DNA of 36,457 nucleotides from NCBI GenBank assembly GCA_023663685.1, contig JAMPHB010000012.1, positions 1 to 36,457 on the forward strand. The letters are read 5' to 3'. This document shows positions 1 to 36,457 of this stretch, in pieces (the stretch's first letter is position 1; each line of letters starts with the position of its first letter). Below the pieces are notes generated by a model. It was not told the DNA's origin and ran no database searches. It saw nothing but the letters and a program-made list of their open reading frames with translations. This stretch comes from Blautia sp. Lineage in GTDB: Bacteria > Bacillota > Clostridia > Lachnospirales > Lachnospiraceae. Position numbers and translations under genes: made by a program.

Positions 1-70
1 ATACTAGCTCAGTTGGTAGAGCACTTGACTTTTAATCAAGTTGTCGGGGGTTCGATTCCCCCGTATCTCA
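1..70 (+). tRNA. tRNA-Lys (anticodon TTT), 5' end cut by the window
   Basis: The anticodon arm CTTGA-CTTTTAA-TCAAG puts TTT at the anticodon position, giving Lys. The T arm (GGGGG-TTCGATT-CCCCC) and the 3' acceptor strand GTATCTC plus discriminator A are complete. The first three acceptor bases (GAG expected) lie outside the window. CCA is not encoded. A strong terminator follows at once. Confidence 0.95.
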
Positions 71-72
71 CG

Positions 73-115
73 AAAACAGCCGCAAAGCCTGAAATACAGG
101 CTTTGCGGCTGTTTT
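73..115 (+). terminator. Intrinsic terminator, probably bidirectional
   Basis: This is a perfect 19-bp inverted repeat (73-91 with 97-115, loop AAATA). Its outer arms are AAAA/TTTT, so either strand ends in a short U tract. It can terminate tRNA-Lys on the plus strand and the toxin gene arriving on the minus strand. Confidence 0.85.
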
Positions 116-122
116 AATTAGA

Positions 123-151
123 CGGATATTGCGTTGTTATCCGGTCTTTTT
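123..151 (+). terminator. Second, weaker terminator-like hairpin
   Basis: CGGATA (123-128) pairs with TATCCG (138-143) and is followed by TTTTT at 147-151. It overlaps the 3' end of the convergent toxin gene, so it may back up the terminator at 73-115. Confidence 0.45.
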
Positions 152-629
152 ATTCTGAGAGCTCTTTCTCCATTTCTTTTTGGATATAATCTATATCTGG
201 AAAAATCAAATGAATACCTTGCCTGTGCAGGGCAAGAACTTCCCTAAGATTGACAGTCAATTCCTTGTTTAATTTGTTATGTATGGTTATGGGTTTCTGT
301 TCTATCGTATGGACATGATCGAGATATTTTCCTATAATCGGAAATGCATTTTGAATTAAGAAAGCATTGTCCTTTCCGGCAAATGTTCCAATAATGATGG
401 TATTGCATTTTCCATAACGTTTAATTTTCTTTTTGATAATGTTTTTATATTTATCAATTTGAGAACTGATTGGAATCATCCAGTATAATTTCTTATTTCG
501 GCTATCCTGAATTGCTAAAAAATGTGGACGGTAATTCCCGCTTTCCTTATTGCTCATCAAATATTTATTTTGTATCCGGTCAAAAAATTCATCTTTGATA
601 TGATAAGAGTATCCCTGTTTTATTTCCAT
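150..629 (-). CDS. cptN: Type III toxin, CptN-like endoribonuclease (ToxN/AbiQ superfamily)
   Basis: This 159-residue, lysine-rich, AT-rich protein has the layout I associate with CptN/ToxN/TenpN toxins: an N-terminal YRPHFLAIQD strand, then LYWMIPISSQIDKY, and FLIQNAFPI in the middle. Toxins of this superfamily are RNases held inactive by an RNA antitoxin built of short repeats. The start is backed by GAGGAG five bases upstream. The context decides the call: going upstream on the same strand come an intrinsic terminator (662-690), three degenerate repeats (691-829) and a promoter (852-878), which is the standard type III order. The terminator between RNA and toxin is expected to limit toxin transcription. 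Roles in phage defence or plasmid stability are known for the class; activity here is inferred. CptN is preferred over TenpN/ToxN because of repeat length and likely host lineage. Confidence 0.82.
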   Translation of the reverse strand: MEIKQGYSYHIKDEFFDRIQNKYLMSNKESGNYRPHFLAIQDSRNKKLYWMIPISSQIDKYKNIIKKKIKRYGKCNTIIIGTFAGKDNAFLIQNAFPIIGKYLDHVHTIEQKPITIHNKLNKELTVNLREVLALHRQGIHLIFPDIDYIQKEMEKELSE

Positions 630-661
630 GCTTTCTCCTCAGAGCCAAGAGTTTTACCTGC

Positions 662-690
662 AAAAATCCCCATCAGTGTCGATGGGGATT
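662..690 (-). terminator. Terminator between antitoxin RNA and toxin gene
   Basis: On the minus strand AATCCCCATC (690-681), a 6-nt loop and GATGGGGATT (674-665) form a 10-bp stem running into a T tract. It sits 33 bases before the toxin start. In type III loci this hairpin sets the ratio of antitoxin RNA to toxin mRNA through partial readthrough. Confidence 0.88.
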
Positions 691-845
691 CCTTTCGAAC
701 TATACTACTTATATCCCACCAGTATAGCAAGTGGCAAGAATTTACATACCGAATTATTTATACCCCACACCATCGGCAGGTGGCAGAAATACCTGCTATG
801 CTTTTTGTACCCCGTCACATAACAAACGGTAAACATTTACTTCTA
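663..845 (-). ncRNA. cptI: Type III antitoxin RNA precursor (CptI-like)
   Basis: This is the predicted transcript from about seven bases after the -10 box (852-857) to the terminator, about 180 nt. It has no convincing reading frame. It holds three degenerate repeats of about 44-49 nt, each with a 4-bp hairpin closing a 10-11-nt loop, followed by a G-rich GGGGTA/GGGATA stretch. Each repeat would be expected to be cut by the toxin into a pseudoknotted inhibitor RNA. Pairing changes in step between repeats (CCGT/ACGG in the first, CCAC/GTGG in the other two), which supports a selected structure. Exact 5' and 3' ends are inferred. Confidence 0.75.
691..829 (-). repeat. Three degenerate tandem repeats of the antitoxin array
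   Basis: Read on the minus strand, units begin at 829, 783 and 734. In unit 1, CCGT (829-826) pairs with ACGG (815-812). In unit 2, CCAC (783-780) pairs with GTGG (768-765). In unit 3, CCAC (734-731) pairs with GTGG (719-716). Each 3' arm runs into GGGGTA, GGGGTA or GGATATA. Sequence identity between units is low outside these elements, so simple repeat finders may miss them. Confidence 0.72.
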
Positions 846-851
846 CTCCAT

Positions 852-878
852 AGTATAGCAAAAAGTCGTAAGATGCAA
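852..878 (-). promoter_or_regulatory. Promoter of the antitoxin-toxin locus
   Basis: On the minus strand TTGCAT (878-873), a 15-bp spacer and TATACT (857-852) form the promoter, with an extended -10 (TGC immediately before the hexamer) that can offset the short spacer. It is the only good promoter between the MATE terminator and the repeats. Confidence 0.7.
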
Positions 879-901
879 CTGTTTTTTCATTTTGGTGAGA
901 G

Positions 902-926
902 AAAAAAATTTCCATTTTCAAAATGG
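902..926 (-). terminator. Terminator of the MATE gene
   Basis: On the minus strand CCATTTT-G-AAAATGG is followed by AAATTTTTTT. It lies 36 bases past the MATE stop codon and separates that gene from the toxin-antitoxin promoter. Confidence 0.75.
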
Positions 927-961
927 TGTTTTGTGTTCATATCGAGATTCCAACCGGCAGC

Positions 962-2317
962 TCATGCCTCCCCCGCGCCTGCAGAATGCCAGCGCCGGGC
1001 CTTTGCCTTCCACACCAGATAGGCGCCAAGCAGGAGAAGTCCTGTGGTCAGCCATGCCGCGGCGTCTGCAAAGCATACGCCCCTATAGCCGAAGGAAGCG
1101 GCAAACAGCCGGATTACTACGAAGCGGCTGAGAAGCTCCACCACGCCGCTGAGCATCGGAACCATTCCCCGGCCAAGCCCCTGCAGGCCGTTGCGGTACA
1201 CGAAGATCCATGCCAGCGGGAGCATGAATGCGCTGGAGATATAGAGGTATTCCATAGCGTAACCGATAGTCTCCGGGGAGGGCTCATGGATGAACCACCC
1301 GATCATAAAGGGGCCTGCAAAACAGCTGACCGCCGCACCTGCGGCCGCAGCTGCAAAGGAAAGGAAAAATCCGTCCCGCATACCCTTAAAAATGCGGTCG
1401 TATCTGCCTGCGCCAAGGTTTTGCCCGCAGAAGGTCGCAAAAGCAGTTCCGAGGGTCGGCATGGTCTGGGTGGCAAGGCTGCAGACCTTGGAGGCGGCAG
1501 TGAAGGCGGCGACCACGGCGGAGCCGAACACATTGACCGCGCTCTGCAGGATCATGGTTCCAATCGCCGTAATCGAGTAATTGAGCGCCATCGGAATGCC
1601 GATGCGGAGCATTCCATAAATATCCGTCCAGCGCAGGACACAGTCCTTTTTTTGAAAACGCAGGAACTCGTATTTGTGGAACATGACCACAAAGCACATG
1701 AGCGCCGACACCCCCTGGGAGATGACAGTGGCCAGCGCCGCGCCCGCCGTGCCGAGCCTTAACGCGACGATTAAAAAGACGTCCAGCGCGATATTGAGCG
1801 CAGAGGAAAAAATCAGAAAATACAGAGGCGTTTTGCTGTCCCCGATGCTTCGGAGGATGCCCGACGCCACATTGTAGGCCATGGTGCAGATAATTCCCGC
1901 GAAAATCACGCGGATATAATTGTTTGCAAGGTCTAAGATATTTTCCGGGGTGTGCATCCAGATGAGAAACTGTCTGGATGCCGCCACGGTCAAAACGGTG
2001 AGGATCGTGGAGACAATCACCATCAGAAAGAGGGACAGCGCCACATAGCGCTTTAAGGTTTTTTCGTCCTTCGCGCCGAAGGCGTGCGACAGCATGACGC
2101 CGAAGCCCTGCGCGATTCCGTTGGCAAAGCCCAGCACGAGGAACATGAGACAGCCGGTGGAGCCGACGGCCGCCAGCGCGTCCTCTCCCAGATACTGTCC
2201 CACGATGATCGTGTCCACCATATTATAAAATTGCTGGAACAGATTTCCCAATAGCACGGGCACGGAAAAGAGCAGCAGTATTTTCATGGGACTTCCGACA
2301 GTCATATCCTTTTGCAT
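962..2317 (-). CDS. MATE-family multidrug/Na+ efflux transporter
   Basis: This 451-residue polytopic membrane protein has about 12 hydrophobic segments in two halves. The N-terminus (MQKDMTVGSPMKILLLFSVP) and the following LLGNLFQQFYNMVDTIIVGQ are typical of MATE transporters, which export cationic drugs or metabolites in exchange for Na+ or H+. The start at 2317 is chosen because GGAGG lies seven bases upstream. An earlier in-frame start at 2386 would read back into tRNA-Leu and is rejected. Length and both repeats look intact. The gene follows tRNA-Leu on the same strand, with a hairpin and a possible -10 (TATAAT, 2342-2337) between. Substrate cannot be told. Confidence 0.92.
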   Translation of the reverse strand: MQKDMTVGSPMKILLLFSVPVLLGNLFQQFYNMVDTIIVGQYLGEDALAAVGSTGCLMFLVLGFANGIAQGFGVMLSHAFGAKDEKTLKRYVALSLFLMVIVSTILTVLTVAASRQFLIWMHTPENILDLANNYIRVIFAGIICTMAYNVASGILRSIGDSKTPLYFLIFSSALNIALDVFLIVALRLGTAGAALATVISQGVSALMCFVVMFHKYEFLRFQKKDCVLRWTDIYGMLRIGIPMALNYSITAIGTMILQSAVNVFGSAVVAAFTAASKVCSLATQTMPTLGTAFATFCGQNLGAGRYDRIFKGMRDGFFLSFAAAAAGAAVSCFAGPFMIGWFIHEPSPETIGYAMEYLYISSAFMLPLAWIFVYRNGLQGLGRGMVPMLSGVVELLSRFVVIRLFAASFGYRGVCFADAAAWLTTGLLLLGAYLVWKAKARRWHSAGAGEA

Positions 2318-2351
2318 TGCAGGCCTCCTTGTAAAAATTATAAGACTAAGC

Positions 2352-2380
2352 GAGGAGACTAACGCAGGGTCAGTCTCCTC
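2352..2380 (-). terminator. Hairpin between tRNA-Leu and the MATE gene
   Basis: GAGGAGACT and AGTCTCCTC form a perfect 9-bp stem with an 11-nt loop, five bases beyond the tRNA-Leu 3' end. A T-rich but interrupted tract follows on the minus strand. It may end the tRNA transcript or attenuate readthrough into the MATE gene. Confidence 0.5.
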
Positions 2381-2385
2381 AATCA

Positions 2386-2466
2386 TGCGGGCAACAGGAC
2401 TTGAACCTGCACGTCGTAGACACCAGAACCTAAATCTGGCGCGTCTGCCAATTCCGCCATGCCCGC
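2386..2466 (-). tRNA. tRNA-Leu (anticodon TAG)
   Basis: The acceptor arms are GCGGGCA and TGCCCGC with discriminator A. The anticodon arm CCAGA-TTTAGGT-TCTGG gives anticodon TAG. The long variable arm and 81-nt length are those of a class II tRNA. CCA is not encoded. Confidence 0.95.
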
Positions 2467-2482
2467 GAAGTAACTTCTATAT

Positions 2483-2511
2483 ACTATACTGATTCTTCCG
2501 GAGAATGTCAA
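2483..2511 (-). promoter_or_regulatory. Promoter of tRNA-Leu
   Basis: On the minus strand TTGACA (2511-2506), a 17-bp spacer and TATAGT (2488-2483) lie just upstream of the tRNA 5' end at 2466. This is near consensus. Confidence 0.88.
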
Positions 2512-2548
2512 TTCCCTAAAGAAAAAAAGTGGGAAAATGAGCAAAAGG

Positions 2549-2576
2549 TTGACAAATGTGCGGAACTATGTATAAT
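2549..2576 (+). promoter_or_regulatory. Promoter of the oligopeptide transporter operon
   Basis: Consensus TTGACA (2549-2554), a 16-bp spacer and TATAAT (2571-2576). Transcription from about 2583 gives a leader of about 210 nt before the first gene. This promoter diverges from that of tRNA-Leu. Confidence 0.88.
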
Positions 2577-2648
2577 AATATTAGTTATGCCTCAGATTTT
2601 TGCGGTTTATGTTTTCTGAGAAGTAAGGCAGTAAAAGGGATAGAGCGG

Positions 2649-2689
2649 AGAAGTGCAACGGACAAAGGGGTGAGGTTGGACTTCTTTTT
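2649..2689 (+). promoter_or_regulatory. Possible transcription attenuator in the operon leader
   Basis: AGAAGT (2649-2654) pairs with ACTTCT (2680-2685) and CAAC (2656-2659) with GTTG (2675-2678), around a 15-nt loop. TTTTT follows at 2685-2689. It is terminator-like and lies entirely in the untranslated leader, 100 bases before the first gene. No known riboswitch class was recognised in the remainder of 2583-2792. Confidence 0.4.
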
Positions 2690-2792
2690 GTGTTTTGCCC
2701 CGGTAAGTTTCTGCCCTGGAAAATACATGTGAGATCTGATATATATGCGCAGGAGGCGTTTATATATAATATTTTTAAGGAAAGGAGAAATT

Positions 2793-4973
2793 ATGAAAAA
2801 GAAACTGGTTAGTATGCTGCTGGCGTTTTGTACCTGCTTAAGCTTCGTTGCCTGTGGAAACACGGGAGACGGGGGGGTGGATACAGAAGAATTTGAGTCC
2901 ACGCAGCCGCAGGAGACAAGCAATGCGGAGGGCCTTACGATGCCCGAGAATTATGATGAGGATTCCTCGGAGATTTATAATCTGGCGCTTAAGGATTTCT
3001 ATGAGTCATATCAGCAGGCGAAGGCTTCCACGAATGTATCCGAGAAATTTGCGCTGGAGGCGATCGCGGAGGCGAAGCTTTTGGGCGCGGCGGTGATCAT
3101 TCCGACGATTACCCAGTATGGAGATTATGGAATACAGAGAGTTGCACCTTACACATCCCCGCAGGTGCTGTGGGGCACGGACAATGTCAGATACCATGAC
3201 CGCATCGTGTGCGAGGAGCTTATTACGAAGGAGGACTTTGCCGAGATCAAGCAGAAGTGGGCGGAGCTCAAGGGCACCGGCACCTATGAGGAATGGGTAA
3301 AGCAGTACCTTACCGACAAGGGTTACACCTTAAAGGATACCTACACATATGCATACTCGTCAGACCCTGTATCGTGGGATGTGCTGGCAACTTCCGAGGC
3401 GGTGGACAGCGAGGTGCTTGTCAATACCTACGACGGCCTGCTGGAGTATGACATGGAGGGCGTGCAGCAGCCCGCGCTTGCGGAGAGCTATGAGGTATCC
3501 GACGACGGCCTGACCTACACCTTCCACCTTCGCTCCGGCGTAAAGTGGGTGGACTCGCAGGGGCGCGAGGTCGCAGATGTCAAGGCCGACGATTTTGTTG
3601 CCGGTATGCAGCATCTTCTGGACGCCAAGGGCGGTCTGGATTCCCTGCTCTATGACATCATTAAAAATGCAAGGCAGTACGGAACCGGCGAGATATCTGA
3701 TTTCTCAGAGGTCGGAGTTGCCGCGCCGGATGATAATACTGTCGTTTATACGCTCGATGCACCCTGCAGCTATCTGATCACCATGGTGGGATATTCCATC
3801 TTTGCGCCGATGAGCAGAACCTATTATGAGTCCCAGGGCGGTAAGTTCGGCGTGGAGTTTGATTCCTCCGCAGCAGATTATACCTACGGCAAGGATGCGG
3901 ACTCTATCGCGTATTGCGGCCCCTACCTTGTGACGAGTGCGACGGAAAAGAATTCCATCGTGTACAAGGCAAATGAGTCCTACTGGAATGCCGGCAATAT
4001 CAATATAAATACAATCACCTGGCTGTTTTCAGACGGCTCTGACCCGACGAAGCTTTACAATGATGCGCTTGCGGGCACCATTGACGGCTGCGGCCTTACT
4101 GTGGAGGCGCTGGAGCTTGCCAAGGAGGACGGCAACTTTGATAAATATACGGTACTCCGTGATACGAACGCTACCTCGTACTGTGCATTCTTTAATCTGA
4201 ACCGGAATGCATTCCACAACTTTAATGACCACACCGTGGCTGTTTCCAGCCAGACAGAGGAGGATAAGACGCGGACGAATGCGGCGGTCAACAACGTGCA
4301 TTTCCGCCGGGCGTTATTCTTTGCCTTTGACCGCGCTTCCTACAATGCGCAGAGCAACGGTGAGGAGTTAAAGCTTAACAATCTTCGCAACACCTATACG
4401 CCGGGCAATTTCGTGACGCTCGAGGAGGATGTGACCGTTGACATCAACGGCACGGCGACCACCTTTGCGGCGGGAACGTACTACGGCGAGATCATTCAGG
4501 CGCAGCTGGATGCGGACAATATTCCGATTGTGGCATGGAACAAGGATGCGAACGACGGAATCGGCTCTTCGGACGGCTATGACGGCTGGCGCAATCTGGA
4601 CAACGCCAAGGCGGAGATGGAGACGGCGATCAGCGAGCTGGCAGAGGCAGGAGTCACCATCGATGCAGACAATCCGATTCATCTGGATGTACCCTACCCG
4701 TCGGAGGTAACAAGCCTTACGAATCAGGTGAACGTTATGAAGCAGTCGATCGAGTCCGCCTTTGACGGCGCTGTGGTCGTAGATCTGGTAGACTGTATCA
4801 CCTATACGACATGGGGATATTCCGGGTACTATACCTCTTACGGCTACGAGTCGAATTACGACCTGACCGACCAGTCCGGCTGGATGCCTGATTACGGCGA
4901 TCCCTCCAGCTATCTGGACACCTATCTGCCGGAATATGAAGGCTATATGGGAAAGGCCCTCGGAATTTACTAA
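2793..4973 (+). CDS. Oligopeptide-binding lipoprotein, AmiA/OppA type, apparently circularly permuted
   Basis: This 726-residue extracellular solute-binding lipoprotein (SBP_bac_5 family) would deliver peptides to the transporter encoded downstream. The start at 2793 follows AAAGGAG at six bases. The signal peptide is MKKKLVSMLL... with a lipobox-like FVAC and Cys21. From about residue 183 (TYTYAYSSDPVSWD) the order is canonical: DGLTYTFHLRSGVKW, ADDFVAGMQHLL, GPYLVTSATEKNSIVYKANESYW and near the end GWMPDYGDPSSYLDTYLP. The protein then stops at YMGKALGIY, where AmiA-like proteins continue for another 100 or so residues. That missing tail seems to sit at the N-terminus instead, residues 56-172: a helix, the strand AAVIIPTITQYG, RVAPYTSPQ, GTDNVRYHD and ITKEDFAEIKQKW. 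The termini therefore look swapped rather than lost. Ligand specificity is unknown. Confidence 0.88.
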   Translation: MKKKLVSMLLAFCTCLSFVACGNTGDGGVDTEEFESTQPQETSNAEGLTMPENYDEDSSEIYNLALKDFYESYQQAKASTNVSEKFALEAIAEAKLLGAAVIIPTITQYGDYGIQRVAPYTSPQVLWGTDNVRYHDRIVCEELITKEDFAEIKQKWAELKGTGTYEEWVKQYLTDKGYTLKDTYTYAYSSDPVSWDVLATSEAVDSEVLVNTYDGLLEYDMEGVQQPALAESYEVSDDGLTYTFHLRSGVKWVDSQGREVADVKADDFVAGMQHLLDAKGGLDSLLYDIIKNARQYGTGEISDFSEVGVAAPDDNTVVYTLDAPCSYLITMVGYSIFAPMSRTYYESQGGKFGVEFDSSAADYTYGKDADSIAYCGPYLVTSATEKNSIVYKANESYWNAGNININTITWLFSDGSDPTKLYNDALAGTIDGCGLTVEALELAKEDGNFDKYTVLRDTNATSYCAFFNLNRNAFHNFNDHTVAVSSQTEEDKTRTNAAVNNVHFRRALFFAFDRASYNAQSNGEELKLNNLRNTYTPGNFVTLEEDVTVDINGTATTFAAGTYYGEIIQAQLDADNIPIVAWNKDANDGIGSSDGYDGWRNLDNAKAEMETAISELAEAGVTIDADNPIHLDVPYPSEVTSLTNQVNVMKQSIESAFDGAVVVDLVDCITYTTWGYSGYYTSYGYESNYDLTDQSGWMPDYGDPSSYLDTYLPEYEGYMGKALGIY

Positions 4974-5003
4974 TCCGAAACACGATGTAAGACACCAATT
5001 AAC

Positions 5004-5031
5004 GCAGGAGGGCGGTTCGCCGTCCCCCTGC
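5004..5031 (+). other. Stable hairpin between binding protein and permease genes
   Basis: A 12-bp stem with one mismatch is closed by a TTCG loop (5016-5019). The T tract after it is weak. Such structures after binding-protein genes commonly protect that part of the mRNA or cut downstream transcription, so the binding protein is made in excess. Confidence 0.6.
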
Positions 5032-5053
5032 AGATTTTAGTGAGAGCACAATT

Positions 5054-6625
5054 ATGGCAAAATATTTGATTAAGCGCATTCTTCACGGTCTGGTTTCCCT
5101 TGTCATTGTGGTGGGGCTGGTTATGATCATGGTGTACACCGTCATGGACCGGACTTTGATTTTTGCAAAGGATAATTCCTATACAAAGCAGAGCAACAAC
5201 TCAAAGATTGCTTACCGGTACCAGAAGTGGGAGGACTACGGCTATCTGGATTATGTGCCCTATGCGGATTATCTGCTCGACCTCGTGGAAAGCGGGGAGC
5301 TGGACGAGGAGACACGCGCAAAGGCGGTATCCATCGGCAGGACAAAGGAGCAGGACTCCGAGCTGGTGCAGGAATATGTTAAAAAATTTAATAATTATTA
5401 CAAATCTAAGGGCTATACGATCAGGCGCCTGGATGCGAAAATGATGAATCCGAAAAAGGTGGCTACCGGCGGTAACCAGCAGCTTTTCGCATACAAGGAT
5501 GTGCCGGTTCTGACCCGTCTATGGGGGTATTTTTCCGGTCTGGTCTCGATTGACAATATCCATAGGGTGGAGGATATCGAGGGAAAACGGGGGCTTACCT
5601 TTACATTGCATGATCCGGTCTATGGAGGGGAGAAGTTTTCTCCGGCGATCATGGGCAATGGAACAATGCATAAATATCTGTTATATTTTGACTCGAAATT
5701 TCCATATATTCATCAGAATATAGTTACAATAAATCTGGGCACGTCCTATTCTGTAAATCAGGGCAGCGATGTGTTTGACACCATGACGAGGGCGCAGGGC
5801 TCTTATGTGAAATCGACCATCACATTCCCGACGGGACTGACGGAGGCCAGCGCGGACGATCTGCACAGCGCGACCTATGTGAAGGGCTCGAGAGAGACGA
5901 GCCTTGTATATGAGGACCGCTTTACCGATGATTACACGAGGGTGCGGACGATGAAGGCGAACCATTCGAAGATTGGTTTTTCCTTTATGATCGGTATTCT
6001 GGCGACCCTTATGTCCTATATCCTCGGCGTGCCTCTTGGCATTTTGATGGCGCGCAAGAAGGATAAGCTGGTAGATAAGATCGGCACGTTTTACATTGTA
6101 TTTATCATGGCGGTGCCAAGCCTTGCCTATATCTTTTTGTTCAAGGCAATCGGTGGAAAGGCGGGGCTGCCCACGACCTTCGATCTCGAGGCGACGAGTA
6201 AGCTCATGTACATTCTGCCGATTGTTTCCCTCGCGCTGCCGCAGGTCGGCAACCTGATGAAATGGCTGCGCCGCTACATGATTGACCAGATGAACTCGGA
6301 CTATGTGAAGTTTGCGAGGTCGGGAGGACTGACCGAGGGCGAGATTTTCAGCAAACATATCTTTAAAAATGCGGTGATCCCGGTCGTGCAGGGGATTCCG
6401 GGAGCGGTTTTGGGAGCGATGACCGGAGCCATCATTACCGAGCGTGTGTATGTAGTGCCCGGCGCCGGAAACCTGCTCACGGAGGCAATCAACAAGTACG
6501 ACAACGGCGTTATTATCGGCGTCACGCTCTTTTACGCGGTGCTGACCGTGGCCTCTGTGATTTTGGGCGATGTGCTGATGGCGCTGGTAGACCCGAGAAT
6601 TTCATTTACAACGAAGGACAGGTGA
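5054..6625 (+). CDS. Oligopeptide ABC transporter permease, AmiC/OppB type
   Basis: This 523-residue inner-membrane permease pairs with the next gene product to form the peptide channel. One membrane helix lies at residues 9-30, followed by an extracellular region of about 270 residues (to about 305), then the five-helix permease core. The core carries the coupling-helix motif around RSGGLTEGEIFSKHIFKNA. Classical OppB is about 310 residues; AmiC of streptococci, about 500, also has a large external domain, so this is Ami-type. The start has only a weak GAGAG site, and translation may depend on the hairpin just upstream. Confidence 0.93.
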   Translation: MAKYLIKRILHGLVSLVIVVGLVMIMVYTVMDRTLIFAKDNSYTKQSNNSKIAYRYQKWEDYGYLDYVPYADYLLDLVESGELDEETRAKAVSIGRTKEQDSELVQEYVKKFNNYYKSKGYTIRRLDAKMMNPKKVATGGNQQLFAYKDVPVLTRLWGYFSGLVSIDNIHRVEDIEGKRGLTFTLHDPVYGGEKFSPAIMGNGTMHKYLLYFDSKFPYIHQNIVTINLGTSYSVNQGSDVFDTMTRAQGSYVKSTITFPTGLTEASADDLHSATYVKGSRETSLVYEDRFTDDYTRVRTMKANHSKIGFSFMIGILATLMSYILGVPLGILMARKKDKLVDKIGTFYIVFIMAVPSLAYIFLFKAIGGKAGLPTTFDLEATSKLMYILPIVSLALPQVGNLMKWLRRYMIDQMNSDYVKFARSGGLTEGEIFSKHIFKNAVIPVVQGIPGAVLGAMTGAIITERVYVVPGAGNLLTEAINKYDNGVIIGVTLFYAVLTVASVILGDVLMALVDPRISFTTKDR

Positions 6626-6631
6626 CGGACT

Positions 6632-7600
6632 ATGGACTATGATTTAAGCGAATTTGGACTGTCAGAACAGGAGCTTTTCTCCCGTGTGGATCACAGTGAT
6701 CTGGAGTCCGAAAAAATTACGGCCCCGAGATATTCCTACTGGAATTCGGTGTTTCGGGTGTTTTTCAGAAAGAAGTTCAACATATTTATTTTAGTTTTGC
6801 TGGCAGTGATCATACTGTTTGCCTATCTGTATCCGATGTTCATCGAGTACGATAAGTTTGCCAACCTTATGAATGCGAGCGCAAAGCATTTGACGCCGGC
6901 GCAGGCGCTCCAGAGGAACGGCTTTTCCATTCACTGGCTCCTCGGAGCGGGAGCCGCAGGGCAGTCCACCTTTGACGCAATCTGGGTGGGCTCACGGATC
7001 TCCATCTCTCTGGCACTGGTCTGCGCGGCAATCAACATGACGGTCGGCGTGATCGTGGGAGCAGTCTGGGGTTTTTCCAAGAAGCTGGACATCATTATGA
7101 TGGAGCTGTTCAATATCATTTACAATGTGCCCTATCTGCTGGTGTGCGCGGTGCTCGTCATGCTCTTTACGCCGAGCTTCTGGGTGATGGTATTTGCCTT
7201 TACAATCACCGAGTGGCTGTCGGTTGCTTACTTTATCCGCACGCAGGTAATCATTATAAGGGACCGGGAGTATAATCTGGCATCCAGATGCCTGGGAACA
7301 TCCACGATAAAGATTGCGACAAAAAATATTCTGCCCTTTATGACCTCTGTGATCGTGACGCTTCTGGCTACGGAGATTCCGTATTATATCTCCATGGAAG
7401 TATTTCTTTCCTATGTGGGACTGGGCTTGTCCGACATGTCACTGGGACGCCTGATTTATGAGTCGGAGAGCGCTATGGTGACGCCGGGCTGGGGCTTCGA
7501 ATTCTGGAGTCCGGTGGCGGTCGCATCCATAATAGCGGTAGTGCTGTATGTGGCCGGGCAGAATCTCGGAGACGCCTCCGATCCAAGAACACATATGTGA
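6632..7600 (+). CDS. Oligopeptide ABC transporter permease, AmiD/OppC type
   Basis: This 322-residue second permease subunit begins six bases after the AmiC-like stop, with AGGTGA upstream. It has the OppC layout: a cytosolic N-terminus of about 45 residues, a first membrane helix (NIFILVLLAVIILFAYLYP), an external loop, then five helices. The coupling loop is around REYNLASRCLGTSTIKI and the C-terminus ends NLGDASDPRTHM, close to the usual NLGDGLRDALDPR. Length is normal. It forms the channel with the product of 5054-6625. Confidence 0.93.
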   Translation: MDYDLSEFGLSEQELFSRVDHSDLESEKITAPRYSYWNSVFRVFFRKKFNIFILVLLAVIILFAYLYPMFIEYDKFANLMNASAKHLTPAQALQRNGFSIHWLLGAGAAGQSTFDAIWVGSRISISLALVCAAINMTVGVIVGAVWGFSKKLDIIMMELFNIIYNVPYLLVCAVLVMLFTPSFWVMVFAFTITEWLSVAYFIRTQVIIIRDREYNLASRCLGTSTIKIATKNILPFMTSVIVTLLATEIPYYISMEVFLSYVGLGLSDMSLGRLIYESESAMVTPGWGFEFWSPVAVASIIAVVLYVAGQNLGDASDPRTHM

Positions 7601-7603
7601 GTT

Positions 7604-7644
7604 GTCATAAGGGTGGTCAGCGAAGCTGACAGATTCCTTATGAC
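7604..7644 (+). other. Intergenic two-tier hairpin
   Basis: GTCATAAGG (7604-7612) pairs with CCTTATGAC (7636-7644), enclosing GTCAGC-GAA-GCTGAC (7616-7630). There is no T tract, so it is more likely an mRNA processing or stability element between permease and ATPase genes than a terminator. Confidence 0.55.
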
Positions 7645-7662
7645 TCTAGGTGGAGATTAAAT

Positions 7663-9411
7663 ATGGAAGATAAAAATGTTTTGTTACACATTGAGGATTT
7701 AAGTGTGAAGTTCCGGGTGCGGGGCAGAATTCTGACCGCTATCCGGGGAATTTCACTGGATATCTATGAGAATGAATCAATCGCCATTGTGGGAGAGTCC
7801 GGCTCCGGCAAGTCCGTCTTTACCAAGACATTTGCAGGAATGCTTGACAGCAACGGCTATGTGAGCTCCGGCAAGCTTATATTTAACGACGCGGAGCTTT
7901 CCGATACAGTGGTTCGGCTGAATGACAGCGCGAGAAGGCTGATCGCAAAGACAAAGGAGAGGCTCGATGTGTATTCCCGGTATGAGTTTGGCGCGGGGAC
8001 ATATCAGAAGATACTTGACCTGAAGTCTGAGAGACGACAGAGAAGCTCCCTTACGGAGGAGGAGCGTCAGCGGCTGGAGGCGGAGCTTCTGGAGACAAAA
8101 GCCGCAAGGGTGGAGCTGTTTAACAAGAAGCAGACCTACGACCCCGGGAAGGAAAAGGAGCAGATCCGGCAGGCGGCTGCACGCTTAAAGGAGCTGGATG
8201 CGAAGATACGGACGCTCGAGAAGAATGAGGAGAAGCGTAAAAAGGAGCAGGCAAAGGCCTTAAAGGCGGACGCCGCCTATCAGCAGGACTACGGCAAGCG
8301 CATGTCGGCACTTGAGGCGGAATATGAAAAGGAGATTTCCCGGCAGATTTCCCTTGAGACGAGACAGCGCAATGAGGTGCTGGCGAAGGAGGTCTATCTG
8401 TCTGTGGGACGGTATGATATGTTCCACAGGGTGAAGCTGATCCACAGACTGGAAAAGGCGCTGGAATCTGCGATGAAGCTCGGCGTGGATCTGGACAATG
8501 AGGAGGAGCGCAATGCGGTGTTTGACAGCGTGGCGTTTCGGGTGCGGTATCTGGACGAGAAGCCGGACCGGCTGCATGGCGTCTGTGTGCTGAATCTTGC
8601 CAGCGTAAAGTACCAGAACGACTGGACGCAGATTCGTGGAAAGAAGATCGCTACTGTGTTTCAGGATCCTATGACCTCGCTGAATCCAATTATTACGATT
8701 GGCAAGCAGATCACATCGGTGATTATGAAACATCAGGAATGCAGCGAGGCGGAGGCCAGAAAGCGCGCCATCGAGCTGATGAAGAAGGTGGGGATTCCCA
8801 ATGCGGAGTCGCGCTATGACGATTATCCCTTCCAGTATTCCGGCGGTATGCGCCAGAGAATCGTCATTGCAATCGCTTTGTCCTGCCAGCCGAAGATTCT
8901 AATCTGCGATGAGCCGACCACGGCGCTGGACGTGACGATTCAGGCACAGATTTTAAAGCTGATCAAGGATCTGCAGAAGGAATTTAATTATACAATCGTG
9001 TTTATCACCCACGACCTTGGCGTGGTCGCCAATATCGCAGACCGGGTGGCGGTGCTCTATGCGGGGCAGATTATAGAGCTGGGTACGGTGGAGGAGGTCT
9101 TTTATGACCCGAGGCATCCCTATACATGGGCGCTTCTGTCCTCGCTGCCGCAGCTTGCCCAGAGAGAGACGAAGCTGTTCTCCATCACCGGCACGCCGCC
9201 GTCGCTGTACAACAATATCGTGGGCGATGCCTTTGCACCGCGTAACCCCTACTGTCTGAAGGTGGATACCTTAAAGGAGCCGCCGATGTTCCAGGTGACG
9301 GATACGCATTACGCGAAAACATGGCTTTTGGATCCCCGGGCGCCGAAGCTTGAGAAGCCGGAGATTATCCAGAATATCCATGAGAAACTGATCAATGCAT
9401 TTAACATATAG
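7663..9411 (+). CDS. Oligopeptide ABC transporter ATPase, AmiE/OppD type, with large coiled-coil insertion
   Basis: This 582-residue ATPase compares with about 340-360 for OppD/AmiE. Walker A GESGSGKS is at residues 44-51, the Q loop FQDP at 333-336, the signature YSGGMRQR at 392-399, Walker [13 protein letters not shown] at 412-423 and the switch His at 450, so it should hydrolyse ATP. Walker A to Q loop normally spans about 60 residues; here it is nearly 290. The extra stretch (about 85-310) is charged and helical, rich in Glu, Lys, Arg and Gln, and reads as long coiled coil. At the C-terminus the cysteine cluster common in OppD/OppF is reduced to a single NPYC. AGGTGGAGA precedes the start. 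The insert sits where the ATPase faces its partner and the permease, so it could dock another protein. Confidence 0.93.
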
Positions 9412-9422
9412 GAGTTTTGAAC

Positions 9423-10748
9423 GTGTCAGAGCAAAATCGGGAAAAAGAAAAAAGGGTTCGCGTGGCGCATCTGCCGGAAAAGGGACCCGTCGATGAAAAC
9501 GGCAGGGAGATTCTGCTGTCGTTAAAGAATATAGATATTACCTTTGGCAAGGGTGAGGATGCGGTGCGCGCCGTGCAGAATGCCTCCTTTGATATTTACC
9601 GGGGGGAGACATTCTCGCTGGTGGGTGAGTCGGGCTCCGGCAAGACGACCATCGGCCGGGCGGTGATCCGTGTCAATCCGCTGGCGGCCGGGGAGATTCT
9701 GTACAAGGGAGTGCCGATCTCGGGAAAAATCCCCAAAAGTCTTGACCGGGAGGTTATCCGCAATATCCAGATGGTATTTCAGGATCCGGCGGCGTCTCTG
9801 AACGAGCGCGCCACGGTGGATTATATCGTGTCCGAGGGTCTGTACAATTTCCACCTCTTCAAGGACGAGGCGGATCGTGTGAGCAAGGTGGAGAACATGA
9901 TCAACGAGGTCGGGCTTCTGCCGGAGCATCTGACCCGCTATCCCCACGAGTTTTCGGGAGGCCAGAGACAGCGTATCGGGATTGCGCGGGCGATGGTCAT
10001 GGAGCCGGAGCTGGTAGTGGCGGACGAGCCGATCTCTGCGCTGGATGTGTCCATCCGCGCACAGGTGCTCAATCTTTTGAAAAAGTTTCAGAAAGAGAAG
10101 AATGTCACCTATCTGTTTATTGCCCACGATCTGTCGGTGGTGCGTTTTATCTCAGACAGAATCGGCGTAATCTACAAGGGAAAAATCGTGGAGGTGGCGG
10201 CAGCGGAGGAGCTGTTCGATTATCCGCTGCACCCCTACACCCGCTCCCTGATCTCCGCGATTCCGATTCCGGATCCGAGGCTGGAGAAAAATAAGGTGCT
10301 CTACACCTATGATCCCGCGATGCACGACTATTCGGAGGACAAACCGGAATTTGTGTGCATAGGCAGCGATCACTGGGTGTACGGAAATAAGAAGGAAATC
10401 AGCGAATACAAGGCGATTCGTGAGAAAAACGTGCCGATTAAGTCTATCACAATCATGGATCAGGAGAGCACGTCTGCCGAGGAAATCAAAAGGAAGCAGG
10501 ACGAGGCCATCGACGCGATTATATCCGATGAGTTTTTAAATGCTCCGGTACACGATACCGGAAATATATGGCTGGGCGTGCTGTCTTTCTTCCTGCCGGT
10601 GATTGGCATTATTGCGGCGCTGGTATTTAAGAAGCACAATTATATCCGCAACTACAAAGCGTGCAAAAAGGGCGCGGTGGTCGGCTTTATTGTGCTGGGC
10701 GTTTTAATTCTTCTTTTGCTTCTTGCAATCGTTCTTGCGGTGATCTGA
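9423..10748 (+). CDS. Oligopeptide ABC transporter ATPase, AmiF/OppF type, with C-terminal membrane hairpin
   Basis: This partner ATPase is 441 residues (usual about 310-330). Walker [10 protein letters not shown] loop FQDPAASL, signature FSGGQRQR, Walker [14 protein letters not shown] and the switch His in FIAHDLS are intact. After the normal OppF end (about residue 325) comes a hydrophilic linker, then two strongly hydrophobic segments (about 382-403 and 417-441) joined by a basic turn [14 protein letters not shown]. The ATPase is thus predicted to be membrane-anchored in its own right. GTG at 9423 is preferred because GGAG lies eight bases upstream; a TTG at 9417 would be only two bases from that site. 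Confidence 0.92.
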
Positions 10749-10754
10749 CGGGAT

Positions 10755-12017
10755 ATGGCGGCAAAGAAGCGGAACTCTCCACATGTGGATAAGGTCACAA
10801 GGGTGGAGCTTAAGGATGATAAATACAACAAATACCGTCTGGCGGCGGTGATCCTCCTTCTGGCGGTCGGCGCTTTTGCCCTTGCCAGTGCATTTACGCA
10901 GTTTTTGAACGGGAGCAGCGGCTGGACGGAGATTGAGGCGAATGCTGCCGCAGAGATAAACTGTGCCGGGGACTTTGTGTTTCTCTATGAGCTGGGGGCG
11001 GGCGGGCAGACGCCCTCCGCGGAGAGCAAGGCCGTGCGGGCGGTTTATACGGACGCCTGTGTAAAGCTGTATCAGCTTTTTAACGTGTATCAGGAATTTG
11101 AGGGCGTACACAACCTCTGCTATATCAATGCACACCCGGGGGAGGAAATTGTGGTGGATCCGGTGCTGTACGACGCTTTTTCCCTGGCAGAGGCCTGCGG
11201 GGAGAGGCGGATCTATCTGGCGCCTGTCTATGAGGTCTGCGACAATATTTTTTATTGCGGGGATGATTCGGAAACGGCAGTGTTTGACCCGGAGCAGAAT
11301 GAGGAGCTGGCGGAATTCTGCGGGCAGACGGCGGAGTTTGCCTCGGACGGGGAGAGCATAGAAATCGAGCTGCTGGGAGATAACACGATAAGGCTTTCGA
11401 TTGCGCCGGAGTATAAAAGCTGGCTGGATGCGGAGTCTGTGACCCAGTATGTGGATTTTTACTGGATGAAAAATGCGTTTATCGCGGACGCTCTCGCGGA
11501 GGAGCTGGCCGCGCAGGGGTATACCCGGGGCGTGATTTCCAGCCATGACGGCTTTGTGCGCAATCTGGATACCAGAGACGTGACCTATGCCTTTAATCTG
11601 TACGACCGCTTTGGCGATACCGTCTACGATGCGGGCACGATGGAGTATGCCGGGGCGTTAAGTCTGGTCAGCCTGCGGAACTATCCGCTGAACCAAATTG
11701 ACCGCATGTATTATTATGAGTTTGCGGACGGCACGCTGCGCACGGCCTACCGGGATATTGCGGACGGGAGCGAGAAGTGTGCGAGAAACAATCTGGTGAC
11801 GTATTCCCGCGGTATGGGGTGCGGGGAGCTGCTTATGCATACGGCTCCGGTGTTTGTCGCGGACGAGTGGGACGGGGAGGCGCCCGGGAGGCTTTTGCAA
11901 AGTGGTATCCACTGTATCTACGGTGGGGAAATGACCTTGTATTACAATGACAGTGACATAAGCATCACCGGCCTGTACGATAAAGGGGATGTGAGTTACC
12001 GGGCGGTTCTGCAGTGA
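10755..12017 (+). CDS. Membrane-anchored ApbE-like protein, probably catalytically dead
   Basis: This 420-residue protein is encoded six bases after the ATPase gene. A basic N-terminus precedes one membrane helix (residues 28-50), and the remainder is predicted outside. Residues 104-143 (LYQLFNVYQEFEGVHNLCYI and on) match the pattern of clostridial ApbE flavin transferases (YxxYxxxxGxxNxxxIN, then VxVDxxxxD). Residues 231-271 line up with the DxGAIAKGYA...GGN region, but KGYA has become KNAF and GGN has become HDG. The HxxDPxTG loop appears as AYRDIADGS, without its His and Pro. Real ApbE moves FMN from FAD to exported proteins; this one likely lacks that activity and may bind flavin or a partner. 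It appears to be a sixth member of the transporter operon. Function unknown. Confidence 0.62.
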   Translation: MAAKKRNSPHVDKVTRVELKDDKYNKYRLAAVILLLAVGAFALASAFTQFLNGSSGWTEIEANAAAEINCAGDFVFLYELGAGGQTPSAESKAVRAVYTDACVKLYQLFNVYQEFEGVHNLCYINAHPGEEIVVDPVLYDAFSLAEACGERRIYLAPVYEVCDNIFYCGDDSETAVFDPEQNEELAEFCGQTAEFASDGESIEIELLGDNTIRLSIAPEYKSWLDAESVTQYVDFYWMKNAFIADALAEELAAQGYTRGVISSHDGFVRNLDTRDVTYAFNLYDRFGDTVYDAGTMEYAGALSLVSLRNYPLNQIDRMYYYEFADGTLRTAYRDIADGSEKCARNNLVTYSRGMGCGELLMHTAPVFVADEWDGEAPGRLLQSGIHCIYGGEMTLYYNDSDISITGLYDKGDVSYRAVLQ

Positions 12018-12022
12018 GAGGG

Positions 12023-12322
12023 CTATTCATATAAAGGTTTTCTCTCATGGCTCCACCGCTCGGGGTGGGACTCGTATTCCCCGTTGATCCAGTCTACGAC
12101 TTCCTGCTTCCCTTCATTGGAGAAGGGGGCTGTGAAGTCTGTTTTTTTCTCATCGGGAGTCATATCAAAGATGAAGGGTCCCGGCCAGACCCATGCGTGG
12201 AAAATGGCCTCCTTATCCTCGGGCGCTTCGCGCCGGATCAGAAAGCGCATTCCATTGATCCAGCCGGTGAACTGGGTTTTTTTATAATAATTCAGGTTCA
12301 GTGCGTCGTCGTATGTCAGCAT
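12023..12322 (-). CDS. Small protein of unknown function
   Basis: This gene of 99 residues starts at 12322, six bases after GGAGG, and a good promoter lies upstream (12376-12404). The protein is acidic, soluble and rich in Trp (TGWINGMRFLIRRE, FHAWVWPGPF, DWINGEYESHPERW). It has no signal peptide or membrane segment. It is convergent with the ApbE-like gene, with only five bases between stop codons and no terminator visible. I do not recognise the family. Confidence 0.75.
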   Translation of the reverse strand: MLTYDDALNLNYYKKTQFTGWINGMRFLIRREAPEDKEAIFHAWVWPGPFIFDMTPDEKKTDFTAPFSNEGKQEVVDWINGEYESHPERWSHERKPLYE

Positions 12323-12375
12323 TTGCTCCTCCTGCCGGGCTTGGGTTTCCATGAAAAAGTTGATTTTCTGCAGAT

Positions 12376-12404
12376 ATATTAGCACGTCCGCCCACGGAAA
12401 TCAA
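12376..12404 (-). promoter_or_regulatory. Promoter of the 99-residue protein gene
   Basis: On the minus strand TTGATT (12404-12399), a 17-bp spacer ending TGC, and TAATAT (12381-12376) give an extended -10 promoter about 50 bases before the start codon. Confidence 0.7.
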
Positions 12405-12497
12405 CCTTGGACATTTGAGAATGGCTGGCGGTGCAAAAGATTCCAAAGCTGTCTTTGTGAAGGAAAATTGGATTTCCGTATGTATGTTATTTTTATG

Positions 12498-12526
12498 TGG
12501 ATATTTATGGATAATTCATATATAAT
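12498..12526 (+). promoter_or_regulatory. Possible promoter of the reductase operon
   Basis: TATAAT at 12521-12526 has only a poor -35 (TGGATA, 12498-12503) at 17 bp, in an AT-rich patch 50 bases before the reductase start. An activator may be needed if this is the promoter. Confidence 0.4.
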
Positions 12527-12576
12527 AGGACTATGGCGTGTTCTGACGGCAATATGGGTAGGGAGGCAGAAGGGCG

Positions 12577-14112
12577 ATGGATTATTTACAGGAATTTTTG
12601 CCGGATCTTGCGGAATTTCGGGATAAGACGATGCGGTTTCATGGCGGAGAGCTGAAAGTGCCGGAGTACAAGGGCTTTTCCGGCGGCTTCGGCAGCTATG
12701 CACAACGGGGCGCAAAAAAGCACATGCTGAGGCTTCGAATGGCCGGGGGCAGGCTTACGAAGGAGCGGCTTAAGTTTATCGCGGATGCGGTGGAGAAGTA
12801 TGGGATTGACAGGATTAAGCTGACCACCTGCCAGTCCGTGCAGCTCCATGACTTAGAGGCGGAAGATCTCTGCGACCTGATGGAGGCCGCATGGAACGCG
12901 GGTATGATATCCAGGGGAGGCGGAGGAGATTTTCCGCGAAACGTCATGGCCTCTCCCCTTTCCGGCGTGGAGGCGGAGGAGTATTTTGACGTAATGCCCT
13001 ATGCGGAGGCGATGGGGGAGTACCTCATGCAGTTTATACGGGCGGTGAAGTTTCCGAGAAAGTTAAAGGTCTGCTTTTCCAGTTCTCCGAAAAACGAGAC
13101 CCATGCTACCTTCCGGGATCTGGGCTTTGTGGCCAACCCGGACAAGACATTTGACGTGTATGCGGCGGGAGGTCTGGGGAACCGTCCGGCCCTCGGCGCA
13201 AAGGTGGCGGAGCATGTGCCGGGGGAGAAGATCCTCTACTACGCAAAGGCTATGGTGGATACCTTTGTAACCTACGGCAATTATGAGAACCGGGGGCGGG
13301 CGAGAACCCGGTTTATGCAGGAGACGCTTGGGACGGAGGGCTTTGTGCAGGCCTATCAGGAAAAGCTTGCAAGGGTGCTTGCCGAAGAAAAGCTGGATAT
13401 TACCGTGGAGCCTGTGGTTGTTGAGAAGGCGGCCACAAAGGACGTGCTTATGGATCGCCGCATTGTGCCCCAGAAGCAGGCGGGGCTTTACGCAGTGTTT
13501 TACCAGCCCATCGGGGGCTTTCTGCCGCCCGAAAAGGCGAAGGAGCTCTGCGAAGCCATTGCAGATATGGAGCAGGTGGAGCTCCGCCTGACCCCGGAAG
13601 AGGGAGTGTATATCATCAACTGTACCGCAGAGGAGGCTAAAAAGCTTCTGACGCTGACTAAGGACGGTGCGCGCAGTCTGTTTGAGACTTCCGTGGCCTG
13701 CGTGGGAAGCACAATCTGCCAGGTGGGCGTGGGAGATTCCAGCGGTATGCTGAAAACGCTGGTGGAGGAGATTCGTAAGGAGAATTTTGCGGACGGCGTA
13801 TTGCCGCAGATCCATATCAGCGGCTGTCCTTCTTCCTGCTCGGCTCACCAGACTGGAGAGATTGGCTTCCGTGGGGCGGTAAAGCAGTCGCCGCAGGGGC
13901 CAAAGCCCGCATTTGCAGTCAGCGTGGGCGGTTGTCCCCTGCAGGGGCAGGAGGTCATCGCTGAGACGGGGGCTGCCATCGCGGCGGAGGATATGCCGGG
14001 ATTTTTGATTGAACTGGGGCATAAAATCGAGCAGGAAAAGACCGTTTATGCCGAATGGATAAAGAGAAACAAGGAACAGATGCAGGAGCTGGTAGAGAAA
14101 TATACGAGGTAG
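12577..14112 (+). CDS. Siroheme-dependent sulfite/nitrite reductase
   Basis: This 511-residue protein has two ferredoxin-like halves and a siroheme/[4Fe-4S] site. The cluster cysteines fit C375-x5-C381 and C417-x3-C421 (ACVGSTICQVG and ISGCPSSCSAH). The siroheme-binding Arg-rich segment is near residues 51-60 (LRLRMAGGRL) and TTCQSVQLHD follows the usual TTRQ.IQLH pattern. Such enzymes reduce sulfite to sulfide or nitrite to ammonia with six electrons from ferredoxin. Residues that would separate the two substrates cannot be judged by eye. Siroheme synthesis and sulfate activation genes are not nearby. It leads a run of four same-strand genes ending at 15997. Confidence 0.88.
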   Translation: MDYLQEFLPDLAEFRDKTMRFHGGELKVPEYKGFSGGFGSYAQRGAKKHMLRLRMAGGRLTKERLKFIADAVEKYGIDRIKLTTCQSVQLHDLEAEDLCDLMEAAWNAGMISRGGGGDFPRNVMASPLSGVEAEEYFDVMPYAEAMGEYLMQFIRAVKFPRKLKVCFSSSPKNETHATFRDLGFVANPDKTFDVYAAGGLGNRPALGAKVAEHVPGEKILYYAKAMVDTFVTYGNYENRGRARTRFMQETLGTEGFVQAYQEKLARVLAEEKLDITVEPVVVEKAATKDVLMDRRIVPQKQAGLYAVFYQPIGGFLPPEKAKELCEAIADMEQVELRLTPEEGVYIINCTAEEAKKLLTLTKDGARSLFETSVACVGSTICQVGVGDSSGMLKTLVEEIRKENFADGVLPQIHISGCPSSCSAHQTGEIGFRGAVKQSPQGPKPAFAVSVGGCPLQGQEVIAETGAAIAAEDMPGFLIELGHKIEQEKTVYAEWIKRNKEQMQELVEKYTR

Positions 14113-14119
14113 ACAGGTT

Positions 14120-14872
14120 ATGGGAAAAGATGAGATGCGGGTAGTCCGGGAGGCACTTTTGGCGACGGATTGTGACAGGGGAAAGCTGAAGCTGTGGCAG
14201 AAGAAATATGATCATTTTATCAAACAGTTTCCGCAGGTGAAAGAGCAGTACCAGCGGGCGAGAACCTCCACGCTCAGGGTGGAGGAGCTGGCGCAGCGCA
14301 TGGATAAGCTGCTTGTGCAGGAGGGCGAGATAGATAAAGAGGGGCAAAAAGCTTTTACAGAGGCCTTAAAGGAACTAAAACGGCTGCAGGGAGGCTTTGC
14401 CAACGAGTTTATCATCAGCAGGGAGGATAAGGAATTCCACTCCACCTACGAGAGTATCCTGAAGCTGGGGACAAAGGCTCTGGAGGAGCCCGAGCAGCGT
14501 CTGATTCTGCAGAGCGAGGTTGAAAATCTCCTCTCGCTCCTTAAGGAGAATCTGCTCAAGGATAAGCCGGAGATGGCGCCTTTGTGCTTTTTCTATCAGT
14601 CCCACACCGATAAGGAGCTGGTGGATCTGCCTCCGGCGGAGAGACTTGCGCGTATTGCGCAGGTATATAAGGAGGAATTTTACGCGCCCATCGAGGAGCT
14701 TCTTCTGATTGCGATTCCGCTGGCAGACAGCCGGATGGACGCACTTCTCATGCGCAATGACAGAAAAAGCCGCAATGAGTCGGAGCTTCTGGGGATACTC
14801 TGGAACCGTCCCGGAGAGCAGAGACCGGCGGTGGAGCGGGCCGAGTGGCTGATTGGGGAATTGTTGAGGTAG
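14120..14872 (+). CDS. Conserved-looking protein of unknown function
   Basis: This 250-residue, mostly alpha-helical soluble protein begins seven bases after the reductase stop. It is rich in Glu, Leu, Lys and Arg. Residues about 45-110 could be coiled coil (RVEELAQRMDKLLVQEGEID, TEALKELKRLQGGF). No signal peptide, membrane helix or cofactor motif is visible. I do not recognise it. Its position suggests co-expression with the reductase and the next two genes. Confidence 0.7.
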   Translation: MGKDEMRVVREALLATDCDRGKLKLWQKKYDHFIKQFPQVKEQYQRARTSTLRVEELAQRMDKLLVQEGEIDKEGQKAFTEALKELKRLQGGFANEFIISREDKEFHSTYESILKLGTKALEEPEQRLILQSEVENLLSLLKENLLKDKPEMAPLCFFYQSHTDKELVDLPPAERLARIAQVYKEEFYAPIEELLLIAIPLADSRMDALLMRNDRKSRNESELLGILWNRPGEQRPAVERAEWLIGELLR

Positions 14873-14877
14873 AAAGA

Positions 14878-15396
14878 ATGACAACATTGGGATTTATCGT
14901 ATGGTTTTTTATCATTATGGCAATCATAGTGATGGGGGCAAACCGGACGGGAAAGAAGGATAAGAGGCAGGGGCCGCAGAATATGCCGCCGCAGGGCAGA
15001 GCGCAGAGTATGCCGCCACAGAGCAGGCAGGGGCGCACCATGACGGATGCAGACCGGGCGAGACTGGAGGAGTTCCGCAGGAAAAAGGAAGGCCGGCAGA
15101 GCATCGTGGAGCGGGCGAAAGCGAATTCCCAGCGATATGCGAAAAAGGATGAGACGCTGGAGTCGATGGAGCGGGAACATGGACATTCTGAGCGTGTGTC
15201 TCCTGCCTTGGAGCATGGGCATTCCGGGCATGTGCCGCAGGAGCGCGGGGCGCAGCCGTTTATGCACGGGGAGGAGAGTTTTCTTGGCTCTGTCGAGGAT
15301 CTGATGATCAAGGGATATGATGGCAATTTAAGCTTTGAGAGGGATTTTATCGGAGAGGCGCAGGATTTTCTTATGTCCATGACGCTTCACGGATAG
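14878..15396 (+). CDS. Membrane-anchored protein of unknown function
   Basis: A single N-terminal membrane helix ([20 protein letters not shown]) precedes a hydrophilic, Gln/Arg/Gly/Met-rich linker and an acidic C-terminus; 172 residues. ATG at 14878 follows GAGGT at a good distance and the previous stop by five bases; a GTG at 14845 would overlap the previous gene and lacks a ribosome site. The linker carries repeated QGR/MPPQ and GHS motifs and is probably disordered. Function unknown. Confidence 0.7.
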
Positions 15397-15433
15397 AAGG
15401 GTCTACATAATTATGAAGAAGGAAGGACAGCAG

Positions 15434-15997
<564 letters not shown>

Positions 15998-16002
15998 GAG
16001 AT

Positions 16003-16039
16003 GAAAACAGTCCACAAACGGCGATGCCGCTTGTGGACT
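16003..16039 (+). repeat. 37-bp direct repeat, copy 1
   Basis: It begins GAAAACAGTCCAC and ends TTGTGGACT, and is identical over 37 bp to 17287-17323. It includes the full terminator hairpin that follows the DUF1653 gene. The two copies bracket the AT-rich island carrying the dUTPase-fold gene. Confidence 0.95.
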
Positions 16040-16047
16040 AAATTTTT
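16009..16047 (+). terminator. Terminator after the DUF1653 gene
   Basis: AGTCCACAA (16009-16017) pairs with TTGTGGACT (16031-16039), with CGGC-GAT-GCCG inside and TTTTT at 16043-16047. Confidence 0.85.
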
Positions 16048-16071
16048 AGTGCTTGTTAAAGTAATAGATAA

Positions 16072-16100
16072 TTGACATATACAAGATATAGTAGTAACAT
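16072..16100 (+). promoter_or_regulatory. Promoter of the dUTPase-fold gene
   Basis: TTGACA (16072-16077), a 17-bp spacer and TAACAT (16095-16100). It lies inside the island, so the gene carries its own promoter. The leader of about 95 nt is AT-rich, with no other feature recognised. Confidence 0.7.
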
Positions 16101-16202
16101 AACACTGAAAATACAAAAAAGCATGTAACTCAGTACGCTTTATTGTACATATGATGTGCTATTATAGAACATAGTAGATTATAAAGTATAAGGAGCGGGT
16201 AA

Positions 16203-17180
16203 ATGCAGGGGGAAAAAAGAATGGCAGAAACAATTACGGGAATCAAGATTAAAAATCTGGTTGAAGAGGGTAAAATAATTGAAAATGGATCCGTCAGTAA
16301 TTGTGGTGCATTAAAGTATGATTTCACGTTGAGTGATGAAATTTTAAAATCAGATTTTAGTACTCCTATAAAGTTTGACGAATTGTCTGTTGAAGAACGA
16401 AGAAAGGCATTGATACAACCGGGGGAGGTGGTTTATGTTTTGACGAAAGAGAAGGTTAATCTTCCTCCCAATATGTATATGAGCCTTAGTGCAAATAGGG
16501 GAATGTCGGAATATGGCGTTTTGACTTTAGGAGGATTTGCTGTTGATCCTGGATATTCGGGGCGTCTGATGTTTGGATTGTATAATTACTCAAGTACGCC
16601 ATTTACATTGATACCAAATTCTAAGTTAATTGGAGGAATTTTTTATAAGTTAGATGAAAACGAGGTTATAGAAACAGATTTCTTGGAGAGACCTAAGCCG
16701 ATTGATGAATTTCCAGCAAGGCTGGTAAGTATTATAAGTAAATATTCTCCAACTGGAATGAGTTCTTTGGATGAATCTATAAAAGCCATATCAAAGCAAA
16801 TGGAGGCACTAAAAGAGGAATTCAATAAAAATAAAGATGAGTTATTTAGCTTAAGACATTTAGTGCATGATACACAAGAACAGACTAACCGTACGAGTAG
16901 AACAGTGCAGGATTTGTCAAACAATGTTGCTGAGTTAACCAGCTCTGTGAAGGATTTGAAATTAGAAGTGTCGGATTTAAAAGATGGGCTTAAGGATGAA
17001 ATTAGATTGCGTCAGGATATGAGAGGAGATTTAGAAAAACAGGTAGAATTAGTCACAAAAAATGTAGATAGAAAACTAATATTTCTGAAAGGAGCTCTTT
17101 GGACTTTATCTGCTTTAGTAGGCGTGCTGGGAACTTTATTAACATGTTGGGCAAGTGGATGGCTGAAATTTGGTGGTTGA
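16203..17180 (+). CDS. dUTPase/dCTP-deaminase-fold protein with coiled coil and C-terminal membrane anchor
   Basis: This 325-residue protein is much more AT-rich than its neighbours. Residues 15-155 resemble the trimeric dUTPase/dCTP deaminase fold: IQPGEVVYVLTKEKVNLPP, LTLGGFAVDPGYSGRLMFG, LYNYSSTPFTLIPNSKL. The motif-3 Asp and aromatic (VDPGY) are kept, but the Glu that deaminases use (as in VLEFYN) is Gly here (MFGLYN), so deamination is unlikely; nucleotide binding or hydrolysis remains possible. Residues about 185-290 form a long coiled coil (EELFNKNKDEL to DLKLEVSDLKDGLKDE) and about 296-316 one membrane helix near the C-terminus. The domain would thus be held at the inner face of the membrane. 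The start at 16203 follows AAGGAG. A role in phage defence or nucleotide sensing is speculation, prompted by the island setting. Confidence 0.75.
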   Translation: MQGEKRMAETITGIKIKNLVEEGKIIENGSVSNCGALKYDFTLSDEILKSDFSTPIKFDELSVEERRKALIQPGEVVYVLTKEKVNLPPNMYMSLSANRGMSEYGVLTLGGFAVDPGYSGRLMFGLYNYSSTPFTLIPNSKLIGGIFYKLDENEVIETDFLERPKPIDEFPARLVSIISKYSPTGMSSLDESIKAISKQMEALKEEFNKNKDELFSLRHLVHDTQEQTNRTSRTVQDLSNNVAELTSSVKDLKLEVSDLKDGLKDEIRLRQDMRGDLEKQVELVTKNVDRKLIFLKGALWTLSALVGVLGTLLTCWASGWLKFGG

Positions 17181-17187
17181 TATTTTG

Positions 17188-17280
17188 ATTTCTAAGTATA
17201 AACTGTATTTACCGAGTGAGGAAGAATTACTCCAGGAGCTAAAGAGGGAGTATCGGGCGCTGGAGAATGAAAAGTTATAG
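17188..17280 (+). pseudogene. Remnant of a gene 3' end, possibly DUF1016/YhcG-type nuclease
   Basis: An open stretch with no start codon or ribosome site encodes SKYKLYLPSEEELLQELKRE and a few more residues to TAG at 17280. The YxLYLPxEEEL pattern is one I associate with the extreme C-terminus of DUF1016 (PDDEXK) nucleases. It is less AT-rich than the gene before it. It may be the stump of a gene displaced when the island formed; too short to be sure. Confidence 0.4.
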
Positions 17281-17286
17281 GTATAG

Positions 17287-17323
17287 GAAAACAGTCCACA
17301 AACGGCGATGCCGCTTGTGGACT
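17287..17323 (+). repeat. 37-bp direct repeat, copy 2
   Basis: Identical to 16003-16039. The bases after the two copies differ (AAATTTTT after copy 1, GTTCTTTT after copy 2), so the identity stops sharply. Confidence 0.95.
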
Positions 17324-17330
17324 GTTCTTT
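17290..17330. terminator. Bidirectional terminator between the island and tRNA-Ser
   Basis: AACAGTCCACAA and its complement TTGTGGACTGTT enclose CGGC-GAT-GCCG. On the minus strand a GTTTTCC tract follows, which would end the tRNA-Ser transcript. On the plus strand TTCTTTT follows. Confidence 0.8.
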
Positions 17331-17333
17331 TGA

Positions 17334-17422
17334 CGGAGTGGATGGGATTCGAACCCACGTGCCCGAAAACCGGACAACTGCATTTCGAGTGCAGCTCGTT
17401 ATGACCTCTTCGATACCACTCC
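17334..17422 (-). tRNA. tRNA-Ser (anticodon CGA)
   Basis: The acceptor arms are GGAGTGG and CCACTCC with discriminator G. The anticodon arm CTGCA-CTCGAAA-TGCAG gives anticodon CGA. The long variable arm and 89-nt length fit a class II Ser tRNA. CCA is not encoded. Its 3' end lies 10 bases from the 37-bp repeat copy 2. Confidence 0.95.
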
Positions 17423-17448
17423 ATGTATGACTGCAGCGCAGGCTACGC

Positions 17449-17901
17449 CTATGTGACGGAAACCTGACTGAGGCGGCTGTTGTGATATCTGCCGTCCTCT
17501 GTGACGTCCTCGCCGAACCATTCCGGCGGAACGAAAGACCGGGCGTCCTCGACGGAAGCAAATTCCACCTCCACCAGCGTGAGGGGCGCCAGATCGCCGT
17601 GAAACACATCAAGCTCTGCCGTGAGTCCATCAGAAAGCGGAATGAGATAGCGGGTCTTTTCAATCATGCGCCCGTCAATCTTTTGAGCCAGGTGTGCAAA
17701 CGCTTCGGCGGACAGAGGAAGCTCGTACTCCTCCCGCACCATAAGACCCTCTCCCTTGCAGGTCAGAATATACGCTTGATCCGCGCGGCGGATACGAACC
17801 ACCGGGGCGGTACAGAGATAGCCCTGCGTAATCTGCCTGCCGGGGTATTGTTCGAGATGTTCGGGTAATTTCGCGATTAAAAATTTTTTCTCGATTTCCA
17901 T
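17449..17901 (-). CDS. CYTH-domain protein (triphosphate tunnel metalloenzyme)
   Basis: This 150-residue protein begins with the diagnostic ExExK motif (E2, E4, K6 of MEIEKKFLI). It continues with the alternating charged strands of the tunnel barrel: VRIRRADQAYILTCKG, MVREEYELPL, KTRYLIPL, LTAELDVFHG, LTLVEVEF. Family members hydrolyse tripolyphosphate, thiamine triphosphate or make cAMP; short bacterial ones like this are mostly inorganic triphosphatases. ATG at 17901 is chosen because GGGGG lies seven bases upstream; a TTG two codons earlier is too close to that site. It is followed by tRNA-Ser on the same strand, 26 bases on. Confidence 0.88.
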   Translation of the reverse strand: MEIEKKFLIAKLPEHLEQYPGRQITQGYLCTAPVVRIRRADQAYILTCKGEGLMVREEYELPLSAEAFAHLAQKIDGRMIEKTRYLIPLSDGLTAELDVFHGDLAPLTLVEVEFASVEDARSFVPPEWFGEDVTEDGRYHNSRLSQVSVT

Positions 17902-17926
17902 ATTCAATCCCCCTGACGGATTCCGT

Positions 17927-17939
17927 TACTGTAACAGTA
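17927..17939. promoter_or_regulatory. 13-bp palindrome between divergent genes
   Basis: TACTGT-A-ACAGTA is a perfect palindrome between the CYTH and DJ-1 genes. It partly overlaps a minus-strand -10 (TATACT, 17941-17936) that has TTCCAT (17964-17959) 17 bp upstream as a -35. It may be an operator for the CYTH promoter. No regulator is assigned. Confidence 0.35.
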
Positions 17940-17950
17940 TACATTACTTC

Positions 17951-17979
17951 TTGTGAAAATGGAAGTCTTTTGTTATAAT
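17951..17979 (+). promoter_or_regulatory. Promoter of the DJ-1/PfpI gene
   Basis: TTGTGA (17951-17956), 17-bp spacer, TATAAT (17974-17979), about 45 bases before the start codon. Confidence 0.75.
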
Positions 17980-18025
17980 ATTTCCAGTTATAAATGGGAA
18001 TATGAATCATATGGAGGCATGGAAA

Positions 18026-18571
18026 ATGAGTAAGATTGGAATTTTTATGGCGGAGGGCTGCGAGGAGATTGAGGGTCTGGCCGTTGTGGACATTGCAAGG
18101 CGTGCAGGAATTGAGACTGAGATGATTTCGATTGCGGATAACGTATTGGTCACGGGCTCCCACGGGATTACCTTTCAGGCGGATACGGCGAAGGCGCAGG
18201 CGGACTTCGACAGCTATGACGGGCTGGTGCTGCCGGGCGGAATGCCGGGGACATTGAAGCTTGGCGCAGACGACACGGTGCAGGCCATGATTCGAAGTTT
18301 TGCGTCTGAGGGAAAGCTGGTAGCGGCCATCTGCGCGGCTCCGAGCGTGCTGGGGCAGGCGGGGCTCCTCGAGGGAAAAAAGGCGACCTGCCACCCGGGC
18401 TTTGAGGAAAAGCTGACCGGAGCCTCTTTTTTGGCGGAGCCGGTAGTTGTGGACGGCAATATCATCACGAGCCGGGGCATGGGAACGGCCGTAGCCTTTG
18501 CACTTGAGATCGTGCGGTATTTTCTGGACGATGCGGCGGTGGAGAAGCTTCGGACAGGGCTGGTGTACTAG
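18026..18571 (+). CDS. DJ-1/PfpI-family protein (YajL-like)
   Basis: This 181-residue protein has the DJ-1 fold. The nucleophile elbow is AAICAAPSVL with Cys103, and the conserved acid in EEIEGLAVVD is Glu16, the pair that tunes the cysteine. GLVLPGGMPGT is the family's central strand and turn. Members are glyoxalases, deglycases or redox-sensitive chaperones; the exact role here is open. ATG at 18026 follows GGAGG by eight bases; two earlier in-frame ATGs lack ribosome sites. Single-gene unit with its own promoter. Confidence 0.9.
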   Translation: MSKIGIFMAEGCEEIEGLAVVDIARRAGIETEMISIADNVLVTGSHGITFQADTAKAQADFDSYDGLVLPGGMPGTLKLGADDTVQAMIRSFASEGKLVAAICAAPSVLGQAGLLEGKKATCHPGFEEKLTGASFLAEPVVVDGNIITSRGMGTAVAFALEIVRYFLDDAAVEKLRTGLVY

Positions 18572-18581
18572 ACAGGACATA

Positions 18582-18607
18582 GAAAAACGGCGTCCAATGG
18601 ACGCCGT
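18582..18607 (-). terminator. Terminator of the spore protein gene
   Basis: ACGGCGTCC-ATT-GGACGCCGT on the minus strand runs into TTTTT. It also lies just past the convergent DJ-1 gene, but the plus strand has no T tract. Confidence 0.85.
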
Positions 18608-18638
18608 AATAAGGTCATACCTCGTGTGGGCATGGCAG

Positions 18639-18848
18639 CTACTGCATCTGCTGCTCCTGCTTCATGATCATTTTCTTGACCATCTCGCCGCCGATGGAGC
18701 CTGCCTGCTTAGAAGTCAGATCTCCGTTGTATCCGTCCTTAAGCGGTACTCCCAGCTCGCTTGCAACCTCTTCCTTAAAACGTTTCATTGCTTCTTTTGC
18801 CTCCGGAACTGCCATACGGTTTGTTCCTGAACTGCTGTTACTTGCCAT
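18639..18848 (-). CDS. Small acid-soluble spore protein, alpha/beta type
   Basis: This 69-residue DNA-coating protein is made in the forespore. It shows the two family signatures: the germination-protease region around FKEEVASELGV and the DNA-binding segment SKQAGSIGGEMVKKMI. Binding puts spore DNA in an A-like form and protects it from UV and heat; the GPR protease degrades it at germination. AGGAGGTG precedes the start. I could not identify a convincing sigma-G promoter upstream. It is the clearest sign in the window that the organism forms spores. Confidence 0.96.
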   Translation of the reverse strand: MASNSSSGTNRMAVPEAKEAMKRFKEEVASELGVPLKDGYNGDLTSKQAGSIGGEMVKKMIMKQEQQMQ

Positions 18849-18889
18849 GATTTTTCACCTCCTGGTTAATTTATCAAGCACATTGCAAT

Positions 18890-18924
18890 CGACAGGCCAC
18901 AGAGACATTGTCTGGGGTCTGTCG
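18890..18924. other. Hairpin between spore protein gene and exporter leader
   Basis: CGACAG pairs with CTGTCG around a partly paired interior (AGAC with GTCT). There is no T tract on either side. It would fall in the 5' leader of the spore protein mRNA. In 18849-19370 the other features seen are a promoter, a leader peptide and an attenuator on the plus strand. Confidence 0.4.
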
Positions 18925-18981
18925 TCTGTTGTGCTGTAATCATATTGTGACCAGAAAGAATGAAAATATAAGAAATAATGG

Positions 18982-19010
18982 TTGACAATTACTGGAAGGT
19001 ATGCTTTACT
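18982..19010 (+). promoter_or_regulatory. Promoter of the exporter leader and operon
   Basis: TTGACA (18982-18987), a 17-bp spacer ending TGC, and TTTACT (19005-19010) form an extended -10 promoter, about 65 bases before the leader peptide start. Confidence 0.75.
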
Positions 19011-19077
19011 AAAAAAGTAACTTTCATTTGTGTTGGCAATGCTTTTTACAAGCATGGATAGAGAAAGGAGGTAAGCC

Positions 19078-19161
19078 ATGATTACATTTACAAACCTGAA
19101 CAAAAAGCTGAATAAGGATTACTGGATTACCTCAGTGTTTTGGCATGTGTGCATGATTTGA
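19078..19161 (+). CDS. 27-residue leader peptide of the ABC exporter operon
   Basis: An ATG with a near-perfect ribosome site (AAAGGAGGT, five bases away) opens 27 codons, beginning MITFTNLNKKLNKDYW and ending VFWHVCMI, then TGA. Such a strong site on so short a frame, with a terminator 26 bases after its stop and a drug-type exporter beyond, is the layout of ribosome-mediated attenuation, as known for bmrB upstream of bmrCD in Bacillus subtilis. A ribosome stalled by an antibiotic on this frame could change folding downstream and let transcription pass. The peptide has no resemblance I know to other leaders. Confidence 0.72.
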   Translation: MITFTNLNKKLNKDYWITSVFWHVCMI

Positions 19162-19187
19162 TGGATGAAGAGCGCATAGTTTACAGG

Positions 19188-19240
19188 AGACTGTGGTAAT
19201 TTTGCGACGGCTGATGCCGCGCAGAGCCACAGTCTTTTTT
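19188..19240 (+). terminator. Attenuator terminator with possible competing hairpin
   Basis: AGACTGTGG (19188-19196) pairs with CCACAGTCT (19227-19235), with an inner stem GCG-A-CGGC/GCCG-CGC, and ends in TTTTTT. It stands 130 bases before the exporter genes, so it must be passed to express them. An alternative hairpin ACAG-GAGA-CTGT (19183-19194), extendable by TTA/TAA with a GG bulge, uses the same bases as the terminator's 5' arm and would prevent it. Confidence 0.78.
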
Positions 19241-19370
19241 ATGTCATGGAAAAGACCCTGCTGTTGTGAAGTAATACGGCTTTCCTGTGATATAGAAATA
19301 ATATGCGCACAAAACCGCGAAGCGAAAAGACTGGGGATTATAAGCGAGGTAAAAAAGAGGAGGGGATATT

Positions 19371-21080
19371 GTGAAGAAGATTCGTGCATACATGCAAAAA
19401 TACTGGTATAACTACCTGCTGATACTGGTGTGTATGCTGATTGCCATAGGACTGGATATGCTGTACCCGCAGATTACAAAAATTATCGTGAACAAGGTGT
19501 TTGACGGCGGGGATATGGAGCTTTTGCCGGGGCTACTGACCGCAATCGTGCTCATTGGAATCGGCAGGAGCGTATTCGGATATTTCAAGGAGTTTACGGC
19601 AGACAAGACCGGCGCCAAAATCGGCGCAGAAATGCGGGAGGAGCTGTTCGGACACATTCAGGGGCTGTCGATGGATTTTTTCAGCAGGACGAATACGGGA
19701 GAGCTGATGGCGAGGGTCAAGGATGACATTGACCATATCTGGATGGTTTTAGGCTTTATCGGAATGCTGATCGTCGAGGTGACGATCCATGTGCTGTCCG
19801 TGCTCTATTGCATGTTCCATCTGAACTGGAAACTGGCATTTGTGCCCGTCGCCTTTATGGTGGTGTGCGGCACAGTAGCGATTCTTCTGGAACGGAAGCT
19901 GGATAAGGTCTACGAGGAGATCAGCGAGGAAAATGCGGAGCTCACCACCATTGCGGAGGAAAATCTGGCGGGGGTGCGCACGGTCAAGGCATTTGCCAGA
20001 GAGCGCTTCGAGATTGATAAATTTTTGTCCCACAACAAGCGTTACTTTGACCTGAACATGAGGGAGGCAAAAACCATGGTGCGGTACAACCCGTTTTTTT
20101 CCTTCGTGGCGGTGCTTCTTCCGGTGACAATCGCGGTGCTTGGTGGCGTGCTGGTGGCAAAGGGCGAGATGGACATCGGCTCGCTGGTGGCATATGTCGA
20201 GTACAGCAGAAACTGTACATGGCCGATGGAGACGCTTGGCTGGCTGGCAAACAGCGTTTCGCAGGCGGTTGCCTCCCGCAGGAAGATTCGCAGGATTTTT
20301 GAGCAGACCAGCTCTGTGAAGGAGGAAAAGGCGCCGGTACAGCTGGGGGAAGTCAGGGGAAACGTCGAATTTTCCCATGTGTCCTTTGCGATTGACGACA
20401 ACCGCATTCTGGAGGATGTAAGCTTTGTGCTCCGGGAGGGAAAGACCCTCGGGATCATGGGCGCAACGGGCTCCGGGAAATCCTCGATTGTAAATCTTTT
20501 GCAGCGCTTCTATGATGTGAATTCCGGACAGATTCTGATGGAGGGCGTGGACGTGCGCCGTCTGCCCTTAAGCCAGATTCGGGAAAATATCTCGGTGGTG
20601 ATGCAGGACGTATTTTTGTTCTCGGACACAATCCGGGAAAATATTGAGATGGGCAGGCGCGGCCATATCTCCTCGGAGGATATCCGCATGGCGGCGCGCC
20701 GGGCGCAGGCCAGTGACTTCATCGAGGAGATGGAGGAAAAATATGACACAGTCATCGGCGAGCGCGGCGTGGGGCTGTCGGGAGGACAGAAGCAGAGAAT
20801 CAGTATTGCAAGGGCGCTGTCCAAGAAAAACCCGATTCTGGTTCTCGACGACTCCACCTCCGCGCTGGATATGGAGACAGAGCATGAGATTCAGAAGACG
20901 CTGCATGAGCTGCAGGGGACGACAAAAATTATTATTGCCCACCGGATTTCCGCTGTGCGGCACGCCGACGAGATTATTTATCTGGATAACGGACGGGTGG
21001 CGGAGCGCGGAACCCATGAGGAGCTTTTGGCAAAAAAGGGTCTTTATTACGATACCTACAAGGTGCAGTATGGTGCATAA
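19371..21080 (+). CDS. Heterodimeric ABC exporter subunit with degenerate ATP site (BmrC/LmrC/YheI type)
   Basis: This 569-residue half-transporter has six membrane helices (about 15-300) and an ATPase domain. Walker A GATGSGKSS is near residue 364 and the signature LSGGQKQR is intact, but the Walker B ends VLDDSTSALD: the catalytic Glu is replaced by Asp. This is the usual mark of the subunit that forms the non-hydrolysing site in heterodimeric multidrug exporters. GTG start at 19371 with GAGGAGGGG upstream. Its partner follows 46 bases later. Substrate unknown; drug export is inferred from family and leader. Confidence 0.9.
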   Translation: MKKIRAYMQKYWYNYLLILVCMLIAIGLDMLYPQITKIIVNKVFDGGDMELLPGLLTAIVLIGIGRSVFGYFKEFTADKTGAKIGAEMREELFGHIQGLSMDFFSRTNTGELMARVKDDIDHIWMVLGFIGMLIVEVTIHVLSVLYCMFHLNWKLAFVPVAFMVVCGTVAILLERKLDKVYEEISEENAELTTIAEENLAGVRTVKAFARERFEIDKFLSHNKRYFDLNMREAKTMVRYNPFFSFVAVLLPVTIAVLGGVLVAKGEMDIGSLVAYVEYSRNCTWPMETLGWLANSVSQAVASRRKIRRIFEQTSSVKEEKAPVQLGEVRGNVEFSHVSFAIDDNRILEDVSFVLREGKTLGIMGATGSGKSSIVNLLQRFYDVNSGQILMEGVDVRRLPLSQIRENISVVMQDVFLFSDTIRENIEMGRRGHISSEDIRMAARRAQASDFIEEMEEKYDTVIGERGVGLSGGQKQRISIARALSKKNPILVLDDSTSALDMETEHEIQKTLHELQGTTKIIIAHRISAVRHADEIIYLDNGRVAERGTHEELLAKKGLYYDTYKVQYGA

Positions 21081-21126
21081 TGCCAGGGAAAATAGTGCTC
21101 TTATTTCATAGAAAGAAGGTGAAAAA

Positions 21127-22914
21127 ATGGCAGTGAATTCCTTTCGGGAAGACGAGCAGATGGAGAACACTGATAAAGGAAAAATTATCAGCCGTCTGTT
21201 TTCATACTTAAAAAAATACAAGCTGGGAGTCACGGGGGTGCTCTTATGCATGGCGGTTGCGGTCGTCATCCAGCTGGTGAATCCCCTGTTGATTGAGGAG
21301 GCAATCGACAACTATATTGAGCACAGGGACGTCCCCGGACTTTTGCGGCTTGGACTTTTTGCATTGTTTATCAATGTTGTCTACATTATCATGGTCAAGG
21401 TCCGCACTTATGTGATGTCGCTGGTTTCTAACAAAATTCTGCTGGAGATCCGGCAGGAGCTGTACGAGCATATACAAAAGCTGTCCTTTTCTTTTTTTGA
21501 CAGCAGACCCACCGGAAAAATTCTGGCGCGCATCATCGGAGATGTGAACTCTTTAAAGGAGGTGCTGACCAACGCGGTCACTACGCTGGTACCGGATTTT
21601 GTCACTGTAGCGGGCGTTGTGGTGATTATGGCAGCCAAGGACTGGCGGCTGACGCTGGCGTCTTTATGCACGATTCCGCTTATGATTGTCGCGATTTTTG
21701 TGATTCAGACGAAGGCGCACAAGCTCTGGCAGATCCACCGGAAAAAGTCCTCGAATCTGAATGCGTATGTGCACGAGAATATTGCGGGCATGAATGTGGT
21801 GCAGAGTTTTTCCGCAGAGGGGGAGACGATGGGGGAGTTTAAGGATCTGACGGGGCAGCACAGGGATTCCTTTATCAGGGCGTGCGCTTTCTCGGATCTC
21901 TTTGGCCCGTCCGTAGATTTCTGCTGGGGCTTTGGCGCGATGATGCTCTATCTCGTGGGCGTAAAATATATAGGCGCGCCGCGGGTGTCCGTCGGTATTC
22001 TGGCGGCGTTTGGCACCTATATCAATATGTTCTGGAACCCGATTATGAACCTGAGTAATTTTTACAATCAGGTGGTGACCAATCTGTCGGCGGCGGAGAG
22101 AATTTTCGATATTTTAGATACCGAGCCGGATATCCGCGACGGGGCGGATGTAAAGGAGCTTCCGGATATCGAGGGAAGGGTCGAATTTTCCCATGTATCC
22201 TTTACCTATGACAGAGGGACGCCTGCGGAGACAAAGGTGCTGGAGGACGTGAATTTCACCATCCGGCCCGGAGAGACCATCGCCCTTGTGGGGCCGACGG
22301 GAGCGGGAAAAACCACAGTGGTAAATCTTATCAGCCGTTTTTATGACATTGAGGAAGGGACGATTTTAATTGACGGCCACGACCTGACGAAAGTGAGCAT
22401 CGAGAGCCTGCGCAGGCAGATGGGTGTTATGACGCAGGACAACTTTATTTTCCATGGAACAATCCGGGAAAATATCCTCTACGGCAAAATGGATGCGACG
22501 GAGGAGGAGATGATTGCAGCCGCAAAGGCAGTGAATGCCCATGATTTTATTGTGAAACTGGAAAATGGCTATGACACGGTGCTCAAGGAGCGGGGGGCAG
22601 GACTCTCGATTGGACAGAGGCAGCTGATCGCATTTGCCCGCACCATGATATCCATGCCGAAAATACTGATTCTGGACGAGGCGACGTCCAGCATAGACAC
22701 TCACACAGAGATTCTGGTGCAGAAAGGCATAGAGGCGCTTCTTTCCGGGCGCACAAGCTTTGTGATTGCGCACCGCCTCTCCACAATCCAGAATGCCGAC
22801 CGCATTTTCGTCATCAACCATGGCGGTATTGCCGAGCAGGGCACGCCCGCCGAGCTGATGGAGAAAAAGGGGGCATATTACGACCTTTACCAGGCGCAGT
22901 TTGCCGCGCTGTAA
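21127..22914 (+). CDS. Heterodimeric ABC exporter subunit with catalytic ATP site (BmrD/LmrD/YheH type)
   Basis: This 595-residue half-transporter has six membrane helices and an ATPase domain. Walker A GPTGAGKTT is near residue 389 and Walker B ILILDEATSS has the catalytic Glu. The signature is LSIGQRQL rather than LSGGQ. With the first subunit this gives one complete ATP site (this Walker B plus the partner's LSGGQ) and one degenerate site, matching BmrCD, LmrCD and TM287/288. The start at 21127 has AAGGTG five bases upstream; an internal ATG 11 codons on lacks a site. No terminator is visible after it. Confidence 0.9.
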   Translation: MAVNSFREDEQMENTDKGKIISRLFSYLKKYKLGVTGVLLCMAVAVVIQLVNPLLIEEAIDNYIEHRDVPGLLRLGLFALFINVVYIIMVKVRTYVMSLVSNKILLEIRQELYEHIQKLSFSFFDSRPTGKILARIIGDVNSLKEVLTNAVTTLVPDFVTVAGVVVIMAAKDWRLTLASLCTIPLMIVAIFVIQTKAHKLWQIHRKKSSNLNAYVHENIAGMNVVQSFSAEGETMGEFKDLTGQHRDSFIRACAFSDLFGPSVDFCWGFGAMMLYLVGVKYIGAPRVSVGILAAFGTYINMFWNPIMNLSNFYNQVVTNLSAAERIFDILDTEPDIRDGADVKELPDIEGRVEFSHVSFTYDRGTPAETKVLEDVNFTIRPGETIALVGPTGAGKTTVVNLISRFYDIEEGTILIDGHDLTKVSIESLRRQMGVMTQDNFIFHGTIRENILYGKMDATEEEMIAAAKAVNAHDFIVKLENGYDTVLKERGAGLSIGQRQLIAFARTMISMPKILILDEATSSIDTHTEILVQKGIEALLSGRTSFVIAHRLSTIQNADRIFVINHGGIAEQGTPAELMEKKGAYYDLYQAQFAAL

Positions 22915-22968
22915 GTGCGGCAAATTACTGTTTGGAAGAAAACAAGGAAGGAAACAAGAAAAAAGTCT

Positions 22969-22997
22969 TTGCAAATATGACTTCTCTATGCTATAAT
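22969..22997 (+). promoter_or_regulatory. Promoter of trigger factor
   Basis: TTGCAA (22969-22974), a 17-bp spacer ending TGC and TATAAT (22992-22997) form an extended -10 promoter about 90 bases before the start codon. Confidence 0.75.
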
Positions 22998-23088
22998 GCT
23001 TAAATGACTGTAGTGGTCGAACTATGCCCATTTTTCGGGAAGTAGGCAATGCCATGGGGCATTACAATAGAAGGAGGAAATTGTCAGG

Positions 23089-24426
23089 ATGAGTGTACAA
23101 GTTGAAAGGCTGGAGCACAATATGGCGAAGCTCACCATCGAGGTGCCGGCTGACGAGGTGGAGCGCGCGCTGGAGGCGGCTTATAGGAAGCAGAGGGGGA
23201 AGATCAGTATCCCGGGCTTCCGCAAGGGCAAGGTGCCGAGAGCGATGATCGAGAAGATGTACGGCGCGGAGGTGTTCTATGAGGATGCGGCGAACGAGAT
23301 GATGCAGCAGACTTATCCCTCGGCGGTGGACGAGAGCGGGGAGGATATCGTATCCCGCCCCACAGTCTCTGTAGAGCAGATTGAGAAGGGCAAGTCCTTT
23401 ATTTATACCGCGGAGGTAGCGGTGAAGCCGGAGGTGACACTTGGCAAATATAAGGGCGTTACCGTGACAAAGATTGACGTCAGCGTGTCTGAGGAGGAAG
23501 TGGACGAGGCCTTAGAGAAAGAGCGCGAGAACAATGCGCGCATGGTGAGCGTGGAGCGGCCTGTGGAGATGGGTGATACCGCCATCATTGACTTTGAGGG
23601 CTTTATGGACGGCGTTGCCTTCGAGGGCGGCAAGGGAGAAAACCATCCGCTGGAGATTGGCTCCCACAGCTTTATTGACAATTTCGAGGATCAGCTTGTC
23701 GGCAGGAGCGCCGGGGAGGAGCTGGACGTGAATGTGACCTTCCCCGAGCAGTATCAGGCGGCGGAGCTTGCGGGCAGGCCTGCAGTGTTTAAAGTCAAAA
23801 TCAACGAGATCAAGGCGAAGGAGCTCCCGGAGCTGGATGACGAGTATGCGCAGGATGTGTCGGAGTTTGACACCTTAGAGGAGTACCGCCGGAGCGTGAA
23901 GGAGAGGCTGACGGAGCAGAAGGAGAACGAGGCGAAGCGCACAAAGGAGGACGAGGCGATCCAGAAGATTATCGACAAGTCCGAGATGGATATTCCGGAA
24001 GCGATGATTGAGACGCAGTGCGAGACGATGGTGGATGAGTTTGCCCAGAGGATTGCCCAGAGCGGTCTGACCATGGAGCAGTACATGCAGTTTTCCGGCA
24101 CTACGGTCGAGGGTCTAAAGGAGCAGGTGCGCCCGGAGGCAGTTACCCGTATCCAGAGCAGCCTTGTCCTTGAGCAGATTGCCAGAGAGGAGAATATCGA
24201 GGCGTCCGAGGAGGAAATAGATGCCGAGATTGAGAAGATGGCAAAGAATTACGGCATGGAGCCGGATAAGCTCAAAGAGTACATGGGCGAGGGAGAGAGA
24301 AATTCCGTGAAGAGGGATCTCGCAATCACCAAGGCGGTGGATCTCGTTATGGAGAATGTGAAGGAGAGAGCAAAGGCGAAGGCGAAGAGCGAGAAAAACA
24401 ACAGCACGGAGGAGACTGAGGAGTAA
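23089..24426 (+). CDS. tig: Trigger factor
   Basis: This 445-residue ribosome-associated chaperone and prolyl isomerase meets nascent chains at the tunnel exit. The ribosome-docking loop GFRKGKVP is at residues 43-50. The isomerase domain follows (about 155-240; MGDTAIIDFEGFMDGVAFEG, NHPLEIGSHSFIDNFEDQL), then the helical arms (to about 430) and a Lys-rich tail. Length is normal. It heads the tig-clpP-clpX-lon-engB series, a common clostridial order that groups protein folding and proteolysis. Confidence 0.97.
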   Translation: MSVQVERLEHNMAKLTIEVPADEVERALEAAYRKQRGKISIPGFRKGKVPRAMIEKMYGAEVFYEDAANEMMQQTYPSAVDESGEDIVSRPTVSVEQIEKGKSFIYTAEVAVKPEVTLGKYKGVTVTKIDVSVSEEEVDEALEKERENNARMVSVERPVEMGDTAIIDFEGFMDGVAFEGGKGENHPLEIGSHSFIDNFEDQLVGRSAGEELDVNVTFPEQYQAAELAGRPAVFKVKINEIKAKELPELDDEYAQDVSEFDTLEEYRRSVKERLTEQKENEAKRTKEDEAIQKIIDKSEMDIPEAMIETQCETMVDEFAQRIAQSGLTMEQYMQFSGTTVEGLKEQVRPEAVTRIQSSLVLEQIAREENIEASEEEIDAEIEKMAKNYGMEPDKLKEYMGEGERNSVKRDLAITKAVDLVMENVKERAKAKAKSEKNNSTEETEE

Positions 24427-24446
24427 AAAGGACTCTGACAAATGAT

Positions 24447-24475
24447 ACGGACTGGCTTGGAATGAGCTGGTCCGT
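24447..24475 (+). other. Hairpin between tig and clpP
   Basis: ACGGAC (24447-24452) pairs with GTCCGT (24470-24475), with GCT/AGC pairing inside. There is no T tract, so transcription probably continues into clpP. Confidence 0.5.
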
Positions 24476-24520
24476 TCAAGGTTTACAAATATATTTGGAT
24501 AGCAGATGGGAGGCAATTAT

Positions 24521-25102
24521 ATGAGTTTAGTACCTTATGTCGTGGAGCAGACCAGCAGGGGAGAGCGGAGCTATGACATCTATTCCCGCTTACTGAAGGA
24601 CAGAATTATTTTTCTCGGCGAGGAGGTAAATGAGACGACGGCGAGCCTTGTGGTGGCGCAGCTCCTCTTTTTGGAGTCGGAGGATCCGGGCAAGGATATC
24701 CAGCTGTATATCAATTCGCCGGGCGGTATGGTGACGGCGGGATTTGCAATCTATGACACGATGCAGTATATCAAGTGCGACGTTTCCACAATCTGTATCG
24801 GAATGGCGGCCAGTATGGGCGCGTTTCTTCTGGCGGGAGGCACGAAGGGCAAGCGCCTTGCCCTGCCGAATGCGGAGATTATGATTCATCAGCCCTCCGG
24901 CGGTGCGAAGGGTCAGGCGACGGATATTCAGATTACGGCGGAGAATATCTTAAAGACTAAGAAAAAATTAAATGAGATTTTGGCGGCGAACACCGGAAAG
25001 CCCTATGATGTGATTGCGCTGGATACCGAGCGCGACCACTATATGTCTGCGGAGGAGGCCAGGGACTACGGTTTGATTGACGATGTGATCGCCAGCCGAT
25101 AA
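24521..25102 (+). CDS. clpP: ATP-dependent Clp protease proteolytic subunit
   Basis: This 193-residue serine protease forms the 14-mer barrel fed by ClpX. The catalytic Ser98 lies in [11 protein letters not shown], His123 in MIHQPSGG, and the Asp near residue 172 in [14 protein letters not shown] at 24521 has GGAGG seven bases upstream; an ATG five codons earlier overlaps that site and is rejected. The gene ends 16 bases before clpX. Confidence 0.97.
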
Positions 25103-25118
25103 TTTGGAGAGTAGAGCT

Positions 25119-26405
25119 ATGGCAGGAAAAAATGATGGAAAAATCCGCTGCTCTTTTTGCGGAAAGACGCAGGAGCAGGCGGGCAGACTGATTTCAGGGC
25201 CGAACAATGACGTCTTTATCTGCGATGAGTGTGTGGACATTTGCTCGGAGATTATTGAAGAGGAAGGCGTCGAGGTCGAGAGAAGCCGTCCGGCGCAGGA
25301 GGAGATCAACCTCTTAAAGCCGGAGGAGCTAAAGGGCTTTCTGGACGAGTATGTCATCGGGCAGGAGCAGGCGAAGAAGGTGCTTTCCGTTGCGGTCTAC
25401 AACCATTATAAGAGAGTGCTGGCAGGTTCGGAGATTGATGTGGAGCTGCAGAAGAGCAATATCCTGATGCTCGGTTCCACGGGTTCCGGCAAGACACTTC
25501 TGGCCCAGACGCTGGCAAGAATCTTAAACGTTCCCTTTGCGATTGCAGACGCCACTACTCTGACAGAGGCCGGGTATGTGGGAGAGGACGTGGAGAACAT
25601 TCTTTTAAAGCTGATTCAGGCGGCGGATTATGATGTGGAGAGAGCCCAGCACGGGATTGTCTATATTGATGAGATTGACAAGATTTCCAAGAAGTCGGAG
25701 AATGTGTCCATTACAAGGGATGTATCCGGCGAGGGTGTGCAGCAGGCGCTGCTGAAAATCCTAGAGGGAACAGTCGCTTCCGTGCCGCCGCAGGGAGGGA
25801 GAAAGCATCCGCAGCAGGAGCTGATTCCCATCGACACGACGAACATTCTCTTCATCTGCGGCGGGGCATTTGACGGCCTTGAGAAGATTATCGATGCCCG
25901 CATGGATGCCTCTGCCATCGGCTTTAACGCGGAGGTGCGCTCCAAGTCGGAGATGAATGTGGGGGAGGCGTTTAAGCAGGCGCTGCCGCAGGATTTTGTA
26001 AAGTTCGGCCTGATTCCCGAGTTTATTGGGCGTGTACCGATCACGGTGTCTCTGGATTCCCTTGACAGAGATGCGCTGATCCGCATTTTACAGTACCCGA
26101 AGAATTCTTTAGTCCGCCAGTACACGAAGCTCTTTGAGCTGGACGGCGTGGGGCTTGAGTTTACAGAGGATGCCATCTGTGCGATTGCGGATAAGGCGCT
26201 GGAGAGAAAGACCGGCGCCCGCGGACTCCGGGCGATCATGGAGACCGTGATGCTGGATTTCATGTATCAGATTCCCTCGGACGAGTCGATCAGCAACTGT
26301 GTGATTGACCGGGCGCTGGTAGAGGAAAAGCTGGCCGTCGGGGAGAAGAAGAATGCGAAGGTGGAGCAGATCGGCGCGGGAAAGCAGGAAGGGCTCGCGT
26401 CATAG
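25119..26405 (+). CDS. clpX: ATP-dependent Clp protease ATP-binding subunit ClpX
   Basis: This 428-residue AAA+ unfoldase has an N-terminal zinc domain with Cys11, Cys14, Cys35 and Cys38. Walker A is GSTGSGKT, Walker [11 protein letters not shown], and the sensor/arginine region FIGRVPI; the ClpP-docking loop has IGF (ASAIGFNAE). All key elements are intact. ATG at 25119 follows GGAGAG; a TTG at 25104 is rejected. Confidence 0.97.
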
Positions 26406-26427
26406 AATACGAATATAGGAATTGGGT

Positions 26428-28743
26428 ATGAAGGATACAGCAATGACGATACCTGCTGTGGTATTGCGCGGGATGACGATTTTGCCCGGCATGATTGCCC
26501 ATTTTGATATTAGCCGGAATCGTTCCATGCGTGCGGTGGAGGCGGCAATGGTGGCCGACCAGCGCGTGTTTCTGGTGACTCAGAGAGACATTGAGCAGGA
26601 GAGTCCGGGCATCGAGGGCTTGTACCGGGTAGGCATCGTGGCAGACGTCAAGCAGGTAATTAAACTACAAAATGATATTGTGCGCATTCTTGTGGAGGGC
26701 ACGCACAGGGCGGAAGCATACGGCTACACGGACAGAGAGGAATATGTGGAGGCGCAGGTGGTCTGTTTTGGCGCGCCGGACGAGGGCGAGCTGCCCCAGC
26801 AGGCGGAGCGCGCCATGGTCATGTCCGTGCAGGAGACCTTTGTAAAGTATGCAAGAATCCACGGGAAAATCGGGCAGGATGTGCTACAGCAGGTGGGACG
26901 GACATGGAATCTGTCAAAGCTTTTGGATTATGTGGGGAACAATCTGCCGGTGCGCTACAGCGTAAAGCAGAAAATCTTAGAGGCGGTCTCTCTGACCCAG
27001 CGCTATGAAGTGCTGCTGGGAATGCTTTTGCAGGAGATCGAGGTGCTGGCAATCAAAAGTGATTTCCAGAACAAGGTGCAGGAGAGGGTAGAGCGCCACC
27101 AGAAGGAATATGTGCTCAGAGAGCAGATGTCCCTGATCAAGGAAGAACTGGGCGAGACGAATACGGACTCCGATGCGGAGAATTATGAGAAGCAGCTTGC
27201 GGCTCTGGACTGTCCCGATGAGGTGCGCGAGAAGATTAAAAAAGAGATTACCCGTTTTAAGGGTATCAGTGCCAACTCCTCGGAGAGCACCGTGAGCCGG
27301 GGATACATTGAGACGCTCCTGGAGCTGCCATGGAACAGGGCATCGGAGGACAACCGGGATCTGACCCATGCAGAGCATGTTCTGGATCAGGATCACTACG
27401 GGCTGGAAAAGGTAAAGGAGCGCATGATAGAATTTCTTGCGGTGCGGAACCTGACCAGTAAGGGAGAGAGCCCGATCATCTGTCTTGTGGGGCCTCCGGG
27501 AACCGGAAAGACCAGTATTGCAAGGTCTATTGCCCGCGCACTGAACAAAAAATATGTCCGGGTAAGCCTTGGCGGCGTGCGGGACGAGGCGGAGATCCGT
27601 GGGCACAGGAGAACCTATGTCGGAGCTATGCCGGGACGAATCGTGGCGGGGCTTCGCACGGTAGGGGTTAAAAATCCGCTGATGCTTTTAGATGAGATCG
27701 ACAAGGTTTCCAGCGATTATAAGGGAGATACCTCCGCGGCGCTTCTCGAGGTGCTGGACGGCGAACAGAACAGCCGGTTTCGGGATCACTATGTGGAGCT
27801 GCCGGTGGATTTGTCGGAGGTGCTCTTCATCGCGACGGCCAATTCGGTGCAGGACATTCCCCGGCCGCTTTTAGACCGCATGGAGCTGATCGAGGTCAGC
27901 AGCTATACGGAAAATGAGAAGTTCCATATTGCCAAGGAGCATCTCATGGAAAAGCAGCTCACGAAGAACGGGATTCAGCCAGCCCAGCTCAAGATCAGCG
28001 ACAAGGCGATGCAGGATATTATCCACTTCTATACGAGGGAGGCGGGCGTCCGGGATCTGGAGCGCAAGCTCGGTGAGGTCTGCCGCAAGGCGGCAAAGCG
28101 CATCTATCAGGGAGAGGCGGAGAAGCTCAGGGTTTCCAAGAGCAATCTGGAGGACTATCTTGGAAAGAAAAAGTACCGGCAGGACAAGAAGAACCAGAAA
28201 GATGAGGTGGGCATTGTCCGTGGGCTGGCGTGGACGAGCGTGGGCGGCGTGACCTTAGAGATTGAGGTCAATGTGATGCCGGGCAAGGGGGAGCTGGTGC
28301 TCACCGGAAAGCTCGGGGACGTGATGAAGGAGTCCGCCCGGGCAGGCATCAGCTATATCCGCTCCATCAGCGCAGATTACGGGATTGACGCGGATTACTT
28401 TAAGGAGCATGATATACACATTCATATCCCGGAGGGAGCGGTGCCAAAGGACGGTCCCTCTGCCGGCATTACCATGGCGCTCGCCATGCTGTCAGCGGTG
28501 ACGGGCAGGCCGGTGCGGGCGGATATCGCCATGACCGGGGAGATTACGCTGCGGGGGCGTGTGCTTCCCATCGGCGGTCTCAAGGAGAAGCTTCTGGCGG
28601 CGAAGAATGCCGGGATACGGACGGTCTGTGTGCCGAAGGAAAATGAGAAGGATTTAAGCGAGATCTCAGAGGAGATCACGGAGGGAATGGAGATTCTCTT
28701 TGTGGAACATATGAATCAGGTAATCAAGGCAGCTTTGGCGTAA
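26428..28743 (+). CDS. lon: ATP-dependent protease Lon
   Basis: This 771-residue cytosolic protease has all three LonA parts: the N-terminal substrate domain (to about 200) with a helical linker, the AAA+ domain (Walker A GPPGTGKT near 355), and the protease domain with the Ser678/Lys721 dyad (KDGPSAG and GGLKEKLL). ATG at 26428 is preferred to a TTG two codons earlier, which sits too close to AGGA. It follows clpX by 22 bases. Confidence 0.97.
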
Positions 28744-28747
28744 GATG

Positions 28748-28766
28748 GCCCGCACAATGTGCGGGC
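28748..28766 (+). other. Hairpin between lon and engB
   Basis: GCCCGCAC-AAT-GTGCGGGC, an 8-bp GC-rich stem four bases past the lon stop. The following TATTAT is a poor T tract, so it may only weaken or protect the transcript. Confidence 0.6.
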
Positions 28767-28794
28767 TATTATCATAAGGAGGGAACGCAGGCAT

Positions 28795-29532
28795 ATGGTA
28801 ATAAAAGAGGTAAATTTAGAGACAGTATGCGGGATCACCAGCACCATCCCGGACAATCCATACAACGAGGTGGCGTTTGCGGGCAAGTCCAATGTGGGAA
28901 AATCCTCGCTCATCAACGCGCTGATGAACAGGAAGGCGCTGGCGCGCACTTCCTCCCAGCCGGGAAAGACCCAGACCATCAATTTTTACAACGTCAACGA
29001 CGCGGTGTATCTGGTGGATCTGCCGGGCTACGGTTACGCCAGCGCCAGTGTGGAGATTAAGGCGAAGTGGGGGCGTATGATAGAAAACTATCTGCACAGC
29101 TCAAAAAAGCTCCGGGCGGTTTTTCTGCTCATGGATATCCGGCATGAGCCCTCGGAAAATGACCAGCTCATGTATAATTGGATGCTCAGCAACGGTTTTG
29201 CGCCGATCATTATTGCGACCAAGGCCGACAAGCTCAAGCGCAGCCAGCTGGCAGGGCATGTGCAGCTGATACGGGAGACGCTTTCAATGGGCAGCGAGGG
29301 GGTACTGATTCCTTTTTCCGCGGAGACGAAGCAGGGGAGAGAGGAAATCTGGCGGCAGATTGAGTCTCTGGCAGAGCTGCCGGAGTCTGTGCAGACAGAG
29401 GAAACTGTTAGTGAAAATAAGCCGGAGGCGGGAGGGGAGCGCAAGCCCCGCTGGAAAAAGACCGGCCGTCCGGTGGCGAAAAAGACCAGAAAAAAGAAAG
29501 AAAAGAAGAAGGATAAGGCGAAGAAAAAATAG
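28795..29532 (+). CDS. engB: Ribosome-assembly GTPase EngB (YsxC/YihA) with basic tail
   Basis: This GTPase is needed for late large-subunit assembly. G1 GKSNVGKSS, G2 TSSQPGKT, G3 DLPGYGYA, G4 TKADK and G5 SAET are all present within the first 200 residues. The 245-residue protein carries about 45 extra residues, ending in a run of Lys and Arg (KKTRKKKEKKKDKAKKK) that could bind rRNA. The start at 28795 follows AAGGAGGG at a rather long 11 bases; a GTG upstream would contain that site. Confidence 0.95.
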   Translation: MVIKEVNLETVCGITSTIPDNPYNEVAFAGKSNVGKSSLINALMNRKALARTSSQPGKTQTINFYNVNDAVYLVDLPGYGYASASVEIKAKWGRMIENYLHSSKKLRAVFLLMDIRHEPSENDQLMYNWMLSNGFAPIIIATKADKLKRSQLAGHVQLIRETLSMGSEGVLIPFSAETKQGREEIWRQIESLAELPESVQTEETVSENKPEAGGERKPRWKKTGRPVAKKTRKKKEKKKDKAKKK

Positions 29533-29553
29533 AGTGGAAAGCAGGGAATCAGT

Positions 29554-30462
29554 ATGAGGAATAAATATATATTTACCGTAGTTATGCTCTGTGGGATTCT
29601 GGCACTGGGAATGGGACTTACGGCGCTCTATGTGAGACATGGCGGCGGGGAGGCGCAGCAGGAGCGGGAGTTTACGATCGTGACCTCCTTTTATCCCATG
29701 TATATTGCGGCCTGTAACGTGGCGGGAGAGCTTCCCGGGGTTACACTTAAAAACCTGAGTGAGCCGCAGACCGGGTGCCTGCATGATTTCCAACTTACGC
29801 CGGAGGATATGAAGCTGCTCGGCACGGCGGATGTGTTTATCGTCAACGGGGGCGGTATCGAGTCCTTTATGGAGGAGGTGGCCGCCGCTTACCCGGATCT
29901 TGCGGTTATAGAGGCGGGGGAATATCTGGAGCTTCTTTCTGACGGAGATGAGACAAACGCCCACGCGTGGATGAGCCCTGCGAGATACCGGGAGATGGTG
30001 CAGACGATCGCCTTAGAGCTTGGGGAGGCGGATGCTGTCAACCGGGAGAGCTACCGGAAAAATGCGGCTGTCTATGATGAAAAGCTCGCTCTTCTTGAAA
30101 AACGCCAGCGCGCGCTGGCAGCCGCCGCAGGCGGCCGGAGGGTCATTCTTTTTCACGAGGCATTTGACTATGTAGCGGAGGACTATGGAATGCAGGTATG
30201 CTTTGTCATGGATCTGGACGAGGAGAGGCAGGTCAGCGCGGGAGAGGTGGAGGCAGCAGTCTCCGCCGTCCGGGCGGATGGCGCGACGCTGATTCTCGCG
30301 GAGGAGCTTTACGGCAAATCCATGGCGGAGACTCTGCAGAAGGAGGTGGAGGCAGAGGTCTGCTATCTTGATCCGCTGAACCGGGGAGATTACGATCCCG
30401 ACAGCTATCTTCTTGGAATGGAGAAAAACATTGAGCTGCTGGAGCGCTGTCTTTTGCAGTAG
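29554..30462 (+). CDS. znuA: Zinc/manganese ABC transporter substrate-binding protein (ZnuA/AdcA type)
   Basis: This 302-residue extracellular metal-binding protein belongs to cluster A-I. The metal ligands expected in the fold are visible: His77 (GCLHDFQLTP), His137 (NAHAWMSP), His201 (LFHEAFDY) and an acid near 273-279 (DPLNRGD). There is no His-rich loop. The N-terminus is hydrophobic (residues 5-27), but no proper lipobox is seen, so it may be held by an uncleaved anchor, unlike most Gram-positive relatives. Zinc is more likely than manganese but not proven. First gene of znuACB, 21 bases after engB. Confidence 0.88.
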   Translation: MRNKYIFTVVMLCGILALGMGLTALYVRHGGGEAQQEREFTIVTSFYPMYIAACNVAGELPGVTLKNLSEPQTGCLHDFQLTPEDMKLLGTADVFIVNGGGIESFMEEVAAAYPDLAVIEAGEYLELLSDGDETNAHAWMSPARYREMVQTIALELGEADAVNRESYRKNAAVYDEKLALLEKRQRALAAAAGGRRVILFHEAFDYVAEDYGMQVCFVMDLDEERQVSAGEVEAAVSAVRADGATLILAEELYGKSMAETLQKEVEAEVCYLDPLNRGDYDPDSYLLGMEKNIELLERCLLQ

Positions 30463-30473
30463 AAAGGAATTAC

Positions 30474-31238
30474 ATGCGTAAAATCATTACCCCCTGCGGG
30501 TTTCATTGCATTAAGGTAAATCATCTGGGCGTGACTTTTGGCGAGCAGACCGTGCTCACCGATGTGAATCTGCACATTCATTGCGGCTCACTGAACGCTG
30601 TTATTGGAAAAAACGGCGCCGGAAAGTCCACGCTGGTGCGCGCCATGCTGGGGGATATCCCTCACACCGGGGACATTGAATTTAAAGACACGAAGGATGG
30701 GCGGATGCAGCGGCTGAAAATCGGTTATGTGCCCCAGTCGGTGAATATCGAGAAAAATACCCCGATCAGCGTGTACGATCTGCTGGCCAGCTATGTGTCC
30801 CGGTATCCGGTCTTTCTGCCGAAAAGCAGGAGCGTGCATGAAAAAATCCGGCAGGCCCTGCGGGTGTTTGAGGTGGAGGAGCTCATTGACCGTCAGGTGT
30901 GCAAGCTCTCCGGCGGGCAGCTGCAGAGGGTGCTCCTTGCCCTCGCCGTCATGGACGATCCGAAGCTTTTGCTTTTAGATGAGCCGGTGTCGGGTATCGA
31001 CCAGAATGGAATGGAGCTCTTTTTTAAGACGATGGATTATCTGAAAAAGCACTATGACCTGGCAATTATTTTAATCTCCCATGATCTGGATTATGTGAAG
31101 AGATATGCGGATCATGTGGTGCTTTTAGATCAGACGGTGCTCAGGCAGGGGACGGTGCGGGAGGTCTACACAAGCCCTGAGTTTGCCCGTGTATTTGGCG
31201 TCGGAAAAGAGGAGCACTGGGTAAAGGAGGAGGAGTAA
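30474..31238 (+). CDS. znuC: Metal ABC transporter ATPase (ZnuC type)
   Basis: This 254-residue ATPase energises the zinc/manganese importer. Walker A is GKNGAGKST, signature LSGGQLQR, Walker B LLLLDEPVSGID and the switch His is in LISHDLDY. The N-terminus carries CGFHC (residues 8-12) before the first strand, an unusual possible metal ligand set. AAAGGA precedes the start. Its stop overlaps the permease start by one base (TAATG). Confidence 0.93.
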   Translation: MRKIITPCGFHCIKVNHLGVTFGEQTVLTDVNLHIHCGSLNAVIGKNGAGKSTLVRAMLGDIPHTGDIEFKDTKDGRMQRLKIGYVPQSVNIEKNTPISVYDLLASYVSRYPVFLPKSRSVHEKIRQALRVFEVEELIDRQVCKLSGGQLQRVLLALAVMDDPKLLLLDEPVSGIDQNGMELFFKTMDYLKKHYDLAIILISHDLDYVKRYADHVVLLDQTVLRQGTVREVYTSPEFARVFGVGKEEHWVKEEE

Positions 31239-32050
31239 TGGACTGGACTTCCTGGCTGGATTACGGCTTTATGAGAAGCGCGCTCATCGCCATTTGTATT
31301 ATCACGCCGCTTTTCGGGCTGATGGGGACGATGATCGTCAATAAAAAGATGGCGTATTTTTCGGATGCGCTGGGGCACTCTGCGCTGACGGGAATCGCGG
31401 TGGGGCTTGTCTGCGGCCTGCAGGATACGAGTCTGTCCATGGTACTTTTTGCCGCGGCCTTTGCACTTCTTTTGAACTGGATTGAGAGCAGGAGCACGGC
31501 ATCCACCGACACGATCATTTCTGTCTTTTCCTCCTGCTCCGTGGCAGTCGGACTGGCGATTCTCTCGAAGGGCGGCAATTTCAGCAAATATAGCAGCATT
31601 CTTGTGGGCGATGTGCTGAGCATCACAGACCGGGAGATTCTGTACCTGGCTGTCGTATTTGCGGTGACGGTCGTGTTCTGGCTGTTTGGCATAAACTGGC
31701 TGGTCGCAGTCTGCCTGCACCGGACGCTGGCGGCGAGCAAGAGAATTCCGGTGCGCCTCATGGACAATATATTTGCCGTGCTGACGGCGCTCATCGTCAC
31801 GCTTTCTATCAAGTGGGTGGGAATTTTAATCATCAATGCGCTGCTCATTCTGCCTGCGGCGGCAAGCCGGAACATCTCGGAGAATATGCGGGAATACCAT
31901 TTGTTCTCCCTGATTTTTTCCATGTTTTCGGGCGTGCTGGGGCTTGTCTTAAGCTTCTACACCAATGTGGCCACAGGGCCGATGATTGTGATCATCGCAT
32001 CGATCATTTATTTCCTGACCTATTTTTGGGGAAAGAGGAGCCGGGAGTGA
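31238..32050 (+). CDS. znuB: Metal ABC transporter permease (ZnuB type)
   Basis: This 270-residue membrane protein has about eight hydrophobic helices. It starts within the TAATG overlap with znuC, so it is probably translationally coupled. Family marks include FFSDALGHSALTGIA-like YFSDALGHSALTGIAVG near residue 45 and the central INALLILPAAASRNIS. No terminator is visible between this stop and the ispE promoter. Confidence 0.92.
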   Translation: MDWTSWLDYGFMRSALIAICIITPLFGLMGTMIVNKKMAYFSDALGHSALTGIAVGLVCGLQDTSLSMVLFAAAFALLLNWIESRSTASTDTIISVFSSCSVAVGLAILSKGGNFSKYSSILVGDVLSITDREILYLAVVFAVTVVFWLFGINWLVAVCLHRTLAASKRIPVRLMDNIFAVLTALIVTLSIKWVGILIINALLILPAAASRNISENMREYHLFSLIFSMFSGVLGLVLSFYTNVATGPMIVIIASIIYFLTYFWGKRSRE

Positions 32051-32064
32051 GGTCTCTCTTTTGG

Positions 32065-32093
32065 TTGACCCATTGTACAAAAAGTGATACAAT
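32065..32093 (+). promoter_or_regulatory. Promoter of ispE
   Basis: TTGACC (32065-32070), a 17-bp spacer and TACAAT (32088-32093), 40 bases before the start codon. Confidence 0.82.
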
Positions 32094-32132
32094 ATTTTGT
32101 ATACTGGATACAGAATGGAAAATCGGGGGAAT

Positions 32133-33008
32133 ATGAAGGAGATTACATTAAAGGCGCTGGCGAAGATAAATTTGGGGCTGGATGTGGTGAGACGGCGGCC
32201 GGACGGCTATCACGAGGTGCGGATGGTCATGCAGACGATCCATCTGTATGACCGGCTGGAAATCAAAAGGACGAGGGAGCCGGGGATTCGGATTACTACG
32301 AATCTGCCCTTTTTACCGGTGAATGAGAATAATCTGGTCTACAAGGCGGCGGAGCTTTTGATGAAGGAATACCAGCTCAAAGAGGGTGTGGAGGTGAAAC
32401 TGACCAAGCGGATTCCCGTTGCCGCAGGCATGGCAGGCGGGAGCACGGACGGGGCGGCAATGCTCTACGGAATGAACCGCCTCTTTGATCTGCGGCTCGG
32501 GAGAAGAGATTTGATGAAGCGCGGCGTGAAGCTGGGCGCGGACGTTCCCTACTGTCTGATGCGGGGCACGGCACTGGCGGCCGGGATCGGGGAGAAGCTG
32601 ACCCCGCTTTCGCCGATGATCAAGTGCCCGGTGCTGATAGCAAAGCCGCCCGTCTCTGTGTCCACAAAGACGGTTTATCAGAATCTGAAGCTGGACGAAA
32701 GCCTGCGGCACCCGGATATTAACGCGCTGATTGCAGATATTAAGAAAAAGGATTTTGCCGGGGTCTGCGCCCATATGGGCAATGTGCTGGAGTCGGTGAC
32801 GATTCCGGACTATCCGGTGATCGCGGACATAAAGGAGAAAATGCTGGACGCGGGAGCTGCGGCTGCGATGATGAGCGGGAGCGGCCCCACCGTGTTCGGG
32901 CTGTTTGAGAACGAGGAAAAGGCACTTTTGGCGCGGGAGGAGATGCGCTCGTCGGGGCTTGCCCGGCAGGTCTATCTCACGACAATCTACAACAATCGGC
33001 GGGAGTGA
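32133..33008 (+). CDS. ispE: 4-diphosphocytidyl-2-C-methyl-D-erythritol kinase
   Basis: This 291-residue GHMP kinase carries out the ATP-dependent step of the MEP isoprenoid pathway. AKINLGLDVVRRRPDGYHE at the N-terminus is the IspE signature, PVAAGMAGGSTDGAA the ATP loop, and MMSGSGPTVFGLF the third GHMP motif. ATG at 32133 follows GGGGG by four bases; an earlier in-frame ATG at 32097 lies about where transcription should begin. The next gene follows 11 bases on. Confidence 0.95.
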   Translation: MKEITLKALAKINLGLDVVRRRPDGYHEVRMVMQTIHLYDRLEIKRTREPGIRITTNLPFLPVNENNLVYKAAELLMKEYQLKEGVEVKLTKRIPVAAGMAGGSTDGAAMLYGMNRLFDLRLGRRDLMKRGVKLGADVPYCLMRGTALAAGIGEKLTPLSPMIKCPVLIAKPPVSVSTKTVYQNLKLDESLRHPDINALIADIKKKDFAGVCAHMGNVLESVTIPDYPVIADIKEKMLDAGAAAAMMSGSGPTVFGLFENEEKALLAREEMRSSGLARQVYLTTIYNNRRE

Positions 33009-33019
33009 GAGGTGAAGCT

Positions 33020-33694
33020 ATGACGGATAATTTAACGTTGCATATGGATGCGTATCTGCCGCTTCGGGATGTGGTGTTTCATACCCTGCGGGAAGCCATT
33101 CTCCGGGGCGATTTGAAGCCAGGGGAGCGTTTGATGGAGCTGCAGCTCGCATCAAAGCTCGGCGTCAGCCGCACGCCGATCCGGGAGGCCATCCGGATGC
33201 TGGAGCAGGAGGGACTTGCAGTCACCATGCCGAGACGTGGCGCCGAGGTGGCGAAAATGACCTTAAAGGACATGGAGGACGTGCTGGAGATTCGGGAGGT
33301 GCTGGACGAGCTGGCAGTGAAGAGCGCCTGCGCCCGCATCACCGCAGAGCAGCTGCAGAGGCTGTCGGTGGTCAACCAGCAGTTTGAGTCCAGCACAGGG
33401 ACGGGCGATGTGAAGATGATCGCGGAGGCGGACGAGACCTTTCACGATGTCATTTACGAGGCTACGGGCAATCCCAAGCTGGTAGCGATGCTCAACAATC
33501 TGAGAGAGCAGATGTACCGCTACCGGATTGAGTATGTCAAGGATCCCAAAAATTATCCCGTGCTGATCCGTGAGCATGAGGCGATTCTGCAGGGGCTTAA
33601 GGACCGGGACGTGGAGCAGTCGGTCTCGGCCATGCAGGAGCATGTGACGAATCAGGCACTGGCTGTAAAGCAGATTATTCAGGAGCAGGAATAG
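33020..33694 (+). CDS. GntR-family transcriptional regulator, FCD (FadR-like) type
   Basis: This 224-residue regulator has an N-terminal winged helix (REAILRGDLKPGERLMELQL, then LGVSRTPIREAIRMLEQEGL) and a helical FCD effector domain (from about residue 85). The FCD metal ligands usually include an Asp and three His; candidates are in ADETFHDVIY and REHEAILQGL. ATG at 33020 follows GAGGTGA; a GTG at 33005 overlaps that site. It shares a transcript with ispE. Its stop lies one base from the convergent pncB stop. Ligand unknown. Confidence 0.92.
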   Translation: MTDNLTLHMDAYLPLRDVVFHTLREAILRGDLKPGERLMELQLASKLGVSRTPIREAIRMLEQEGLAVTMPRRGAEVAKMTLKDMEDVLEIREVLDELAVKSACARITAEQLQRLSVVNQQFESSTGTGDVKMIAEADETFHDVIYEATGNPKLVAMLNNLREQMYRYRIEYVKDPKNYPVLIREHEAILQGLKDRDVEQSVSAMQEHVTNQALAVKQIIQEQE

Positions 33695-33695
33695 G

Positions 33696-34913
33696 CTATT
33701 TTCTCTCGTTTTGCAGCCGCCAGTGAATACAGCGGGTCAGGTAATCGACGTAGGCGGCGTTTTTGCACATACCCTTGCCGGAGGTGTCGGAGAGCTTCGC
33801 CACGTCCATGCCGTTGCAGGCAGTCGTTTTCATAACGATGTTTAGGGCGGGCGCGTTTGTGTCGTTGGAGAGGTAGGTTCCGATGCCAAAGGCGACTTTT
33901 GTGCGCCCCTTAAAATGCTGATACAGTTTTGCCGCCCGCGCAAAATCCAGACTGTCGGAAAACAGCAGGGTCTTGTTCTTCGGGTCAAGGCCAAGGCTCT
34001 CATAGTGGGCAAGCATCCGCTCTCCCCACTGGAAGGGATCCCCGCTGTCGTGGCGCACGCCGGAGAACAGATGGGCGTAGGTGAGCTGGAAATCCTTTAG
34101 AAAGCATTCGGTGGTAATGGTATCGGTCAGTGCGATGCCGTTTAAAATACCGTACTCCTTCACCCATGCATCGAGCGCGTACCAGTTGGAGTAGGCGGGA
34201 TTGTGCTTGTGATTGCCCTGCCCGACGCACATGATCCACTCGTGGGCCATAGTACCCGCCGGCGTTACCCCGTATTTTTTTGCGAGGTAGACATTGGAGG
34301 TGCCGATGCAGTGTGAGTCCTTATATTTATCATTGTTTTCACAGAGAAGCCGCACGGAAAGCTCCTGCGCTGCCGCGGAGAGCCGCCGCCGCAGGCCGAA
34401 TTCGCTGAAGCTGCCGATGCAGTAGGTTCCGTCTATGAGACCGCCGACCTTGTCGTTCAGGCGCTTTTCAAAGGAAGCGAGCAGCTGGTCATAATCGTCC
34501 CCCATACCAAAATACACCTCGTTCACAATGGCTAAAGTGGGAATCTCGTACATAGAGGTATTGAGCCAGGAGCCGCGGGTCTCGATGGAGAGGCCGCATT
34601 CGGCGTCGGTGCTGATGGCAAAGTCCTCGTAGCGCGGCTGCCAGAGTCTTAAAAAGTCTACATAGGTTCCCTTAATCCACTGAATATTCTCCAGGTAATC
34701 AAGCTCCTCTTCGGTAAAACGCAGGTCACAGTAAGCCCGGATCTGCGCGCGGATTTCCTCCACCATTGCGGGAGTAAAGTATGTCTTTTCGTTGCGGCAC
34801 TTAAAAGTCCATGTGGTCTTATAGTCGGAGAACTGGTGGAAAATGCATTGTCCCATGGAAAATTTATAAAGGTCGTTCTCCAGTAAGCTGCTGATAATTG
34901 GCTGTAATCTCAT
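33696..34913 (-). CDS. pncB: Nicotinate phosphoribosyltransferase
   Basis: This 405-residue enzyme joins nicotinate to PRPP to form nicotinate mononucleotide, the entry step of NAD salvage. The N-terminus LLENDLYKFSMGQCIFHQF is the family signature. Further marks are GTSNVYLAKKYGVTPAGTMA (with the catalytic-loop His in AHEW) and GVRHDSGDPFQWGE near the substrate site. AGGAGA lies eight bases upstream. It is the last gene of nrtR-pncA-pncB and takes the nicotinate made by PncA. Confidence 0.95.
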   Translation of the reverse strand: MRLQPIISSLLENDLYKFSMGQCIFHQFSDYKTTWTFKCRNEKTYFTPAMVEEIRAQIRAYCDLRFTEEELDYLENIQWIKGTYVDFLRLWQPRYEDFAISTDAECGLSIETRGSWLNTSMYEIPTLAIVNEVYFGMGDDYDQLLASFEKRLNDKVGGLIDGTYCIGSFSEFGLRRRLSAAAQELSVRLLCENNDKYKDSHCIGTSNVYLAKKYGVTPAGTMAHEWIMCVGQGNHKHNPAYSNWYALDAWVKEYGILNGIALTDTITTECFLKDFQLTYAHLFSGVRHDSGDPFQWGERMLAHYESLGLDPKNKTLLFSDSLDFARAAKLYQHFKGRTKVAFGIGTYLSNDTNAPALNIVMKTTACNGMDVAKLSDTSGKGMCKNAAYVDYLTRCIHWRLQNERK

Positions 34914-34928
34914 AATGGTTTTCTCCTG

Positions 34929-35462
34929 TCATCGGGGTATTATCTGGTTGCTTTTCATGGTTTCGAGGGCGGCGGCGTGTTTTTCCGGCGTAACCCCGGC
35001 GCAGCAGGCAGCATCTACATACACAGGCACCTCCGGCAGGAAGGCCTTGATAAGAAGTGCGTTGCTGACGACGCAGATATCGGTGCAGAGGCCGACGAGT
35101 TCTATCCCGGAAATCGGCTGTGTCTGATGCTCCCGGCACAGATCCGCCGCGAGGCTGGTGCAGCCGAAGGTGTTTTTTTCATAGACCCTGCAGTTATTTT
35201 TCTGCCGCAGAATCTCCAGCGGCGGGACGAGCTCCCAGCCCGCGGTGCCGCGGATGCAGTGGGGAACGGGGAGCAGTCTGCCCTCCTGCGTGTCGGGATA
35301 GTCTTCCCCGTGGGTGTCGAGTGTGAAAATCACAGTCCCTTCGTAGTCCGCAATCTTTTTTTCCACGGCGGGAACGATGGCTTGTGCCTCCCGCGAGCCG
35401 AGCGCTCCGTCCACAAAATCTCTTTGCATATCTACGACGATCAGATAATTGTTTTCCGGCAT
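34929..35462 (-). CDS. pncA: Nicotinamidase (isochorismatase-like hydrolase)
   Basis: This 177-residue enzyme hydrolyses nicotinamide to nicotinate and ammonia. The catalytic triad is visible: Asp11 (VVDMQRDF), Lys96 (VYEKNTFG) and Cys130 (CTDICVVSNAL). The metal site fits Asp49, His51 and His68. AAAGGAGG at eight bases decides the start. The start is three bases after the nrtR stop and pncB follows 15 bases on, so the three are one unit. Confidence 0.95.
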   Translation of the reverse strand: MPENNYLIVVDMQRDFVDGALGSREAQAIVPAVEKKIADYEGTVIFTLDTHGEDYPDTQEGRLLPVPHCIRGTAGWELVPPLEILRQKNNCRVYEKNTFGCTSLAADLCREHQTQPISGIELVGLCTDICVVSNALLIKAFLPEVPVYVDAACCAGVTPEKHAAALETMKSNQIIPR

Positions 35463-35465
35463 GGT

Positions 35466-36215
35466 CTAGTCCTCCTTTTGTTCGTTATATGAATAGTAGC
35501 TGCTGGGCTTTCCCCGGCTATAGCACAGCTCGTCCAGCTTTTCGGCGCGCCCCGGCAGAAGGTATCTCCGCTGGAAATCCCGGCGGAAATTCGATTTGTG
35601 GACGGGAACGCCGAGAATCGCCTCGTGGACAGAGCACAGCTCTGTGAGAGTGAATCTGTGCTTGTCCCCCAGCATCTCAAAGGCAATGTCGGTGTAGGCC
35701 AGCTTGCTTTTGAGACGGTCGATGCCCATGTTGATAATTCTGGCGTGGTCAAAGGCAAAGTCCGCGTGGGTGAGGGTTATGCCCTTTTCCTCAGAAATAA
35801 ACTGTCCGTCTGCCAGCGTAAAAAGTCCGGCCTCTTTTGCGTCCGAACCGGCATGGATCAGGAGCGCGGATCTCGGCACCAGCGCCAGATAGGCGATGGA
35901 GATGACGCGCATCCGGGGATCGCGGTTCACCTCGGAAAAGGTGTAGAGCTGCTCCAGATATACGGAGGTCACTCCGGTTTCCTCCGCGAGCTCTCTGGCA
36001 GCGGCGGCCTCCGCCGACTCCGCGATGTCCACAAAGCCGCCGGGAATCGCCCATTTTCCCTGATAGGGGTGGTTTTTCCGCCTGATCAAAAGAAGCGCCA
36101 GCCGCCCGTCCCGGATCGTAAATACCAGAATATCCACCGTCACCGAGGGACGTTCGTATTTGTCCGGGCGGTATGCTTTCAAAAATTCCTCTTCACTTGT
36201 CGTCTCTGTAGTCAT
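35466..36215 (-). CDS. nrtR: NrtR-type Nudix regulator of NAD metabolism
   Basis: This 249-residue protein joins an N-terminal Nudix domain (about 25-150) to a C-terminal winged helix (about 165-240; RFTLTELCSVHEAILGVPVH, SNFRRDFQRRYLL). NrtR proteins repress NAD genes and release DNA on binding ADP-ribose. The Nudix box GGFVDIAESAEAAAAREL plus AEETGV fits Gx5Ex7REUxEExGU completely, so ADP-ribose hydrolysis may be retained, which is not true of all NrtR. The start at 36215 follows GAGG by seven bases; a GTG four codons earlier contains that site. It leads its own target operon and a matching palindrome covers the promoter, so autoregulation is likely. Confidence 0.9.
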   Translation of the reverse strand: MTTETTSEEEFLKAYRPDKYERPSVTVDILVFTIRDGRLALLLIRRKNHPYQGKWAIPGGFVDIAESAEAAAARELAEETGVTSVYLEQLYTFSEVNRDPRMRVISIAYLALVPRSALLIHAGSDAKEAGLFTLADGQFISEEKGITLTHADFAFDHARIINMGIDRLKSKLAYTDIAFEMLGDKHRFTLTELCSVHEAILGVPVHKSNFRRDFQRRYLLPGRAEKLDELCYSRGKPSSYYSYNEQKED

Positions 36216-36270
36216 TGTCCGCCTCACATCTCATTATTATATTCAGGTCTGGTTTTATTTGTTGAAGATA

Positions 36271-36298
36271 ATTATACTCATTTGGAGTATAATGTCAA
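36271..36298 (-). promoter_or_regulatory. Promoter of nrtR-pncA-pncB
   Basis: On the minus strand TTGACA (36298-36293), a 16-bp spacer and TATAAT (36276-36271), about 55 bases before the start codon. The operator palindrome fills the spacer and covers the -10. Confidence 0.88.
36272..36292. promoter_or_regulatory. Candidate NrtR operator
   Basis: TTATACTC and GAGTATAA form a perfect 8-bp inverted repeat around ATTTG. Position over the promoter of an NrtR-led NAD operon makes NrtR the likely ligand. The right arm also contains a plus-strand TATAAT (36288-36293), so the same site could affect transcription toward 36425. Confidence 0.72.
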
Positions 36299-36317
36299 GG
36301 CCTATTTTTAAAAGTTG

Positions 36318-36354
36318 TTGGAAGCAGCCCTTCGACGGGGTGGTAGCCTTCCAA
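36318..36354 (+). other. Structured leader before the last gene
   Basis: TTGGAAG (36318-36324) pairs with CTTCCAA (36348-36354), with CCC-TTCGAC-GGG inside. Two AGCCGG hexamers follow at about 36372 and 36392. The leader from the TATAAT at 36288 to the start codon is about 130 nt, long for such a small gene and suggestive of RNA-level control. Confidence 0.45.
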
Positions 36355-36424
36355 GCTGTCACTGTAAACTCAGCCGGTATAATCCATGATTAGCCGGACT
36401 TACACCAGATGGGAGGTGACGCTG

Positions 36425-36457
36425 ATGACGGATTATGAAACTATTATGGTTTTTCTG
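36425..36457 (+). CDS. Start of a very small protein, possibly holin-like toxin (cut by window end)
   Basis: GGGAGGTGA stands five bases before an ATG that opens MTDYETIMVFL and runs off the window. The N-terminal pattern M(T/S)xYExxMxFL followed by hydrophobic residues is one I associate with short holin-like membrane toxins of Firmicutes, which are often kept in check by an antisense or structured RNA. Only 11 residues are visible, so the identity is tentative. Confidence 0.45.
   Translation, partial: MTDYETIMVFL

Follow-up and report, generated by a model that had tools for sequence, protein, structure and literature searches.

Segment order of the binding protein

The gene at positions 2793 to 4973 of the window (the whole 36,457-nucleotide stretch of Blautia sp. 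DNA analysed here, contig JAMPHB010000012.1) is best explained as encoding a circularly permuted oligopeptide-binding lipoprotein of the Ami/Ali type that goes back to one ancestral event, a reading to which we give a probability of about 0.92. Judged from sequence, which gives the order and completeness of its segments, their conservation, a single clade of permuted proteins and the operon around the gene, the 726-residue lipoprotein is a natural circular permutant of the AmiA/AliB oligopeptide-binding proteins. The gene and its parts were assigned as follows:

2782..2787, plus strand: AAGGAG, 5 bases 5' of the ATG, which we take from its motif to be Shine-Dalgarno-like (sequence)
2793..4973, plus strand: predicted permuted AmiA/AliB-type oligopeptide-binding lipoprotein gene, 726 aa (ORF, PDB sequence matches, profile, reordering)
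2793..2855, plus strand: signal peptide up to lipobox Cys21, residues 1–21 (Cys21 column at least 90% conserved in 65 homologues)
2856..2954, plus strand: low-complexity tether, residues 22–54 (poorly conserved, of different length among homologues)
2955..3272, plus strand: transposed C-terminal segment, residues ~55–160 (matches to canonical C-termini; domain limits from the AliD description in PMC11192437, used in part)
3273..3335, plus strand: new junction from the old C-terminus to the old N-terminus, residues ~161–181 (GTGTYEEWVKQYLTDKGYTLK; alignment)
3336..4970, plus strand: canonical core, residues 182–726 (stops 22 residues past the GWxPDYGDP motif)

The original prediction described the ORF correctly, including its motifs and the order in which they come, and the protein ends in GWMPDYGDPSSYLDTYLPEYEGYMGKALGIY. 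The elements that end AmiA-type proteins, namely a helix, a VIIP strand, a GTDNVRYHD loop and the ITKEDFAEIKQKW helix, are absent after the core and sit at residues ~56–172 with their order kept, ahead of TYTYAYSSDP. The core does lack its C-terminal elements, and no tail of ~100 residues is hidden downstream because the next gene starts just 80 bases past the stop. The tail precedes the core in the window protein, as opposed to the canonical order with the C-terminal segment behind the core. The transposed segment comprises the final part of Domain III, the last segment of Domain I and the first half of the Ali C-terminal helix, and it is followed by a junction in which G161, T162, G163, G177 and Y178 are conserved in at least 90% of 65 homologues.

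The original prediction also held that the missing and the extra parts complement each other, and moving the tail behind the core did produce end-to-end matches with canonical full-length proteins. The reordered window protein matched AliB in one stretch, residues 3–655 on 7–610, with 289.2 bits compared to 275 bits in native order, and matches in one stretch were obtained with all four of AliB, AliC, AliD and AmiA. The wider comparison drew on sets of 85 permuted and 52 canonical proteins, without identical and cut ORFs and without loci L007, L008, L009 and L128. All 85 permuted homologues scored higher on a 624-position canonical profile after reordering, with the median rising from 402.9 to 420.2 bits, and 84 of them aligned as one stretch. 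The two segments of one parent, in swapped order, jointly covered a median of 97% of the profile, as is the case in a circular permutant.

Pfam was considered as a judge of the permutation and rejected. The window protein scores 143.2 bits on PF00496 (SBP_bac_5), above the gathering score of 32.4, and the match already covers positions 3–362 of 368 in native order. This check is uninformative because the model spans only the middle of the protein, which is a caution for annotation, as middle-domain models like PF00496 miss such rearrangements.

Homology of the transposed segment to canonical C-termini

Searching the PDB with the window protein returned canonical-type relatives only, and the pneumococcal Ami binding proteins were the best matches. 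With this one sequence, phmmer placed residues 179–719 on AliB 4–496 and, as a second stretch, residues 69–160 on AliB 518–610 (i-E-value 7 × 10−4). The same tail stretch matched AliC (i-E-value 28) and AliD (0.21) weakly, and no second stretch was listed for AmiA. From one sequence alone, the tail match is only suggestive. Its lack of significance for AliC and AliD, together with a low identity to canonical C-termini of ~25% in hhalign, would fit an unrelated N-terminal domain placed before a truncated, perhaps degenerate, binding protein, the outcome that the original prediction named as fatal to it. Searches with more sequences make such a domain very improbable, as the tail matched canonical C-termini in a profile search of the PDB, in the canonical profile, in hhalign and in NCBIfam.

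For the PDB search, the best 80 of 160 relatives found among 178 pattern matches were kept, and 65 of these with less than 85% identity were aligned. A profile of residues 53–178 from these 65 homologues was searched against 177,635 distinct PDB sequences. It matched AliB 515–612, AliC 520–630, AmiA 518–624 and AliD 503–610 with E-values of 6.4 × 10−10 to 2.6 × 10−8. Beyond these four Ami proteins, just one match was found at an E-value of up to 10, to an unrelated protein (E-value 0.53). We regard the matches of the profile to the C-termini of the four Ami proteins as decisive for the homology of the tail.

In hhalign, the tail matched columns 513–609 of a 628-column profile of canonical proteins from Lactobacillales with a probability of 97.9% and an E-value of 5.9 × 10−13. 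The tails alone matched the 624-position canonical profile in 85 of 85 permuted proteins, at median positions 511–608 and with i-E-values below 10−3 in all but one. As a control, none of the 85 reversed tails matched this profile, and one of 85 matched a broader profile (5.9 bits). All three tails searched against the 18,950 models of NCBIfam matched positions 783/784–887 of the 896-position mollicute OppA model NF043077 (E-values 1.9 × 10−6, 2 × 10−7 and 2.2 × 10−4), while the next best match of any tail had an E-value of 0.14. The order of this model, with its tail at the end, is canonical.

The conservation of the tail likewise argues against an unrelated domain. Mean column identity among the permuted homologues is 60% in the tail, close to the 66% of the core, and the same C-terminal end is found in dozens of species. 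Among 89 complete ORFs (refetched copies included), 77 end 22 residues past the DP motif, 10 end 21 residues past it and 2 end 20 residues past it.

Cut site, binding residues and tether

The part of PMC11192437 drawn on here gives Domain I of AliD as residues 29–63, 191–296 and 583–617, Domain II as 64–190 and Domain III as 297–582, with a C-terminal helix (622–652) that packs on Domains I and II. We related the two proteins on the deduction that the chain and AliD numberings are offset by 25, which fits the letters G39, Y50, Y51, W498, D501, F518, Y519, I603 and N608. With this offset, the C-terminus of the window protein corresponds to about AliD 523 and the start of the tail to about AliD 528, both within Domain III. 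In canonical proteins, the DP motif and the conserved helix that follows it are 40 to 66 residues apart (47 of 57 measurable), so the loop in which the cut lies varies in length, as expected for a tolerant loop.

AliD W498 and D501 bind the amino end of the peptide (PMC11192437, as far as used). They align with W697 and D700 of the window protein, which are invariant in 65 of 65 homologues. In the alignment, Y718/M719, close to the new C-terminus, match AliD F518/Y519, and tail positions 129 and 132, beside the invariant G128 and D130, match AliD I603/N608. The tail should therefore contribute to the binding site. A linker of ~21 residues, in which a GTG is conserved, connects the old C-terminus to the old N-terminus. 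The first half of the long C-terminal helix alpha19 of AliD aligns with the window protein (ITKEDFAEIKQKWAELK), and its second half is replaced by the linker.

In AliD, the lipid tether enters Domain I, which belongs to Lobe 1 (PMC11192437, in the part consulted). As the cut lies in a Domain III loop, the lipid anchor of the window protein should attach to Lobe 2 and not to Lobe 1. The same source presents an AlphaFold model, in the section used, in which one extracellular part of AmiC is wedged between the lobes, another contacts Lobe 1 only and AmiD is on Lobe 2.

These observations suggest the following course. In one event, the final ~100 residues would have come to lie near the N-terminus, following the signal peptide and tether, in a lineage whose descendants are now mostly in Clostridia. 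A short new linker would bridge the old C-terminus and the old N-terminus, and the new C-terminus would lie in the length-variable Domain III loop. The whole fold is predicted to form still, with the peptide held between two lobes. W697 and D700 would grip its amino end, and the peptide would be passed to the AmiCDEF-type importer encoded alongside, with the lipid tether leading into Domain III (Lobe 2) in place of Domain I (Lobe 1). The fold, the peptide binding and the anchor on Lobe 2 are expected from the alignments, and in all likelihood the window protein functions in an Ami-type importer as a lipoprotein that binds peptides and is held by the opposite lobe.

Distribution and origin of the permuted form

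The permuted form is conserved across dozens of species, many of them gut and rumen Clostridia. Tail and core were found in permuted order in 94 ORFs (89 distinct) and in canonical order in 60 (57 distinct), counts that take in identical genes fetched twice and some cut ORFs. Another 25 ORFs without an assigned order are more distant binding proteins without a tail match, or cut pieces. Canonical loci L111–L142 had been chosen by their tail match and L151–L170 by the core alone, and the tail lies behind the core in 20 of the 20 latter loci. Many homologue records are metagenome assemblies, which might point to an artefact of assembly or annotation. This is refuted by the same order in the isolates Roseburia inulinivorans DSM 16841, R. 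hominis An869, Fusicatenibacter saccharivorans D41t1 and Butyrivibrio hungatei DSM 14810, as well as by its recurrence in the 94 ORFs, and we regard an artefact as next to impossible.

Genome surveys with the tail profile were bimodal, with permuted proteins at 110–195 bits, canonical proteins at 21–54 bits and an empty gap in between among the matches listed. By score, permuted proteins occur in 14 of 397 genomes of the family of the window, 5 of 391 of the class and 2 of 348 of the phylum, sets that overlap. Twelve of the 14 family genomes were fetched and all showed the permuted order; two of the five class genomes were fetched. A search of a plasmid collection gave 11 records with a match to the gene, all of them covering less than 80% of it, and the five of the 11 that were listed cover 3–5% each.

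The homologue records are labelled mostly as Clostridia, with one Erysipelotrichaceae and one Muribaculaceae. The latter (L031) is the closest record to the window, with a 99% identical protein. Muribaculaceae are a family of Bacteroidota, and the window protein groups with those of Lachnospiraceae and other Clostridia; the label of L031 is probably wrong.

A simple lipobox pattern was missed in 9 of 81 homologues. Three of these have LCAC and are probably lipoproteins, four have a Tat-like RRDFLK start without a lipobox and two have neither. Because some are without a lipobox, not all permuted homologues are lipoproteins. The RRDFLK start, presumably a Tat signal by its motif, was seen in loci L050, L052, L053 and L068.

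A tree of the core was built from 80 rows, representing 22 of 68 permuted proteins, 52 canonical proteins and 6 outgroup sequences, as a quick tree without bootstrap. The permuted proteins form one clade (SH-aLRT 99) nested among canonical proteins. Its sister consists of the AmiA/Ali proteins of Lactobacillales and a canonical protein from the class of the window (L118), with the permuted and Lactobacillales clades joined at an SH-aLRT of 98, which places the permuted proteins with Ami/Ali. Since the permuted clade is single and nested in canonical proteins, the canonical order is most simply ancestral and changed once; the permutation thus appears to have arisen once. Mollicute OppA was considered as a nearer sister. 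The family search at an E-value of 10−30 gave 0 of 299 genomes, but its controls gave 0 of 14 too.

The most likely route would be a tandem gene duplication followed by fusion and loss of the outer parts. Tandem canonical Ami binding-protein genes, present in some loci (L122, L158 and L159), fit duplication, fusion and trimming. This route is unproven, as none of 154 ORFs has a tail-like match on both sides of the core and no intermediate was found. The same tandem genes are also compatible with a different history for the same fold, in which the tail stemmed from another protein of this binding-protein type and was joined before a core that had lost its own tail. Loci L050, L053 and L068, where the 3' part of another permuted gene lies ~5 kb upstream, may likewise be taken in favour of such a fusion, and a tree of the tail alone resolves few forks, having too few columns to decide between the two histories. 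Against it, the permuted proteins come out as a single group with the tail (99) as well as with the core (99), and no large loss or overlap is seen at the seam, although a fusion of sister copies would still be compatible with this. We consider fusion rather unlikely and prefer a permutation within one gene.

A second tail was suspected in the ~130-residue N-terminal extension of the canonical Ali-like binding proteins of L133, L135, L137 and L138, which belong to one family. Of five N-terminal extensions scanned with the tail model, two were reported, the best at −2.7 bits, and the suspected tail was discarded. The extension in L138 is a Cu_amine_oxidN1 domain (Pfam, E-value 1.4 × 10−35), perhaps serving as a stalk that replaces the usual tether.

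Comparison with known systems

The pneumococcal Ami proteins AmiA, AliB, AliC and AliD (PDB 8a42, 8qlj, 8qlh and 8qlc) are homologous to the window protein in both core and tail, and share with it the tryptophan and aspartate at the amino end of the peptide and an operon with a long AmiC bearing an extracellular region. The window protein differs from them in the swapped order of its segments, the expected place of its lipid tether, the replacement of the second half of the C-terminal helix by the ~21-residue linker and extra insertions in the core.

The original prediction knew of no permuted binding protein in an Ami operon. In open-licence full-text literature, partly judged by title and the start of the abstract, we also found no permuted oligopeptide-binding protein. 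The statement needs refining in one respect, as a permuted Type I sugar-binding lipoprotein has been published: TpMglB-2 (Tp0684), a 'Type Ic' glucose-binding lipoprotein, is a natural permutant of the Type I sugar-binding fold (PMC4990184, seen in part). Like the window protein, it is a naturally permuted, anchored binding protein of an ABC importer with relatives in Gram-positive gut bacteria; by its description, it is set apart by its Type I sugar-binding fold and a different cut. This sugar binder is the one published natural permutation of an ABC-importer binding protein that we found in the literature covered, and the present case lies in a well-studied peptide-importer family. The authors of TpMglB-2 suggest tethering as a possible reason for the permutation (PMC4990184, same part), an idea that the permuted peptide-binding family makes testable. 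The family amounts to a natural experiment that asks if the position of the tether affects the transfer of the peptide to the permease.

Operon context

The permuted gene heads an Ami-type importer operon, which continues with five genes:

5054..6625, plus strand: AmiC-type permease, 523 aa, which has the large extracellular region seen in AmiC of the streptococcal type
6632..7600, plus strand: AmiD-type permease (OppC), 322 aa
7663..9411, plus strand: AmiE-type ATPase (OppD), 582 aa, with 281 residues from Walker A to Q-loop
9417..10748, plus strand: AmiF-type ATPase (OppF), 443 aa, extended at the C-terminus by a stretch that includes two hydrophobic segments (by eye)
10755..12017, plus strand: 420-aa protein with a single hydrophobic segment at its N-terminus (by eye); sixth operon gene

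The AmiC of the window is 35% identical to that of L131 over 531 columns and keeps the extracellular region. Among permuted genes with 1000 or more bases of sequence behind them, 86 of 89 have an AmiC-like gene next (median 529 aa in 80 complete ORFs); among canonical genes, 42 of 56 do (median 323 aa in 28 complete ORFs, two of which, L118 and L131, are long). The canonical median is without the Lactobacillales loci found by core alone, where AmiC is cut by the locus ends, and the counts for AmiC, AmiE and AmiF include refetched copies.

The two ATPases also differ between the operons. More than 150 residues separate Walker A from the Q-loop of AmiE in 64 of 67 measurable ORFs in permuted operons versus 0 of 15 in canonical operons, out of 71 and 23 ORFs, respectively. 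This insert is not new, because the mollicute OppD model NF043079 covers the long AmiE of the window nearly end to end (7–578 on 1–557 of 561). The window proteins fall below the cut-offs of both this model and NF043077. Of the AmiF proteins, 55 of 59 in permuted operons and 0 of 22 in canonical ones carry two hydrophobic segments at their end; hydrophobic C-terminal segments are odd for a cytosolic ATPase.

The 420-aa protein had no match in Pfam or NCBIfam and matched a HAD-like hydrolase weakly in the PDB (E-value 0.002). Its relatives occur in 10 of 15 other genomes scored as permuted. In 9 of them, the coordinates place the relative downstream of the permuted gene, with both on one contig and strand. 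In genome G075, the relative is on the contig that also carries the 3' part of the permuted gene.

Tentatively, and at somewhat less than even odds, the operon may represent a distinct class of gut-Clostridia peptide importer, with a Lobe 2-tethered binding protein inside a co-evolved six-gene system. The system would comprise the permuted binding protein, a long AmiC, AmiD, an ATPase with a large insert, an ATPase with a membrane-inserting tail and, in most such systems, a new membrane-anchored accessory protein. If so, moving the tether would affect the way in which the permease meets the closed binding protein.

A tRNA-Leu (tag) gene lies just upstream of the operon at 2386–2466, and a tRNA-Ser (cga) gene is found at 17332–17423, both on the minus strand.
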